A stretch of 48,024 nucleotides of DNA, taken from positions 1 to 48,024 of the forward strand of contig JAOUEV010000024.1 in the NCBI GenBank assembly GCA_029858565.1, given 5' to 3'. The DNA is from Nitrospirota bacterium (lineage in GTDB: Bacteria > Nitrospirota > UBA9217). The notes below the pieces were generated by a model, which was given only the letters and a program-made list of their open reading frames with translations, made no database searches and was not told where the DNA came from. Both the position numbers and the translations under genes were made by a program. Below, in pieces: positions 1 to 48,024 of the stretch. Position 1 is the first letter of the stretch. Each line of letters starts with the position of its first letter.

Positions 1-1
1 A

Positions 2-64
2 CCGGTGGATCCCAAATCCCTCATCATGACCGTGCTGGACCTGCTCCCTCCGAGCTATAAGTAA
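2..64 (+). CDS. C-terminal end of an unidentified protein (possibly a response-regulator receiver domain)
   Basis: The window opens inside a plausible reading frame that ends at TAA 62-64. The 20 visible residues read PVDPKSLIMTVLDLL and then PPSYK. The pattern Pro-x-Asp-Pro-x-x-Leu followed by an amphipathic helix resembles the last beta-alpha element of CheY-type receiver domains, where a conserved Lys-Pro precedes it; the single base before the frame (A) is compatible with a Lys codon. Too little is present to assign a family. The gene would lie upstream and co-oriented with the hemerythrin-domain gene, but a promoter-like sequence separates them. Confidence 0.4.
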   Translation, partial: PVDPKSLIMTVLDLLPPSYK

Positions 65-108
65 GTTTCACACCAGTTGTTTCGATTTTTCCCCGGATCG
101 ACACTCAT

Positions 109-137
109 ATATTCAGTCAGATACATTATGGTATAAT
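109..137 (+). promoter_or_regulatory. Extended -10 promoter upstream of the DUF438/hemerythrin gene
   Basis: A perfect TATAAT at 132-137 is preceded by TG one base upstream (129-130), giving an extended -10 element, which can work with a poor -35. The -35 region (about 109-115, ATATTC/TATTCA) is weak. The start codon is 65 bp downstream. Confidence 0.5.
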
Positions 138-201
138 GCTGAAGAGTGCAATGTGATGCATATGCACTGATGAATTTCATGCTTCATTAAGGAGGCCGGC
201 C

Positions 202-1623
202 ATGGAGTTGAATGCTTCATCGAAAGTGAACGACCTGCTGAATCGCTACCCCTTTCTCAAGGACTACCTTGTCGGTTTGAACCCCGAGTTCAAGATGCTC
301 GACAATCCTTTCATGCGCAAGACCGTGGGCAGGATCGCCTCGCTCGGCAAGGTCGCGATGATCGGCGGCATGGACGTGAGGGATCTGCTGAACGGCATTG
401 CCGCGGAGATCAAGAAAAAGACCGGCGAGACCGTTGCCATTTCTGTCAAGGAAGGCGGCGTGAATGAGGACGCTGCGCGCATCGAGACCATGAAGAACAT
501 CATTAAGGAACTCCATGCGGGCAAGGATGTGGAAAGCCAAAAGAAGAAGTTCCAGGAGCTGATCAAGGATGTGGCGCCCTGGGAGATCGCCCAGATGGAG
601 CAGCGATTGATCGCCGAGGGCATGCCTGAAACCGAGATCAAGAGCCTCTGCGACGTCCATGTGCAGGTCTTCAAGGAGGCCCTGGAGCACAAGACCGTTC
701 CCGGTTTGCCTGCGGGCCATCCGGTGCACACGCTGATGCTTGAGAACCGCGAAGCAGAAGCGATCCTTGCGGAGATCGACAAGGTCGCCGACTTCCGCGC
801 TGAGAAGGATGTGCTGCTCAAGCTCCTGGACAAACTTGCCGAGATCGACAAACATTTCGTGCGCAAGGAGAACCAGCTTTTTCCGATACTTGAGCAAAAG
901 GGCGTGACCGGGCCTTCCAAGGTCATGTGGGCGCTCCATGACGATATCCGGGGCTTCATCAAGGATGTGCGCAAGCGGGTCTTGGATGGGAACATGGAGC
1001 CTGTTGCGCGGCAGGCGCTTGCCAAGATGGTGAACGACATGATCTATAAGGAAGAACACATCCTGTTCCCCATGGCGCTTGAAACACTTTCCGAGGAGGA
1101 ATGGGTCAAGGCCGCGAAAGGCGAGGAAGAAGCGGGCTACGCGTGGATCAAGCCGGACTCAAAATGGAAGCCGGTCGCGGAATCGTTCCCGCCGCAACTG
1201 CTGGCTGAAAGGACCGGCAGCCTGAACCTGGACACAGGTCAGCTCACGCCGGACCAGGTGAACCTGATCCTGACCCACCTGCCGGTCGACATCTCCTTTG
1301 TAAATGAGAATGACGAGGTGGCTTACTATTCCGCATCGCCGGAGCGCATCTTTCCCCGGAGCCCCGGGGTCATCGGCAGGAAGGTCCAGAACTGCCATCC
1401 ACCGAAGAGCGTTGACACGGTCGAAAAGATCCTGGCGTCTTTTAAAGCCGGTACGAAGAGCAGCGCCGAATTCTGGATCCAGATGCGCGGCAGGATGCTC
1501 CATATCCGATACTTTGCCGTGCGCGACCAGGCTGGGGTTTATCGCGGCTGCCTGGAAGTGAGCCAGGATATCACGGAGATCCAGAAGCTGACGGGCAACA
1601 AGCGGCTGCTGGACTGGGAGTAG
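202..1623 (+). CDS. DUF1858-DUF438-hemerythrin-PAS domain protein
   Basis: A 473-residue soluble protein with four modules. Residues 1-75 resemble DUF1858 (NDLLNRYPFLKDYL). Residues 90-165 are DUF438-like (LHAGKDVESQKKKFQELI). Residues 170-300 form a hemerythrin HHE bundle with candidate iron ligands H173, H176, H218, E223, H246 and H286 (motifs HFVRKENQLFP and KEEHILFP). Residues 345-465 form a C-terminal PAS/PAC domain ending ITEIQKL. Proteins of this build in anaerobes are regarded as di-iron sensors for oxygen or NO, but no substrate is established; a sensory or detoxifying role is inferred. The start is well set by AAGGAG at 189-194, seven bases ahead of ATG. It appears monocistronic, followed by an inverted-repeat element. 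Confidence 0.9.
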   Translation: MELNASSKVNDLLNRYPFLKDYLVGLNPEFKMLDNPFMRKTVGRIASLGKVAMIGGMDVRDLLNGIAAEIKKKTGETVAISVKEGGVNEDAARIETMKNIIKELHAGKDVESQKKKFQELIKDVAPWEIAQMEQRLIAEGMPETEIKSLCDVHVQVFKEALEHKTVPGLPAGHPVHTLMLENREAEAILAEIDKVADFRAEKDVLLKLLDKLAEIDKHFVRKENQLFPILEQKGVTGPSKVMWALHDDIRGFIKDVRKRVLDGNMEPVARQALAKMVNDMIYKEEHILFPMALETLSEEEWVKAAKGEEEAGYAWIKPDSKWKPVAESFPPQLLAERTGSLNLDTGQLTPDQVNLILTHLPVDISFVNENDEVAYYSASPERIFPRSPGVIGRKVQNCHPPKSVDTVEKILASFKAGTKSSAEFWIQMRGRMLHIRYFAVRDQAGVYRGCLEVSQDITEIQKLTGNKRLLDWE

Positions 1624-1639
1624 AAAAACCTGCATGCCT

Positions 1640-1717
1640 TTTCACCGCAGAGGACGCGGAGGAAAGCAAGGCATGAAGAATGAATTCTCCGCGCCCTCTG
1701 CGTCTTCGGCGGTGAAA
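1640..1717. repeat. Boundary element, ACCGCAGAGGACGCGGAG family
   Basis: The left arm (1640-1663, TTTCACCGCAGAGGACGCGG) is matched by an imperfect reverse complement at 1688-1717 that starts TCCGCGCCCTCTGCG and ends CGGCGGTGAAA. The transcript would fold into a long hairpin between the DUF438 gene and panE. It lies 16 bp after a stop codon and 23 bp before a start codon. Confidence 0.75.
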
Positions 1718-1740
1718 TCTTTCAGCAGGTTGCTGAAATT

Positions 1741-2685
1741 ATGAATATTCTCATTTGCGGCATGGGAGCGCTCGGGACCGTGTTCGGGGTGCTCCTGAAA
1801 GATGCGGGTCACTCTGTATTCGGCCTTGCCAAAGACCGGCAATTGTCCGCCTTGCAGGGGAAGAAGCTCGCGGTGACGGGCATCTGGGGCGGGCACGAGG
1901 CAGTGCTGGACCAGGTCGAAAGCTCGATCGAGCCGCTTCGCAGCGTCAATTTTGACCTTGTCGTGCTCACGGTGAAATCCTACGACACGGCCGAGGCAAT
2001 CGCCGAACTGAAGCCGCTCGTGGGCAGGAATACGCTGGTCATGGTTGCGCAGAACGGCTATGGCAACTACGAGACCGTTGCGCGAGCGGTCGGCAAGGAA
2101 CATGCGCTGCTGGCACGCGTTATCTTCGGCGTGAAGCTCCTTGCCTTGGCGAGCGCGGAGGTGACGGTGATCGCCGACGCGGTGCGCATCGGTCAGCCGG
2201 ACAATGCTGTTCCTGAAGCACAGGTGCGGGAGGTCGCCGCCGTGATCAACAGCGCGGGCATCCCTGCGGAATATGCCGCGAACATAACCGCGATCCTGTG
2301 GGACAAGATCCTCTACAACGCGGCATTGAACCCGCTGGGAGCTCTGCTCGAATGTACGTATGGTCAGCTTGCCGAAAACCAGGATAGCAGGCTGCTGATG
2401 GACCGGGTCATCGACGAGATCTTTCTGGTCGCCGGCGCGCAGGGGATCAGCCTCAACTGGCGTTCAGCCGAGGACTATCGCGTCCATTTTTACGGGAGGC
2501 TCGTTCCGCCGACGGCTGTGCACTATCCATCCATGTATCATGACATGAAAGCGGGGAAACGCCTCGAGATCGACGCGTTGAACGGAGCAATCGTCCGGCT
2601 TGCCCGGGAGCAGGGCGTCTCTGTACCGGCGAACGAGGTGATCGTGCGTTTGATCCGTGCGAAGGAGGCGCTGCACCGGATATGA
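1741..2685 (+). CDS. panE: 2-dehydropantoate 2-reductase
   Basis: A 314-residue ketopantoate reductase, which reduces 2-dehydropantoate to pantoate with NADPH in pantothenate/CoA synthesis. The N-terminal Rossmann fold shows the dinucleotide motif GMGALG (residues 7-12) after a beta strand starting at Met1. The mid-protein segment around K189 (ILWDKILYNAALNPLGAL) is the conserved catalytic-lysine region of ApbA/PanE proteins. The C-terminal helical domain is complete, and length is normal for the family. There is no strong ribosome binding site; the inverted-repeat element ends 23 bp upstream. The gene converges on a small minus-strand ORF whose stop abuts it. Family membership is clear, but ApbA-family paralogs with other substrates exist. 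Confidence 0.85.
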   Translation: MNILICGMGALGTVFGVLLKDAGHSVFGLAKDRQLSALQGKKLAVTGIWGGHEAVLDQVESSIEPLRSVNFDLVVLTVKSYDTAEAIAELKPLVGRNTLVMVAQNGYGNYETVARAVGKEHALLARVIFGVKLLALASAEVTVIADAVRIGQPDNAVPEAQVREVAAVINSAGIPAEYAANITAILWDKILYNAALNPLGALLECTYGQLAENQDSRLLMDRVIDEIFLVAGAQGISLNWRSAEDYRVHFYGRLVPPTAVHYPSMYHDMKAGKRLEIDALNGAIVRLAREQGVSVPANEVIVRLIRAKEALHRI

Positions 2686-2931
2686 TCAATGGAACGCCTC
2701 CCGATCTTTCCGCTTGACATCACCCCGAAGTTTCACTACAATCGCCCCATCCTTTCCGAAGTTGCAAGACCTGCAGTACCCCCTGAACGTAAGAACGTGG
2801 TCAACTTGTTCGCCAGCGGTTTTTGCTGAACGATCGGTGTCCGATCCGCTGGTGATCATCAGCGCGAACGCACGGCCGTGCGTGCGACCCGCTGCCTTGA
2901 TCGATGCGCGGAGAACGAGCGTATCCTGCAT
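2686..2931 (-). CDS. Small hypothetical protein, convergent with panE
   Basis: This is the best candidate for the 389-bp gap between panE and the lipoprotein gene. It encodes 81 residues from an ATG at 2931 preceded by AGAGGA seven bases upstream. Its stop codon immediately abuts the panE stop. The C-terminal part is rich in alternating hydrophobic residues and charged turns (GAIVVKLRGDVKRKDREAF), compatible with a small beta-rich domain, and holds a Cys pair (CRSC). The third codon positions are moderately GC-rich, as in neighbours. I recognise no family. It could be spurious. Confidence 0.35.
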   Translation of the reverse strand: MQDTLVLRASIKAAGRTHGRAFALMITSGSDTDRSAKTAGEQVDHVLTFRGYCRSCNFGKDGAIVVKLRGDVKRKDREAFH

Positions 2932-3074
2932 GCCCGCATCCTCTGGCGTCGGGTGTTCACGGGGAACTGCCGCGGTCGGGAGCGCAGGGAGATCCTGCGG
3001 ACCGGCAGCGCGAAGCACAGGCTCAGGAACGCTACGTTCTGCGGTTAACCTTTTATCGGATCAAAGGAGGTCAC

Positions 3075-4628
3075 ATGGGTCTTTCCAGGTATCATCGGTT
3101 CGTCATGGTTTTTCTTGTTTTGCCAGCACTCATTCTTTCCGGCTGCGCAGGGCCAAGAAAATTGCAGCAGGCGGAGGAACGCTATGGCACTGATTCAGAA
3201 GCCCTGTCCGTATTTCACCGCACGATGGAAGGGGACGGCGGTCTCGGGCTGCGTTTTCCCGGGTATTTGATCGGGATCGAGAAAGCCAAGCGAAGCAAGA
3301 TCGGCATGCCGGGAAAGTGCGCATGGTATCAACGCAAGGCGACAGCGGATGCGGACGGTCTTGACCGTTCCTATTTCAACGGGAACGATGAATATTATGG
3401 GGAGGTAAAAGGCATCCTCGATGATTGCAAAAGAAGTTTTGTCAGCCACATCGTCCAGTATGAGCTCGCCCAGGACCTCCACGGTCTGCCCTTTATACGG
3501 GAGCAATTCATTCATAATGCCTACGACAGGACACTGCTGGACCAGCAGGCCTATGATGCCGGGAAGTACGCTCTGCTCACGAAGCTCAAACAGAACATCC
3601 GGAACAGGCTGACGGCGGCGCGGACCCAGGAGCCCTATACCCACATCATGGTCTACTCCATGGGATGGAACACCGATCAGCAGGAAGCGCTCCGGAACTA
3701 CAACAGCCTCTTGTACCTGATGCTGCAGGAGCGGAACGGCCGGCCCTTCAAGCCGCTCTTCATCGGCATTTCCTGGCCGTCGGAATGGAACTGGCCGGTC
3801 CTGGAAACCCTGGGACAACTGATCAGCTACGGAACAAAGGCCAATGACGCCGACGAGGTCGGCATGGTTTGGATAAGCCAGCTTCTTCGGCAGGTTCTCA
3901 TCCCCCTCAAGCAGGAGGAACAGAAGGACGGACATGAGCTGCCGATCATCATGGTGGGCCACAGTTTCGGCGCCCGTGCGATAACAAGCGGGGTCTTCGG
4001 ATATCCCAGCGCAGCGACAAAGGACCATTCAGCGAAGGATGTCGATCTGGTCATCGGTCTCCAGGGCGCATTTTCCGTTAAACGGTTCATGCAGGAGGTC
4101 GGCGGCGAAGGCGGACCATACCGTGATTTCAAGGAATATGCGAACAAGTTCGTGTATACCTGGAGCCGGCATGACACTGCGAACACGAGCGCTTTCTGGT
4201 CCCGTCACATCGGAGGGCGGAGCGGTTACAAAGCCACCTGCGGGAACCGGGCGTTCGCGCAGTACGCGATCAAGGCGGATGTCCGGCAGGGGAAGAAGTG
4301 CGATGGCGAGTTCTGCGAACACAACAGCGAGGACCTTGAGTATCGCGGCGTTGCGCTTCCCGCGGTGGTGCCTGCGGGCAACACAGCAGCGCCGTGGAAA
4401 GACAGCTTTGCCGATCCAACGACGATATCCATCGTTGACGCGACCGAAATGGTCCGCTACGTTCCCTATGCAAAAGGCGGCAAGGCGCATAGCGATATTT
4501 ATACGCCGGGCATAGCCAATTTCACCTGGGATGTTCTGGTGGACGCGGCCGAGGCGTCCCGCGGCAAGATGGCGCGCTTCAGCAGGGAAGGCGCGTCACT
4601 TAATCCCACCGGCGAGGTCGTGAAATAA
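3075..4628 (+). CDS. Lipoprotein with an alpha/beta-hydrolase-type nucleophile elbow
   Basis: A 517-residue protein. The start at 3075 follows a near-perfect ribosome binding site (AAAGGAGGTCAC); an in-frame upstream extension to 2904 is rejected because it lacks a ribosome binding site and would bury the signal peptide. Residues 1-23 are a lipoprotein signal peptide ending in LSGC, with lipidation expected at C24. The central strand-turn-helix IIMVGHSFGAR contains the GxSxG elbow, with S297 as candidate nucleophile. A segment FIGISWPSEWNWP and the preceding HIMVYSMGWNTD look like strands of the hydrolase core. It is probably an envelope-anchored esterase, lipase or related serine hydrolase; the substrate is unknown. 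No operon partner is visible. Confidence 0.75.
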   Translation: MGLSRYHRFVMVFLVLPALILSGCAGPRKLQQAEERYGTDSEALSVFHRTMEGDGGLGLRFPGYLIGIEKAKRSKIGMPGKCAWYQRKATADADGLDRSYFNGNDEYYGEVKGILDDCKRSFVSHIVQYELAQDLHGLPFIREQFIHNAYDRTLLDQQAYDAGKYALLTKLKQNIRNRLTAARTQEPYTHIMVYSMGWNTDQQEALRNYNSLLYLMLQERNGRPFKPLFIGISWPSEWNWPVLETLGQLISYGTKANDADEVGMVWISQLLRQVLIPLKQEEQKDGHELPIIMVGHSFGARAITSGVFGYPSAATKDHSAKDVDLVIGLQGAFSVKRFMQEVGGEGGPYRDFKEYANKFVYTWSRHDTANTSAFWSRHIGGRSGYKATCGNRAFAQYAIKADVRQGKKCDGEFCEHNSEDLEYRGVALPAVVPAGNTAAPWKDSFADPTTISIVDATEMVRYVPYAKGGKAHSDIYTPGIANFTWDVLVDAAEASRGKMARFSREGASLNPTGEVVK

Positions 4629-4671
4629 CCGTCTGTCTGATCTGCGGTAACCGCCCCGATTTCAGCGGCTG

Positions 4672-4702
4672 AGGCAGGGGGGGAGATGCTGCTCCCCTGC
4701 CT
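4672..4702 (+). terminator. Possible hairpin terminator after the lipoprotein gene
   Basis: The inverted repeat AGGCAGGGG / CCCCTGCCT has a 13-nt loop and lies 44 bp after the stop codon. The sequence that follows is only weakly T-rich, so it could stall or protect the transcript rather than terminate it strictly. Confidence 0.4.
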
Positions 4703-4778
4703 TAGCTGTCATTTCCTGTCCGTTCGGCCGGGTTTTGCGGGATTTTCAGCTGCCGCTTCTTCATCCGGTTCTTCGCTC

Positions 4779-4807
4779 TTGAAATCCTCTTTTTAATTTG
4801 CTAGATT
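4779..4807 (+). promoter_or_regulatory. Probable htpG promoter
   Basis: TTGAAA (4779-4784), a 17-bp spacer and TAGATT (4802-4807) form a sigma70-type promoter 37 bp ahead of the htpG start. The -35 read as CTTGAAA also matches the heat-shock sigma32 -35, but no matching sigma32 -10 lies at the right distance, so heat control here is only suggested. Confidence 0.5.
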
Positions 4808-4844
4808 ATCCTCCCGAAACGATACAATCCTGCGAGGTGCCGCC

Positions 4845-6752
4845 ATGTCCGTTCAAAAGATGGAGTTCAAAACCGAAGTAAAAGAGCTGCTCAACCTGAT
4901 GATCCATTCCCTCTACTCCCACAAGGAGATATTCCTCCGGGAGCTGATCTCGAACGCCTCGGACGCGATCGACAAGGCCCGGCACGAATCGCTCACGAAC
5001 AAAGAGATTATCGAAGCCTGCGGTGAGTGGAAGATCAAGATCATTCCCGATACAACAGCCGGGACGCTGACGATCAGGGACAACGGCATCGGAATGTCCA
5101 GGGACGAGGCCGTGGCGGAGCTCGGAACCATCGCCCACTCGGGCACCCGGGAGTTCATGCAGGCGCTCAAGGATGCTTCGCAAAAGGACAAGCCGGGCCT
5201 GATCGGACAATTCGGCGTGGGATTCTATTCAGCATATATGGTGGCTGACAAGGTAGTCGTGGTCTCGCGCAAAGCAACGGAAAAGACGTCCAGTGCCATC
5301 AAGTGGGAGTCGATCGCAGATGGATCGTTCACCATCGGGGATGCGGAAAAGGACCGGCCGGGCACTGATGTGATCCTGCACCTCCGGGAGGAGGATAAGA
5401 AATACCTGCAGGAGTGGGAGATCCGGGATGTGGTCAGAAAGTATTCCGATTACATCGAGCATCCGGTTGTCATGGACATCACGCGGGAACAGGAAGACCC
5501 CGCTGACAAGGAAAAGCGGATCAAGACGACCGAAGAGGAAACGCTCAACTCGCGCAAGGCGATCTGGCTCAAGGACCCGTCGGAGATCAAGCCCGAGGAA
5601 TATAACGACTTCTACAAGCATGTGTCCCACGATTTTACAGATCCCGCCAAAGTTATTCACTACCGGGCGGAAGGCACTTCGGAATTCACCATGCTTCTCT
5701 ATGTTCCCCAGCACGCTCCCTACGGTATCCTGTACCGGGATTTCAAGATCGGGCCGATGCTCTATGTGAAGCGCGTCCAGATCATGGACCACTGCGCGGA
5801 AGTGCTGCCGGAGTACCTGCGGTTCGTCAAAGGCGTGGTGGATTCCTCTGACCTGCCGTTGAACGTCTCCCGCGAGATCCTGCAGTCGAACCGGCATATC
5901 GAGGTAATAAAGAAGAACATCGTCAAGAAGGTGCTCGACACCCTGGCGGAGATGAAAAAGAACGACGCACCGGGCTACGAGAAGTTCCACAAGGAGTTCG
6001 GCCGCGTGCTGAAAGAAGGGATCCATTTCGATTTCAGCCGCAAGGAGCAGATCGCCGACCTGCTGCTCTATGCCTCCACCAGGACCGATGCGGGAAAACT
6101 CACGACCCTTGACGAGTATGTGAAGAACATGCCGATCGCCCAGGATGCGATCTACTACATCACGGGCAGGCCGGACGAGAATATCCTGCAGTCGCCCTAT
6201 CTCGAAGCCTTCCGCACAAAAGGGTACGAGGTCCTGATCCTGACCGACGACATCGACGACCTTATCATGCTGGACCTGCAGGAGTACAAGGGCAAGAAGA
6301 TCAAGTCGGTGATCAAGGGTGATGTGAGCCTGGACAAGGAGAAACAGGCGGAGAAAGAGGCGCAGAAGGGCAAGTTCGAGAAGCTCCTTTCCCGGCTCAA
6401 GGACCGGCTGAAGGACGAAGTAAAGGACGTGCGGCTCTCGGGCAGGCTCACGGATTCGGCCTGCTGCCTGGTCGCCGAAGAAGGCGGGCTGGATCCGCAG
6501 ATGGAAAAGATGCTCAGGTCCATGGGACAGGATGTGCCGTCGCAAAAGCGCATCCTGGAGATCAATGCCGAACACCCGGTATTCGCGGTCATGAACAGCA
6601 TGGTGGAGCAGGGTGGTTCGGACGAGCAGGTGCAGGAGTATGTCGATCTCTTGTACAACCAGGCGCTTTTGCTCGAAGGGTCGAAGCTCAAGGATCCTGC
6701 CGGGTTCGCCCGATCGATCTCGAAGCTGATGGCAGGGGGAGGGAAGAAGTAG
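4845..6752 (+). CDS. htpG: Molecular chaperone HtpG (Hsp90)
   Basis: A complete 635-residue bacterial Hsp90, a cytosolic ATP-dependent homodimeric chaperone that acts on late folding intermediates. The GHKL ATPase signatures are all present: ELISNASDAIDK near residues 32-43, DNGIGM near 80, and GQFGVGFYSAYMV near 120. The middle domain (about 220-500) includes LNVSREILQ. The C-terminal dimerisation domain ends in a short Lys-rich tail, and length is standard. The start ATG follows GAGGTG. It is a single gene with its own promoter and no co-chaperone next to it. Confidence 0.97.
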   Translation: MSVQKMEFKTEVKELLNLMIHSLYSHKEIFLRELISNASDAIDKARHESLTNKEIIEACGEWKIKIIPDTTAGTLTIRDNGIGMSRDEAVAELGTIAHSGTREFMQALKDASQKDKPGLIGQFGVGFYSAYMVADKVVVVSRKATEKTSSAIKWESIADGSFTIGDAEKDRPGTDVILHLREEDKKYLQEWEIRDVVRKYSDYIEHPVVMDITREQEDPADKEKRIKTTEEETLNSRKAIWLKDPSEIKPEEYNDFYKHVSHDFTDPAKVIHYRAEGTSEFTMLLYVPQHAPYGILYRDFKIGPMLYVKRVQIMDHCAEVLPEYLRFVKGVVDSSDLPLNVSREILQSNRHIEVIKKNIVKKVLDTLAEMKKNDAPGYEKFHKEFGRVLKEGIHFDFSRKEQIADLLLYASTRTDAGKLTTLDEYVKNMPIAQDAIYYITGRPDENILQSPYLEAFRTKGYEVLILTDDIDDLIMLDLQEYKGKKIKSVIKGDVSLDKEKQAEKEAQKGKFEKLLSRLKDRLKDEVKDVRLSGRLTDSACCLVAEEGGLDPQMEKMLRSMGQDVPSQKRILEINAEHPVFAVMNSMVEQGGSDEQVQEYVDLLYNQALLLEGSKLKDPAGFARSISKLMAGGGKK

Positions 6753-6812
6753 GATAAATAATGCAGGCAGGTCCATGTTATTGGAATGACAGCGAATCTT
6801 CAAAAATCTCAC

Positions 6813-6842
6813 TTGAATTGCAGATTTGATGTATGCTATAGT
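6813..6842 (+). promoter_or_regulatory. Promoter of the DUF2335 cassette
   Basis: TTGAAT (6813-6818), an 18-bp spacer and TATAGT (6837-6842) match the sigma70 consensus well. The promoter lies 37 bp before the ATG at 6880. Confidence 0.6.
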
Positions 6843-6879
6843 TCAGTAGGTGGGATTGTTAATAATAATAGGTGTATTT

Positions 6880-7116
6880 ATGACCAAGAAAAAAGCGTAT
6901 AAAAGTGATTACATATTTGTGACCCCATCATTTCTGATGGGAATGGGGAGTGTTTTGAATATTGCAGGAAATTATTTTTCTATTTCTCAAGCAGTTACTC
7001 CTGAGGATGCGGATTATCGGGCAATCGAATCTGATTGGGGGATTGTGGGCCGTGATATCCTATCGGCTACAGAGCAAATCGAAAACGAACAGACTCGCTC
7101 GCAGAAGAGCCGATAA
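6880..7116 (+). CDS. Small hypothetical protein of an AT-rich two-gene cassette
   Basis: A 78-residue protein. The ATG at 6880, with AGGTG just upstream, is preferred over an in-frame GTG at 6850, which lies almost inside the promoter. It begins with a basic stretch (MTKKKAYKSD). A moderately hydrophobic middle (IFVTPSFLMGMGSVLNIAG) is followed by an acidic part (TPEDADYRAIESDWGIVGRDI) and a polar tail. I recognise no named family. It is 12 bp upstream of a DUF2335 gene and clearly co-transcribed with it. Codons are more AT-rich than in htpG or hisF on either side, suggesting recent acquisition. Confidence 0.7.
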   Translation: MTKKKAYKSDYIFVTPSFLMGMGSVLNIAGNYFSISQAVTPEDADYRAIESDWGIVGRDILSATEQIENEQTRSQKSR

Positions 7117-7128
7117 CCTACGGACACC

Positions 7129-7623
7129 ATGAAACAAAAAACGGAGCAAACTGTTGATAAAAAAGACGCTAGCAAGAAAGATGATAATGCTAGTGTTCCA
7201 ATGCCAAAAGAGTTGGAGCCCGTGCTCAAGGACCTGCCTGGGCCAACGCAGCAAAAAATACTGAAAGCTTTTAAAAGTGTCTCAATTCATCAAAGTTTCA
7301 GCGGTCCGATTCCTCCCCCCAATATCCTCAAGGGCTACAACGATGTTGTAAAAGATGGTGCCGAGAGAATTATGTCAATGGCTGAGAGGCAATCGAACCA
7401 CCGGATTACGCTGGAAGATCACGCTATTCGTGAGGAGTTGAGACAAAGTGGACGGGGACAGATATTCGGCTTTGTCTTAGGTATTGTCGGCTTGGGATTG
7501 GCAACGTATCTCGCTATATATGGTCATGAAGTGATAGCTGGCGTTTTCGGCACAACAACGATAGTCGGTCTGGTAGCCGTATTCGTTATCGGGAAAAAAG
7601 CACAAAAGCAGGAAGAAGAGTAG
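7129..7623 (+). CDS. DUF2335 family membrane protein
   Basis: A 164-residue protein matching DUF2335 (predicted membrane proteins of unknown function). A charged N-terminus (KKDASKKDD) precedes the family core: SGPIPPPNILKGYN (about 58-71), AAERIMSMAERQ-like residues (here GAERIMSMAERQSNHR), and a two-helix membrane hairpin GQIFGFVLGIVGLGLATYL and VFGTTTIVGLVAVFVIG (about 110-155). The tail is short and basic-acidic. It is co-transcribed with the 78-residue gene upstream and ends in a strong bidirectional terminator. DUF2335 genes are often accessory, and the AT-richer composition here fits transfer. Confidence 0.8.
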   Translation: MKQKTEQTVDKKDASKKDDNASVPMPKELEPVLKDLPGPTQQKILKAFKSVSIHQSFSGPIPPPNILKGYNDVVKDGAERIMSMAERQSNHRITLEDHAIREELRQSGRGQIFGFVLGIVGLGLATYLAIYGHEVIAGVFGTTTIVGLVAVFVIGKKAQKQEEE

Positions 7624-7644
7624 GGGATTCACTCCTTGAAAATC

Positions 7645-7674
7645 AAAAAAGCCGGGGAAGCTTCCCCGGCTTTT
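7645..7674. terminator. Bidirectional intrinsic terminator
   Basis: A-run, GCCGGGGAAG / CTTCCCCGGC, then a T-run. The stem is perfect and flanked by A and T tracts on both sides, so it can stop both the DUF2335 transcript (+) and the hisF operon (-), whose genes converge here. Confidence 0.9.
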
Positions 7675-7698
7675 GCCGTTTTCGCAATGAAATAAACG

Positions 7699-8553
7699 TT
7701 ACAACCGCACCGCGACCCCCCGCTCCTTCAGGTATTCCTTCGTCTGCCGGATCGTGTATTCCTTGAAGTGGAAGATCGAGGCCGCCAGGCAGGCGTCGGC
7801 CTTTGCCTTCACGAACCCGTCGTAGATATGCTCCAGATTGCCGACGCCGCCGGATGCGATGACCGGGATCGAGACCGCTTCGGACACCGCCCTGGTCAGC
7901 TCCAGGTCATATCCGGTCTTCTGTCCATCCTGGTTCATGCTGGTGAGCAGGATCTCTCCCGCCCCATACTCTTCCATCTTTTTTGCCCAGGCAACCGCGT
8001 CGATGCCCATGGGCTTTCTGCCGCCGTGAGTATACACTTCCCACATTGCGGATTGCGGATTGCCGATTGCGGATTCAGACAGGAACAAATCCTTATACTT
8101 CGGATCGTCGGCCCATTTGAGGGGCGGCTTGAAATCCGGGTCATGAGCGACGACGCGTTTGGCGTCTATGGCCACGACAATGCACTGGGAACCGAAGCGG
8201 TTGGACGCGGCTTTGATGAACTCGGGATCAAGGACCGCGGTGGTGTTGATCGAGACCTTGTCCGCGCCGGCAAGCAGCAGGTTCCGGATGTCGTCGAGCA
8301 CTTTGATGCCGCCGCCCACAGTGAGGGGCATGAAGACCTGCTCCGCGGTCCTGCGCACCACGTCAAGGATGATGCCCCGCTCCTCATGAGAGGCGGTGAT
8401 ATCCAGGAACGTGAGCTCGTCGGCGCCCTGTTCGTCATAAGCCTTGGCGATCTCCACCGGGTCTCCGGCGTCGCGCAGGTTCACGAAGCTCACGCCTTTG
8501 ACCACGCGGCCGGCTTTCACATCCAGGCAGGGAATGATACGTTTTGTCAGCAT
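7699..8553 (-). CDS. hisF: Imidazole glycerol phosphate synthase cyclase subunit, with an in-frame insertion
   Basis: HisF is the cyclase half of IGP synthase; with HisH-derived ammonia it converts PRFAR to IGP and AICAR. The (beta/alpha)8 barrel is complete. D11 ([12 protein letters not shown]) and D130 (VVAIDAKRV) are the catalytic aspartates, and phosphate-binding glycines are visible in TVGGGI and ASGGVGN. It has 284 residues where about 250-258 is usual. The excess is a stretch of roughly 35 residues (about 135-170) between AIDAKRV and WEVYTHGGR, in the loop after strand 5. Its last part, [10 protein letters not shown], is encoded by a GCGGATTGCGGATT repeat that elsewhere in the window is intergenic. 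It is the last gene of the minus-strand his operon. Whether the insertion affects activity is unknown. Confidence 0.95.
8045..8075. repeat. In-frame GCGGATT repeat inside hisF
   Basis: ATTGCGGATTGCGGATTGCC and the rest of this 31-bp stretch contain four near-copies of a 7-8 nt word. The same word makes up the elements at 20515-20594 and 22819-22868. Here it is read in frame as residues of HisF just before WEVYTHGGR, where most HisF proteins have no such residues. Confidence 0.85.
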
Positions 8554-8597
8554 AGGAAGGTCACCATCCGATAGCGAATATCCTGTTCTCCCAGCAT

Positions 8598-8993
8598 TTA
8601 TTCTTCCCCGGTTTTGAACCGCATGCTCAGGAGAGGTATGTTTCTGAGCAATGGGGCCGAGAGCAGGTAAAGGAGCAACCCGACCGCGTCCGCGCCGAGA
8701 TCAAGGAGAGAAAAGTTCCTTTGAGGAAGAAAGTATTGAGCGATCTCTATCGCAAGTCCGTAGCCAAGAAGCGAGATCGCCTTGAGCCCGAGGAAATCCT
8801 TTTTTGGCCAGGAAAAGTCCACGAGCAGCGCAAGCGTGTAAAACGCGGCCAGATGGTTGATCTTGTCATTAATGTCCTTTGCGACCGGGACCTGCATGTT
8901 TGTTGTCGCGAGAAAGGAAATCGCGCATAAGGTTATTGCCAACATCACCCGATAGAGAAGGACCAGTTGTGATTTCCTCATAATGACTGACAA
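8598..8993 (-). CDS. VanZ-like membrane protein inside the his operon
   Basis: A 131-residue integral membrane protein of the VanZ-like family, whose members are small proteins with about four helices. The conserved pattern is visible: [15 protein letters not shown] (about 46-60), then E-I-A-Q-x-F-L-P-x-R ([15 protein letters not shown], about 81-95), followed by [13 protein letters not shown]. Family members are linked to teicoplanin resistance in VanA clusters, but most have no known role. The TTG start at 8993 is preferred because GGTGA lies six bases upstream inside the end of hisA; an ATG at 8981 lacks a ribosome binding site. It sits six bases after the hisA stop and 44 bp before hisF, so it is co-transcribed with histidine genes without an obvious functional link. 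Confidence 0.85.
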
Positions 8994-8999
8994 GCGGTT

Positions 9000-9746
9000 T
9001 CACCGCGCGCATTGACTGTCGTTCATCTTGACGAAATCAATTGCCTCGCGAAGGTTCAGTGAGCCGCTGTAGATCGCTTTGCCCGTGATCACGCCGGAGA
9101 CGCCGGCATGGCGCACCGTGAGCAGGTTCTCGATGTCCTTCATGGTGTGCACGCCGCCCGAGGCGATGACCGGGATGTGCAGCGCCTTTGCCAGGTCGCG
9201 GGTCGCCTCGACGTTCGGGCCGGAGAGCATGCCGTCCCGCTTGATATCCGTGTAGATGATCGCGATGACGCCATGCTCCTGCATCTGGACCGCCAGGTCG
9301 ACCGCTTTCACCTTCGTGACCTCGGCCCATCCCTTGATTGCCACCAGGCCCTCTTTCGCGTCGATGCCCACAATGATCTTGCCCGGAAACGCCTTGCAGG
9401 CCTCCTGCACAAAGGCCGGGTTCTCGATGGCCGCGGTGCCAAGGATGATGCGATCGATGCCGATCGAGACCAGGGAGAGGATCGTGGCCATGTCGCGGAT
9501 CCCGCCGCCCACTTCGATGGGGATCCTGATGGCCTGCCGGATCGCCTTGATGGCGTCCAGGTTCTTGGGTACGCCGGCAAAGGCGCCGTTCAGGTCCACC
9601 ACGTGCAGGAGCTCCGCACCCTGAGACTCCCAGTGCTTTGCCATGGCGCCGGGGTCCTCGCCGTAGACCGTGGCTTTGTCCATGAGCCCCTGCTGGAGCC
9701 GGACGCATTTGCCTTCTTTAAGATCGATCGCGGGTATGATAAGCAT
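9000..9746 (-). CDS. hisA: Phosphoribosylformimino-AICAR ribotide isomerase
   Basis: HisA (248 residues) catalyses the Amadori rearrangement of ProFAR to PRFAR. It is a (beta/alpha)8 barrel related to HisF. D8 in [14 protein letters not shown] is the general base, the second half carries VGIDAKEG, and the phosphate-binding motifs EVGGGIRD and ASGGVHTM are intact. Length is typical. A ribosome binding site (GAGGT) precedes the ATG and merges with the end of the GGTAGCC repeat upstream. The gene follows hisH in the operon and is directly followed by the vanZ-like gene. Confidence 0.97.
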
Positions 9747-9754
9747 GTAAACCT

Positions 9755-9835
9755 CGGTAGCCGGTAGCCTGTTGCCGGTAGCCTGGAAATAAAAAGCGGT
9801 TGGTTTCCCGGCTACTGGACCCTGGCTACAGGACC
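9755..9835. repeat. Boundary element, GGTAGCC family (hisA-hisH)
   Basis: GGTAGCC occurs three times at 9755-9783, and inverted GGCTAC copies occur at 9810-9829. The element fills the whole hisA-hisH spacer on the minus-strand his transcript, ending at the hisH stop. Confidence 0.8.
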
Positions 9836-10453
9836 CTATCCTTTTTGTTCTCCAAAACGCTTAAGAATCGCAAGTCCCAGCGCCTGGCTCTTTTCCGGAT
9901 GGAACTGGGTCGCGAAGATGTTGTCCTTCCAGACGCTTGAAACGAATTCTGTCCCATAGTCGGTTGTTGTGGCGATGACTCCCTTGTCCTCAGGCACCAC
10001 ATGGAAGGAGTGGACAAAGTAAAAATGGCTGTTGTCCGGAACGTCCGCAAGGGCCGGTGGCCGGCGCTTGATGGACACCGAGTTCCAGCCCATGTGCGGG
10101 ATCTTCAGGTCCTTGTACTCGGGACCTTTGAAGCGAATAACCTTGCCTTTGATTATGTCCAGGCCTTTTGACAGGCCGAACTCCTCGCTCTCGGTGAACA
10201 GAAGTTGAAGCCCCAGGCAGATGCCGAGGAAGGGCTTGCCCGAAGCGATGCTCTTCTGCACCGCGTCGATCAAACCGTACTCCTCAAGGTTCCGCATGCA
10301 GTCCGGGAACGCGCCGACGCCCGGCAGCACGACCTTGGAAGCGTCGAGGATCGTATGGGGCTCGCGGGTCACCACTGCCTCGCGGCCCATGCGCTCGAAG
10401 CCTTTCTGCACGCTTCGCAGGTTTCCCATTCCGTAATCGATGATAGCAATCAT
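9836..10453 (-). CDS. hisH: Imidazole glycerol phosphate synthase glutaminase subunit
   Basis: HisH (205 residues) is the class I glutamine amidotransferase that feeds ammonia to HisF. The catalytic triad is visible as C79 in [11 protein letters not shown]185 and E187 in [10 protein letters not shown]. The oxyanion-strand region [11 protein letters not shown] (about 43-53) and [12 protein letters not shown] (about 143-154) match the family. Length is usual. It is separated from hisA and hisB downstream and upstream by two different repeat elements (GGTAGCC and ACACTGA types), but gene order and strand argue for a single his transcript. Confidence 0.97.
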
Positions 10454-10465
10454 AACAGCCCTTTT

Positions 10466-10537
10466 GACACTGATGACACTGACAAATCCTGTGAACAGGT
10501 CGGTCTTTTCATAGTGTTCTTCAGTGTCCTCAGTGTC
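10466..10537. repeat. Boundary element, GACACTGA family (hisH-hisB)
   Basis: GACACTGATGACACTGAC (10466-10483) is answered by TCAGTGTCCTCAGTGTC (10521-10537), an inverted pair around a 37-nt spacer. It fills most of the hisH-hisB spacer. The same word recurs at 28367-28442 between livH and livM. Confidence 0.85.
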
Positions 10538-10545
10538 GAAAACTT

Positions 10546-11136
10546 CTAGATTTTGCCCTTCGTCGACAGCACTCCCTTGATCCGCCGATCGACCGTGGTC
10601 GCCTGGTCCAGGGCGCGTCCGAAGGCCTTGAAGATCCCTTCCAGCATGTGGTGCACGTCACGTCCGTAGAACAGGTTGATGTGCAGGTTCATGCCCGCGT
10701 GGTTGGCGACGGACTGGAAAAAATCCTCGGCAAGGCCGGGATCGAAGTCCTTGAGCTTGTACTTTTTCGGCAGGTCGACGTTGTACACGAGGAACGGCCT
10801 GCCCGAAAGGTCCAGCACCACCTGCGCCAGGGTCTCGTCCATGGGCACGGTGGCCTCGCCGTAGCGCCGGATGCCCTTGCTGTCTCCCAGGGCCTTCTTG
10901 AGCGCCTGGCCGAACGCGATCCCCAGGTCCTCGACCGAGTGATGGTCGTCGATGTGCGTATCGCCCTTTGCCTTGAGGGTCAGGTCAAAGAACCCGTGCT
11001 TGGCGATGTGCGAGAACATGTGGTCCATAAACGGCACGCCGGTCTTGATGCTGTACACGCCGGTGCCGTCCAGGTCCAGGGTGATCCTGATGTCGGTCTC
11101 TTTGGTCTTTCGGTCGATCGTTGTTTTACGGGCCAT
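10546..11136 (-). CDS. hisB: Imidazoleglycerol-phosphate dehydratase
   Basis: Monofunctional HisB (196 residues) dehydrates IGP to imidazole-acetol phosphate, using two Mn ions. The metal-binding His clusters typical of the family are present: [10 protein letters not shown] (about 42-51), [12 protein letters not shown] (about 61-72), and in the second repeat [14 protein letters not shown] and [14 protein letters not shown]. There is no fused phosphatase domain, so histidinol-phosphate phosphatase must be encoded elsewhere. A GGGGGTT stretch precedes the ATG. It lies between hisC upstream and hisH downstream, with repeat elements on both sides. Confidence 0.97.
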
Positions 11137-11174
11137 AGAACCCCCAAAAAATCAAGAGCAGGATTATTATGAAC

Positions 11175-11249
11175 AAGGATTAATAGGATTAAGGATCAGA
11201 GGTCGTAATCCTGCTAATCCTCTAATCCGGGGCTGCTGTATTAATCCTT
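11175..11249. repeat. Boundary element, GGATTA family (hisB-hisC)
   Basis: AGGATTAATAGGATTAAGGA (11176-11195) is followed by inverted copies TAATCCTGCTAATCCTCTAA (11206-11225) and TTAATCCTT (11241-11249). The last copy overlaps the end of hisC: read on the minus strand AAGGATTAA supplies the final Lys, Asp and stop codon of that gene. Confidence 0.85.
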
Positions 11250-12314
11250 GCTTAAGATGCTTCTCAGGTTCTTCAGGAATTCTCTGTTCTGCGCCGGTGT
11301 TCCGATGGTCACCCGCAGGCAGCCTTTGAGCGGGCCCGGGCGGTCGAGGTTCTTCACCAGGATGCCGCGCTTCTTGAGCGCCTGAAAGACCTTGGTTGCG
11401 TCCTTCTCGATCCAGATCAGCAGAAAGTTCGTTTCCGAAGGAAAGGGGGTGACCCCCGGAGTCCTGAGAAGGGCCTGGTACAGCTTCGTGCGCTCTGCAA
11501 CAAGGACCGCGATCTGCTGGTCCAGCACCTTGCGCTGCCTGAGCGCTGCGAGCCCGGCTGCCTGGGAAAGCGCATTGATGTTGTAGGGCAGCCTGACCTT
11601 GTTCAACTCGTCAACAACGGCCGGTGCTGCCGTGAGAACGCCGATCCTGAGCCCCGCGAGGCCGATCTTGGACAGCGTGCGCAGGACGATCATGTTCGGA
11701 TGCTTGGAGAGCTGCGGGAGCCACGATCTGCCAGAAAAACTGTAGTAGGCCTCGTCGATCACCACGGCCGCGTTCACGTTGAGCAGGACCTTGCGGACCG
11801 CATCGTCGGAATAGCGGTTGCCGGTCGGGTTGTTCGGGCTGGCGAGAAAGACCACTCGTGCACCGGTCTGGCGCGCTTTTTTAATGACCGCGTCCGCGTC
11901 AAGATCGAACTCCCCGGTCAGCGGCACGGTCACGACATCCTGGGACAGCGCCCGCGCAGTGATCTCATACATTGCAAAGGTCGGCGACGGGGCAAGCACC
12001 GGCCCGCCAAAGGCGAGAATGATCGCCTGGATCAGTTCGTCGGACCCGTTGCCCAGGAGCATCCGGTCCGGCCGAATGTTCCACATCGCGCCGATCGCAG
12101 ACTTCAGCTTCTTTGCCGTCGGATCGGGATAGAGGTTCAGCGGTGCAGAGGAAAGCGAGGCTGCCAGCTCCCGCCGGGCCGCGGAGGGAAGCGGGTAGGG
12201 GTTCTCCATCGCATCGAGCTTGATGCGCACCGGGGTCTCGTCGACATGGTAGGCTTTGAGCGCCCGTACCGCGGGTTTGACGAGCCCGACGACGGCTGAT
12301 GATGATCTCTTCAT
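11241..12314 (-). CDS. hisC: Histidinol-phosphate aminotransferase
   Basis: HisC (357 residues) is a fold-type I PLP enzyme that transaminates imidazole-acetol phosphate with glutamate. The PLP lysine is K216 in RTLSKIGLAGLRIG. NNPTGN (161-166) and VIDEAYYSFSG (185-195) are the usual cofactor-contacting motifs, and LLGNGSDELI (86-95) contacts the phosphate. It is the first gene of the minus-strand his operon. No ribosome binding site is present upstream of ATG 12314. A TATATT -10 ends only eight bases before the start codon, so the mRNA is probably leaderless. The stop codon is formed by the first unit of a GGATTA repeat. Confidence 0.96.
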   Translation of the reverse strand: MKRSSSAVVGLVKPAVRALKAYHVDETPVRIKLDAMENPYPLPSAARRELAASLSSAPLNLYPDPTAKKLKSAIGAMWNIRPDRMLLGNGSDELIQAIILAFGGPVLAPSPTFAMYEITARALSQDVVTVPLTGEFDLDADAVIKKARQTGARVVFLASPNNPTGNRYSDDAVRKVLLNVNAAVVIDEAYYSFSGRSWLPQLSKHPNMIVLRTLSKIGLAGLRIGVLTAAPAVVDELNKVRLPYNINALSQAAGLAALRQRKVLDQQIAVLVAERTKLYQALLRTPGVTPFPSETNFLLIWIEKDATKVFQALKKRGILVKNLDRPGPLKGCLRVTIGTPAQNREFLKNLRSILSKD

Positions 12315-12322
12315 GGAACGAT

Positions 12323-12351
12323 AATATACCGGAAAGGAAGGGGGGGTACAA
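12323..12351 (-). promoter_or_regulatory. his operon promoter, probably giving a leaderless hisC mRNA
   Basis: On the minus strand TTGTAC (12351-12346), a 17-bp spacer and TATATT (12328-12323) lie directly in front of hisC. With transcription starting about seven bases after the -10, the 5' end would fall at or within a base or two of the ATG. Confidence 0.55.
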
Positions 12352-12390
12352 GGGGAAAAAGGTCGCCTGCCGCAGGTATCGCCTGTGAAT

Positions 12391-12426
12391 AAAAAAGGCA
12401 GGTTCCCCGGGGGAACCTGCCTTTTT
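12391..12426 (-). terminator. Intrinsic terminator of the cold-shock gene
   Basis: A long stem (GGCAGGTTCCCC / GGGGAACCTGCC, read either way) is flanked by A- and T-tracts. It lies 18 bp past the cold-shock gene stop and just upstream of the hisC promoter, insulating the his operon from read-through. Confidence 0.9.
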
Positions 12427-12444
12427 GCGAGGTCGTCTTGGTTA

Positions 12445-12645
12445 CTACGCCTTTACGACATTCGCCGCTTTCGGGCCCTTGGGGCTGTCTTCGACATCGA
12501 ACGTCACAGCCTGACCTTCGGCCAGCGACTTGAAGCCGCTGTCCTGGATCGCGGAAAAGTGGACAAACACATCACTGCCGTCCTCGCTTGCAATGAAGCC
12601 AAAACCCTTGGCGTCATTGAACCACTTCACGGTTCCTTTTGCCAT
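12445..12645 (-). CDS. Cold-shock protein (CspA family)
   Basis: A 66-residue single cold-shock domain, an OB-fold RNA/ssDNA chaperone. RNP1 (KGFGFI) and RNP2 (VFVHF) are intact: [18 protein letters not shown], then [11 protein letters not shown] longer in-frame extension upstream is rejected because AGGAGGT precedes ATG 12645 and the domain starts there. The gene has its own promoter roughly 115 bp upstream, giving a long 5' UTR as is common for csp genes, where the leader folding controls expression at low temperature. It ends in a strong terminator. Which csp paralog it is cannot be told. Confidence 0.95.
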
Positions 12646-12760
12646 GTTCGCGCTACCTCCTTCCGTGAAATTTGACGCGTGCGGAGTCTGTCCACAAAAA
12701 AAAACCACAAAGCGTGGAGCTTTGCGGCCTGTTAGAACGACAAAGACTTCCGAACGACGG

Positions 12761-12792
12761 ATTATAATCGCATTGCCTTGCGGAAAAGTCAA
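12761..12792 (-). promoter_or_regulatory. Probable cold-shock gene promoter
   Basis: On the minus strand, TTGACT (12792-12787) and a perfect TATAAT (12766-12761) are separated by 20 bp, longer than ideal. The predicted 5' UTR is about 110 nt. Confidence 0.5.
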
Positions 12793-12832
12793 GCACATTT
12801 TTTCGGTCAGCGGGACCTCCTGCTTGCACCGG

Positions 12833-13192
12833 TCACCAGACTTCTTCGTCCTCTTTGCGCCACGCGGGATCGACGAGGCAGATAAACACCAGGTCCCGGG
12901 TTCCGGGGTTGTGTATCTGCTGTTTCGCGCCGGGCGGGATATAGACCGTATCCCCGGGAAGGACCGGAGATGTCTCGCCATCGATATGCATGATCCCTTC
13001 GCCTTCCATGATAAAATAGACCTCCGAGGTGGTGAGCCGGTGCAGGCGCGTGGTCACTCCCGGCCGAACGATCGCGTGCGCAAGGCTGTAGCGGAGTTTT
13101 AGGTCCGCCTTGTCCGGATGGAGCAGCTCGCGGAGGATGCTGTTGTCGCCGGCTATGAATTCCGGGCACTCCGTAAGACGACGAATGAGCAT
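12833..13192 (-). CDS. Single-domain cupin protein
   Basis: A 119-residue small beta-barrel cupin. Cupin motif 1 is recognisable around [24 protein letters not shown] (H and E metal ligands) and motif 2 around [19 protein letters not shown] (H ligand). Such proteins bind a metal or small ligand and range from isomerases to sensors; no substrate can be named. The ATG at 13192 with GGAAG just upstream is preferred; a longer form from a GTG at 13234 would overlap the upstream kinase gene and add a basic tail. It lies 25 bp after the hybrid kinase gene on the same strand and is probably co-transcribed. Confidence 0.8.
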
Positions 13193-13217
13193 GATCTTCC
13201 TTTTCAACTTCAGGCGT

Positions 13218-15461
13218 TCAGGCTTCCGGTTCACTGTCCTTGATGACCCTGGCCACGACCTCTCCCAATTCCCGTATGCGGTAGGGTTTGCTTACCATAC
13301 CTTTAAAGCCGTAAGCCTGGAAATCAGCCATGATCGGGTCCTGAGAATAACCGCTCGAAACGATCGCTTTCACCTCGGGGTCCAGCTCCCGGATGCGGGC
13401 GACCGTGTCCTGGCCTCCCATGCCGCCGGGAATGGTAAGGTCCATGATCACCGCATCAAAGGGTGCGCCTGACTCGCGTGCCGCGAAGTAGCTTTCGATA
13501 GCCTCGCTTCCGTCGCTTACCGCGGTCACGGTATACCCCAGCCGTGTCAGCATATCAGCGGTCGTGTCGCGCATGTCCGCGTCATCGTCCATGATCAGCA
13601 CCCTGCCCGATCCCTGCGCGATCTTGCCGGCCCGCGAGGGCGGGGCGGCCTTGCTTTCCGAGGCCGGGAGGAACAGGGAAAATTGCGCGCCCTTGCCGAG
13701 TTCCGACGTGACCGTGATGTGACCGTCATGGCGCCGGATGATCGAAAAGGTCGCTGCCAGTCCGAGACCGCTTCCCTTCTGCTTGGTGGTGAAGTAAGGA
13801 TCGAAAATCTTCGGCAAGTGCTCTTTCGGGATGCCCGTGCCCTCATCGCTTATTGTTACCTTGACGTATCTGCCTGCTTTGAGCGGAGGTGCATCACGCT
13901 CCCCGATGTTTACGTTCTCGCCGACGATGCGGATGATCCCGCCGTCGGGCATGGCCTGGTCCGCGTTGATCAGGATATTGCTGAAGACCTGCATCATCTG
14001 TCCCTCATCGGCGTCCACGGCCCAAAGGTCAGCGGGAAGCGAAAGCTCATGCAGGACCCGGGAGCCGTGGAGCGAGAAACCCGCGGCCTCGGCTATGACC
14101 GCGGAAAGCGAGGTCGGGCGCTTCACCGGCGCACCGCCGCGGGAGAAGGTGAGCAGCTGCTGGGTAAGCTCCTGGGCGCGGATCGACGCGCTCTCGGCCT
14201 TGGTCAGCTGGGTATAGGCCCGGCTTCCCGGATCGACATCGATCATCGCCATGGAGATATTGCCCATGATGGCACCGAGGAGATTGTTGAAGTCATGGGC
14301 GATCCCGCCGGCCAGCAGTCCAAGGGATTCGAGCTTTTGGATCCGGGCGAGTTCTCCCTCCATGCGGACACGCTCGGCGATCTCGAACTGCAGATGCTGG
14401 TTCGCTTCCTGGAGTTCCGAGGTGCGCTCGTCGACCAGACATTCGAGCTGCTCCCGGTGGCGGTTCAGTTCTTCCTCGCTCCGCTTCCGGCTCGTGATGT
14501 CCCGGATGATGCTGATCATGGCAATGGGCGTGCCTTGTGCATTGTTCACCAGTGACGTGGAGAGCCAGATCGGGAAGTCATGGCCGTCCTTGTGATGGAC
14601 GAGTACCTCGCCGCTCCACCGGCCTTTTTCCCGAAGCGCCGGAAGGATCTCATCGCTGGCAAAGCCGGCGTCCACGTTCAGATGGTCTACCTGCGTGCCT
14701 GTAAGTTCGTCAGAGCTGTAACCGTATATTTCCTCAACAGCCTTGTTGGAATAAATGATATGCCCGTTCAGGTCAACGATCTGAACACCATCCATGGCCT
14801 CTTCGATGGCCGTAGAGAAAAGCTTCAGGTTCTCTTCAAAACGTTTATGCTCGGTGATATCCCGGACAGCTTCAATGCCCGCAACGATCTCACCCCGCGC
14901 GTTCCGGAGGGGTGCTGAATTGATCTCGATGTGGATGGTCCCGCGCTCACTGCTGCGGGTCTTTTCCAGGGTGTGCATCCGGCCGTCCGCACAGGAGCGG
15001 GCTACCGGACATTCGGGACAAAGGCTGGTCCGGTTGGAATAGGCCTCATAGCAGGTCTTGCCGAGATGGTCTCCCACAAGGGCCTTGTGCACCTGGTTCT
15101 GATAGAGGATGCGGTAGTTGCGGTCCTGGATGCTGATCCCGTCGGGGATCGCGGCGATGACCGCCTCGGACCGGGCTTTCTCGTCCTCCAGATTGGCAAG
15201 CGCGGTGCGGAGCCTTTCTTCCGCTCGCTTGCGGCGGGCCAGCGTACTGCTGATCACGGTGCCGAAGAGGAAAAAGGAGAGGAGGACAAATAAGCGGAAA
15301 TAAAGTTCGTGGGGAGATATTTCGGTGATAAGTGATTCGATGAACGTGCCGACGCCGAAGACCCAGGCGTCTATGGCAGCGTCCATGATCCAAACGCCGA
15401 TCGCGCCAAGAAGGGACAGCAGTACGACCTTGTCTTCATAGCGAATCTTGGGATGTTTCAT
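13218..15461 (-). CDS. Membrane-bound PAS-PAS hybrid histidine kinase
   Basis: A 747-residue hybrid sensor kinase. Two membrane segments lie near 12-33 and 53-75. PAS1 (about 98-205) carries a Cys-rich loop LCPECPVARSC, and PAS2 (about 212-325) is standard; both end in an RDIT-type PAC motif. A short coiled coil follows (about 325-375). The dimerisation domain has the phospho-acceptor H389 in GGIAHDFNN. The GHKL ATPase domain shows NADQAMPDGG, DEGTGIP and KGSGLGLA. A C-terminal receiver (about 627-747) has D674 in VIMDLTIPGG and K725 in SKP. It thus phosphorylates its own receiver; no separate response regulator is adjacent. The Cys motif in PAS1 resembles that of two small PAS-like proteins near the chemoreceptor gene. 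Signal unknown. Confidence 0.93.
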   Translation of the reverse strand: MKHPKIRYEDKVVLLSLLGAIGVWIMDAAIDAWVFGVGTFIESLITEISPHELYFRLFVLLSFFLFGTVISSTLARRKRAEERLRTALANLEDEKARSEAVIAAIPDGISIQDRNYRILYQNQVHKALVGDHLGKTCYEAYSNRTSLCPECPVARSCADGRMHTLEKTRSSERGTIHIEINSAPLRNARGEIVAGIEAVRDITEHKRFEENLKLFSTAIEEAMDGVQIVDLNGHIIYSNKAVEEIYGYSSDELTGTQVDHLNVDAGFASDEILPALREKGRWSGEVLVHHKDGHDFPIWLSTSLVNNAQGTPIAMISIIRDITSRKRSEEELNRHREQLECLVDERTSELQEANQHLQFEIAERVRMEGELARIQKLESLGLLAGGIAHDFNNLLGAIMGNISMAMIDVDPGSRAYTQLTKAESASIRAQELTQQLLTFSRGGAPVKRPTSLSAVIAEAAGFSLHGSRVLHELSLPADLWAVDADEGQMMQVFSNILINADQAMPDGGIIRIVGENVNIGERDAPPLKAGRYVKVTISDEGTGIPKEHLPKIFDPYFTTKQKGSGLGLAATFSIIRRHDGHITVTSELGKGAQFSLFLPASESKAAPPSRAGKIAQGSGRVLIMDDDADMRDTTADMLTRLGYTVTAVSDGSEAIESYFAARESGAPFDAVIMDLTIPGGMGGQDTVARIRELDPEVKAIVSSGYSQDPIMADFQAYGFKGMVSKPYRIRELGEVVARVIKDSEPEA

Positions 15462-15584
15462 GAGCAGACCTCGTGCTCCGGAGGAAGGTACGAGGAAGTC
15501 TATCGCAGCATGGAGCGTTTGTCAACGGAAAGCGGAGATCGCGAAAGCGGAGATCGAGGCAGGGCTCCGGCCGCGTGTTGACCA

Positions 15585-15628
15585 GAAAAAACGCGAGAGG
15601 TGCCCTCGTGAAGAACACCCCTCGCGGT
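15585..15628 (-). terminator. Intrinsic terminator after the TPR lipoprotein gene
   Basis: On the minus strand CGCGAGGGGTG pairs with CACCTCTCGCG, with an internal CTTCACGAG loop region, followed by TTTTTT. It lies 52 bp past the TPR gene stop. Confidence 0.8.
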
Positions 15629-15679
15629 TACCGGATTCCCTGTTTGCGGTAGGGACAGCGCATGGATGCGCGAACCCTT

Positions 15680-16240
15680 CTATTTCATTGCCTGCAGGTT
15701 CTGGATTTCCTGGCGGATCTGGATGGCGTCAGGCGCTCCCGGTGCCAGAGCGAGATATTTTTCGAACATCTTGATGCCTTCGGCACGCCGGTTCAGATCA
15801 AAGGCGAGCACGACTCCCGAGTTCCTGTTGGCGTTAATATGGTCGGGTTTGAGCTTCAGGGCTTTCCGGTACTCCTCCAGCGCTTTCTCCGGCTGGCCCA
15901 CGCCGCGGTAGCAGGTTCCCATGTCGACACGGACATCAACATTCTTGGGATCGATCTCCAGGGAGCGCTGATAGGAAATGATGGCGTCGGAGAATCGCTG
16001 GGCGTCCATCTGTGCATTGCCCAGGGCTATCCAGCCGTTGGCGTTCTTCGGGTTCTCCCTGACCAGCGCCTCAAGGTGTTTGATCTCCTCGGCGCTTTTG
16101 ACCATCACCGGCGGAGCGACGATCTGGCTGCCCTGTCCTGCCTGGCCCTGGCCCCACTGTGATGATTGCTGCTGCTTGCAGCCGGAAAGCATCGGAAGGA
16201 ACATGAAAATCGTTGCAACGATCATGACACGTTTCAGCAT
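15680..16240 (-). CDS. TPR-repeat lipoprotein
   Basis: A 186-residue lipoprotein. A signal peptide with lipobox MLSGC (lipidation at C21) is followed by a Gln/Gly/Ser-rich linker (QQQSSQWGQGQAGQGSQ). Three TPR units span about 55-165, with typical NGWIALGNAQMDAQRFSDAI, VRVDMGTCYRGVGQ and PEKALEEYRKALKLKP helices. TPR proteins scaffold protein-protein contacts; the partner is unknown. The ATG is preceded by GGAGGT. It has its own strong promoter and its own terminator, so it is a single-gene unit, divergent from rho. Confidence 0.9.
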   Translation of the reverse strand: MLKRVMIVATIFMFLPMLSGCKQQQSSQWGQGQAGQGSQIVAPPVMVKSAEEIKHLEALVRENPKNANGWIALGNAQMDAQRFSDAIISYQRSLEIDPKNVDVRVDMGTCYRGVGQPEKALEEYRKALKLKPDHINANRNSGVVLAFDLNRRAEGIKMFEKYLALAPGAPDAIQIRQEIQNLQAMK

Positions 16241-16295
16241 CTGGTGGAACCTCCTGGAGCGCGGAGCATTGTCAGGCGTCCGCGAATATTGGGGA

Positions 16296-16325
16296 CTTAT
16301 ACCATGAATTCCCCGGGTTTGTCAA
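16296..16325 (-). promoter_or_regulatory. Promoter of the TPR lipoprotein gene
   Basis: On the minus strand TTGACA (16325-16320), an 18-bp spacer and TATAAG (16301-16296) form a near-consensus sigma70 promoter. The transcript would carry a UTR of about 48 nt with GGAGGT before the ATG. Confidence 0.7.
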
Positions 16326-16469
16326 TTTGCGGAAGTCAGTAACAGAAGTCGGCAGCACATGAATATGACGGAAGAACTGTGCCGGTTGCGCCATCTGCGC
16401 AGGTCATCAGCCGTGACTGAAAAATGACCGAAATACCAAGGGAACCAAGGGATATGTCAAGAAAAGATA

Positions 16470-16498
16470 TTGACAAACAGAGTTCCCTCGGGTATATT
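16470..16498 (+). promoter_or_regulatory. rho promoter
   Basis: TTGACA (16470-16475), a 17-bp spacer and TATATT (16493-16498) are close to perfect consensus. Transcription would begin near 16505, about 305 bp before the rho start codon. Confidence 0.8.
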
Positions 16499-16504
16499 CT
16501 TCAA

Positions 16505-16810
16505 CAAGCAGGCGTCGCTACCACTACACATACACTACATCTAGCCATCACAACCCCAGGTCGCACGACTTAACCCAACGAATACAAACACATCGCATTC
16601 AAATCGAAAGGTAGTACACAGCGTAGATACGACAGTCAGATGCAGGCAGTAAAGACACGCGATGCGTGGTCCTCCGGACCCTATCTCGCCTAGCCTGAAT
16701 CCGCCAATTTTCGGGAGTATAACGAAACCAGTCCCTTCCACCCCCTCATATCTGCGCCTCCGCCGCTGTGCGGCCCATGGCGCCCCAAGGAGCACAAAGG
16801 AGTAGTACAC
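16505..16810 (+). promoter_or_regulatory. Long rho leader with a C-rich, G-poor rut-like stretch
   Basis: No gene is visible in this roughly 300-nt leader. Its first part is markedly C-rich and G-poor: 16521-16600 holds about 31 C and 7 G, with repeated CAC, CTAC and AACCC pieces and little potential to fold. That is the known composition of rut sites, where Rho loads. Autogenous control of rho by Rho-dependent attenuation in its leader is established in E. coli; that it operates here is inference. The last 30 nt hold the AAGGAG ribosome binding site. Confidence 0.6.
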
Positions 16811-18058
<1,248 letters not shown>

Positions 18059-18086
18059 GGATCCGCGCTGCCGCATGATTTTTTGC

Positions 18087-18115
18087 TTGTTTTTTGAAAG
18101 GGTTTTAGGTAATAT
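18087..18115 (+). promoter_or_regulatory. Possible rpmE promoter
   Basis: TTGTTT (18087-18092), a 17-bp spacer and TAATAT (18110-18115) sit in an AT-rich patch between rho and rpmE, 94 bp ahead of the rpmE start. The intervening leader contains GGCTCT / AGAGCC arms that could pair. Weak match to consensus. Confidence 0.35.
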
Positions 18116-18208
18116 TACGGCTCTGCGCTCCTGTCCTTCCCTGGAATCCAGACGCGAGGGATCGGGAGAGCCGATAGTCTGCTGTACCCGCTTTTGAGGA
18201 GGAACACC

Positions 18209-18412
18209 ATGAAACAGGATCTGCATCCCAACTACAAGGTCACGACCATTCACTGCGCCTGCGGCACGTCTTTCGAGACCCGTTCCACGCAGGGAACCAC
18301 GGTAAAGCTCGATATCTGCTCGAACTGCCATCCCTTTTTCACCGGCAAGCAGAAACTGATCGATACCGAGGGACGCGTCGACAAGTTCCGCAAGAAGTAC
18401 AACAAGGCCTAG
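18209..18412 (+). CDS. rpmE: 50S ribosomal protein L31, zinc-binding type
   Basis: A 67-residue L31 protein of the large ribosomal subunit. The four zinc ligands of the C+ form are present: C16 and C18 (HCACG) and C37 and C40 (CSNC). [20 protein letters not shown] is the conserved C-terminal core. The start at 18209 follows GAGGAGGAA; an in-frame ATG 15 bp upstream is rejected because it would bury this ribosome binding site. C+ L31 is commonly exchanged for a zinc-free paralog under zinc limitation; no such paralog is in this window. Confidence 0.97.
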
Positions 18413-18463
18413 TACGGCAGCGACCCTTCCGAAGCACGACCACCCCACCACGAGGTCCAGGCA

Positions 18464-19366
18464 TTGTCCGAAAAACTGTCCATAGGCGGTCAGGCGGTGA
18501 TCGAGGGCGTGATGATGCGTTCTCCGCACGCCTTTACCGTTGCCGTTCGCAGGGGAGGAAGGCCTGACGGATCGATCGCCCTGCTCAAGGAGACGATCCG
18601 GCCCATCGGGGACCGTTTCCCCCTGCTCAAGAAGAAGGTGCTTCGCGGTTCCGTGACGCTCTTCGAAGCGCTCTGGCTCGGGATCCGTGCGCTCAATTTC
18701 TCGGCGAACGAGGCATTGGAGAGCGAGGACGGCAAGAAGGAGGAGATCAGCCCTCTCGCCATGATGGGGACAATGGTCCTTGCCCTGGCTTTCTCGCTCG
18801 GTCTTTTCCTGGGGCTGCCCCTGCTCTTGACCCATCTGCTGGGCTCCCAATATGCGGCATTCAAGGGGAACGTGCTGTTCAACCTGACCGACGGCGCGAT
18901 CCGGGTGACGCTCTTCCTCGGGTATGTCTCCGGCATCTCGTTCATGAAGGACATCCGCCGGGTATTCCAGTACCACGGCGCGGAGCATAAAGTGATCGGC
19001 GCGTTCGAGTCGGGGGTCCCGTTGACGGTGGAGAACGCAAGGACCTACTCCCGCATCCATCCGCGTTGCGGCACCAGTTTTTTGATGGTGGTCATCGTGC
19101 TTTCCATCCTGCTGTTCTCCCTGATCCCCGCCGGATGGCCGCTCTGGGCAAAGGGAGTTTCCCGCATCATGCTCATGCCGCTTATTGCCGGGCTGTCCTA
19201 TGAGTTCATCAAGTGGAGTGCATGCAAACGGGACAACCGTGTTGTGGAAGCATTGATGCTGCCGGGACTGCTCCTGCAGCGTCTCACAACGCGGGAGCCG
19301 TCGGATGATCAAATAGAAGTGGCCATCAGGGCCATGGACGAGGCCCTTGCCATGGAACCCCGCTGA
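18464..19366 (+). CDS. yqhQ: DUF1385 (YqhQ-like) membrane protein
   Basis: A 300-residue DUF1385 protein, often found between rpmE and prfA in this type of gene block. The family start IGGQAVIEGVMMRSP (about 6-20) is followed by membrane segments near 100-130, 140-160, 205-230 and 235-250. The conserved FQYHGAEHKVIGAFE (about 168-182) and HPRCGTSFLMVVI (about 202-214) His/Cys motifs suggest metal binding. Biochemical function is not established. The start is TTG at 18464, supported by GAGGT seven bases upstream and by the family N-terminus. Its stop codon sits in the loop of a terminator hairpin. Confidence 0.93.
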   Translation: MSEKLSIGGQAVIEGVMMRSPHAFTVAVRRGGRPDGSIALLKETIRPIGDRFPLLKKKVLRGSVTLFEALWLGIRALNFSANEALESEDGKKEEISPLAMMGTMVLALAFSLGLFLGLPLLLTHLLGSQYAAFKGNVLFNLTDGAIRVTLFLGYVSGISFMKDIRRVFQYHGAEHKVIGAFESGVPLTVENARTYSRIHPRCGTSFLMVVIVLSILLFSLIPAGWPLWAKGVSRIMLMPLIAGLSYEFIKWSACKRDNRVVEALMLPGLLLQRLTTREPSDDQIEVAIRAMDEALAMEPR

Positions 19367-19379
19367 CGCGGGGTTTTTT
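19358..19379 (+). terminator. Intrinsic terminator overlapping the yqhQ stop codon
   Basis: CCCCGC, loop TGAC, GCGGGG, then TTTTTT. The TGA stop codon of yqhQ is in the four-base loop, so the terminating ribosome would cover the hairpin. Confidence 0.85.
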
Positions 19380-19401
19380 GTTGGAACATCATTATGGGGA
19401 G

Positions 19402-19420
19402 GGCGGGTTGTAAACCCGCC
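19402..19420. repeat. Short GGCGGGTT hairpin before prfA
   Basis: GGCGGGTT / AACCCGCC with a three-base loop, 17 bp before the prfA start. No T-run follows. It could be a small palindromic element or modulate prfA translation. Confidence 0.5.
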
Positions 19421-19437
19421 TCTGCACTTTATCGGCT

Positions 19438-20514
19438 ATGTTTAAAAAACTCGAAGCTGTTGCGGGAAAATACGACGAACTGACGCGGCTCCTGGCCGAT
19501 CCCTCGGTAGCCGCCGACCACCAGAAGTACCAGAAGTACTCCAAGGAACGGTCGGATATCGAGGATGTGGTCCTGCAGTACCGGGCCTATCGGGACGTCC
19601 TGCGCCAGATCAAGGAAGCCACGGAGATCAGCCAGGACAAGTCCGCAGATCCGGAAATGCGGTCCATGGCGGATTCCGAGCTCAAGGACCTTGAGCCCCG
19701 GGTCCCGCTGATGGAACAGGAACTGCGGCTGCTGCTGGTGCCGAAGGATCCCCGTGACGACAAGAACATCTTCCTCGAGATCCGGGCGGGCGCGGGCGGC
19801 GACGAGGCCGGGCTGTTCGCTGCGGAACTGTTCCGGATGTACTCCCGCTATGCCGAGAAGAAGCGCTGGAAGGTCACGTTGCTCGATATGAGCACTACCG
19901 GCGTGGGCGGCGCAAAAGAGATCGTTGCCCAGATCCAGGGCAAGGGTGTGTTCAGCCGTCTCAAGTACGAGAGCGGTGTCCACCGGGTGCAGCGCGTACC
20001 CGCCACGGAATCCGCGGGCAGGATTCACACATCGACCGTGACCGTTGCCGTGATCCCCGAAGCCGAGGATGTGGACGTCCAGATCGAGCAGAAGGACCTT
20101 CGCATCGATACCTACTGCTCTTCCGGTCCCGGCGGCCAGAGCGTGAACACGACCTATTCTGCGGTCCGCATCACCCATATTCCCACGGGCGAGGTGGTGG
20201 CCTGCCAGGACGAGCGTTCCCAGCTCAAGAACCGTGAAAAGGCCATGAAGATCCTCAAATCGAGGATCCTTGAGAAAGAGCGGGAAAAGCGCGAGGCCGA
20301 GCAGGCCGCGGAGCGGAAGTCCCAGGTGGGCACCGGCGACCGCAGCGAGAAGATCAGGACCTACAATTTTCCCCAGAGCCGGGTGACGGACCATCGGGTA
20401 GGCGTGTCGCTCTACAAGATCGACGCGGTCATGGATGGCGATATCGACGAGTTCATCGACGGCCTGACCGCACATGACAACGCGGAGCGGCTGCAGCAGA
20501 TGGAAGTGAAGTGA
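19438..20514 (+). CDS. prfA: Peptide chain release factor 1
   Basis: RF1 (358 residues) releases nascent chains at UAA and UAG. The codon-recognition tripeptide PAT is at 188-190 (RVPATESAGRIH), which distinguishes it from RF2. The catalytic GGQ is at 232-234 (SSGPGGQSVN), whose Gln is the substrate of the PrmC encoded next door. The N-terminal coiled-coil domain is complete. It has a normal length and no frameshift site. No strong ribosome binding site is seen ahead of the ATG. The stop codon overlaps an in-frame GTG that could be read as an extended start of prmC. Confidence 0.97.
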   Translation: MFKKLEAVAGKYDELTRLLADPSVAADHQKYQKYSKERSDIEDVVLQYRAYRDVLRQIKEATEISQDKSADPEMRSMADSELKDLEPRVPLMEQELRLLLVPKDPRDDKNIFLEIRAGAGGDEAGLFAAELFRMYSRYAEKKRWKVTLLDMSTTGVGGAKEIVAQIQGKGVFSRLKYESGVHRVQRVPATESAGRIHTSTVTVAVIPEAEDVDVQIEQKDLRIDTYCSSGPGGQSVNTTYSAVRITHIPTGEVVACQDERSQLKNREKAMKILKSRILEKEREKREAEQAAERKSQVGTGDRSEKIRTYNFPQSRVTDHRVGVSLYKIDAVMDGDIDEFIDGLTAHDNAERLQQMEVK

Positions 20515-20594
20515 TCAAATTGCGGATTTCGGATTGCGGATTGCAGATTGAACTGAAAAATCCGAAATCTACAATCCGCAATCCGCAATCGAAC
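20515..20594. repeat. Boundary element, GCGGATTGC family (prfA-prmC)
   Basis: GCGGATTTCGGATTGCGGAT is answered by ATCCGCAATCCGCAATC, giving an inverted pair that fills the space between prfA and the homology start of prmC. In the prmC frame it is open and would encode LRISDCGLQI and NPKSTIRNPQS. Confidence 0.85.
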
Positions 20595-21479
20595 GTGACC
20601 ATATCTGAGATCATAGCAACGGCGGCTGCCCGGCTGGCGGCGCACAAGATCGAGAACAGCCGGCTTGATGCCGAAGTGCTTCTCGGTCATGTCCTGAACC
20701 GGGACCGTGCGTGGCTTATCGCCCACTACCCGGACCAGATCAGCGACAGCGAGATGCAGTACTACGAACACCTGGTCGAACGCAGGGCGGTCCGCGAACC
20801 GCTTCAATACATCACCGCGAAGCAGGAGTTTTGGGGCCTGGACTTCCTGGTTACTCCCGATGTCCTGATCCCCCGGCCCGAGACGGAACTGGTGGTGGAA
20901 AACGCGCGTTCCCTTTTGCGGGATGCGCTGCGGCCGGTGGTCATCGATCTTTGCACCGGATCGGGCTGTATCGCCATCTGCCTGGCCCGTGAGCTGACCA
21001 CTGCCCGGATCTTTGCGACCGACCGTTCGGCTGAAGCGCTGACCGTGGCACGGACCAATGCCAACCATCATGGCGTTGAGCAGCGGATACGGTTCATCGA
21101 AGGAGACCTGTTCGGCCCCTTGAACGTGGCGGATATGGACGGCTCAGTCAGCGTCATTACGGCGAATCCGCCTTACGTGCCGATCGGCGATATGGCGGGT
21201 CTCCAGCCGGAGGTGCGGGACTTCGAACCGGAGCTGGCGCTCCTGGCCGGACCCGAGGGTACCGAGGTTGCGGGAAGGATCATTTCCGAGGCTCCGCGGT
21301 ATCTGCGCTCAGGCGGCAGCCTTGTCATGGAATTCGGCATGGGACAGGCCGGGGTGCTGCGGGGGATGGCGGACAGAACTGGTGCTTACTCGACAATCGA
21401 TGTTCTTAAGGATCTGGCAGGGATCGATCGGGTCCTTGTCGCGGCAAAGAAGCAAAATTTTGATACGGATGCACGCTGA
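20595..21479 (+). CDS. prmC: Release factor glutamine methyltransferase
   Basis: PrmC (HemK family, 294 residues from GTG 20595) methylates the Gln of the release-factor GGQ motif with SAM; the neighbour is its substrate RF1. The helical N-terminal domain starts VTISEIIATAAARLA and includes SRLDAEVLLGHVL. The SAM site is DLCTGSGCIAI, and the catalytic motif is NPPY. Homologous proteins begin at this point, so GTG 20595 is chosen. The frame is however open back to GTG 20511, which overlaps the prfA stop, so a 28-residue repeat-encoded extension is possible by translational coupling. The last residues (NFDTDAR) also run into a second, different repeat element. No clear ribosome binding site exists at either start. 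Confidence 0.93.
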   Translation: MTISEIIATAAARLAAHKIENSRLDAEVLLGHVLNRDRAWLIAHYPDQISDSEMQYYEHLVERRAVREPLQYITAKQEFWGLDFLVTPDVLIPRPETELVVENARSLLRDALRPVVIDLCTGSGCIAICLARELTTARIFATDRSAEALTVARTNANHHGVEQRIRFIEGDLFGPLNVADMDGSVSVITANPPYVPIGDMAGLQPEVRDFEPELALLAGPEGTEVAGRIISEAPRYLRSGGSLVMEFGMGQAGVLRGMADRTGAYSTIDVLKDLAGIDRVLVAAKKQNFDTDAR

Positions 21480-21550
21480 TGGACACGGATGGAGGCATAT
21501 CAAGGATCCAGGATGTTGATGCATCCGTGCGCATCGGTGTATATCCGCGG
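21462..21550. repeat. Boundary element, ACGGATG family (prmC-murA)
   Basis: GATACGGATGCACGCTGATG plus GGACACGGATGG at the left is answered by GATGCATCCGTGCGCATCGG and TATATCCGCGG at the right. It overlaps the prmC stop codon and ends 17 bp before murA. Confidence 0.75.
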
Positions 21551-21567
21551 CCGACAGGTTTGAAGTT

Positions 21568-22815
21568 ATGAAAAGTATTGTCATCAACGGCGGCAGAAAG
21601 TTGTCCGGCGAGGTTTCGATCAGCGGATCGAAGAACGCGGCGCTGCCGATCATCGCGGCTTCGCTCTTGTGCGAGGGCGAACACCGTATCGCAAATGTCC
21701 CGTCGCTGGTGGACGTGAAGACCCTTGCGAAGATCATGCGCAACATGGGAGTTTCCGTTGAGCTGACGGACCACGAGGCGGTCATTGATTCGACCAGGCT
21801 CGCAAGTCCCGAGGCTCCCTATGACCTTGTCCGTACCATGCGCGCGTCGGTCCTGGTGCTGGGTCCGCTCGTGGCGCGCTTTGGCAAGGCCCGGGTCTCC
21901 CTGCCAGGCGGCTGCGCCATCGGCGCCCGGCCGGTGAACCTGCATATCATGGGGCTCGAAAAAATGGGCGCCGAGGTCTCGATCGAACACGGCTATATCG
22001 AAGCGAAGGCAAAACGGCTCAGCGGGGCCCAGATCTATTTCGATATTGTGACCGTAACCGGCACCGAGAACCTGATGATGGCGGCTGCTCTGGCGGACGG
22101 CGAGACGGTCCTGGAGAACGCGGCAAAAGAACCGGAGGTCGTCGATCTCGCGAACGCACTGATCCAGATGGGTGCGCGGATCGAAGGCGCGGGGACCGAT
22201 ATCATCAGGATCAAGGGTGTTGAGAAGCTCCGTCCCATGGATCACCGGGTGCTACCCGATCGTATCGAGACCGGAACATTCATCATTGCCGGCGCGATCA
22301 CCAGCGGGAATATCGTTATCAGGAACTGCGCGCCCCAGCATCTGGACGCGCTCCTGTCAAAGGTCTCAGAGGCCGGCGCGCAGATCGCGGTCGACAAGGA
22401 TATTATCAGGGTCACGGGGACCGGCGGCATCAAACCGGTGAACGTCAAGACCCTGCCGCATCCGGGATTTCCCACGGACATGCAGGCCCAGATCATGAGC
22501 CTCATGTGCCTGGCCAGGGGCACGAGCGTCATCAATGAGACGATCTTCGAGAACCGGTTCACCCACGTTGCGGAACTGCGGCGCATGGGCGCGGACATCG
22601 TGATCGAGGGCGGCAGCGCCATTGTCAAGGGCGTGCCGAAGCTTCTGGGCGCTCCGGTCATGGCAACGGACCTGCGGGCGAGCGCATCGCTCATCCTCGC
22701 AGGCTTGGCTGCCGAGGGACAGACCGTGATATCGCGCATCTATCACCTGGACCGCGGATACGAGGACATCGAAGGGAAACTGTCGGCGCTGGGAGCGGAC
22801 GTTAAGAGAGTCTGA
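21568..22815 (+). CDS. murA: UDP-N-acetylglucosamine 1-carboxyvinyltransferase
   Basis: MurA (415 residues) transfers enolpyruvyl from PEP to UDP-GlcNAc, the first committed step of peptidoglycan synthesis. K22-N23 ([10 protein letters not shown]) and the catalytic C116 in [11 protein letters not shown] are present. The active-site Cys, rather than Asp, predicts fosfomycin sensitivity at the enzyme level. The two inverse alpha/beta domains are complete, ending [19 protein letters not shown]. It sits in the prfA-prmC-murA-hisD-hisG string, with repeat elements separating it from both neighbours. Confidence 0.97.
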
Positions 22816-22818
22816 AGC

Positions 22819-22868
22819 AATTGCGGATTGCGGAATGCGGATTAAAATCCGCAATCCGAAATCCGAAA
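22819..22868. repeat. Boundary element, GCGGATTGC family (murA-hisD)
   Basis: ATTGCGGATTGCGGAATGCG followed by inverted AAATCCGCAATCCGAAATCC. It starts four bases after the murA stop and ends 13 bp before hisD. Same family as the elements in hisF and before prmC. Confidence 0.85.
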
Positions 22869-22881
22869 TGGGAAGGGTTTT

Positions 22882-24174
22882 ATGAAGATCATCGATTCGC
22901 AGCAAAAGGACATCCAGGCCGAGCTCAAGCGCATCATCAACCGCGGCGAGTCCGCTACGGAAGAAGTAGCCGTGACGGTCAAGGAGGTCGTGGAGCGCGT
23001 GCGCAAGGAAGGGGACCCCGCGGTCCTGGAGTACACCGAGAAGTTCGACCGCGTGACGCTGACCCTGAAGGACATCCGGGTCACTCCTGAGGAGATCAAG
23101 GACGCCTATGCCAAGGTCGACCTGAAAAAGGTCGACGCCTTGAAGCTCGCGGCGCAGAACATCCGGACCTTCCATGAAAAGCAGAAGATCACTTCCTGGG
23201 TCAGCCAGGAGGCTGACGGGGTCATTCTCGGCCAGCTTGCCCGACCCATCAGGAGCGCCGGTGTCTACGTGCCCGGCGGCAAGGCCTGCTATCCTTCGTC
23301 GGTGCTGATGAACGTGATCCCGGCCAAGGTCGCCGGAGTGGAGCAGCTGGTGATGTGCTCGCCCGTGCCGGGCGGGATCATGAATCCCTATATTCTCGTG
23401 GCAGCGGACATTGCCGGCGTTTCGGAGATCTACAAGATCGGCGGAGCCCAGGCGATCGCGGCCATGGCCTATGGAACTGCCACGATCCCGAAAGTTGACA
23501 AGATCGTCGGTCCGGGGAACATCTATGTGGCAACGGCAAAACGCTATGTCTTCGGCCAGGTGGACATCGACATGATCGCCGGGCCGAGCGAAGTGCTGGT
23601 CATTGCCGATGAAAGCGCGGACCCGGTGTTCGTTGCTTCGGACCTTCTCTCCCAGGCGGAGCATGATGAGCTGGCCTCGGCCATCCTGGTCACGCCGTCG
23701 CGCGCGCTTGCTGATAAGGTGGACGCGGAAGTGGACCGCCAGATGGCGAGCCTCATCAGGAAAGAGATCGCCCGCAAGGCCATCGACCGGTTCGGCATGA
23801 TCGTGCTCGTCAAGGACCTTGCCGAGGCCGCTGACGTTTCCAACTCCATCGCGCCGGAACACCTGGAGCTGTCCGTTGAGAAGCCCTTCGAACTGCTGAG
23901 CCTTGTCAAGAACGCCGGCGCGATATTCCTGGGCCACTACACGCCCGAGTCCGTGGGCGATTACGTCGCCGGGCCGAACCACGTGCTTCCCACGGGCGGC
24001 ACGGCCCGGTTCTTCTCGCCGCTTTCCACGGACAGCTTTATGAAGAAGTCCAGCCTGCTGTTCTATACCAAAGAGGGGCTGGACAAGGTGGGCGAGGCAG
24101 TGATGCAGATCGCCGATGTGGAGGGCCTGGAAGCGCACGGGAATACCATCAAGGTGAGGATGGGAAAGCGCTGA
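22882..24174 (+). CDS. hisD: Histidinol dehydrogenase
   Basis: HisD (430 residues) oxidises histidinol to histidine in two NAD-dependent steps at a zinc site. The family motifs are complete: VYVPGGKACYPSSVLMN, IGGAQAIAAMAYGT, GPGNIYVATAKRYV and IDMIAGPSEVLVIAD in the NAD/substrate lobe. Catalytic and metal residues lie in SQAEHDELASAIL, NSIAPEHLEL and AGPNHVLPTGG. Length is normal. It is preceded by a GGGAAGGG ribosome binding site just after the murA-hisD repeat. It is followed 124 bp later by hisG, so the last and first enzymes of the pathway share one transcript. Confidence 0.97.
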   Translation: MKIIDSQQKDIQAELKRIINRGESATEEVAVTVKEVVERVRKEGDPAVLEYTEKFDRVTLTLKDIRVTPEEIKDAYAKVDLKKVDALKLAAQNIRTFHEKQKITSWVSQEADGVILGQLARPIRSAGVYVPGGKACYPSSVLMNVIPAKVAGVEQLVMCSPVPGGIMNPYILVAADIAGVSEIYKIGGAQAIAAMAYGTATIPKVDKIVGPGNIYVATAKRYVFGQVDIDMIAGPSEVLVIADESADPVFVASDLLSQAEHDELASAILVTPSRALADKVDAEVDRQMASLIRKEIARKAIDRFGMIVLVKDLAEAADVSNSIAPEHLELSVEKPFELLSLVKNAGAIFLGHYTPESVGDYVAGPNHVLPTGGTARFFSPLSTDSFMKKSSLLFYTKEGLDKVGEAVMQIADVEGLEAHGNTIKVRMGKR

Positions 24175-24180
24175 TCTGCA

Positions 24181-24284
24181 ACCACAGATGAACACGGGTA
24201 CGGCGTTGCCGTACACACCGATAATCCTTACGACCGTGTTAATCCGTGGTTATAATTGACTTCATCTGTGTTAATCTGTGGTTC
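24181..24284. repeat. Boundary element, ACCACAGATGAACACGG family (hisD-hisG)
   Basis: ACCACAGATGAACACGG at the left is answered by inverted CCGTGTTAATCCGTGGTT and ATCTGTGTTAATCTGTGGTT at the right. A small perfect hairpin GTACGGC GTT GCCGTAC (24199-24215) is nested inside. Confidence 0.8.
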
Positions 24285-24298
24285 CTGGGGAGTGTAAA

Positions 24299-25222
24299 AT
24301 GTCTATAAAATCGAAAAAGAAAATTACCAAGCCTGCGGTTGCGCCTTTCGGCCAGCGGCTCAAGCTCGGCCTGCCCAAGGGCAGTTTGCAGGAGTCCACG
24401 TTCAAGCTCTTCGGCAAGGCGGGATATCGGCTCCAGGTGAGCTCACGGAGCTACTATCCGTCGATAGACGATCCGGACATCGACTGCATCATGGTCCGGG
24501 CGCAGGAAATGGCCAGGTATGTGGACAGCGGGATCTTCGATGTGGGCCTCACGGGCAAGGACTGGATCCTGGAGCAGAACGCAGACGTGGTGGAGGTTGC
24601 GGAGCTGCGCTATGCCAAGGGCGGCCTGAATCCGGTGCGCTGGGTCGTTGCCGTGCCCGAGGATTCCAGGATCAGGACCATCAAGGATCTGAAGGGCAAG
24701 CGTATTGCCACGGAACTGGTGGGCTATACCAAGCGCTATCTAAAATCAAAAGGCGTGACCGCGAATGTGGAATTCTCCTGGGGCGCCACGGAAGTAAAAC
24801 CGCCGCAATTGGCCGATGCGATCGTGGAGCTGACCGAGACCGGTTCCTCGCTCCGGGCGAACAAACTCCGGATCGTCGAAGTGATGCTCGAGTCCACGAC
24901 CCGCCTCATCGCGAACAAGAAGGCCTGGAACGATCCCTGGCGCAGGAAGAAGATCGAGAACATGTCCATGCTGCTCCAGGGCGCTCTTGCCGCAGAGGAG
25001 AAGGTCGGTCTTAAGATGAACGTGCCGAAGAAGGCATTGAAGGAGATCTGCGGCATCCTTCCTGCCATGCACTCTCCCACGATCTCGCACCAGGCCGACC
25101 CCGAGTGGGTCAGCCTTGAGGTCATGCTTGACGAGAAGCAGGCCCGGAACCTGATCCCCCGGCTCAAACGCAGGGGTGCTTCCGGGATCATTGAGTATCC
25201 CCTGAACAAAGTTATCCCCTAA
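24299..25222 (+). CDS. hisG: ATP phosphoribosyltransferase, long form
   Basis: HisG (307 residues) makes phosphoribosyl-ATP, the first step of histidine synthesis. The catalytic domains start [18 protein letters not shown]. The PRPP-binding loop matches [16 protein letters not shown]. The C-terminal part after about 225 ([23 protein letters not shown] to EYPLNKVIP) is the ACT-like regulatory domain of the long form, so feedback inhibition by histidine is expected and HisZ is not needed. ATG 24299 with GGGGAG upstream is chosen over an in-frame ATG 21 bp earlier. A Lys-rich N-terminal extension of about 25 residues precedes the domain. A strong terminator follows. Confidence 0.96.
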
Positions 25223-25228
25223 ATGCGA

Positions 25229-25255
25229 AGGGCGGCCTTATGGCCGCCCTTTTTT
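25229..25255 (+). terminator. Intrinsic terminator of the prfA-hisG string
   Basis: GGGCGGCC, loop TTAT, GGCCGCCC and TTTTTT, six bases after the hisG stop. Beyond it (25289-25321) GAGGAATTG occurs twice, framed by CGAGG / CCTCG arms. Confidence 0.93.
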
Positions 25256-25331
25256 GTGAGGCGAGAAGAACGTATTCTGTTCAAGAAGCGAGGAATTGCA
25301 CAATGAGGAATTGAGACCTCGTGCCTGTCCG

Positions 25332-25976
25332 TCATCCCTTCCTGATCTGCACATCCCGGTAATTGTCCTCCAGGTCTTCTTTTAAGCCCCTGTAATTTCC
25401 CATCTCCGTTGTTCTTATAACGATCTTTCGGAATCCCTCTTTCACTCCTTCGTAAGAGGTCAGTATCCCCTGGAGGTGGAAATTATGCCGTCGGACAATG
25501 TCCGCAACCTCGCGGATCGAGCCCGGCCGGTCCTCGATGGTCACGCAAATGCGGTGGCCGCCGTGGCGTACGCCGGTGATGTCCACCATCGCCCGGTAGA
25601 TGTCCCGGTCCGAGATGATGCCGCACAGACACCCGTTGTCAAGCACCGGGAGGCAGCCGATGTTATTGTCCAGCATGATCATTGCCGCCTCCTCGACAGG
25701 CGTGTCGGGCGTCGTCGTGATCACCTTCGGCCGCATGACATCCTTGATCCTGGTATTGGCGAGAAGGTAGTGCAGTTCGTAGATGTCGAGGGTCGTTGCC
25801 TTGGACGGGCTGAACTCCTTGATGTCCCGGTCCGAGAGGATGCCCTTTACCTTGCTGCCCTTGACGATCGGCAGGTGCTTGATGCCCTTTTCCTTCATCA
25901 CGGCGATGGCATTGGACAGAAAATCATGACTTTCCAGGGTGTATACCTTTTGGGTCATCCAGTCGGATACGTACAT
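25332..25976 (-). CDS. CBS-CBS-ACT domain protein (AcuB-like)
   Basis: A 214-residue cytosolic regulator. The first CBS domain spans about 1-60 (VSDWMTQKVYTL to GILSDRDIKEF) and the second about 76-135 (IKDVMRPKVITTTPD to GIISDRDIYRAM). An ACT-like domain follows from about 142 (ICVTIEDRPGSIREVADIV). CBS pairs bind adenine nucleotides and ACT domains usually bind amino acids. The architecture matches AcuB-type proteins, whose function outside Bacillus is not settled. It is 19 bp downstream of livF and last in the liv operon, so sensing of branched-chain amino acids or energy state is a reasonable inference. Confidence 0.85.
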   Translation of the reverse strand: MYVSDWMTQKVYTLESHDFLSNAIAVMKEKGIKHLPIVKGSKVKGILSDRDIKEFSPSKATTLDIYELHYLLANTRIKDVMRPKVITTTPDTPVEEAAMIMLDNNIGCLPVLDNGCLCGIISDRDIYRAMVDITGVRHGGHRICVTIEDRPGSIREVADIVRRHNFHLQGILTSYEGVKEGFRKIVIRTTEMGNYRGLKEDLEDNYRDVQIRKG

Positions 25977-25995
25977 GGCCTGCCTCCGTTCTCCT

Positions 25996-26700
25996 TCACA
26001 TTCCCAGATAGGCGGTCTTGACGTGCGGATCGCTCAACAGGTCCTTGCCCGTGCCTTGCATCGAGACCTTTCCGTGCTCCAGCACGTAGGCCCGGTCTGC
26101 GATGGCAAGTGTCTGCTTCACATTCTGCTCAACGATCAGGACCGTCGCACCTTCCGACCGGATCTTCCTGATGACATCGAAGATCTCCCGGACAAGGATG
26201 GGCGCCAGGCCCAGCGATGGTTCGTCGAACATCAGGAGCTTGGGCAGGGACATGAGCCCCCTGCCGATGGCGACCATCTGTTGCTCCCCGCCGGACAGCG
26301 TCCCGGCCAGCTGCTTTCTGCGCTCGCTCAGCCGCGGAAAGAGCGCGAACACCATCTCTTTGGTCTGAGCACGCTTCCTTTTCGCATCTCCCCGCAAGGA
26401 ACCCATGTCCAGGTTCTCCTCCACGGTCATTTCCACAAAGAGCCTGCGGGCCTCGGGGCAGAGCGCCATGCCCCGCTCGATACGATGGAACGACTCAACA
26501 GGCCCCAGGTCCTCGTTGTTGAACATGATCGTGCCGTTCCTCGGGCGAAGGAGCCCGGAGACCGTTTTGAGGGTCGTGGATTTGCCCGCACCGTTCGCGC
26601 CTATGAGCGCGACGACCTCTCCCTGTTTGACGTTGAAGGAGATGTCCCAGATGACCTGGACGTCGCCGTAGGAGACATCGATGTTCCTTACTTCAAGCAC
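25996..26700 (-). CDS. livF: Branched-chain amino-acid ABC transporter ATPase LivF
   Basis: A 234-residue ABC ATPase. Walker A is GANGAGKST (34-42), the signature is LSGGEQQM, and Walker B is LLMFDEPSLGLAP. The motifs and short C-terminus match LivF, which pairs with LivG to drive uptake of branched-chain amino acids through LivH-LivM. The start overlaps the end of livG by eight bases, so translation is coupled. It is followed by the CBS-ACT gene. Confidence 0.95.
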   Translation of the reverse strand: MLEVRNIDVSYGDVQVIWDISFNVKQGEVVALIGANGAGKSTTLKTVSGLLRPRNGTIMFNNEDLGPVESFHRIERGMALCPEARRLFVEMTVEENLDMGSLRGDAKRKRAQTKEMVFALFPRLSERRKQLAGTLSGGEQQMVAIGRGLMSLPKLLMFDEPSLGLAPILVREIFDVIRKIRSEGATVLIVEQNVKQTLAIADRAYVLEHGKVSMQGTGKDLLSDPHVKTAYLGM

Positions 26701-27415
26701 TCTGCGCCTCTCCCAGATAGGCCTCTATCACCTGCGGATTCTTCCCGATATCCGCCGGCGTGCCTTCGGCTATCTTCTCGCCGTAGTTCAGCACCACGAT
26801 CCGGTCCGAAATGGACATGATGACCCGCATGTGGTGCTCGATGATCATGATGGTAATACCCCGGTCCTTGATCTTCCTGATGATGCCGATGGAATCTTCC
26901 AGTTCCGACGGATTCAGCCCGGCGAAGGATTCATCAAGCAGCAGCAGCTCGGGCCGGGTCGCGAGCGCGCGGGCGATCTCGAGCCGCTTGCGCTTGCCCA
27001 GCGGGAGGCCTTTCGAGATCACGTCGCGGTTCGCTGCAAGGCCGGTGAACGTCAGGACCTCGTCGGCGATCCCCTCGGCCTCGGCCTTGTTCTTCGCGCG
27101 CAGGAATGCCGAGGCAATGACATTGTCCTGCACCGACATCCGCTGGAGCGGTTTGACCACCTGGAACGTGCGGGCCATGCCGCGTTTGCAGATCTGGTGG
27201 GGTTTGAGGCCCGAGATGCGTTCACCCTTGAACAGGACCTCGCCGCGGGAAGGGGCATGGAAACCGTTCACCACGTTGAACATCGTGGTCTTTCCCGCGC
27301 CGTTCGGACCGATGAGGCCGAGGATCTCTCCCTTGGTGATCTCGAACGTGACATCCTTCACTGCGGTGATGCCGCCGAAGAACCGGGAGACCTTTTTGAC
27401 CTCAAGAAGGCTCAT
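26693..27415 (-). CDS. livG: Branched-chain amino-acid ABC transporter ATPase LivG
   Basis: A 240-residue ABC ATPase. Walker A is GPNGAGKTT. The signature loop is the variant LPLGKRKRLEIARAL, and Walker B is ELLLLDESFAGLNP with Ser where Pro is usual. LivG proteins commonly deviate at both sites, while the ATPase-essential Glu is kept. The C-terminal IEAYLGE-type motif (VIEAYLGEA) is typical of LivG. Its ATG overlaps the livM stop codon in an ATGA arrangement. Confidence 0.95.
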   Translation of the reverse strand: MSLLEVKKVSRFFGGITAVKDVTFEITKGEILGLIGPNGAGKTTMFNVVNGFHAPSRGEVLFKGERISGLKPHQICKRGMARTFQVVKPLQRMSVQDNVIASAFLRAKNKAEAEGIADEVLTFTGLAANRDVISKGLPLGKRKRLEIARALATRPELLLLDESFAGLNPSELEDSIGIIRKIKDRGITIMIIEHHMRVIMSISDRIVVLNYGEKIAEGTPADIGKNPQVIEAYLGEAQSA

Positions 27416-28353
27416 GGCGCCGCCTTCCTGGTCCGGAAGAGATTCCGGATCTTGGAAAAGTCACCCACGATGCCGTTGGGCAGGAATATGATGATGACGA
27501 TCAGCAGCACGCCGAAGAGGGTGTGATGGGCCGTACCCAGCTTGGGGATCGACCGGATCAACTCGGCAAGGAGGACCATGATCACTGCCCCGACGACGGG
27601 GCCTGCGCTGGTCGCGGCGCCGCCGACCATGACCACCATGATCGTGATGATCGATATGTCGTGGAGCGCGAAGACCACCTTGGGGTCGATGTACCCCATG
27701 TAGTTCATGTAGAAGGCGCCGGCCAGGCCGGTAATGACCCCGGAGATCACCAGCGCGATGGTCTTGTATCTGGTCGTGTCAATGCCGAGCGATTCGGCGG
27801 CGTCCTGGTCTTCGCGGATGGCCACGAAATAGTACCCGAGCTTTGAGCCGATGATCTTTTTCACGGCGACAAAGGCGCCGACCGCCATGAGAAGAATGAT
27901 GTAGTAGTACCACGTCTTGTCGATCCAGGTGCGCTTGTCCAGCTGGATGCCCACGTCACCGTTGGTCAGGCCGACGAGGTTCTCCGCGGTGATGCGCATG
28001 ATCACCCCGATGGACAGGGTGGCGAGGGCGAAGTAGGGGCCGCGCAGCCGCAGGCAGATATATCCCAGCAGGAGGGCAAAGAGCGCCACCACGAACACGC
28101 TCGCCGGGATGCCCCACCAGGCCGAGAGGTGAAGCTTGTTGTAGAGCATCGCCGCGGTGTAGGCGCCGACTCCGAAGAACGCGGCGTGGCCGAAGGAGAC
28201 CTGGCCGCAATAGCCGCCGAGCAGGTTCCAGGCCATGCCGATCACCGACCACATGATCACCAGGATGGCGATGTGCATCCAGTAGGAGCTCAGGCCCAGG
28301 AGCGGCAGGACCGCGAGGATCGTCAGAGTTATGTAAGGAAGATAGGTTTTCAT
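27412..28353 (-). CDS. livM: Branched-chain amino-acid ABC transporter permease LivM
   Basis: A 313-residue inner-membrane permease of the LivM type with about eight to nine hydrophobic helices. The family core is seen in NLLGGYCGQVSFGHAAFFGVGAY-like sequence (about 44-66) and the cytoplasmic coupling loop AIREDQDAAESLGID (about 180-194). It ends in a basic tail (IRNLFRTRKAAP). There is no ribosome binding site before its ATG; an ACACTGA repeat element separates it from livH upstream, yet strand and order indicate one operon. Confidence 0.95.
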   Translation of the reverse strand: MKTYLPYITLTILAVLPLLGLSSYWMHIAILVIMWSVIGMAWNLLGGYCGQVSFGHAAFFGVGAYTAAMLYNKLHLSAWWGIPASVFVVALFALLLGYICLRLRGPYFALATLSIGVIMRITAENLVGLTNGDVGIQLDKRTWIDKTWYYYIILLMAVGAFVAVKKIIGSKLGYYFVAIREDQDAAESLGIDTTRYKTIALVISGVITGLAGAFYMNYMGYIDPKVVFALHDISIITIMVVMVGGAATSAGPVVGAVIMVLLAELIRSIPKLGTAHHTLFGVLLIVIIIFLPNGIVGDFSKIRNLFRTRKAAP

Positions 28354-28366
28354 AAAAATCTATTTA

Positions 28367-28442
28367 GACACTGAGGACACTGAAAAAATAGGAAAAAGCA
28401 ATAAGCAGAGTTACCAACGATTCTTCAGTGTCCTCCGTGTCA
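28367..28442. repeat. Boundary element, GACACTGA family (livH-livM)
   Basis: GACACTGAGGACACTGA at the left and inverted TTCAGTGTCCTCCGTGTC at the right enclose a 40-nt spacer, between livH and livM. Same word as the hisH-hisB element 18 kb away. Confidence 0.85.
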
Positions 28443-28457
28443 AAAAACTGTTTTGCA

Positions 28458-29387
28458 TCATTTCCCCAGCTTCCTGCTCCTGAGCAGCGACGCCACGCCA
28501 CCGGGGATAAAGATCAGCACGGCAACGAAGATCATGAACCTGCCGACGGGCGCCCAGCCCATGCCGATATAGGTCGCTGTCAGGGACTCGAATATTCCGA
28601 GGATCAGGCCGCCGATGATCGCGCCGACCGTGGAACCCAGGCCGCCCAGGATGGTGATCACAAAGGAGATGAGCGTGAACTGGCCGCCGATGTCGGGATA
28701 GATGTAGTAGATCGGGATGAACAGGCACCCTGCGGTGCCCACGAGGGCCGAGCCGATGCCGAAGGTGATGACCCGCATCCGCTGGACATTCACGCCCATG
28801 AGCTGTGCCGCGTCCAGGTCCTGCGCCGTGGCGCGTATGGATTTGCCGGTATCCGTCCTGGTCAGGAAGAACCAGAGCCCGGCGGTGATCAGGAGCGCCA
28901 CGGTGAACGAGACCGTCCAGGGCAGGGACAGGGATATGTCGACCGGCGAGTCCTTCCAGTAGTCGCGGAGGTACCACGCCTTGGTGGCATAGGGAACAGG
29001 GGTCTGGCGGTAGTCGGACTGGAAAATGATGGTCGCGAGGTTCGCCAGCACCATGCCGATGCCGACCGTAAGGATCACCTGGTTCTCCGGGATGATCGCC
29101 TCGACGCGCAGCACCGGGTTGATCAGGAATTTCTGGATAGCCACGCCCAAGAGGAACAGGGCCGGCGCGGCAACGAGGATGGACAGGTACGGATCGATAT
29201 GGAACGCCGAGAACAGGACGTAGGCGATGTACATGGCCACCATCATGAGCTCGCCGTGAGCGAGATTGATGATCTTCATCACGCCCATGATGATGGTCAT
29301 GCCGATACCGATCAGCGCGTAGAGCCCGCCGAGCAGAATGCCGGAGATGAGCGTCTGGAGCAAAACTTCCAACTGGATAGAGGACAT
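28458..29387 (-). CDS. livH: Branched-chain amino-acid ABC transporter permease LivH
   Basis: A 309-residue permease that pairs with LivM. The N-terminus LLQTLISGILLGGLYALIGIG is the family hallmark, and the coupling loop ATAQDLDAAQLMGVN-like segment lies near 195-210. Several hydrophobic helices follow, and the C-terminus is short and basic. ATG 29387 is chosen because GAGGT precedes it. A 29-residue upstream extension is translated repeat sequence and is rejected. It is the second gene of the livKHMGF operon. Confidence 0.95.
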   Translation of the reverse strand: MSSIQLEVLLQTLISGILLGGLYALIGIGMTIIMGVMKIINLAHGELMMVAMYIAYVLFSAFHIDPYLSILVAAPALFLLGVAIQKFLINPVLRVEAIIPENQVILTVGIGMVLANLATIIFQSDYRQTPVPYATKAWYLRDYWKDSPVDISLSLPWTVSFTVALLITAGLWFFLTRTDTGKSIRATAQDLDAAQLMGVNVQRMRVITFGIGSALVGTAGCLFIPIYYIYPDIGGQFTLISFVITILGGLGSTVGAIIGGLILGIFESLTATYIGMGWAPVGRFMIFVAVLIFIPGGVASLLRSRKLGK

Positions 29388-29400
29388 GAAAACCTCAAAT

Positions 29401-29476
29401 GCACTGCGGAATGCGGAAAGCGGAATGCGGAGTGAGAGGCGAAGGATCACAACTTCGCACTCGCCACTCCGCACTT
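29401..29476. repeat. Boundary element, GCGGAATGCGGA family (livK-livH)
   Basis: GCACTGCGGAATGCGG with further GCGGAATGCGGAGTG copies at the left is answered by inverted CACTCGCCACTCCGCACTT at the right. It spans the livK-livH spacer. Confidence 0.75.
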
Positions 29477-29479
29477 AAC

Positions 29480-30670
29480 TCATTTCCGGTCCTTCCACGA
29501 CGGCACGGGATACACATAGGGCTTGCTGGCATGGGACTTGGGCCAAATGGTCTCGAACTCGCCCTTCTGCACCTGGATGGCAAGGGTCTCGTGGAAGTTC
29601 TGGTTCTGGTAGCCTTCCTTGTCCTCGAACTTCACCGGTCCATAGGCGGTCTTCAGGTTCGTGGCCTTCAGCGCGTCGCGGATGGCATCTGCTGTCCAGT
29701 CCTTGGCGCGGTTCAGTGCGTCCGCAGCCACATACAGAGCGGCATAGGCAGAGGCGCCGTGGTAGGAGGGATAGTCGCCGTGCTTTGCTTTATACTTGTC
29801 AGCGAATTCCCTGGCGCCGGGATACTTGAGCTGCGGGGTCCACAGCGTGGCGCTGACCACATATTCCGCCGCGTCCTGGGCGCCCTTGATGAACTCGGGT
29901 ATGGCAAATCCGGCGGCGCCGCCGGCATAGAGCTTCATATCGATCCGCAGTTCTTTTGCCTGCTTCATGATCAGCTGCGCTTCGTTGGCATAGGCAACGG
30001 TATAGACGACGTCAGGCTGGGCCGCCTTGACCTTGGACAGCAGGGGCTTGAAATCGATCGCGCCGGTCTCGAACTTCTCCTTGACCACGACCTTCGCGCC
30101 CATGGGGGCGGCGTCCTTTTCCATGGCGTCTGCGCCCGAGGTGCCGAAGGCCGAGCTCTCGTAGAGGATGGCAATGGTCTTGGGCTTGACGACCTCCTTC
30201 AGGAAGGATACGACCGCGTCGCCATAGTGGGCGTTCACCTGGTTCTGGCGGAACACATATTTGTAGTTCTTCTGGGTGATGTCGTCATCGGCGCTTGCCA
30301 CGACCAGGTAGGGGGTCTTGCGTTCCTCGGCAATAGCGGCTACCGCTTTGGCGCAGGACGAGGTGTATTCACCGACAATGATCGGCTGCTTCTTCGTATC
30401 GATCAGCTTTTCCACGATCGAACGCGCGATCTCGGGTTTGCCTGTCGAGTCTTCAAAGGACAGGGCGATCTTCCTGCCCTTGACCCCGCCCTTGGCATTG
30501 ATCTCCTCAGCAGCGATCTCGTAGGAGCGTTTCATGATCTCACCGAACTTAGCCGGTTTTCCGGTAAGCGGCAGCGGGATAACCAGATCGAACGCGTCCG
30601 CCGCAAGAACGGGTGCCGCGAACAGACCGAACAGGAACAGCAGGGAGACAGCAACGGCGAGATGTTTCAT
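29480..30670 (-). CDS. livK: Branched-chain amino-acid ABC transporter substrate-binding protein
   Basis: A 396-residue periplasmic binding protein of the Leu/Ile/Val type (Peripla_BP_6). A Sec signal peptide (about 1-23, LLFLFGLFAAPVLA, cleavage before ADAF) is followed by the first lobe, starting DLVIPLPLTGKPAKFGE. A central motif AILYESSAFGTSGADAM is the hinge/second-lobe region. The C-terminal KSHASKPYVYPVPSWKDR is typical. It is the first gene of the liv operon with GGAGG before the ATG. Substrate may be branched-chain amino acids or a related amide or acid; family members vary. Confidence 0.92.
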   Translation of the reverse strand: MKHLAVAVSLLFLFGLFAAPVLAADAFDLVIPLPLTGKPAKFGEIMKRSYEIAAEEINAKGGVKGRKIALSFEDSTGKPEIARSIVEKLIDTKKQPIIVGEYTSSCAKAVAAIAEERKTPYLVVASADDDITQKNYKYVFRQNQVNAHYGDAVVSFLKEVVKPKTIAILYESSAFGTSGADAMEKDAAPMGAKVVVKEKFETGAIDFKPLLSKVKAAQPDVVYTVAYANEAQLIMKQAKELRIDMKLYAGGAAGFAIPEFIKGAQDAAEYVVSATLWTPQLKYPGAREFADKYKAKHGDYPSYHGASAYAALYVAADALNRAKDWTADAIRDALKATNLKTAYGPVKFEDKEGYQNQNFHETLAIQVQKGEFETIWPKSHASKPYVYPVPSWKDRK

Positions 30671-30783
30671 GGGAGGCCTCCTTCAGGCAAGCGGGATTGA
30701 GCAATAGGGATAGTTTATGGATTGATTAGAATCATTAATAGCACAAGGAGGGGGTTATTTCAACGTCAATTTTCAGTTTTACA

Positions 30784-31524
30784 TCATGTGGACCGTGTTT
30801 TCAGGAATTCCCGGTTCAGTTTTGCGATGAACCGGACCCTGATGCCTTTGGGACAGGCGGATTCGCACTCATAGTGATTGCCGCAGTTCCCGAATCCCTG
30901 GCGGAGCATTTCCTCGGTCATCATGCAGACCCGCCTTCCCGCCTCGATCTTCCCCTGGGGAAGGCTGGCAAGGTGGGTCACCTTGGCGGCAGTGAAGAGC
31001 ATGGCCGAGCCGTTCGGGCACGCGGCAACGCAGGCGCCGCAGCCGATGCATTCAGCAGCGTCCATGGCCGTATCGGCATCACTTTTGGGGATGAGGATCG
31101 CGTTGCCGTCAGCAACGCCGCCGGTATGGACCGAGATATAGCCTCCGGACTGGATGATCCTGTCCAGGCTCCCGCGGTCGATAACCAGGTCCTTGACCAC
31201 CGGAAAGGCCAGGGCGCGAAAAGGCTCGATATAGATGGTGTCGCCATCCTGGTAGTTCCGCATATGGAGCTGACAGGTGGTGGTGAGCTTGCGCGGACCA
31301 TGGGGTGTTCCGTTCACTGCCTGGCCGCAGGCGCCGCAGATGCCCTCGCGGCAGTCGCTGTCAAAAGCGATGGGTTCCTCGCCCCGCCTGATCAGGTCCT
31401 CGTTCACCACATCGAGCATCTCGAGAAAGGACATGTCAGGCGAGATGTCCCGTGCCTCGTACTGGACGAGCCTGCCTTTTTCCTTCGGTCCTGCCTGGCG
31501 CCAGACATACAGCGTAAGGTTCAT
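30784..31524 (-). CDS. sdhB: Succinate dehydrogenase/fumarate reductase iron-sulfur subunit
   Basis: A 246-residue SdhB/FrdB that relays electrons between the flavin of SdhA and quinone at SdhC. The 2Fe-2S site is C58, C63, C66 and C84 ([11 protein letters not shown]). The two C-terminal clusters use C159, C162, C165 and C169 ([12 protein letters not shown]) with C214, C220 and C224 (ACPKGIR). It belongs with a single-subunit diheme cytochrome, i.e. a B-type complex. It is the last gene of fumC-sdhC-sdhA-sdhB. Whether the complex runs as succinate oxidase or fumarate reductase cannot be told from sequence. Confidence 0.95.
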
Positions 31525-31554
31525 TTCTTTCCCTCGGTTATACGTGGGGCTATT

Positions 31555-31638
31555 CGATGGATACAGGGCTAAAGGATGGCGGCTTAAGAAGAGCCGATTT
31601 CTAATCCCTTAATCCTGATAGTCCTCTTAACCCTTACT
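31555..31638. repeat. Boundary element, GGATTA/GGTTAA family (sdhB-sdhA)
   Basis: On the minus strand the element begins at the sdhA stop codon (TAAGGGTTAAGAGG), continues with GGATTAAGGGATTAG, and ends with inverted CTTAAGCC and ATCCTTTAGCCC copies. Same family as at hisC and after the YkgJ-type gene. Confidence 0.75.
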
Positions 31639-33547
31639 TATAGTTTCTCACCGCCAGCTCCACGTTCTCGAACGTCAGCGGTTCCTTATGCAGCGCAGGT
31701 TCTTTGCCTTCACCCTGATATTCCCACGCCGCGATATGGGCGAAGTTCGCGTCGTCCCGCTTGGCCTCATGGTCCGGCGTCTGGTGCTCGATGCGAAAGT
31801 GGCCGCCGCAGGATTCCTCGCGGAGAAGCGCGTCGCGGGTCATGAGCTCGCTGAACTCCAGGAAGTCGGCGACCCTGCCGGCCTTCTCGAGCTGCTGGTT
31901 AAGCTGCTCTCCGGTGCCGGGAACCTTCACGTTCTCCCAGAATTCTGCGCGCAGCTCAGGGATGCGCTTGAGCGCGCTGGTGAGGCTCTCCTTGCTTCTC
32001 GCCATGCCGACGTTCTCCCACATGAGCCTGCCGAGCTCGCGATGGAAATCACTTGCCGTCCTCTTCCCTTTGACCTGAAGCAGTTTTTCCGTGTATGCCG
32101 CGGCAGCCTCGCGGGATTGCCGGAATTCCTGGTGGTCGGCCCGTACCGCACCGGGAGCGACCCGGGCCAGATAATCCGCCAGGGTGTAGGGGATAATGAA
32201 GTAGCCGTCTGCCAGCCCCTGCATCAGGGCGCTCGCGCCCAGCCGGTTAGCGCCGTGATCTGAGAAATTCGCTTCTCCGAGCGCGAACAAGCCGGGGACC
32301 GTGCTCATGAGGTTGTAGTCCACCCACAGTCCGCCCATGGAGTAGTGCGGCGCGGGATAGATGCGCATGGGACGCCGGTAGGCGTTCTCATCGGTGATCC
32401 GCTCGTACATCTCAAAGAGATTGCCGTAGCGTTCCCGGATCGTGCTCTCTCCCAGCCGTTCGATGGCGTTCCGGAAATCGAGATACACGCCCCGTCTGCC
32501 GGGCCCGACCCCGCGGCCTTCGTCGCAGACCTCCTTGGCTGCGCGCGACGCGATGTCGCGGGGAGCCAGGTTCCCGTATGCGGGATATTTCCGCTCGAGA
32601 TAGTAGTCGCGGTCACTTTCCGGGATGCTGCCCGGCTCCCGCTTGTCGTCCCGGTCCTTCGGCACCCATACCCTGCCGTCGTTCCTGAGGGATTCCGACA
32701 TGAGCGTGAGCTTGGACTGGTGGTCCCCGGTCACGGGGATGCAGGTGGGGTGGATCTGGGTGAAGCAGGGATTGGCGAAAAAAGCCCCCTTCTTGAACGC
32801 ACGGAACGCGGCGGTCACGTTCGAGCCGATCGCGTTCGTGGAGAGATAGAATACATTGGTGTAGCCGCCGGTGGCCAGGCAGACGGCGTCACCGGCAAAG
32901 GACGCAACCTTGCCGGTCACCAGGTCACGGACCGTGATCCCCCTCGCGTGGCCGTCAACGACCACGAGGTCGAGCATCTCGGTCCGGGGGTGGAGGAGGA
33001 CGGAACCGAGCCGGACCTGCCGCATGAGGCTGCCGTAGGCGCCGAGCAGAAGTTGCTGTCCTGTCTGACCCCGGGCATAGAAGGTTCGCGAGACCTGGGC
33101 GCCGCCAAAGGACCGGTTGTCCAGGTAACCAGCGTAGTCGCGGGCAAAGGGCACACCCTGGGCCACTGCCTGGTCGATGATGTTCGCGCTCACCTGCGCA
33201 AGGCGGTAGACGTTCGCCTCGCGGGACCGGAAATCGCCGCCCTTGATCGTGTCCTGGAACAGGCGCCAGATGCTGTCCCCGTCGTTCGGGTAGTTCTTTG
33301 CCGCGTTGATGCCGCCCTGGGCAGCGATGCTGTGGCCGCGGCGCGGCGAGTCCTGGAAGCAGAAAGCGTCTACAGTGTAGCCGAGTTCTCCGAGCGTGGC
33401 CGCGGCGGAAGCCCCGGCAAGGCCGGTGCCGACCACGATCACGCGGTACTTGCGCTTGTTCGCGGGAGCAACAAGCTTCAGCTCCTGCTTTCTGCGGTCC
33501 CATTTTTCCTGAAGGGGGCCGGAAGGTATTTTAGGATCGAGTGTCAT
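31634..33547 (-). CDS. sdhA: Succinate dehydrogenase/fumarate reductase flavoprotein subunit
   Basis: A 637-residue flavoprotein. The FAD-binding Rossmann motif is [19 protein letters not shown] (about 37-55). The covalent flavin His lies in [17 protein letters not shown]. Dicarboxylate-binding and catalytic residues lie in [15 protein letters not shown] and the conserved [12 protein letters not shown]. Sequence features match SdhA of B-type complexes. ATG 33547 is chosen; a longer in-frame start at 33607 lies in the AGACGCA repeat. There is no strong ribosome binding site. Its stop codon is part of a GGTTAA repeat. Confidence 0.96.
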
Positions 33548-33580
33548 AGATTCTATCTCATACAAGTCAAAAGCAACTGC

Positions 33581-33680
33581 GTCTCGCGCAAAGACGCAAA
33601 GACGCAAAGGAAAGCCTTAAATTAGAAAACGGGTAAATGTTATTTGCCTTTCTTTGCGGCTTAGCGTCTTTGCGCGAGAT
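33581..33680. repeat. Boundary element, AAGACGCAAAG family (sdhA-sdhC)
   Basis: GTCTCGCGCAAAGACGCAAA with further GACGCAAAGG at the left, and inverted CCTTTCTTTGCGGC plus GCGTCTTTGCGCGAGA at the right. It fills the sdhC-sdhA spacer. Confidence 0.85.
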
Positions 33681-33693
33681 AGTAGTTCTCTTT

Positions 33694-34359
33694 TCACTTC
33701 AGCAATCCCATAACGATCGCCGCCGGTATCGCCGCATAGGCCAGCAGCAGGATGAGCGCTGCAAGCCGGCTTCCTTTTTTAATATAAGGAAAGCTTTTTT
33801 CCCCGTTCAAGCCCCAGGTCTGGAAAGAGCTCTGGATCCCATGGGACAAATGCAGCCAGACCGCGAGCAGTCCCGCCGCATAGACCAAGAGGATGCCGAT
33901 CCTGCGGAAGGCTGCAAAGACCATGGCGAAGACGTCCGGCCTGCCCGCGGCATCGGGATGGGTGACCGCAGCTGTTGACGGATCGATGGTCTGAAAGGTG
34001 AAGTGAAGAAGGTGATAGATAAGGAACGAGCCGATCGCAGTTCCGGTCCAGATCATGTTCCTGCTGCTGAACGTCGACGCGGCATATTCCTGGACAGCAT
34101 AGGTCCGCGGCTTGGCCTCACGGTTCTCGATGGTCACCTGGATGCCGTAGAAAACGTGGAGCATGATGGCGGCGAGCATCACTGACCGGAATATCCAGAG
34201 CAGGAGGGGAAGCGCGTGGAGCCCTGCAGCGTAAGCGTTCAGGGTCCGGTAAAAGATTGTCGAGTTGCCCAGAACGTGCAGGATGATGAAGATGATCATC
34301 AGCTGGCCTGTGGCGGCCATCAGGAGCTTTCTGGCGACAGTGGATGCAGGGAGGGACAT
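33694..34359 (-). CDS. sdhC: Succinate dehydrogenase/fumarate reductase cytochrome b subunit (B-type)
   Basis: A 221-residue membrane anchor with five hydrophobic helices. It belongs to the succinate dehydrogenase cytochrome b558 family, which carries two hemes in one polypeptide. Candidate heme ligands are His residues in IIFIILHVLGN, MLHVFYG, LIYHLLHF and WLHLSHGIQSSFQTWG; the last is a strong family signature. ATG follows GAGGT. It is upstream of sdhA and sdhB and 136 bp downstream of fumC. A separate SdhD is absent, as expected for this type. Confidence 0.93.
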   Translation of the reverse strand: MSLPASTVARKLLMAATGQLMIIFIILHVLGNSTIFYRTLNAYAAGLHALPLLLWIFRSVMLAAIMLHVFYGIQVTIENREAKPRTYAVQEYAASTFSSRNMIWTGTAIGSFLIYHLLHFTFQTIDPSTAAVTHPDAAGRPDVFAMVFAAFRRIGILLVYAAGLLAVWLHLSHGIQSSFQTWGLNGEKSFPYIKKGSRLAALILLLAYAAIPAAIVMGLLK

Positions 34360-34397
34360 TCTTCAACCTCGGATCATATTCAAAGCGCATCTATTTT

Positions 34398-34493
34398 ACC
34401 ACGGAGGCACAGAGGACACGGAGATAATACCTCGATTATTCGGCAGACGCCAGGTTCTTGTCCGCGTCTCCCTGTCACCGCGTCACCGTGTCA
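34398..34493. repeat. Boundary element, ACCACGGAGGCACAGAGG family (sdhC-fumC)
   Basis: ACCACGGAGGCACAGAGGAC at the left and inverted GTCTCCCTGTCACCGCGTCA plus CCGTGTCA at the right fill the spacer up to the fumC stop codon. Confidence 0.75.
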
Positions 34494-34495
34494 GT

Positions 34496-35881
34496 TTATT
34501 GCTGCCCCGCGCCGCTCCCGGTCAGCTTCCCGGGATCGAGCAGCCGGTCCAGCTCTTCCCGTGAAAGGTCCGTCATCTCGGCCGCCACATCCCTGATCGG
34601 CCGGCCTTCCTTATATGCTTGCTTCGCGATCTCGGCTGCCCGGTCATAGCCGATCACGCTGTTCAGCGCCGTGACCAGGATGGGATTGCGGTCGAGCGAT
34701 GCCGCTATGCGGTCCCTGTTCACGGTGAACCCCGCGATCGCCTTGTCCGCAAAGAGCCGGCTCGCGTTCCCGAGCAGGGTGATGGACTGGAGCAGGTCGT
34801 GGGCGACCAGGGGCATCATGACGTTCAGTTCGAAGTTGCCGTGGGAGTTGCTGATCGCGATCGCCGCGTCATTCCCGATCACCCGGGCCGACACCATCAT
34901 CATCATCTCGCACATGACCGGGTTCACCTTGCCGGGCATGATGCTCGATCCCGGCTGGAGCGGCGGAAGGCTGATCTCTCCCAATCCCGCGAGCGGGCCG
35001 CTGTTCATCCACCGGAGGTCGTTCGCCATCTTGATGAACGATGTTGCCGCGGTCCTCAGCTGGCCCGAGAGCTCCGCTGCCGTGTCCAGGGTCGCCTGGG
35101 CCGCGAAGTGGTCCTGAGCCTCACGAAAAGGGATGCCGGTCCGCTTTTCCAGACGGGCAGCGATCTTCCGTCCGAAGCCCGCCGGGGCATTGATGCCGGT
35201 TCCGACCGCCGTACCCCCGATCGCCAGCCGGGCCAGCCGCGGCAGACAGGACTCGATGCGTTCGATCGATTGATGGACCTGGAACGCCCACCCGCCGATC
35301 TCCTGCGCCATCGTGACCGGCATGGCATCCATGAGATGGGTCCGGCCGGTCTTGACGATGTCGCCGAGCTCGGCTTCCCGTTTGCGCAGGGTCGATTCAA
35401 GGTGAGCGAGGGAAGGCAGAAGCAATTCCTTGAGCTGCAGGTAGGCGCTCACATGGATCGCCGCGGGGATCACGTCGTTCGACGACTGGCCGCTGTTCAC
35501 ATGGTTGTTCGGATGGGCCGCGGGTTCTCCCAGAGCCCGCGCACGAGAAGCGATGACCTCGTTGGCGTTCATGTTCGTGGAGGTTCCGGAGCCGGTCTGG
35601 AAGATATCGAGCGGAAAGTGGCTGTCCCATTTCCCTTCGGCGACCTCGAGCGCGGCCTCGCGAACGGCCCTTGCCGGTCCCGCGTCGATCAGGCCCAGCT
35701 CTCCGTTCTCTTCGGCAGCCGCGGCCTTGATCAGCCCCAGAGCACGGATAAAGACCCGGGGAAAGCCGATGCCGCTCACCGGGAAGTTCTCGACCGCCCG
35801 CTGGGTCTGGGCGCCGTAGAGCGCATCAACAGGGACTTTTATCTCGCCGAGGGAATCTTTTTCTATTCTATAGTCGGTCAT
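34496..35881 (-). CDS. fumC: Fumarate hydratase, class II
   Basis: FumC (461 residues) is the oxygen-stable, iron-free fumarase that interconverts fumarate and malate as a homotetramer. The superfamily signature GSSIMPGKVNPV is present. TGSGTSTNMNANEVIASRA and SSNDVIPAAIHV contribute to the shared active site, and GRTHLMDAMPVT holds the catalytic His region. ATG 35881 is chosen because the domain starts MTDYRIEKDSLGEI. The in-frame extension upstream (VSRLTYDCP) is translated from the 11-nt repeat. No ribosome binding site is visible, perhaps because the repeat replaced it. Confidence 0.95.
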   Translation of the reverse strand: MTDYRIEKDSLGEIKVPVDALYGAQTQRAVENFPVSGIGFPRVFIRALGLIKAAAAEENGELGLIDAGPARAVREAALEVAEGKWDSHFPLDIFQTGSGTSTNMNANEVIASRARALGEPAAHPNNHVNSGQSSNDVIPAAIHVSAYLQLKELLLPSLAHLESTLRKREAELGDIVKTGRTHLMDAMPVTMAQEIGGWAFQVHQSIERIESCLPRLARLAIGGTAVGTGINAPAGFGRKIAARLEKRTGIPFREAQDHFAAQATLDTAAELSGQLRTAATSFIKMANDLRWMNSGPLAGLGEISLPPLQPGSSIMPGKVNPVMCEMMMMVSARVIGNDAAIAISNSHGNFELNVMMPLVAHDLLQSITLLGNASRLFADKAIAGFTVNRDRIAASLDRNPILVTALNSVIGYDRAAEIAKQAYKEGRPIRDVAAEMTDLSREELDRLLDPGKLTGSGAGQQ

Positions 35882-35887
35882 AGGGCA

Positions 35888-36005
35888 GTCGTAAGTCAGT
35901 CGTGAAACAGTCAAGAAGCAGTCGAGATGCAGTCTGGAACGTCATGAAACAGTCGTAAATCAGTCAAGATGCAGTCGTGAAGTTGTCATAGGTTGTCGAG
36001 AGGCC
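35888..36005. repeat. 11-nt tandem array GTCGTGAAACA upstream of fumC
   Basis: GTC recurs with an 11-bp period: GTCGTAAGTCA, GTCGTGAAACA, GTCAAGAAGCA, GTCGAGATGCA, then a 9-bp unit, GTCATGAAACA, GTCGTAAATCA, GTCAAGATGCA, GTCGTGAAGTT, a 10-bp unit and GTCGAGAGGCC. About eleven degenerate units lie between the fumC start and the four-helix-bundle remnant. There are no unique spacers, so it is not a CRISPR array. Confidence 0.85.
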
Positions 36006-36013
36006 GCCTATAA

Positions 36014-36235
36014 TCAGTCGGCATTCAAGTACTTCATGAAACCATTTATCAATTTCCCGGTTTCTAGAGCTGCATCATATGCTCCCTGGAATTCCTTCTT
36101 GGCAATATATCCGAGATCCAAAGCAACATAAAGCTGGCTCTGAACTTCGGCGGTGGAACCGAGAGAAATACCGAGGAAACGTTTGAATTCCTTATCGCCC
36201 GTTCGCGCAAATCCTGCTGTAAGACTGCTTTTCGA
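36014..36235 (-). pseudogene. Truncated four-helix-bundle protein gene (S23/IVP type)
   Basis: On the minus strand, directly after the maeB stop codon, an open frame without a start codon encodes about 73 residues. It includes AGFARTGDKEFKRFLGISLG, STAEVQSQLYVALDLGYI and KLINGFMKYLNAD, then a stop. This is the C-terminal two-thirds of the small four-helix-bundle family first seen as ORFs in 23S rRNA intervening sequences (TIGR02436-like). The usual N-terminal half is missing and the frame is closed by TAG of maeB, so it is a remnant. It lies next to the 11-nt array and fills the rest of the 354-bp gap between fumC and maeB. Confidence 0.75.
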
Positions 36236-37654
36236 CTATCTCTCCGCCAATCCCGTCTTCCTCGCCGCCTCCGATACCGCGTGCGCTACCGCATGGACGA
36301 CCCGTTTCTCAAAGGGGCTCGGGACGATGTAGTCCTCGTGAAGTTCTTCGGTCTTTACCATATGGGCGATGGCGTTTGCGGCGGCGAGTTTCACTTCCTC
36401 GTTCACGCCTTTCGCGTGCACGTCCAGCAGGCCGCGGAAGATGCCGGGATAGGCGAGCATATTGTTGATCTGGTTCGGGAAGTCGGACCTGCCTGTTGCC
36501 ATGATCTTCACAAGCGGCAGCGCCACGTCGGGAGAGATCTCCGGGTCCGGATTCGCAAGCGCGAAGACAATGGGGTCCTTTGCCATGCCTTTAATGTCCT
36601 TGGCTGTGATCACGTTCGGCGCGGACACGCCGATGAACACGTTCGCGCCGGCCATGGCGTCGGAGATCGTGCCTTTGATCCTGCGGGGGTTCGTGATCTT
36701 CGCGAGCGCCGAGAGGTGAGGATTCATGTGCGTGCGTCTGCCGGCGTAGACCGTGCCCTGGCTGTCGCAGACCGTGATGTCCCTGATGCCGTAGGCCAGC
36801 AGGATCTTGGCGATCGCGGTGCCTGCGGCGCCCGCGCCGACCATGGCCACCCTGAACTTCCTGATGTCCTTCCTGAGCAGCCGGCCCACATTGATCAGCG
36901 CGGAAAGGGCCACGACCGCGGTGCCGTGCTGGTCGTCGTGGATCACCGGCATGGCCAGGGCCTTTCGGAGACGCATCTCGATATCAAAGCAGCGCGGAGC
37001 GGAGATGTCCTCGAGATTCATGCCGCCGAAGGGTGTGGCGATGTTCTTGACGGTCTCCACGATCTCGTCGGGGTCCTTGGTCCGGAGCGCGATGGGGAAG
37101 GCGTCGATATCCGCGAACTCCTTGAAGATCATGGCCTTGCCTTCCATCACCGGCATGGCAGCATCCGGTCCGATGTCACCGAGGCCGAGCACCGCGGTGC
37201 CGTCGGTGATGATGGCCACGGTGTTCTTCTTGATCGTATAGCGGTAGACGTGTTCGGGATGGTGAAAGATATCCATGCAGACCCGGGCGACCCCGGGAGT
37301 ATAGACCTGGGACAGGTCGCTCCGGTCGCGGATCTGCATTTTGCTCCGGATCTCGATCTTGCCGCCCTCGTGGGACGAGAAGGTGCGGTCCATGGTCTTC
37401 AGCACCCGTACGCCGCCCACGGCCCTGATCGAGGCGGCGATCTCTTTTTCATGCTCCGCGTCACGCGCGTCCACGGTCACGTCGCGGATGATCTTGCCCC
37501 GTTCCGCGCGCACGATGTCCACAGCGCCAAGATTGCCGCCCGCGATGCTGATGGCGGTCGCGATCTGGGCGAACTTGCCGATCACATTGTCGATCTCCAG
37601 GCGCATCTGGATGCTGTAGCTGGGGCTGGTGGAGCAGGTATAAGGTGCCTTCAT
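36236..37654 (-). CDS. NAD(P)-dependent malic enzyme with N-terminal ACT-like domain
   Basis: A 472-residue malic enzyme that decarboxylates malate to pyruvate. Residues about 12-90 form an ACT-like domain (MRLEIDNVIGKFAQIATAIS). The malic N-terminal domain includes YTPGVARVC and GTAVLGLGDIG. The metal site is IHDDQHGTAVV, and the NAD-binding domain starts RVAMVGAGAAGTAIAKILL. There is no C-terminal phosphotransacetylase domain. ATG 37654 with AAGGAG upstream is chosen over an 81-residue longer frame. It heads the fumC-sdh cluster and is divergent from glutamate dehydrogenase. The ACT domain suggests allosteric control by an amino acid. Confidence 0.93.
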   Translation of the reverse strand: MKAPYTCSTSPSYSIQMRLEIDNVIGKFAQIATAISIAGGNLGAVDIVRAERGKIIRDVTVDARDAEHEKEIAASIRAVGGVRVLKTMDRTFSSHEGGKIEIRSKMQIRDRSDLSQVYTPGVARVCMDIFHHPEHVYRYTIKKNTVAIITDGTAVLGLGDIGPDAAMPVMEGKAMIFKEFADIDAFPIALRTKDPDEIVETVKNIATPFGGMNLEDISAPRCFDIEMRLRKALAMPVIHDDQHGTAVVALSALINVGRLLRKDIRKFRVAMVGAGAAGTAIAKILLAYGIRDITVCDSQGTVYAGRRTHMNPHLSALAKITNPRRIKGTISDAMAGANVFIGVSAPNVITAKDIKGMAKDPIVFALANPDPEISPDVALPLVKIMATGRSDFPNQINNMLAYPGIFRGLLDVHAKGVNEEVKLAAANAIAHMVKTEELHEDYIVPSPFEKRVVHAVAHAVSEAARKTGLAER

Positions 37655-37697
37655 GGCATCCGCTCCTTCAATCAAGAGGAAATCTGCCGGATAAACA

Positions 37698-37726
37698 ACG
37701 TTAACAGGGATGCAGGGCTTTGTCAA
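37698..37726 (-). promoter_or_regulatory. Probable malic enzyme promoter
   Basis: On the minus strand a consensus TTGACA (37726-37721), a 17-bp spacer and a weak TAACGT (37703-37698), 43 bp before the ATG. It lies in the divergent region shared with the glutamate dehydrogenase gene. Confidence 0.45.
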
Positions 37727-37838
37727 GACACTCCGGCGGGCCCTCCCGGCGGACAGTCTCCTTGATTTCCCGCCTGATATATAGTAGCCTTGAATCAGGT
37801 CCGCGGGACAACCTATTCCAGGGACAGGTGCGGGAACC

Positions 37839-39110
37839 ATGACGAAACAGCATGAGCAGCTCCACCGGGATGAAACAGTGCTCAGGAGCATGGGCATGAC
37901 CGAATTGCGTTCGATCTACGAGGATATGGGTCTCACGCAGGAGGAACTGGCCATTTTGACCCGACCCCGGCGGATAGTGACCGCGACCTTTCCGGTCACC
38001 TTGAAGAACGGAAGAATCCGCATGTTCCTGGGCCACCGGGTCCTGTACAACGATGCCCGGGGGCCTGCCAAGGGCGGCATTCGCTTCCATCCCGACCTGA
38101 CCGTGGAGGACGTGAGCGAGCTCGCCTTTCTCATGGCGCTCAAATGCGCCGTAGTGAACATTCCCTTTGGCGGGTCCAAGGGCGGGGTGAAGGTGAATCC
38201 GGCGGAACTTGATTCTCACGAACTGGAGCAGGTGACGCGCGCCTACATCCGCGCCGTTGCCGATGACATCGGGCCGTACAAGGACATACCGGCGCCTGAT
38301 GTGTACACGGACGAGCGGACCATGGCCTGGATCCTTGACGAGTACGAGCGCATCATGCGGCGTCACCAGCCGGCGGTCGTGACGGGCAAGCCTCCGGCCC
38401 TGGGAGGGATCGAGGCCCGGCGCTATTCCACCGCACTGGGCGGCGTGCATGTGCTGGAAGAGGCCATGAAGGAGCGCGGTCTGACGCCGAAAGGCGCGCG
38501 CGCCGCGGTCCAGGGATTCGGCAACGTGGGCGAGAACATGGCGCGGCTGCTGCATGAGCGAGGCTGCCGGGTGGTCGCGGTGAGCGATGTGAACGGAGGT
38601 ACAGCCAACCCGTCCGGTCTGGATATTGAGGCGCTCCGGCGGCACAAGGCCGGATCGGGTACCGTGGCCGGCTTTTCCGGAGGGAAAAGGATCTCGAACG
38701 AGGAACTGCTCGCCGTGGACTGCGAAATCCTGGTGCCCGCGGCCTTGTCGAACCAGCTCCATGCGGGGAACGCGAAGGAGGTCAAGGCCTCGATCGTGCT
38801 CGAACTCGCCAACGGCCCGACAACCGTTGACGCAGACGACATGTTCTATGCCCGCGATATCATGGTGGTCCCGGACATCCTTGCCAATGCCGGCGGAGTG
38901 GTGGTGAGCTACTTCGAGTGGGTCCAGAACCTGAGCAATGACTTCTGGCCGGAGGAGAAAGTGCTGAAGCGGCTGCACAGGACCATGACCACTGCTTTCA
39001 GCGACGTCCATGCCAGGTGCCGGGGAGGAAAGTGCCGTCTGCGCAAAGCAGCCTACGAACTGGGCGTTCGCAGGATCCTCGATGCCGAGCGTCTGCGAGG
39101 AAATCTTTGA
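37839..39110 (+). CDS. Glu/Leu/Phe/Val dehydrogenase (probable glutamate dehydrogenase)
   Basis: A 423-residue amino-acid dehydrogenase that interconverts glutamate and 2-oxoglutarate plus ammonia. The substrate pocket is YNDARGPAKGGIRFHP (about 70-85). The catalytic Lys lies in PFGGSKGGVKVNP (about 109-121). The active-site Asp region is IPAPDVYTDERTMAWI, and the cofactor fold begins AAVQGFGNVGENMARLL. Length matches hexameric bacterial/archaeal GDH of the 410-430 class. The start has only a weak ribosome binding site. Leucine-type specificity cannot be excluded, but the K and length favour glutamate. Upstream is the divergent maeB; downstream comes a 410-bp non-coding stretch. Confidence 0.92.
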   Translation: MTKQHEQLHRDETVLRSMGMTELRSIYEDMGLTQEELAILTRPRRIVTATFPVTLKNGRIRMFLGHRVLYNDARGPAKGGIRFHPDLTVEDVSELAFLMALKCAVVNIPFGGSKGGVKVNPAELDSHELEQVTRAYIRAVADDIGPYKDIPAPDVYTDERTMAWILDEYERIMRRHQPAVVTGKPPALGGIEARRYSTALGGVHVLEEAMKERGLTPKGARAAVQGFGNVGENMARLLHERGCRVVAVSDVNGGTANPSGLDIEALRRHKAGSGTVAGFSGGKRISNEELLAVDCEILVPAALSNQLHAGNAKEVKASIVLELANGPTTVDADDMFYARDIMVVPDILANAGGVVVSYFEWVQNLSNDFWPEEKVLKRLHRTMTTAFSDVHARCRGGKCRLRKAAYELGVRRILDAERLRGNL

Positions 39111-39237
39111 TAAGGGCCATCGCGCTGCAACGCGCCGGTCATTGTATCCTTTGTAGTAGAGACGGTCAATTCTTCCGGTAATTGTCACCTCTTCAGATAA
39201 TTCTGCAGCAAAACTTCCATTCTGTGTCACCAATGAT

Positions 39238-39279
39238 ACATAGGAGTTCATTTTGCTTAAGCAAAATGAACTCCTATGT
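39238..39279. repeat. 42-bp perfect palindrome
   Basis: ACATAGGAGTTCATTTTGCT and its exact reverse complement, joined at a TTAA centre, make 21-bp arms without a loop. It is the only clear structure in the 410-bp gap 39111-39520, which is more AT-rich than its surroundings and has no convincing gene. No T-run follows, so it is not a normal terminator; in RNA it would form a long hairpin. Confidence 0.9.
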
Positions 39280-39520
39280 TCTAATGCGCAAAACAGATCA
39301 TTTGGCAGCTCAAACATGGCCGGAGGCAACCTGCAGAAAAACAATGAGTTGTTTGTTGTGCTGATGAAAAGCACCTGGTGACGCATGCTCAATATTGCCG
39401 GGTATGGTTGTTGCAAATATATTTTTTCAGGAACCAATAAATCATGCTGCTCTGGAAGGAGTATAGGTGAAGTAATCAACCTAAGTGCGACAACAGGGAA
39501 GAAAGTGCAGGTGATGAGAT

Positions 39521-39964
39521 ATGGATAAGCGGCTGGAGAGGGAAATCGACCGGCAGGTCGAGAACTATCGGCGTGCGATGCTCTATCTTGCCAGAACGTG
39601 CGACTGGGACGAGTTCAAGACGCGGGCAGGAGGATTGTTCGATTATCTTGAGCAGGTGGAAGCGCTGGTACGGGAACGGAAATTCTTTCAGACATTTTTT
39701 ACCATTCTTGCATTTCTGGTCGTTGCCGCGCTGCTCATCACCGGCTGGGATCCCGGGGATGATCCCGCGTTGCAGCGATTTAAGCAGAATCTGTTGCTCA
39801 TGGCGCTCGCGGCGTCGAGCTTTGAGCTCTTCTTTTATATAAATTTCCGCAAATATGTCGAGATCCGGGCATCGCTGGTCAGCGCTCGTCGGGAGGCCTT
39901 CATCAGGAACATGCTGCAGGATTTCCGGAAGTACGCTGAACAGCAGATGATGAAGGCGGCGTGA
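39521..39964 (+). CDS. Hypothetical protein with two membrane helices
   Basis: A 147-residue protein. The N-terminal half is helical and charged (MDKRLEREIDRQVENYRRAM, then EQVEALVRERKFFQ). Two hydrophobic segments follow at about 55-74 (FFTILAFLVVAALLITGW) and 90-107 (NLLLMALAASSFELFFYI). A charged helical C-terminus ends it (ARREAFIRNMLQDFRKYAEQ). AGGTGA precedes the ATG. I recognise no family. It stands alone between two gaps of over 250 bp. The 257-bp gap after it (39965-40221) holds only the promoter-like sequence at 40163-40192. Confidence 0.75.
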   Translation: MDKRLEREIDRQVENYRRAMLYLARTCDWDEFKTRAGGLFDYLEQVEALVRERKFFQTFFTILAFLVVAALLITGWDPGDDPALQRFKQNLLLMALAASSFELFFYINFRKYVEIRASLVSARREAFIRNMLQDFRKYAEQQMMKAA

Positions 39965-40162
39965 GTGAATCAATAATGCACGCCGCAAGGGTCGCGGAGC
40001 GCGGTCAAGGAAAACAGATGCTTGCTGCTTCTCCGGGAACGCTGTGCGCACTGCCGTAGAAAAGGTCCCGGTCTCCACTTTCCTGCGTTCAAACCATTAC
40101 ACCGCTACGACCGATCTTCTTTTCCCGCACGTGCCTCGATATCCCCTTTGCGATAGAAAACC

Positions 40163-40192
40163 TTGAACCTGCCGGCACGACTGTAGTATGCT
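40163..40192 (+). promoter_or_regulatory. Possible promoter of the YkgJ-type gene
   Basis: TTGAAC (40163-40168), an 18-bp spacer and TATGCT (40187-40192), 30 bp before the start codon. Confidence 0.4.
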
Positions 40193-40221
40193 CAGTAGCA
40201 CAGGGGGCAGGTAAGAGCAGA

Positions 40222-40710
40222 ATGACCAAAAGCAGAGCATTCTATTCCAAAGGTATTAAGTTCGCGTGCCAGGGCTGCGGCGCCTGCTGCGCTGCCCGGG
40301 AACATCACACCTACGTCTACCTTTCCTTTGGCGACCGCAAGCGGTTTGCCGCCCGTCTGAAGATCACCACCGCGGAGTTCACCAGGAAATATACCGAGGC
40401 GTCCGACGGCTTCGTGCACCTCAAGGACCCGGAAAAGGACTGCCCCTTTCTGAAGGACAATCGCTGCATCGCCCACGAGGCGCGGCCCTGGCAGTGCCGC
40501 ACCTGGCCTTTCTGGCCCGAGAACATGCACCCCAAGGTCTGGGAGAGGGATGTGGCAGCGTTCTGTCCGGGCATCGGCAAGGGCAGGCTCTATACAGCTG
40601 AAGAGATCGACGAGATCATGGAGCGCAGGATGGAAGTAAAGGGAGAGGGGGATCAGTCCGGAGCTGCTGCTGAGACCGATCTGAAGAAACGGGAGAAACC
40701 GACAAAATAA
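40222..40710 (+). CDS. YkgJ-family cysteine-cluster protein
   Basis: A 162-residue member of the YkgJ / CxxCxxCC family, putative Zn- or Fe-S-binding proteins of unknown role. The N-terminal cluster is FACQGCGACCAA (about 13-24). The second set is DCPFLKDNRCIAHEARPWQCRTWPFWP (Cys at about 74, 82 and 93) and FCPGIGKG (about 113). This C-x2-C-x2-CC, then C, C, C, C arrangement is the family hallmark. The last 20 residues are polar and low in complexity. Its stop codon TAA is the first element of a GGATTA repeat. Confidence 0.88.
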   Translation: MTKSRAFYSKGIKFACQGCGACCAAREHHTYVYLSFGDRKRFAARLKITTAEFTRKYTEASDGFVHLKDPEKDCPFLKDNRCIAHEARPWQCRTWPFWPENMHPKVWERDVAAFCPGIGKGRLYTAEEIDEIMERRMEVKGEGDQSGAAAETDLKKREKPTK

Positions 40711-40806
40711 GGATTAACGGATTACAGGATTAGAGGATTACAGTACCTCATGGTTTCTTAATCCTTCAATCCTCATAATCCCGCCTCTTATTTGCTAATC
40801 CTTCCT
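40708..40806. repeat. Boundary element, GGATTA family (YkgJ-aat)
   Basis: TAAGGATTAACGGATTACAG and GGATTAGAGGATTAC at the left, inverted TTAATCCTTCAATCCTCATA and TGCTAATCCTT at the right. It starts on the stop codon of the upstream gene and ends 10 bp before the aat start. Confidence 0.85.
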
Positions 40807-40815
40807 TTGAATCCT

Positions 40816-41493
40816 ATGCCAGTATTCCGCATCACCAACGATCTTGTCTTTCCCCATCCCGGCCTCGCGGAGGAGGACGGTTTGCTCGCTGTGGGCGGGG
40901 ACCTGTCAACGGAGCGGCTGCTGCTCGCGTACCGCAACGGCATCTTCCCGTGGTACAGCAAGGGCGACCCGATACTGTGGTGGTCGCCGGACCCGCGGTG
41001 CGTGCTCCTTCCGGAGAAGCTGAAGGTCTCGACCCGCCTGCGTCGTACGTTGAACCGCAAGGATCTCACCGTGACCTTTGACCGGTCCTTTAACGAGGTC
41101 ATCAATCACTGCGCCACGGTGAAGCGCACGGGCCAGCGGGGGACGTGGATCACCCAGGAAATGATAGCGGCCTATAAGAAATTGAACCAGGAAGGGTATG
41201 CCCACTCTGTGGAGGTCCTGCTGGACGGAGAGCTTGCGGGCGGTCTTTATGGCGTGTCAGTAGGCAAGGTGTTCTGCGGGGAATCCATGTTCTCGCTCCG
41301 GCCGGACGCGTCCAAGATCGCGCTGGTCCACCTGGCAGCGCGGCTTCGGGAGTGGAAATTTCCGATCATTGACTGCCAGGTGACGAATCCCTATCTGCTC
41401 AGCATGGGCGCTGAGGAGATCAGCAGAGCCTCTTTCCTCGAACAGGTGCGAAAACTCGGGGGACAGAAAGGGCATGTCGGACCGTGGGAATGA
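40816..41493 (+). CDS. aat: Leucyl/phenylalanyl-tRNA-protein transferase
   Basis: Aat (225 residues) transfers Leu or Phe from its tRNA to proteins with N-terminal Lys or Arg, marking them for ClpS/ClpAP in the N-degron pathway. Family motifs are intact: GLLAVGGDLSTERLLLAYRN, GIFPWYSKGDPILWWSPDPR, and SVEVLLDGELAGGLYGVSVG with VFCGESMFS. The ATG at 40816 is chosen because the family starts here. The in-frame frame upstream belongs to the repeat. No clear ribosome binding site is present. clpS and clpA are not in the window. Confidence 0.95.
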   Translation: MPVFRITNDLVFPHPGLAEEDGLLAVGGDLSTERLLLAYRNGIFPWYSKGDPILWWSPDPRCVLLPEKLKVSTRLRRTLNRKDLTVTFDRSFNEVINHCATVKRTGQRGTWITQEMIAAYKKLNQEGYAHSVEVLLDGELAGGLYGVSVGKVFCGESMFSLRPDASKIALVHLAARLREWKFPIIDCQVTNPYLLSMGAEEISRASFLEQVRKLGGQKGHVGPWE

Positions 41494-41604
41494 TCGCGGG
41501 AGCTTTTTTGCCGCATTGGTCGGAAATGCCGCGGGTTGATGTGCGAGGGAGCATTCATGTTGCCCTTGGCAACAATTAATTCTGTGATACCTGCCGTTTA
41601 CTGG

Positions 41605-41633
41605 TTTTTTGCCGCAGGGGTATGTGGTACAAT
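41605..41633 (+). promoter_or_regulatory. Extended -10 promoter before the cytochrome remnant
   Basis: TACAAT (41628-41633) is preceded by TGG, an extended -10, with a T-run where the -35 would be. It faces the cytochrome remnant and the GroES-like gene. Confidence 0.4.
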
Positions 41634-41677
41634 GCACCCGTTATCGCGAGCAGGCCTGGAGATCACGTTCCTGATAA

Positions 41678-41901
41678 CGCTGCTCTTCAATTAATCCCAA
41701 GAACGCGTCACCGGTGGTATTCAGCCACGAGATCCACGTGAAGTCCAGGGGCATCAAGTGCACTGCCTGCCACTACCAGATCTTCCAGATGTCCAAGGGA
41801 TCGAGCAAGATCGACATGTCGATGATCACCAAGGGAACTTCTGCGGCAACTGCCACAATGGCCAGAAATCCTTTGACGTGAAGGATCCGAAGAACTGCTG
41901 A
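41678..41901 (+). pseudogene. Frameshifted cytochrome c7-like fragment with two CxxCH heme sites
   Basis: After an in-frame TAA the plus strand reads SPVVFSHEIHVKSRG, then IKCTACHYQIFQMSKG and SSKIDMSMITKG. At about 41835-41838 the frame must slip by one base (one base missing) to continue FCGNCHNGQKSFDVKDPKNC and stop. This is one multiheme cytochrome c7-type module with two heme motifs (CTACH, CGNCH) and distal His in SHEIH. There is no start codon or signal peptide in frame. It is either a decayed gene or a correct gene hit by two sequence errors. It lies eight bases before the GroES-like gene and explains most of the 415-bp gap after aat. Confidence 0.8.
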
Positions 41902-41909
41902 GGCAAGCC

Positions 41910-42275
41910 ATGAAAACCAGAAAGAACATCATTGTCGTCGGCGACCGGGTGCTGATCGAACTGGACGAGCGCATGGACAAGACATCGTCGGGGCTCTATC
42001 TCCCTCCCACGGTCAAGGAGAAGGAAAAGGTCCAGGGCGGACATGTGGTCAAGACCGGGCCGGGGTATGCGATCCCGGAGACCACGCCGGACGAGGCATG
42101 GAAGACCGGCAAAAAGGAAGTGAAATATCTTCCGCTCCAGGCGGCCGAGGGCGACTACGCGCTCTTTTTGAAGGACTCGGCCATGGAGATCGAGTTCGAG
42201 GACAAGAAATATCTCATTGTTCCTCATTCGGCAATTCTGGCACTCGTCCGGACCGAGCTTTCCGACGAAGTCTGA
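41910..42275 (+). CDS. Divergent GroES-like co-chaperonin
   Basis: A 121-residue Cpn10-family protein. The fold begins IIVVGDRVLIELDE, followed by a mobile-loop-like segment MDKTSSGLYLPPT, where LYL stands for the hydrophobic tripeptide that docks on GroEL. VVKTGPGYAIPE follows as the next strand. An insertion of roughly 22 residues (about 58-80, TTPDEAWKTGKKEVKYLP) is absent from standard GroES (95-100 residues). The C-terminus is DKKYLIVPHSAILALV. No groEL is adjacent, so it is probably an accessory paralog. It lies directly behind the cytochrome fragment. Confidence 0.82.
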   Translation: MKTRKNIIVVGDRVLIELDERMDKTSSGLYLPPTVKEKEKVQGGHVVKTGPGYAIPETTPDEAWKTGKKEVKYLPLQAAEGDYALFLKDSAMEIEFEDKKYLIVPHSAILALVRTELSDEV

Positions 42276-42445
42276 TGGCCTGTCCCACTACGTATCTATG
42301 GCTGGCAGCCCCGGCTGCTGATATCCGGCCTTTCCGGTCGCTCATCCGCAAACAATCGTTTTGCTGAAAAGGGTGCTATTATAGAAGTGTACGCTATATG
42401 CGGTGACCGCTGGATGTCCGTTGCCGCCCGGAGGGGGCTCGGTTC

Positions 42446-42973
42446 ATGAAACGGGTATGCGCCTGGTGCAGAAAGGACCTGGGATCAGTGGAATCGGAAA
42501 ACCATTCTGCCGACACCGTGAGCCATGGGATCTGTTCCGACTGTTCGAGCATGCTCAGGCCGCAGTTCGGAATGTCCATTGACAGATATATCGATACGCT
42601 TCCGGTGCCGGTCCTGGCCACGGAAGTGTATAATGGCCGCATCATCGTCAAGGCTGCGAACGAACCGGCGTGCAAGGCCGTGGGCAAGGAGCTCCGTGAG
42701 GTTGTCCAGCATCTTGCCGGGAATGTGTTCGAGTGCGATCATGCACGCCTGCCCGAAGGGTGCGGGCGGACCATGCATTGCTCGGGCTGCGCTATCCGGC
42801 GCTCGGTCATGACGACCTTCGAGACCGGCGAGCCGCAGGGCATGGTCCCGGCGACGCTCTCACGCTTCGCTCCTGACGCGCCGACGGTCGTGGCCATGAC
42901 CATCACGACCGTAAAGATCGGGGACCTGGTCGTGCTGCGGGTCGACCGCATGGGACCGGAAGGACCGGCTTGA
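42446..42973 (+). CDS. Cys-rich PAS-like sensory protein, paralog 1
   Basis: A 175-residue protein with an N-terminal zinc-ribbon-like part (CAWC at about 5-8 and CSDC at about 30-33). A PAS-like core starts at TLPVPVLATEVYNGRIIVKAAN (about 51-72) and holds the Cys/His cluster FECDHARLPEGCGR and HCSGCAIRRS (about 94-122). Strands typical of PAS follow. It shares this build with the protein at 45589-46107; the two flank the chemoreceptor operon. No output domain is present, so it may be a stand-alone sensor or ligand-binding subunit. The bound group (heme, metal, redox disulfide) is not known. No family name is assigned. Confidence 0.75.
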   Translation: MKRVCAWCRKDLGSVESENHSADTVSHGICSDCSSMLRPQFGMSIDRYIDTLPVPVLATEVYNGRIIVKAANEPACKAVGKELREVVQHLAGNVFECDHARLPEGCGRTMHCSGCAIRRSVMTTFETGEPQGMVPATLSRFAPDAPTVVAMTITTVKIGDLVVLRVDRMGPEGPA

Positions 42974-43003
42974 AGCACACGAGGGCCATCAGGGAGCGAC
43001 AGC

Positions 43004-43522
43004 ATGCTTATCATTGTCAATGACACGCCCCGCGCAGGGTCCTATCTGCTTGCCGTGGTCCGGCTGAGCAGCAAGCCGCTCCTGATCATGGCGGCGACGG
43101 TCCTGGTCGTGCCTGCGCTGTTGTTCCTGCTCCTTGCCTCGATGGTGCAGACCGACATGCTCTTTCTCGGGAGCAGGAAGCTCTGGCTCTGGCTGGCCGG
43201 GCTCACGCCGTTCCTGCTCGCGTCGGTGATAGCGGCCACGGTCTCGGGCAGCGTATGGGGCCAGTGGCGAAAGTCGCCGCAGTTGAACGAACCGCGCACC
43301 CTGGTGTTCTCCGACGAGGGCATGGTGGTGATCGGCAAGACCTACGCGGTCAGAAGCTCCTGGTCCGATATCGCGGGCGGTGAGGTCTGGGCCGGTCAGT
43401 TGCTCTTCAGGACGGTGCAGGGAGCAGTGCATGTGCTGTCGCTCCGTTCGATCGGGAGCGGGGAACAGACGCGGAAATTGTTCGAACTGCTACGGTCCGT
43501 GCTCGGCGTCCGGTTCCGATAA
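43004..43522 (+). CDS. Membrane protein with YcxB-like C-terminal domain
   Basis: A 172-residue protein with two hydrophobic helices (about 25-47 LLIMAATVLVVPALLFLLLA and 63-80). The C-terminal domain (RTLVFSDEGMVVIGKTY to RSSWSDIAGGEVWAGQLLF and KLFELLRS) matches the YcxB-like pattern of two helices followed by a small PH-like beta domain. Function unknown. It lies 30 bp after the first Cys-PAS gene and is co-directional. Confidence 0.7.
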   Translation: MLIIVNDTPRAGSYLLAVVRLSSKPLLIMAATVLVVPALLFLLLASMVQTDMLFLGSRKLWLWLAGLTPFLLASVIAATVSGSVWGQWRKSPQLNEPRTLVFSDEGMVVIGKTYAVRSSWSDIAGGEVWAGQLLFRTVQGAVHVLSLRSIGSGEQTRKLFELLRSVLGVRFR

Positions 43523-43565
43523 GACGGTCAGGCGGCGCGCAGGTGATACAGCGCCGGGGGACTTC

Positions 43566-43940
43566 ATGGAACTAAAACGTACACCGGTCGAGGAACTGGT
43601 CTTCACGGTCGCCGGATTCGAGGCGATCATGGGCGAAGCTGGCTTCGCCCTCGGCCAGTCCGATCCCCAGGCCATACGCGACCTGTCCTATCGTGCCCGC
43701 TATTTGCGGATGAGCAGCGGCCCGGAGCCCCGCTTGTACGCCTATCTGGAATACTATCTCGCGGCCCGCGCGTTCAGCCTGAAGATCAGTCCCGCGCCGG
43801 AGGACGGAAATGAACCCTACCGTTTTCTGGTGAAGAACCACAAGGGTAGCCTGAAGGAGCTGCTGGAAGGGTATTTCGCAGCGGTCCGGAACGGCGCCCT
43901 CCATCACCACGCGGGCCCTTCGGGTCCCCGGGCACGATGA
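43566..43940 (+). CDS. Hypothetical cytosolic protein
   Basis: A 124-residue protein from ATG 43566, with GGGGGA just upstream; a longer frame from 43380 overlaps the YcxB-like gene and is rejected. It contains [19 protein letters not shown] and [20 protein letters not shown], and a His-rich tail (HHHAGPSGP). It looks alpha-helical. I recognise no family. It sits 43 bp after the YcxB-like gene. Its stop codon overlaps the ATG of a short signal-peptide ORF. Confidence 0.65.
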
Positions 43941-44107
43941 TGAACCGGACCATCAGCGCAGTCCTGGCGTCCATTCTCTTCTTTGCCGCGCCCGCCGGCC
44001 CGTTCAGGGAGCGATCGGGACGTCGACGACTAATTGCGGCGTCGGAAGGAGCTTTCCTATGGCAAACGGCAAGGCATTCCAGGTGTTCCGCGAGAGCATC
44101 AGCCTGA
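43937..44107 (+). pseudogene. Short signal-peptide ORF overlapping the chemoreceptor start
   Basis: An ATG at 43937 overlaps the stop of the upstream gene (ATGA). The 56-residue product starts [20 protein letters not shown], a good Sec signal peptide, then continues as Arg-rich, non-natural sequence and ends 49 bp inside the chemoreceptor gene. It may be the 5' end of a once longer secreted protein gene that was cut when the chemoreceptor gene arrived. It may also be chance. Confidence 0.3.
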
Positions 44108-45567
44108 AGTTGCTGGCTATCGTGGCCGCTGTCTGCGCGGTCGGCATCCTCGGTTCGAGCTTCGCGATCACGGGCAAGACAAAGGCGGAGCTGCGGGCGT
44201 CCCTGACCTCGAAGGGGCAGGGGTTTGCCGCGTTCCTTGCCGAGGTCATGAAGGAACCGCTGCGCGCTGATGATCGGCAGAAGCTCGATATGATCGCGCG
44301 CCGGACCGTGCAGGACCGCGACGTGCTGTTCGCCGGGGTCCAGGACCGGAACAATGCGTTCATGACATCGGCCGATGCGTCCATCGGCATGCTGCCCGAG
44401 GAGATCCGCTCCCGCGTGTCCGCGCTTTCGCGGGACGGCTCCCTGCAGGCCACTGTTGATGCGCTGCAGGCGCAGGACGGGGTGATCATGCTGAAAGCGC
44501 CGTTGGAACACGATGGCCAGCGGATCGGGACCATCGTGATCGGCATGTCCGAAGCGGCCATGCGTTCACGGATCAGCGCGACCATCCTCTTTGTCTTTGT
44601 CGTGAACATGATCACCGGCGCCTTCGTCGGCGGGGCGATCTTCTTCGCATCCCGGCGCCTCATCGTGCGGCCCATCACCGCGCTGACCGGCGTTGCGGAG
44701 CGGATCGCCCGGGGAGATCTTACCGTGACCATCAGCGCGGAAAGCGAGGATGAGACGGGGAAATTGACCGACGTCATGGGAGTCATGGCGGACCGGATCG
44801 ACGACGTGGTCTCCGACGTGAAGAGCACGGCTCAGGTCCTCGCGTCGGAGAGCAGCCAGATCGCCGAGAGCGCGGCGCAGATGAGCCAGGGCGCGACAAC
44901 GCAGGCGGCATCGGCGGAGGAAGCCTCGGCCTCGATCGAGCAGATGGCGGCCACGATCAGGCAGAACGCGGAGAATTCCCGGGAGACGGAGAAGATCGCG
45001 GCCAAGGCCGCGGAAGACGCTTCGGACGGCCGCAGGTCGGTCTCCAACGCGGTCCTTGCCATGCGGCAGATCGCCGAAAAGATCACGGTCATTGAGGAGA
45101 TCGCGCGGCAGACGAACCTTCTCGCCCTGAACGCGGCGATCGAGGCGGCCCGCGCCGGCGACCTGGGCAAGGGGTTCGCCGTGGTCGCCGCCGAGGTCCG
45201 CAAACTGGCCGAGCGGAGCCGCATGGCGGCAGCGGAGATCGGGGAAATATCAACGACCAGTGTTGAGGTGGCGGAGATGGCCGGAGAGATGCTGGACAAG
45301 CTCGTACCGGACATCCAGCGGACCGCGGACATGGTGCAGGAGATCAGCGCAGCCTGCGGGGAGCAGGCGACGGGTGTGGACCAGATCAGCGAATCAATCC
45401 TGCAGCTGAACGAGGTGGTGCAGCAGAACGCCGGGGCGGCCGAGGAGCTGTCGTCGTCGTCCGAGGAACTTGCGGCACAGGCGGATCAGCTGCGGCAGGC
45501 GATCTCCTACTTCATCGTCAAAGGAAGTACAGCGCCCGGGGTGGCCAAACCGGAGCCGCGGACCTGA
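44059..45567 (+). CDS. Methyl-accepting chemotaxis protein
   Basis: A 502-residue transmembrane chemoreceptor. TM1 is about 16-37, a periplasmic sensor of roughly 135 residues follows, TM2 is about 174-197, HAMP about 198-252 ([19 protein letters not shown]), and the cytoplasmic signalling coiled coil about 255-490. The conserved hairpin tip is [18 protein letters not shown] and [17 protein letters not shown] (about 351-388), the CheA/CheW contact region. The periplasmic domain contains [20 protein letters not shown], which resembles the end of a small Cache-type fold. There is no C-terminal CheR/CheB-docking pentapeptide. No che genes are in the window. It is preceded by GGAAGGAG. Its ligand is unknown. 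Confidence 0.95.
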
Positions 45568-45588
45568 AGGTCTGACAGGAGCACGGGG

Positions 45589-46107
45589 ATGGACGTTCAA
45601 GACGACGAAAAACAGAGCTGCTCATGGTGCGGTGAGGACCTGGACACGATCGAGATCGGCATCGATATCGATCAGAGGTTCAGCCAGGGGATCTGCAAGA
45701 GGTGTATCGACCACTTCCTCTTCCAGAAAGGCGTTCCCCTGCGGCAGTATCTTGACAGCCTTCCCTGGCCGGTGCTGGTGGTGGACGGTGACGCGGTCGT
45801 GCAAATGGCGAACGCTCAGGCGCGCGACATGCTCGGCAAGAAGGACTTTGAAACGGAAGAGCAAACAAGCGGCTTGGTATTCGAATGCGCTCATGCCCGA
45901 TTGCCCGGCGGATGCGGGCGGTCCGTGCATTGCTCGGGGTGCACCATCAGGATGTCGATCAAGAGGACCTGGGAGACCGGCGAACCGCTGAACAAGGTCC
46001 CGGCCACACTGACCACCTCGGACCCTGAGGCGCCCGCGAAAGTGGATTTGCTGATCACGACCTACAAGGCGGGAGACATGGTGATGTTGCGGGTGGACCG
46101 GCTCTGA
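45589..46107 (+). CDS. Cys-rich PAS-like sensory protein, paralog 2
   Basis: A 172-residue paralog of the protein at 42446-42973. It has the same N-terminal ribbon (CSWCGEDL and CKRC), the same PAS-like core start (LPWPVLVVDGDAVVQMANAQA) and the same cluster FECAHARLPGGCGR and HCSGCTIRMS. The conserved end is PEAPAKVDLLITTYKAGD and MVMLRVDRL. It lies 21 bp after the chemoreceptor gene and is probably co-transcribed with it, which suggests a link to signalling. The N-terminal acidic stretch differs from paralog 1. Confidence 0.75.
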   Translation: MDVQDDEKQSCSWCGEDLDTIEIGIDIDQRFSQGICKRCIDHFLFQKGVPLRQYLDSLPWPVLVVDGDAVVQMANAQARDMLGKKDFETEEQTSGLVFECAHARLPGGCGRSVHCSGCTIRMSIKRTWETGEPLNKVPATLTTSDPEAPAKVDLLITTYKAGDMVMLRVDRL

Positions 46108-46168
46108 TGAGCCGGCGCCGCATGTCCGGTCTGTCTTTTTGAACAGCACGGGAAAGGAACGCGTGACC

Positions 46169-46888
46169 ATGGAGCGATTCTCAAAGCAGGACGTCCTGAT
46201 GACCGCGGCCGGGAGCGGCGACGCGACGAACGCGGACCTGTCGGGGATCAACCTGAGCAACACCGAACTCGTCGGCGTCCGCTTCAACGGCTCGAACCTT
46301 TCGGGCGCTAACCTGTCCGGCGCCAACCTGAGCGGAGCGACCTTCCTGAACTGCGCGCTTTCCGGCATCAATCTGGGAAGCGCCAACTGCACGGGAGCGT
46401 CCTTCCGCGGCGCAGATCTCACCAAGGCGGACCTCACCTTTTCCGTGCTGACCGGAGCCGACCTCACCGCGGCGGTCCTGCGGAACGCGGATATGACGAA
46501 CGCCCGGACAACGGCCGCCTGCTTCGAACAGGCCGATCTGACCGAGGCGAACCTGCAGATGACCGACGGCGGCATGACACGGTTCCGCGGAGCGCGGATG
46601 GCGCGGGCCAACTTTCGCGGCGCCAGCATGATCGCCGCGGACCTTTCAGCGTGCGACCTGAGCCGGGCAAAACTGTACGGCACTGACCTTTCCGCGGCGA
46701 ACCTGAGGGGAGCAACGCTCGAAGGCGCCGACATCCTGGACGCCACTTTCATCGCGGCGGACCTCACGGAGGTCAATCTGATCAGCGCCCGGGTCCGGCG
46801 CGCAGACATGACGCGCGCGCAGCTCAGCGGCCTCAAGTACGACGACAGTCTGCAGGAAACGATCGCGCGGTACGACAGAAAAAAATGA
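46169..46888 (+). CDS. Pentapeptide-repeat protein
   Basis: A 239-residue protein. From about residue 20 to 230 it consists of A(D/N)LxG-type pentapeptides, for example ANLSGANLSGATF, ADLTKADLTFSVL and ANLRGATLEGADI, which fold into a right-handed four-sided beta helix. Related proteins include DNA mimics that protect gyrase (Qnr, MfpA), but the repeat alone does not tell function. ATG 46169 is chosen with AAGGA upstream; an in-frame TTG 30 bp earlier is rejected. There is no signal peptide. It follows the second Cys-PAS gene by 61 bp. The 213-bp gap after it shows no gene. Confidence 0.88.
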   Translation: MERFSKQDVLMTAAGSGDATNADLSGINLSNTELVGVRFNGSNLSGANLSGANLSGATFLNCALSGINLGSANCTGASFRGADLTKADLTFSVLTGADLTAAVLRNADMTNARTTAACFEQADLTEANLQMTDGGMTRFRGARMARANFRGASMIAADLSACDLSRAKLYGTDLSAANLRGATLEGADILDATFIAADLTEVNLISARVRRADMTRAQLSGLKYDDSLQETIARYDRKK

Positions 46889-47101
46889 CCCTGTGGTATG
46901 CGGCCGCAGTTGCATGGAATTTCCGGTCACGATGCGGGCGGCACCGGCTGCTCACGACCGGTGAGGAACGAATCCAGGCTGCCTGTGGAGCGGCAGATTG
47001 ATTTCCCGGCCCTCTTCTGCTACTTTATGCGTGGCGATGACACGGGAACAGTGCGGAGTGATCATCGCTATCACCTGGTCTTTCTTCTGAAAGGGGTTCT
47101 C

Positions 47102-47335
47102 ATGGCAGGCATCATAATCCGTAAACCCGTTGTAGGCTTTGCATCGGGTACCATCATAGGCCTTCTCGGTCTGCTCCTGGTCCAGATGGACAGTGCTCCG
47201 GCCGCGGCAACGGGCATCGTCCGCTGGATGTTCAAGATCGCGGGCTGGTTCATGCTCTTTGTCGGCGCAGGTTCCTATGTAACAGCCCTGTACGGCATTT
47301 GGCAAGGCCGGAACAGAAGATCGCAGAACAACTGA
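47102..47335 (+). CDS. Small membrane protein
   Basis: A 77-residue protein with two membrane helices (about 8-28 VVGFASGTIIGLLGLLLVQ and 43-66 IAGWFMLFVGAGSYVTALYG) and a basic tail (RNRRSQNN). ATG 47102 with AGGGG upstream is chosen over a much longer upstream frame of unlikely sequence. I recognise no family. A CCTAGG palindrome lies 16 bp after its stop. Confidence 0.6.
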   Translation: MAGIIIRKPVVGFASGTIIGLLGLLLVQMDSAPAAATGIVRWMFKIAGWFMLFVGAGSYVTALYGIWQGRNRRSQNN

Positions 47336-47350
47336 AAACAGCGCCCCCGG

Positions 47351-47394
47351 CCTAGGAAGTTCTTCCTAGGAACAAATACCCCGGAACCTAGGAA
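47351..47394 (+). promoter_or_regulatory. CCTAGGAA palindrome and third half-site, operator-like
   Basis: CCTAGGAAG TT CTTCCTAGG (47351-47370) is a near-perfect 20-bp palindrome, and a third CCTAGGAA occurs at 47387-47394. The cluster lies about 80 bp before the start codon of the next gene, a usual place for an operator or activator site. No T-run follows, so it is not an intrinsic terminator. Confidence 0.55.
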
Positions 47395-47472
47395 CGAATG
47401 CCGATTTCCCTTTTTCCTGCTGCGCGGTATGGTTAGGTCAGAAAGAAAGAACAGAACAGCGGGAAGGAGGGA

Positions 47473-47847
47473 ATGGACATGTTGACAAAAGGCGGACATA
47501 AGGCGGCGGCAGGAACCTACTGGAACATGGAGAATGGCGAACGGATCGACCTTGAACAGGAGGGGACGCTTCCGGGGAAGGCAAGCACGACCTATATCAA
47601 GGCGCCCGGCGCCCTGGTGCTCGTAGCGGGTCCGTTCCTCGGCCTGGTCTTCGCGGTATTCCTTCCCTTCATAGGTATCGTGATGTTCATGTCCTTCCTT
47701 GGCGGAAAGATCATCGAAGCCATGGCGAACGCGGCAGCCGGCGTCGTGACTTTCGGCTGGCGCCCGATCGAAGCATATCTGACGGGCAGAAAAGGCAAAA
47801 AGACCGATAGGCCGCGGAAGAGCAACAGGGACACGCACAAGCGGTAA
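47473..47847 (+). CDS. Small membrane protein, conserved hypothetical
   Basis: A 124-residue protein. The N-terminal soluble part is KGGHKAAAGTYWNMENGERI, then DLEQEGTLPGKASTTYIKAP. A hydrophobic hairpin follows at about 46-88 (LVLVAGPFLGLVFAVFLPFI and IVMFMSFLGGKI), then a basic tail (TGRKGKKTDRPRKSNRDTHKR). The K-GG, YWN, LPG and GP-GL-LPF pattern looks like a conserved family, but I cannot name it. GGAGG precedes it; ATG 47473 or 47479 are both possible, the latter with better spacing. It is preceded by the CCTAGG sites and ends in a strong terminator. Confidence 0.75.
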   Translation: MDMLTKGGHKAAAGTYWNMENGERIDLEQEGTLPGKASTTYIKAPGALVLVAGPFLGLVFAVFLPFIGIVMFMSFLGGKIIEAMANAAAGVVTFGWRPIEAYLTGRKGKKTDRPRKSNRDTHKR

Positions 47848-47872
47848 AAGTGATCCGGATGAACGATCGTGG

Positions 47873-47904
47873 AGCGGGACAGCAAATGCTGCCCCGCTTT
47901 TTTT
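47873..47904 (+). terminator. Intrinsic terminator used as intron target
   Basis: AGCGGGACAGC, loop AAAT, GCTGCCCCGCT with one mismatch, then TTTTTTT. It ends the transcript of the small membrane protein. The group II intron begins four bases after the T-run. Confidence 0.9.
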
Positions 47905-47907
47905 GTG

Positions 47908-48024
47908 GTGCGCCCAGCATGGGCGCACTCCTATGGGTGCAAGTCCCATCGTAAGTTGATCACGACGAACGAAGCGAAGCGCAACTGCATGAGGGCGACC
48001 GAGTGTGGGAAGGAAGCGCAGAGC
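47908..48024 (+). mobile_element. 5' part of a group II intron, class C type
   Basis: The sequence starts with GTGCG, the canonical group II 5' end, and continues GTGCGCCCAGCATGGGCGCA, then TGGGTGCAAGTCCCATC and later GGGAAGGAAGCGCAGAGC. This closely follows the domain I start of bacterial class C introns (for example the Oceanobacillus O.i.I1 type, GUGUGCCCGGCAUGGGUGCA). Class C introns insert just behind intrinsic terminators, exactly the position here. The rest of the ribozyme and any reverse transcriptase ORF lie beyond the window. Confidence 0.85.

Follow-up and report, generated by a model that had tools for sequence, protein, structure and literature searches.

Do the soluble, cysteine-rich PAS proteins encoded beside a chemoreceptor in a Nitrospirota genome feed a signal into that receptor, or do they act as sensors in their own right? 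The question concerns positions 42446-46107 of the window, the whole stretch of 48,024 nucleotides that was analysed. An initial annotation had described two paralogous Cys-PAS proteins, here called a and b, flanking a chemoreceptor, and had interpreted them as soluble sensors belonging to a receptor-centered sensory island. The observation was partly confirmed and the interpretation partly supported: the sensor proteins stand as a family, whereas the island does not recur. The features are collected in Table 1.

Table 1. Features of the Cys-PAS locus in the window
Feature	Position	Strand	Remarks
Cys-PAS protein a, stand-alone	42446..42973	+	175 aa; ATG start
Ribbon of a, N-terminal, residues 1-40	42446..42565	+	C5xxC8...C30xxC33; invariant in 17 homologs
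Cys4 cluster, PAS core of a	42734..42790	+	C97-x8-C106-x5-C112-x2-C115; 17 homologs
Predicted membrane protein	43004..43522	+	172 aa; 30 bp downstream of a
Small cytosolic protein	43566..43940	+	124 aa; no Pfam family
Methyl-accepting chemotaxis protein (MCP)	44059..45567	+	HAMP 9.1e-10, MCPsignal 1.1e-33; periplasmic domain, sCache_3_2 sub-threshold
Cys-PAS protein b, stand-alone	45589..46107	+	172 aa; 21 bp downstream of MCP
Cys4 cluster, PAS core of b	45886..45942	+	C100-x8-C109-x5-C115-x2-C118
Pentapeptide-repeat protein	46139..46888	+	downstream of b; likelier ATG start 46169

Two paralogs and their eight-cysteine family

Both open reading frames were found at the positions given in Table 1, and their products are paralogs, with 47% identity over 168 residues (pairwise E 7e-53). 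As the initial annotation had described, each has a ribbon-like CxWC...CxxC start, the motifs HARLP[EG]GCGR and HCSGC[AT]IR, and a PAS fold. The PAS-core cluster follows the pattern C-x8-GC-x5-C-x2-C in both. Nor was any output domain matched by Pfam search in either protein (172-175 aa). A third stand-alone copy lies on another contig of the same genome, adjoining cytochrome c-like and nitroreductase-like genes.

Seventeen stand-alone homologs were collected from six phyla, namely Nitrospirota, Armatimonadota, Thermodesulfobacteriota (including Geobacter), Planctomycetota, Fidelibacterota and Elusimicrobiota. All eight cysteines (C5, C8, C30 and C33; C97, C106, C112 and C115) are invariant in these homologs, and few other positions are. 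Judged from the aligned sequences, this pattern of conservation is far beyond chance, and its retention in 17 homologs of six phyla indicates a genuine protein family. The family has no Pfam model of its own; Pfam returns generic PAS matches and a weak PknG rubredoxin match on the ribbon, the latter (PknG_rubred) in two of 12 family members. No description of the family was found in open-licence literature, although absence there is weak evidence, and a search of plasmids for the Cys-PAS protein gave no match. In genus g6, both of the genomes examined (L049 and L051) have a hemB-like gene adjoining the stand-alone gene.

Membership of the PAS superfamily is indicated by both sequence and predicted structure. 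PAS models match up to six of 12 family members, with PAS_4 above the Pfam cut-off in b. The AlphaFold model of b (pLDDT 70.2, pTM 0.66) was matched by Foldseek to PYP (best E 1.7e-6), and also to the PAS domains of FixL, NifL and MmoS. The model of a is weaker (pLDDT 67.6, pTM 0.45) and gave no Foldseek match below 0.001. In a search of PDB sequences, a alone matched nothing and the family profile gave only weak PAS matches. The Cys4 cluster of the PAS core is placed just ahead of the F-alpha helix; confidence in the model of a is lowest around this cysteine loop, and thus no metal geometry is claimed.

Cys4-PAS and ribbon modules in other architectures

Weaker, second-tier matches to the family profile in the phylum place the Cys4-PAS within HisKA histidine kinases, GGDEF cyclases and one hybrid kinase. 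These input domains have the same PAS and the pattern C...GCG...C-x2-C-x-[IVL]R, but are fused to an output domain and lack the N-terminal ribbon. The four cysteines are present in 23 of the 23 second-tier loci examined, a count that is partly circular because the profile rewards these cysteines. Because kinases and cyclases sense their signal at the input position, the simplest reading of the Cys4-PAS is that of a sensor, and the view of the soluble Cys-PAS proteins as a sensor family is supported.

A further second-tier architecture consists of proteins of ~200 aa in which a C-terminal CKKIR...HGICPEC ribbon comes after the PAS. These resemble a and b in having both module types and no output domain, but the order is opposite and their ribbon is longer by a KKIRDD..YW insert. 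The family ribbon shares with this type two CxxC knuckles and the conserved [ST]HGIC..C second knuckle; in a single hhalign comparison the two ribbons aligned with a probability of 97.3% (E 1.7e-11), the KKIRDD..YW..LE.Y insert between the knuckles being absent from the family ribbon and represented by an alignment gap of ~8 residues. Given this homology and the existence of PAS proteins with a C-terminal ribbon, the Cys-PAS family joins two widespread modules in reversed order. The C-terminal ribbon, CKKIRDD..YW..LE.Y...[ST]HGICPEC, recurs in the C-terminal ~50 aa of PAS proteins at three other loci (L054, L061 and L065). It is also found at G000:C134:22405-22545 and G000:C27:28226-28372, with no Pfam model reported over the ribbon.

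How might such proteins work? It is judged somewhat more probable than not that they are sparse, multi-phylum cytosolic sensors that combine a Cys4 ribbon with a metal-binding (Zn or Fe-S) Cys4-PAS and act in trans, a reading in which we infer both cofactor and partner. The ribbon would bind a structural or rubredoxin-like metal and the PAS Cys4 site would bind zinc or an Fe-S cluster. Loading or oxidation of the PAS site may then follow redox state, oxygen or NO, or metal supply, and the resulting conformational change would be relayed in trans to a partner. Arguments for this mechanism are the eight invariant cysteines, the PAS fold, the use of the Cys4-PAS as a kinase and cyclase input, and the ribbon homology, and a role in redox, metal or NO sensing, as the initial annotation had suggested, is plausible. 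Against it, the neighbourhoods hold no consistent partner, the confidence of the AlphaFold models is modest (pLDDT 67.6 and 70.2) and the cysteines could form purely structural zinc sites.

That last objection amounts to an explanation of its own, in which both Cys4 sites hold tight zinc that stabilises a small adaptor and no cofactor is sensed, and the PAS may bind a small ligand or simply dimerise. CxxC...CxxC ribbons commonly hold structural zinc, and the PAS of WalK is known to bind zinc, though the zinc is regulatory there (PMC6624279). The conservation of the PAS Cys4 in kinase and cyclase input domains fits sensing better than pure structure, and purely structural zinc is regarded as rather unlikely.

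For in-trans sensing, each proposed step has a precedent in a known system. NreB likewise has four cysteines in a PAS, in the spacing C-x2-C-x11-C-x2-C; the spacing in the Cys-PAS proteins (x8, x5, x2) differs from this, which counts against the mechanism proposed here. The Cys-PAS proteins also differ from NreB in lacking a kinase domain and in carrying the additional ribbon. NreB is a [4Fe-4S] PAS sensor kinase on which NreA, a separate soluble sensor, acts (PMC4601167, PMC8534201, PMC9918477). In WalK, a zinc site in the PAS serves as a regulatory input, as the putative site here might, but that site lies in a membrane kinase and is built from four residues, H271 among them, whereas here there are four cysteines in a stand-alone protein (PMC6624279). 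MopJ is a stand-alone, single-domain PAS protein that binds DivJ (PMC4432633). MopJ-like proteins, compared here by description, resemble a and b in lacking an output domain, and MopJ acts in trans on its partner kinase; neither a ribbon nor a cysteine cluster is claimed for it. Signal transfer from the Cys-PAS proteins would accordingly be pictured as that of NreA on NreB or MopJ on DivJ.

As far as their sequences tell, the Cys-PAS proteins are uncharacterised eight-cysteine sensors of moderate interest. The family is small and soluble and keeps its eight cysteines across six phyla, which makes its cofactor directly testable, and working out a stand-alone member would reveal the signal of many multidomain Cys4-PAS kinases and cyclases.

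Is the chemoreceptor a conserved partner?

The product of 44059-45567 is a true MCP, as had been annotated, but the Cys-PAS proteins do not strictly flank it: a is separated from the receptor by two genes. The first of these, at 43004, had been called YcxB-like, an identity that Pfam does not support, and no predicted membrane protein of this type was found beside homologs of a in two relatives. The genes across 42446-46107 lie on one strand with gaps of 30, 43, 118 and 21 bp. Because of these short gaps, the common strand and the lack of a convincing terminator, co-transcription is likely, and in this genome one Cys-PAS copy probably shares a transcript with a chemoreceptor.

The island reading takes this arrangement further: soluble a and b would bind the cytoplasmic part of the MCP and feed a redox, metal or NO signal into chemotaxis. 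The 21 bp between MCP and b, on the same strand and with no convincing terminator between them, speaks for it, as does one other Nitrospirota genome (L062:1752-4790) in which an MCP ends 12 bp before a second-tier Cys4-PAS-PAS-GGDEF gene. The claimed linkage is not repeated, however, and the genomic part of the refuting condition named in the initial annotation thus speaks against the island. When flanking reading frames and genome-wide MCP matches were examined, none of the 15 other stand-alone loci had an MCP nearby; in two of these, an MCP is on the same contig at ~74 and ~90 kb. Four carriers of the family, from Desulfobulbaceae, Desulfomonile, Planctomycetota and Fidelibacterota, gave no MCP match at all, although these are drafts of unstated completeness. 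Furthermore, the nearest homologs of the receptor, compared over the sensor part, occur in two relatives (G041 and G015, 66% and 47% identity) on contigs with no Cys-PAS gene.

This genome has ~24 MCP genes, and one such contact among 16 loci is about as much as chance would produce. A simple calculation puts the probability that one or more of the 16 lie within 1 kb of an MCP at P 0.14, and that one or more are adjacent and codirectional at P 0.04; for contact of the L062 kind between an MCP and a second-tier gene, 0.43 cases are expected. With none of 15 other loci and probabilities at this level, the adjacency seen here is real but is not a repeated association. The MCP was thus rejected as a conserved partner of the family: by comparison of the loci, the chemoreceptor is a local neighbour. 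The island reading is considered very unlikely, and the absence of MCPs from the other loci and from the four carriers favours in-trans sensing in which the receptor is not a conserved partner. A still more remote proposal is that the proteins are undescribed free-standing eight-cysteine redox sensors (rubredoxin-like ribbon plus Fe-S PAS) acting in trans, with one copy recruited in this bacterium into the operon of a chemoreceptor, which would then be modulated by the redox or metal state of the cytosol. What was surprising in the finding, the link to the receptor, fails as a general rule, and as a chemoreceptor story the locus is ordinary. In L062, a second MCP lies convergent and just downstream of the Cys4-PAS-PAS-GGDEF gene.

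Among the neighbours at this locus, only the 43566 small protein recurs next to a Cys-PAS gene. Its homologs directly follow the Cys-PAS gene in two genomes of one genus (G005 and G041), with 52-53% identity, which makes it, on thin evidence, the leading candidate for a conserved partner. Protein a and the small protein could accordingly form a functional pair to which the receptor and b were added in this lineage. This recurrence is confined to a single genus; in a third genome of that genus (G015) the genes sit on separate contigs, and a further relative encodes the small protein but lacks a stand-alone Cys-PAS. The small protein also belongs to no known family, and such a pair is considered unlikely.

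A cysteine loop in a hybrid kinase of the window

The initial annotation had also related a loop, LCPECPVARSC, in PAS1 of the hybrid kinase at 13218-15461 to the Cys-PAS cluster. The loop is present, but the family profile lends the relationship no support: it does not recognise PAS1, and its best score, -2.6 bits, falls on a different PAS. PAS1 was thus rejected as a relative of the Cys-PAS proteins, the resemblance being a C..CxxC arrangement seen by eye at a similar place. A PAS-GGDEF protein of the same genome (L101:760-2391, G000:C14) has a three-cysteine PAS loop, CYKTLEGKNEVCDGCVIRK, that resembles the loop of the hybrid kinase, and such loops therefore probably represent a wider, loose class.
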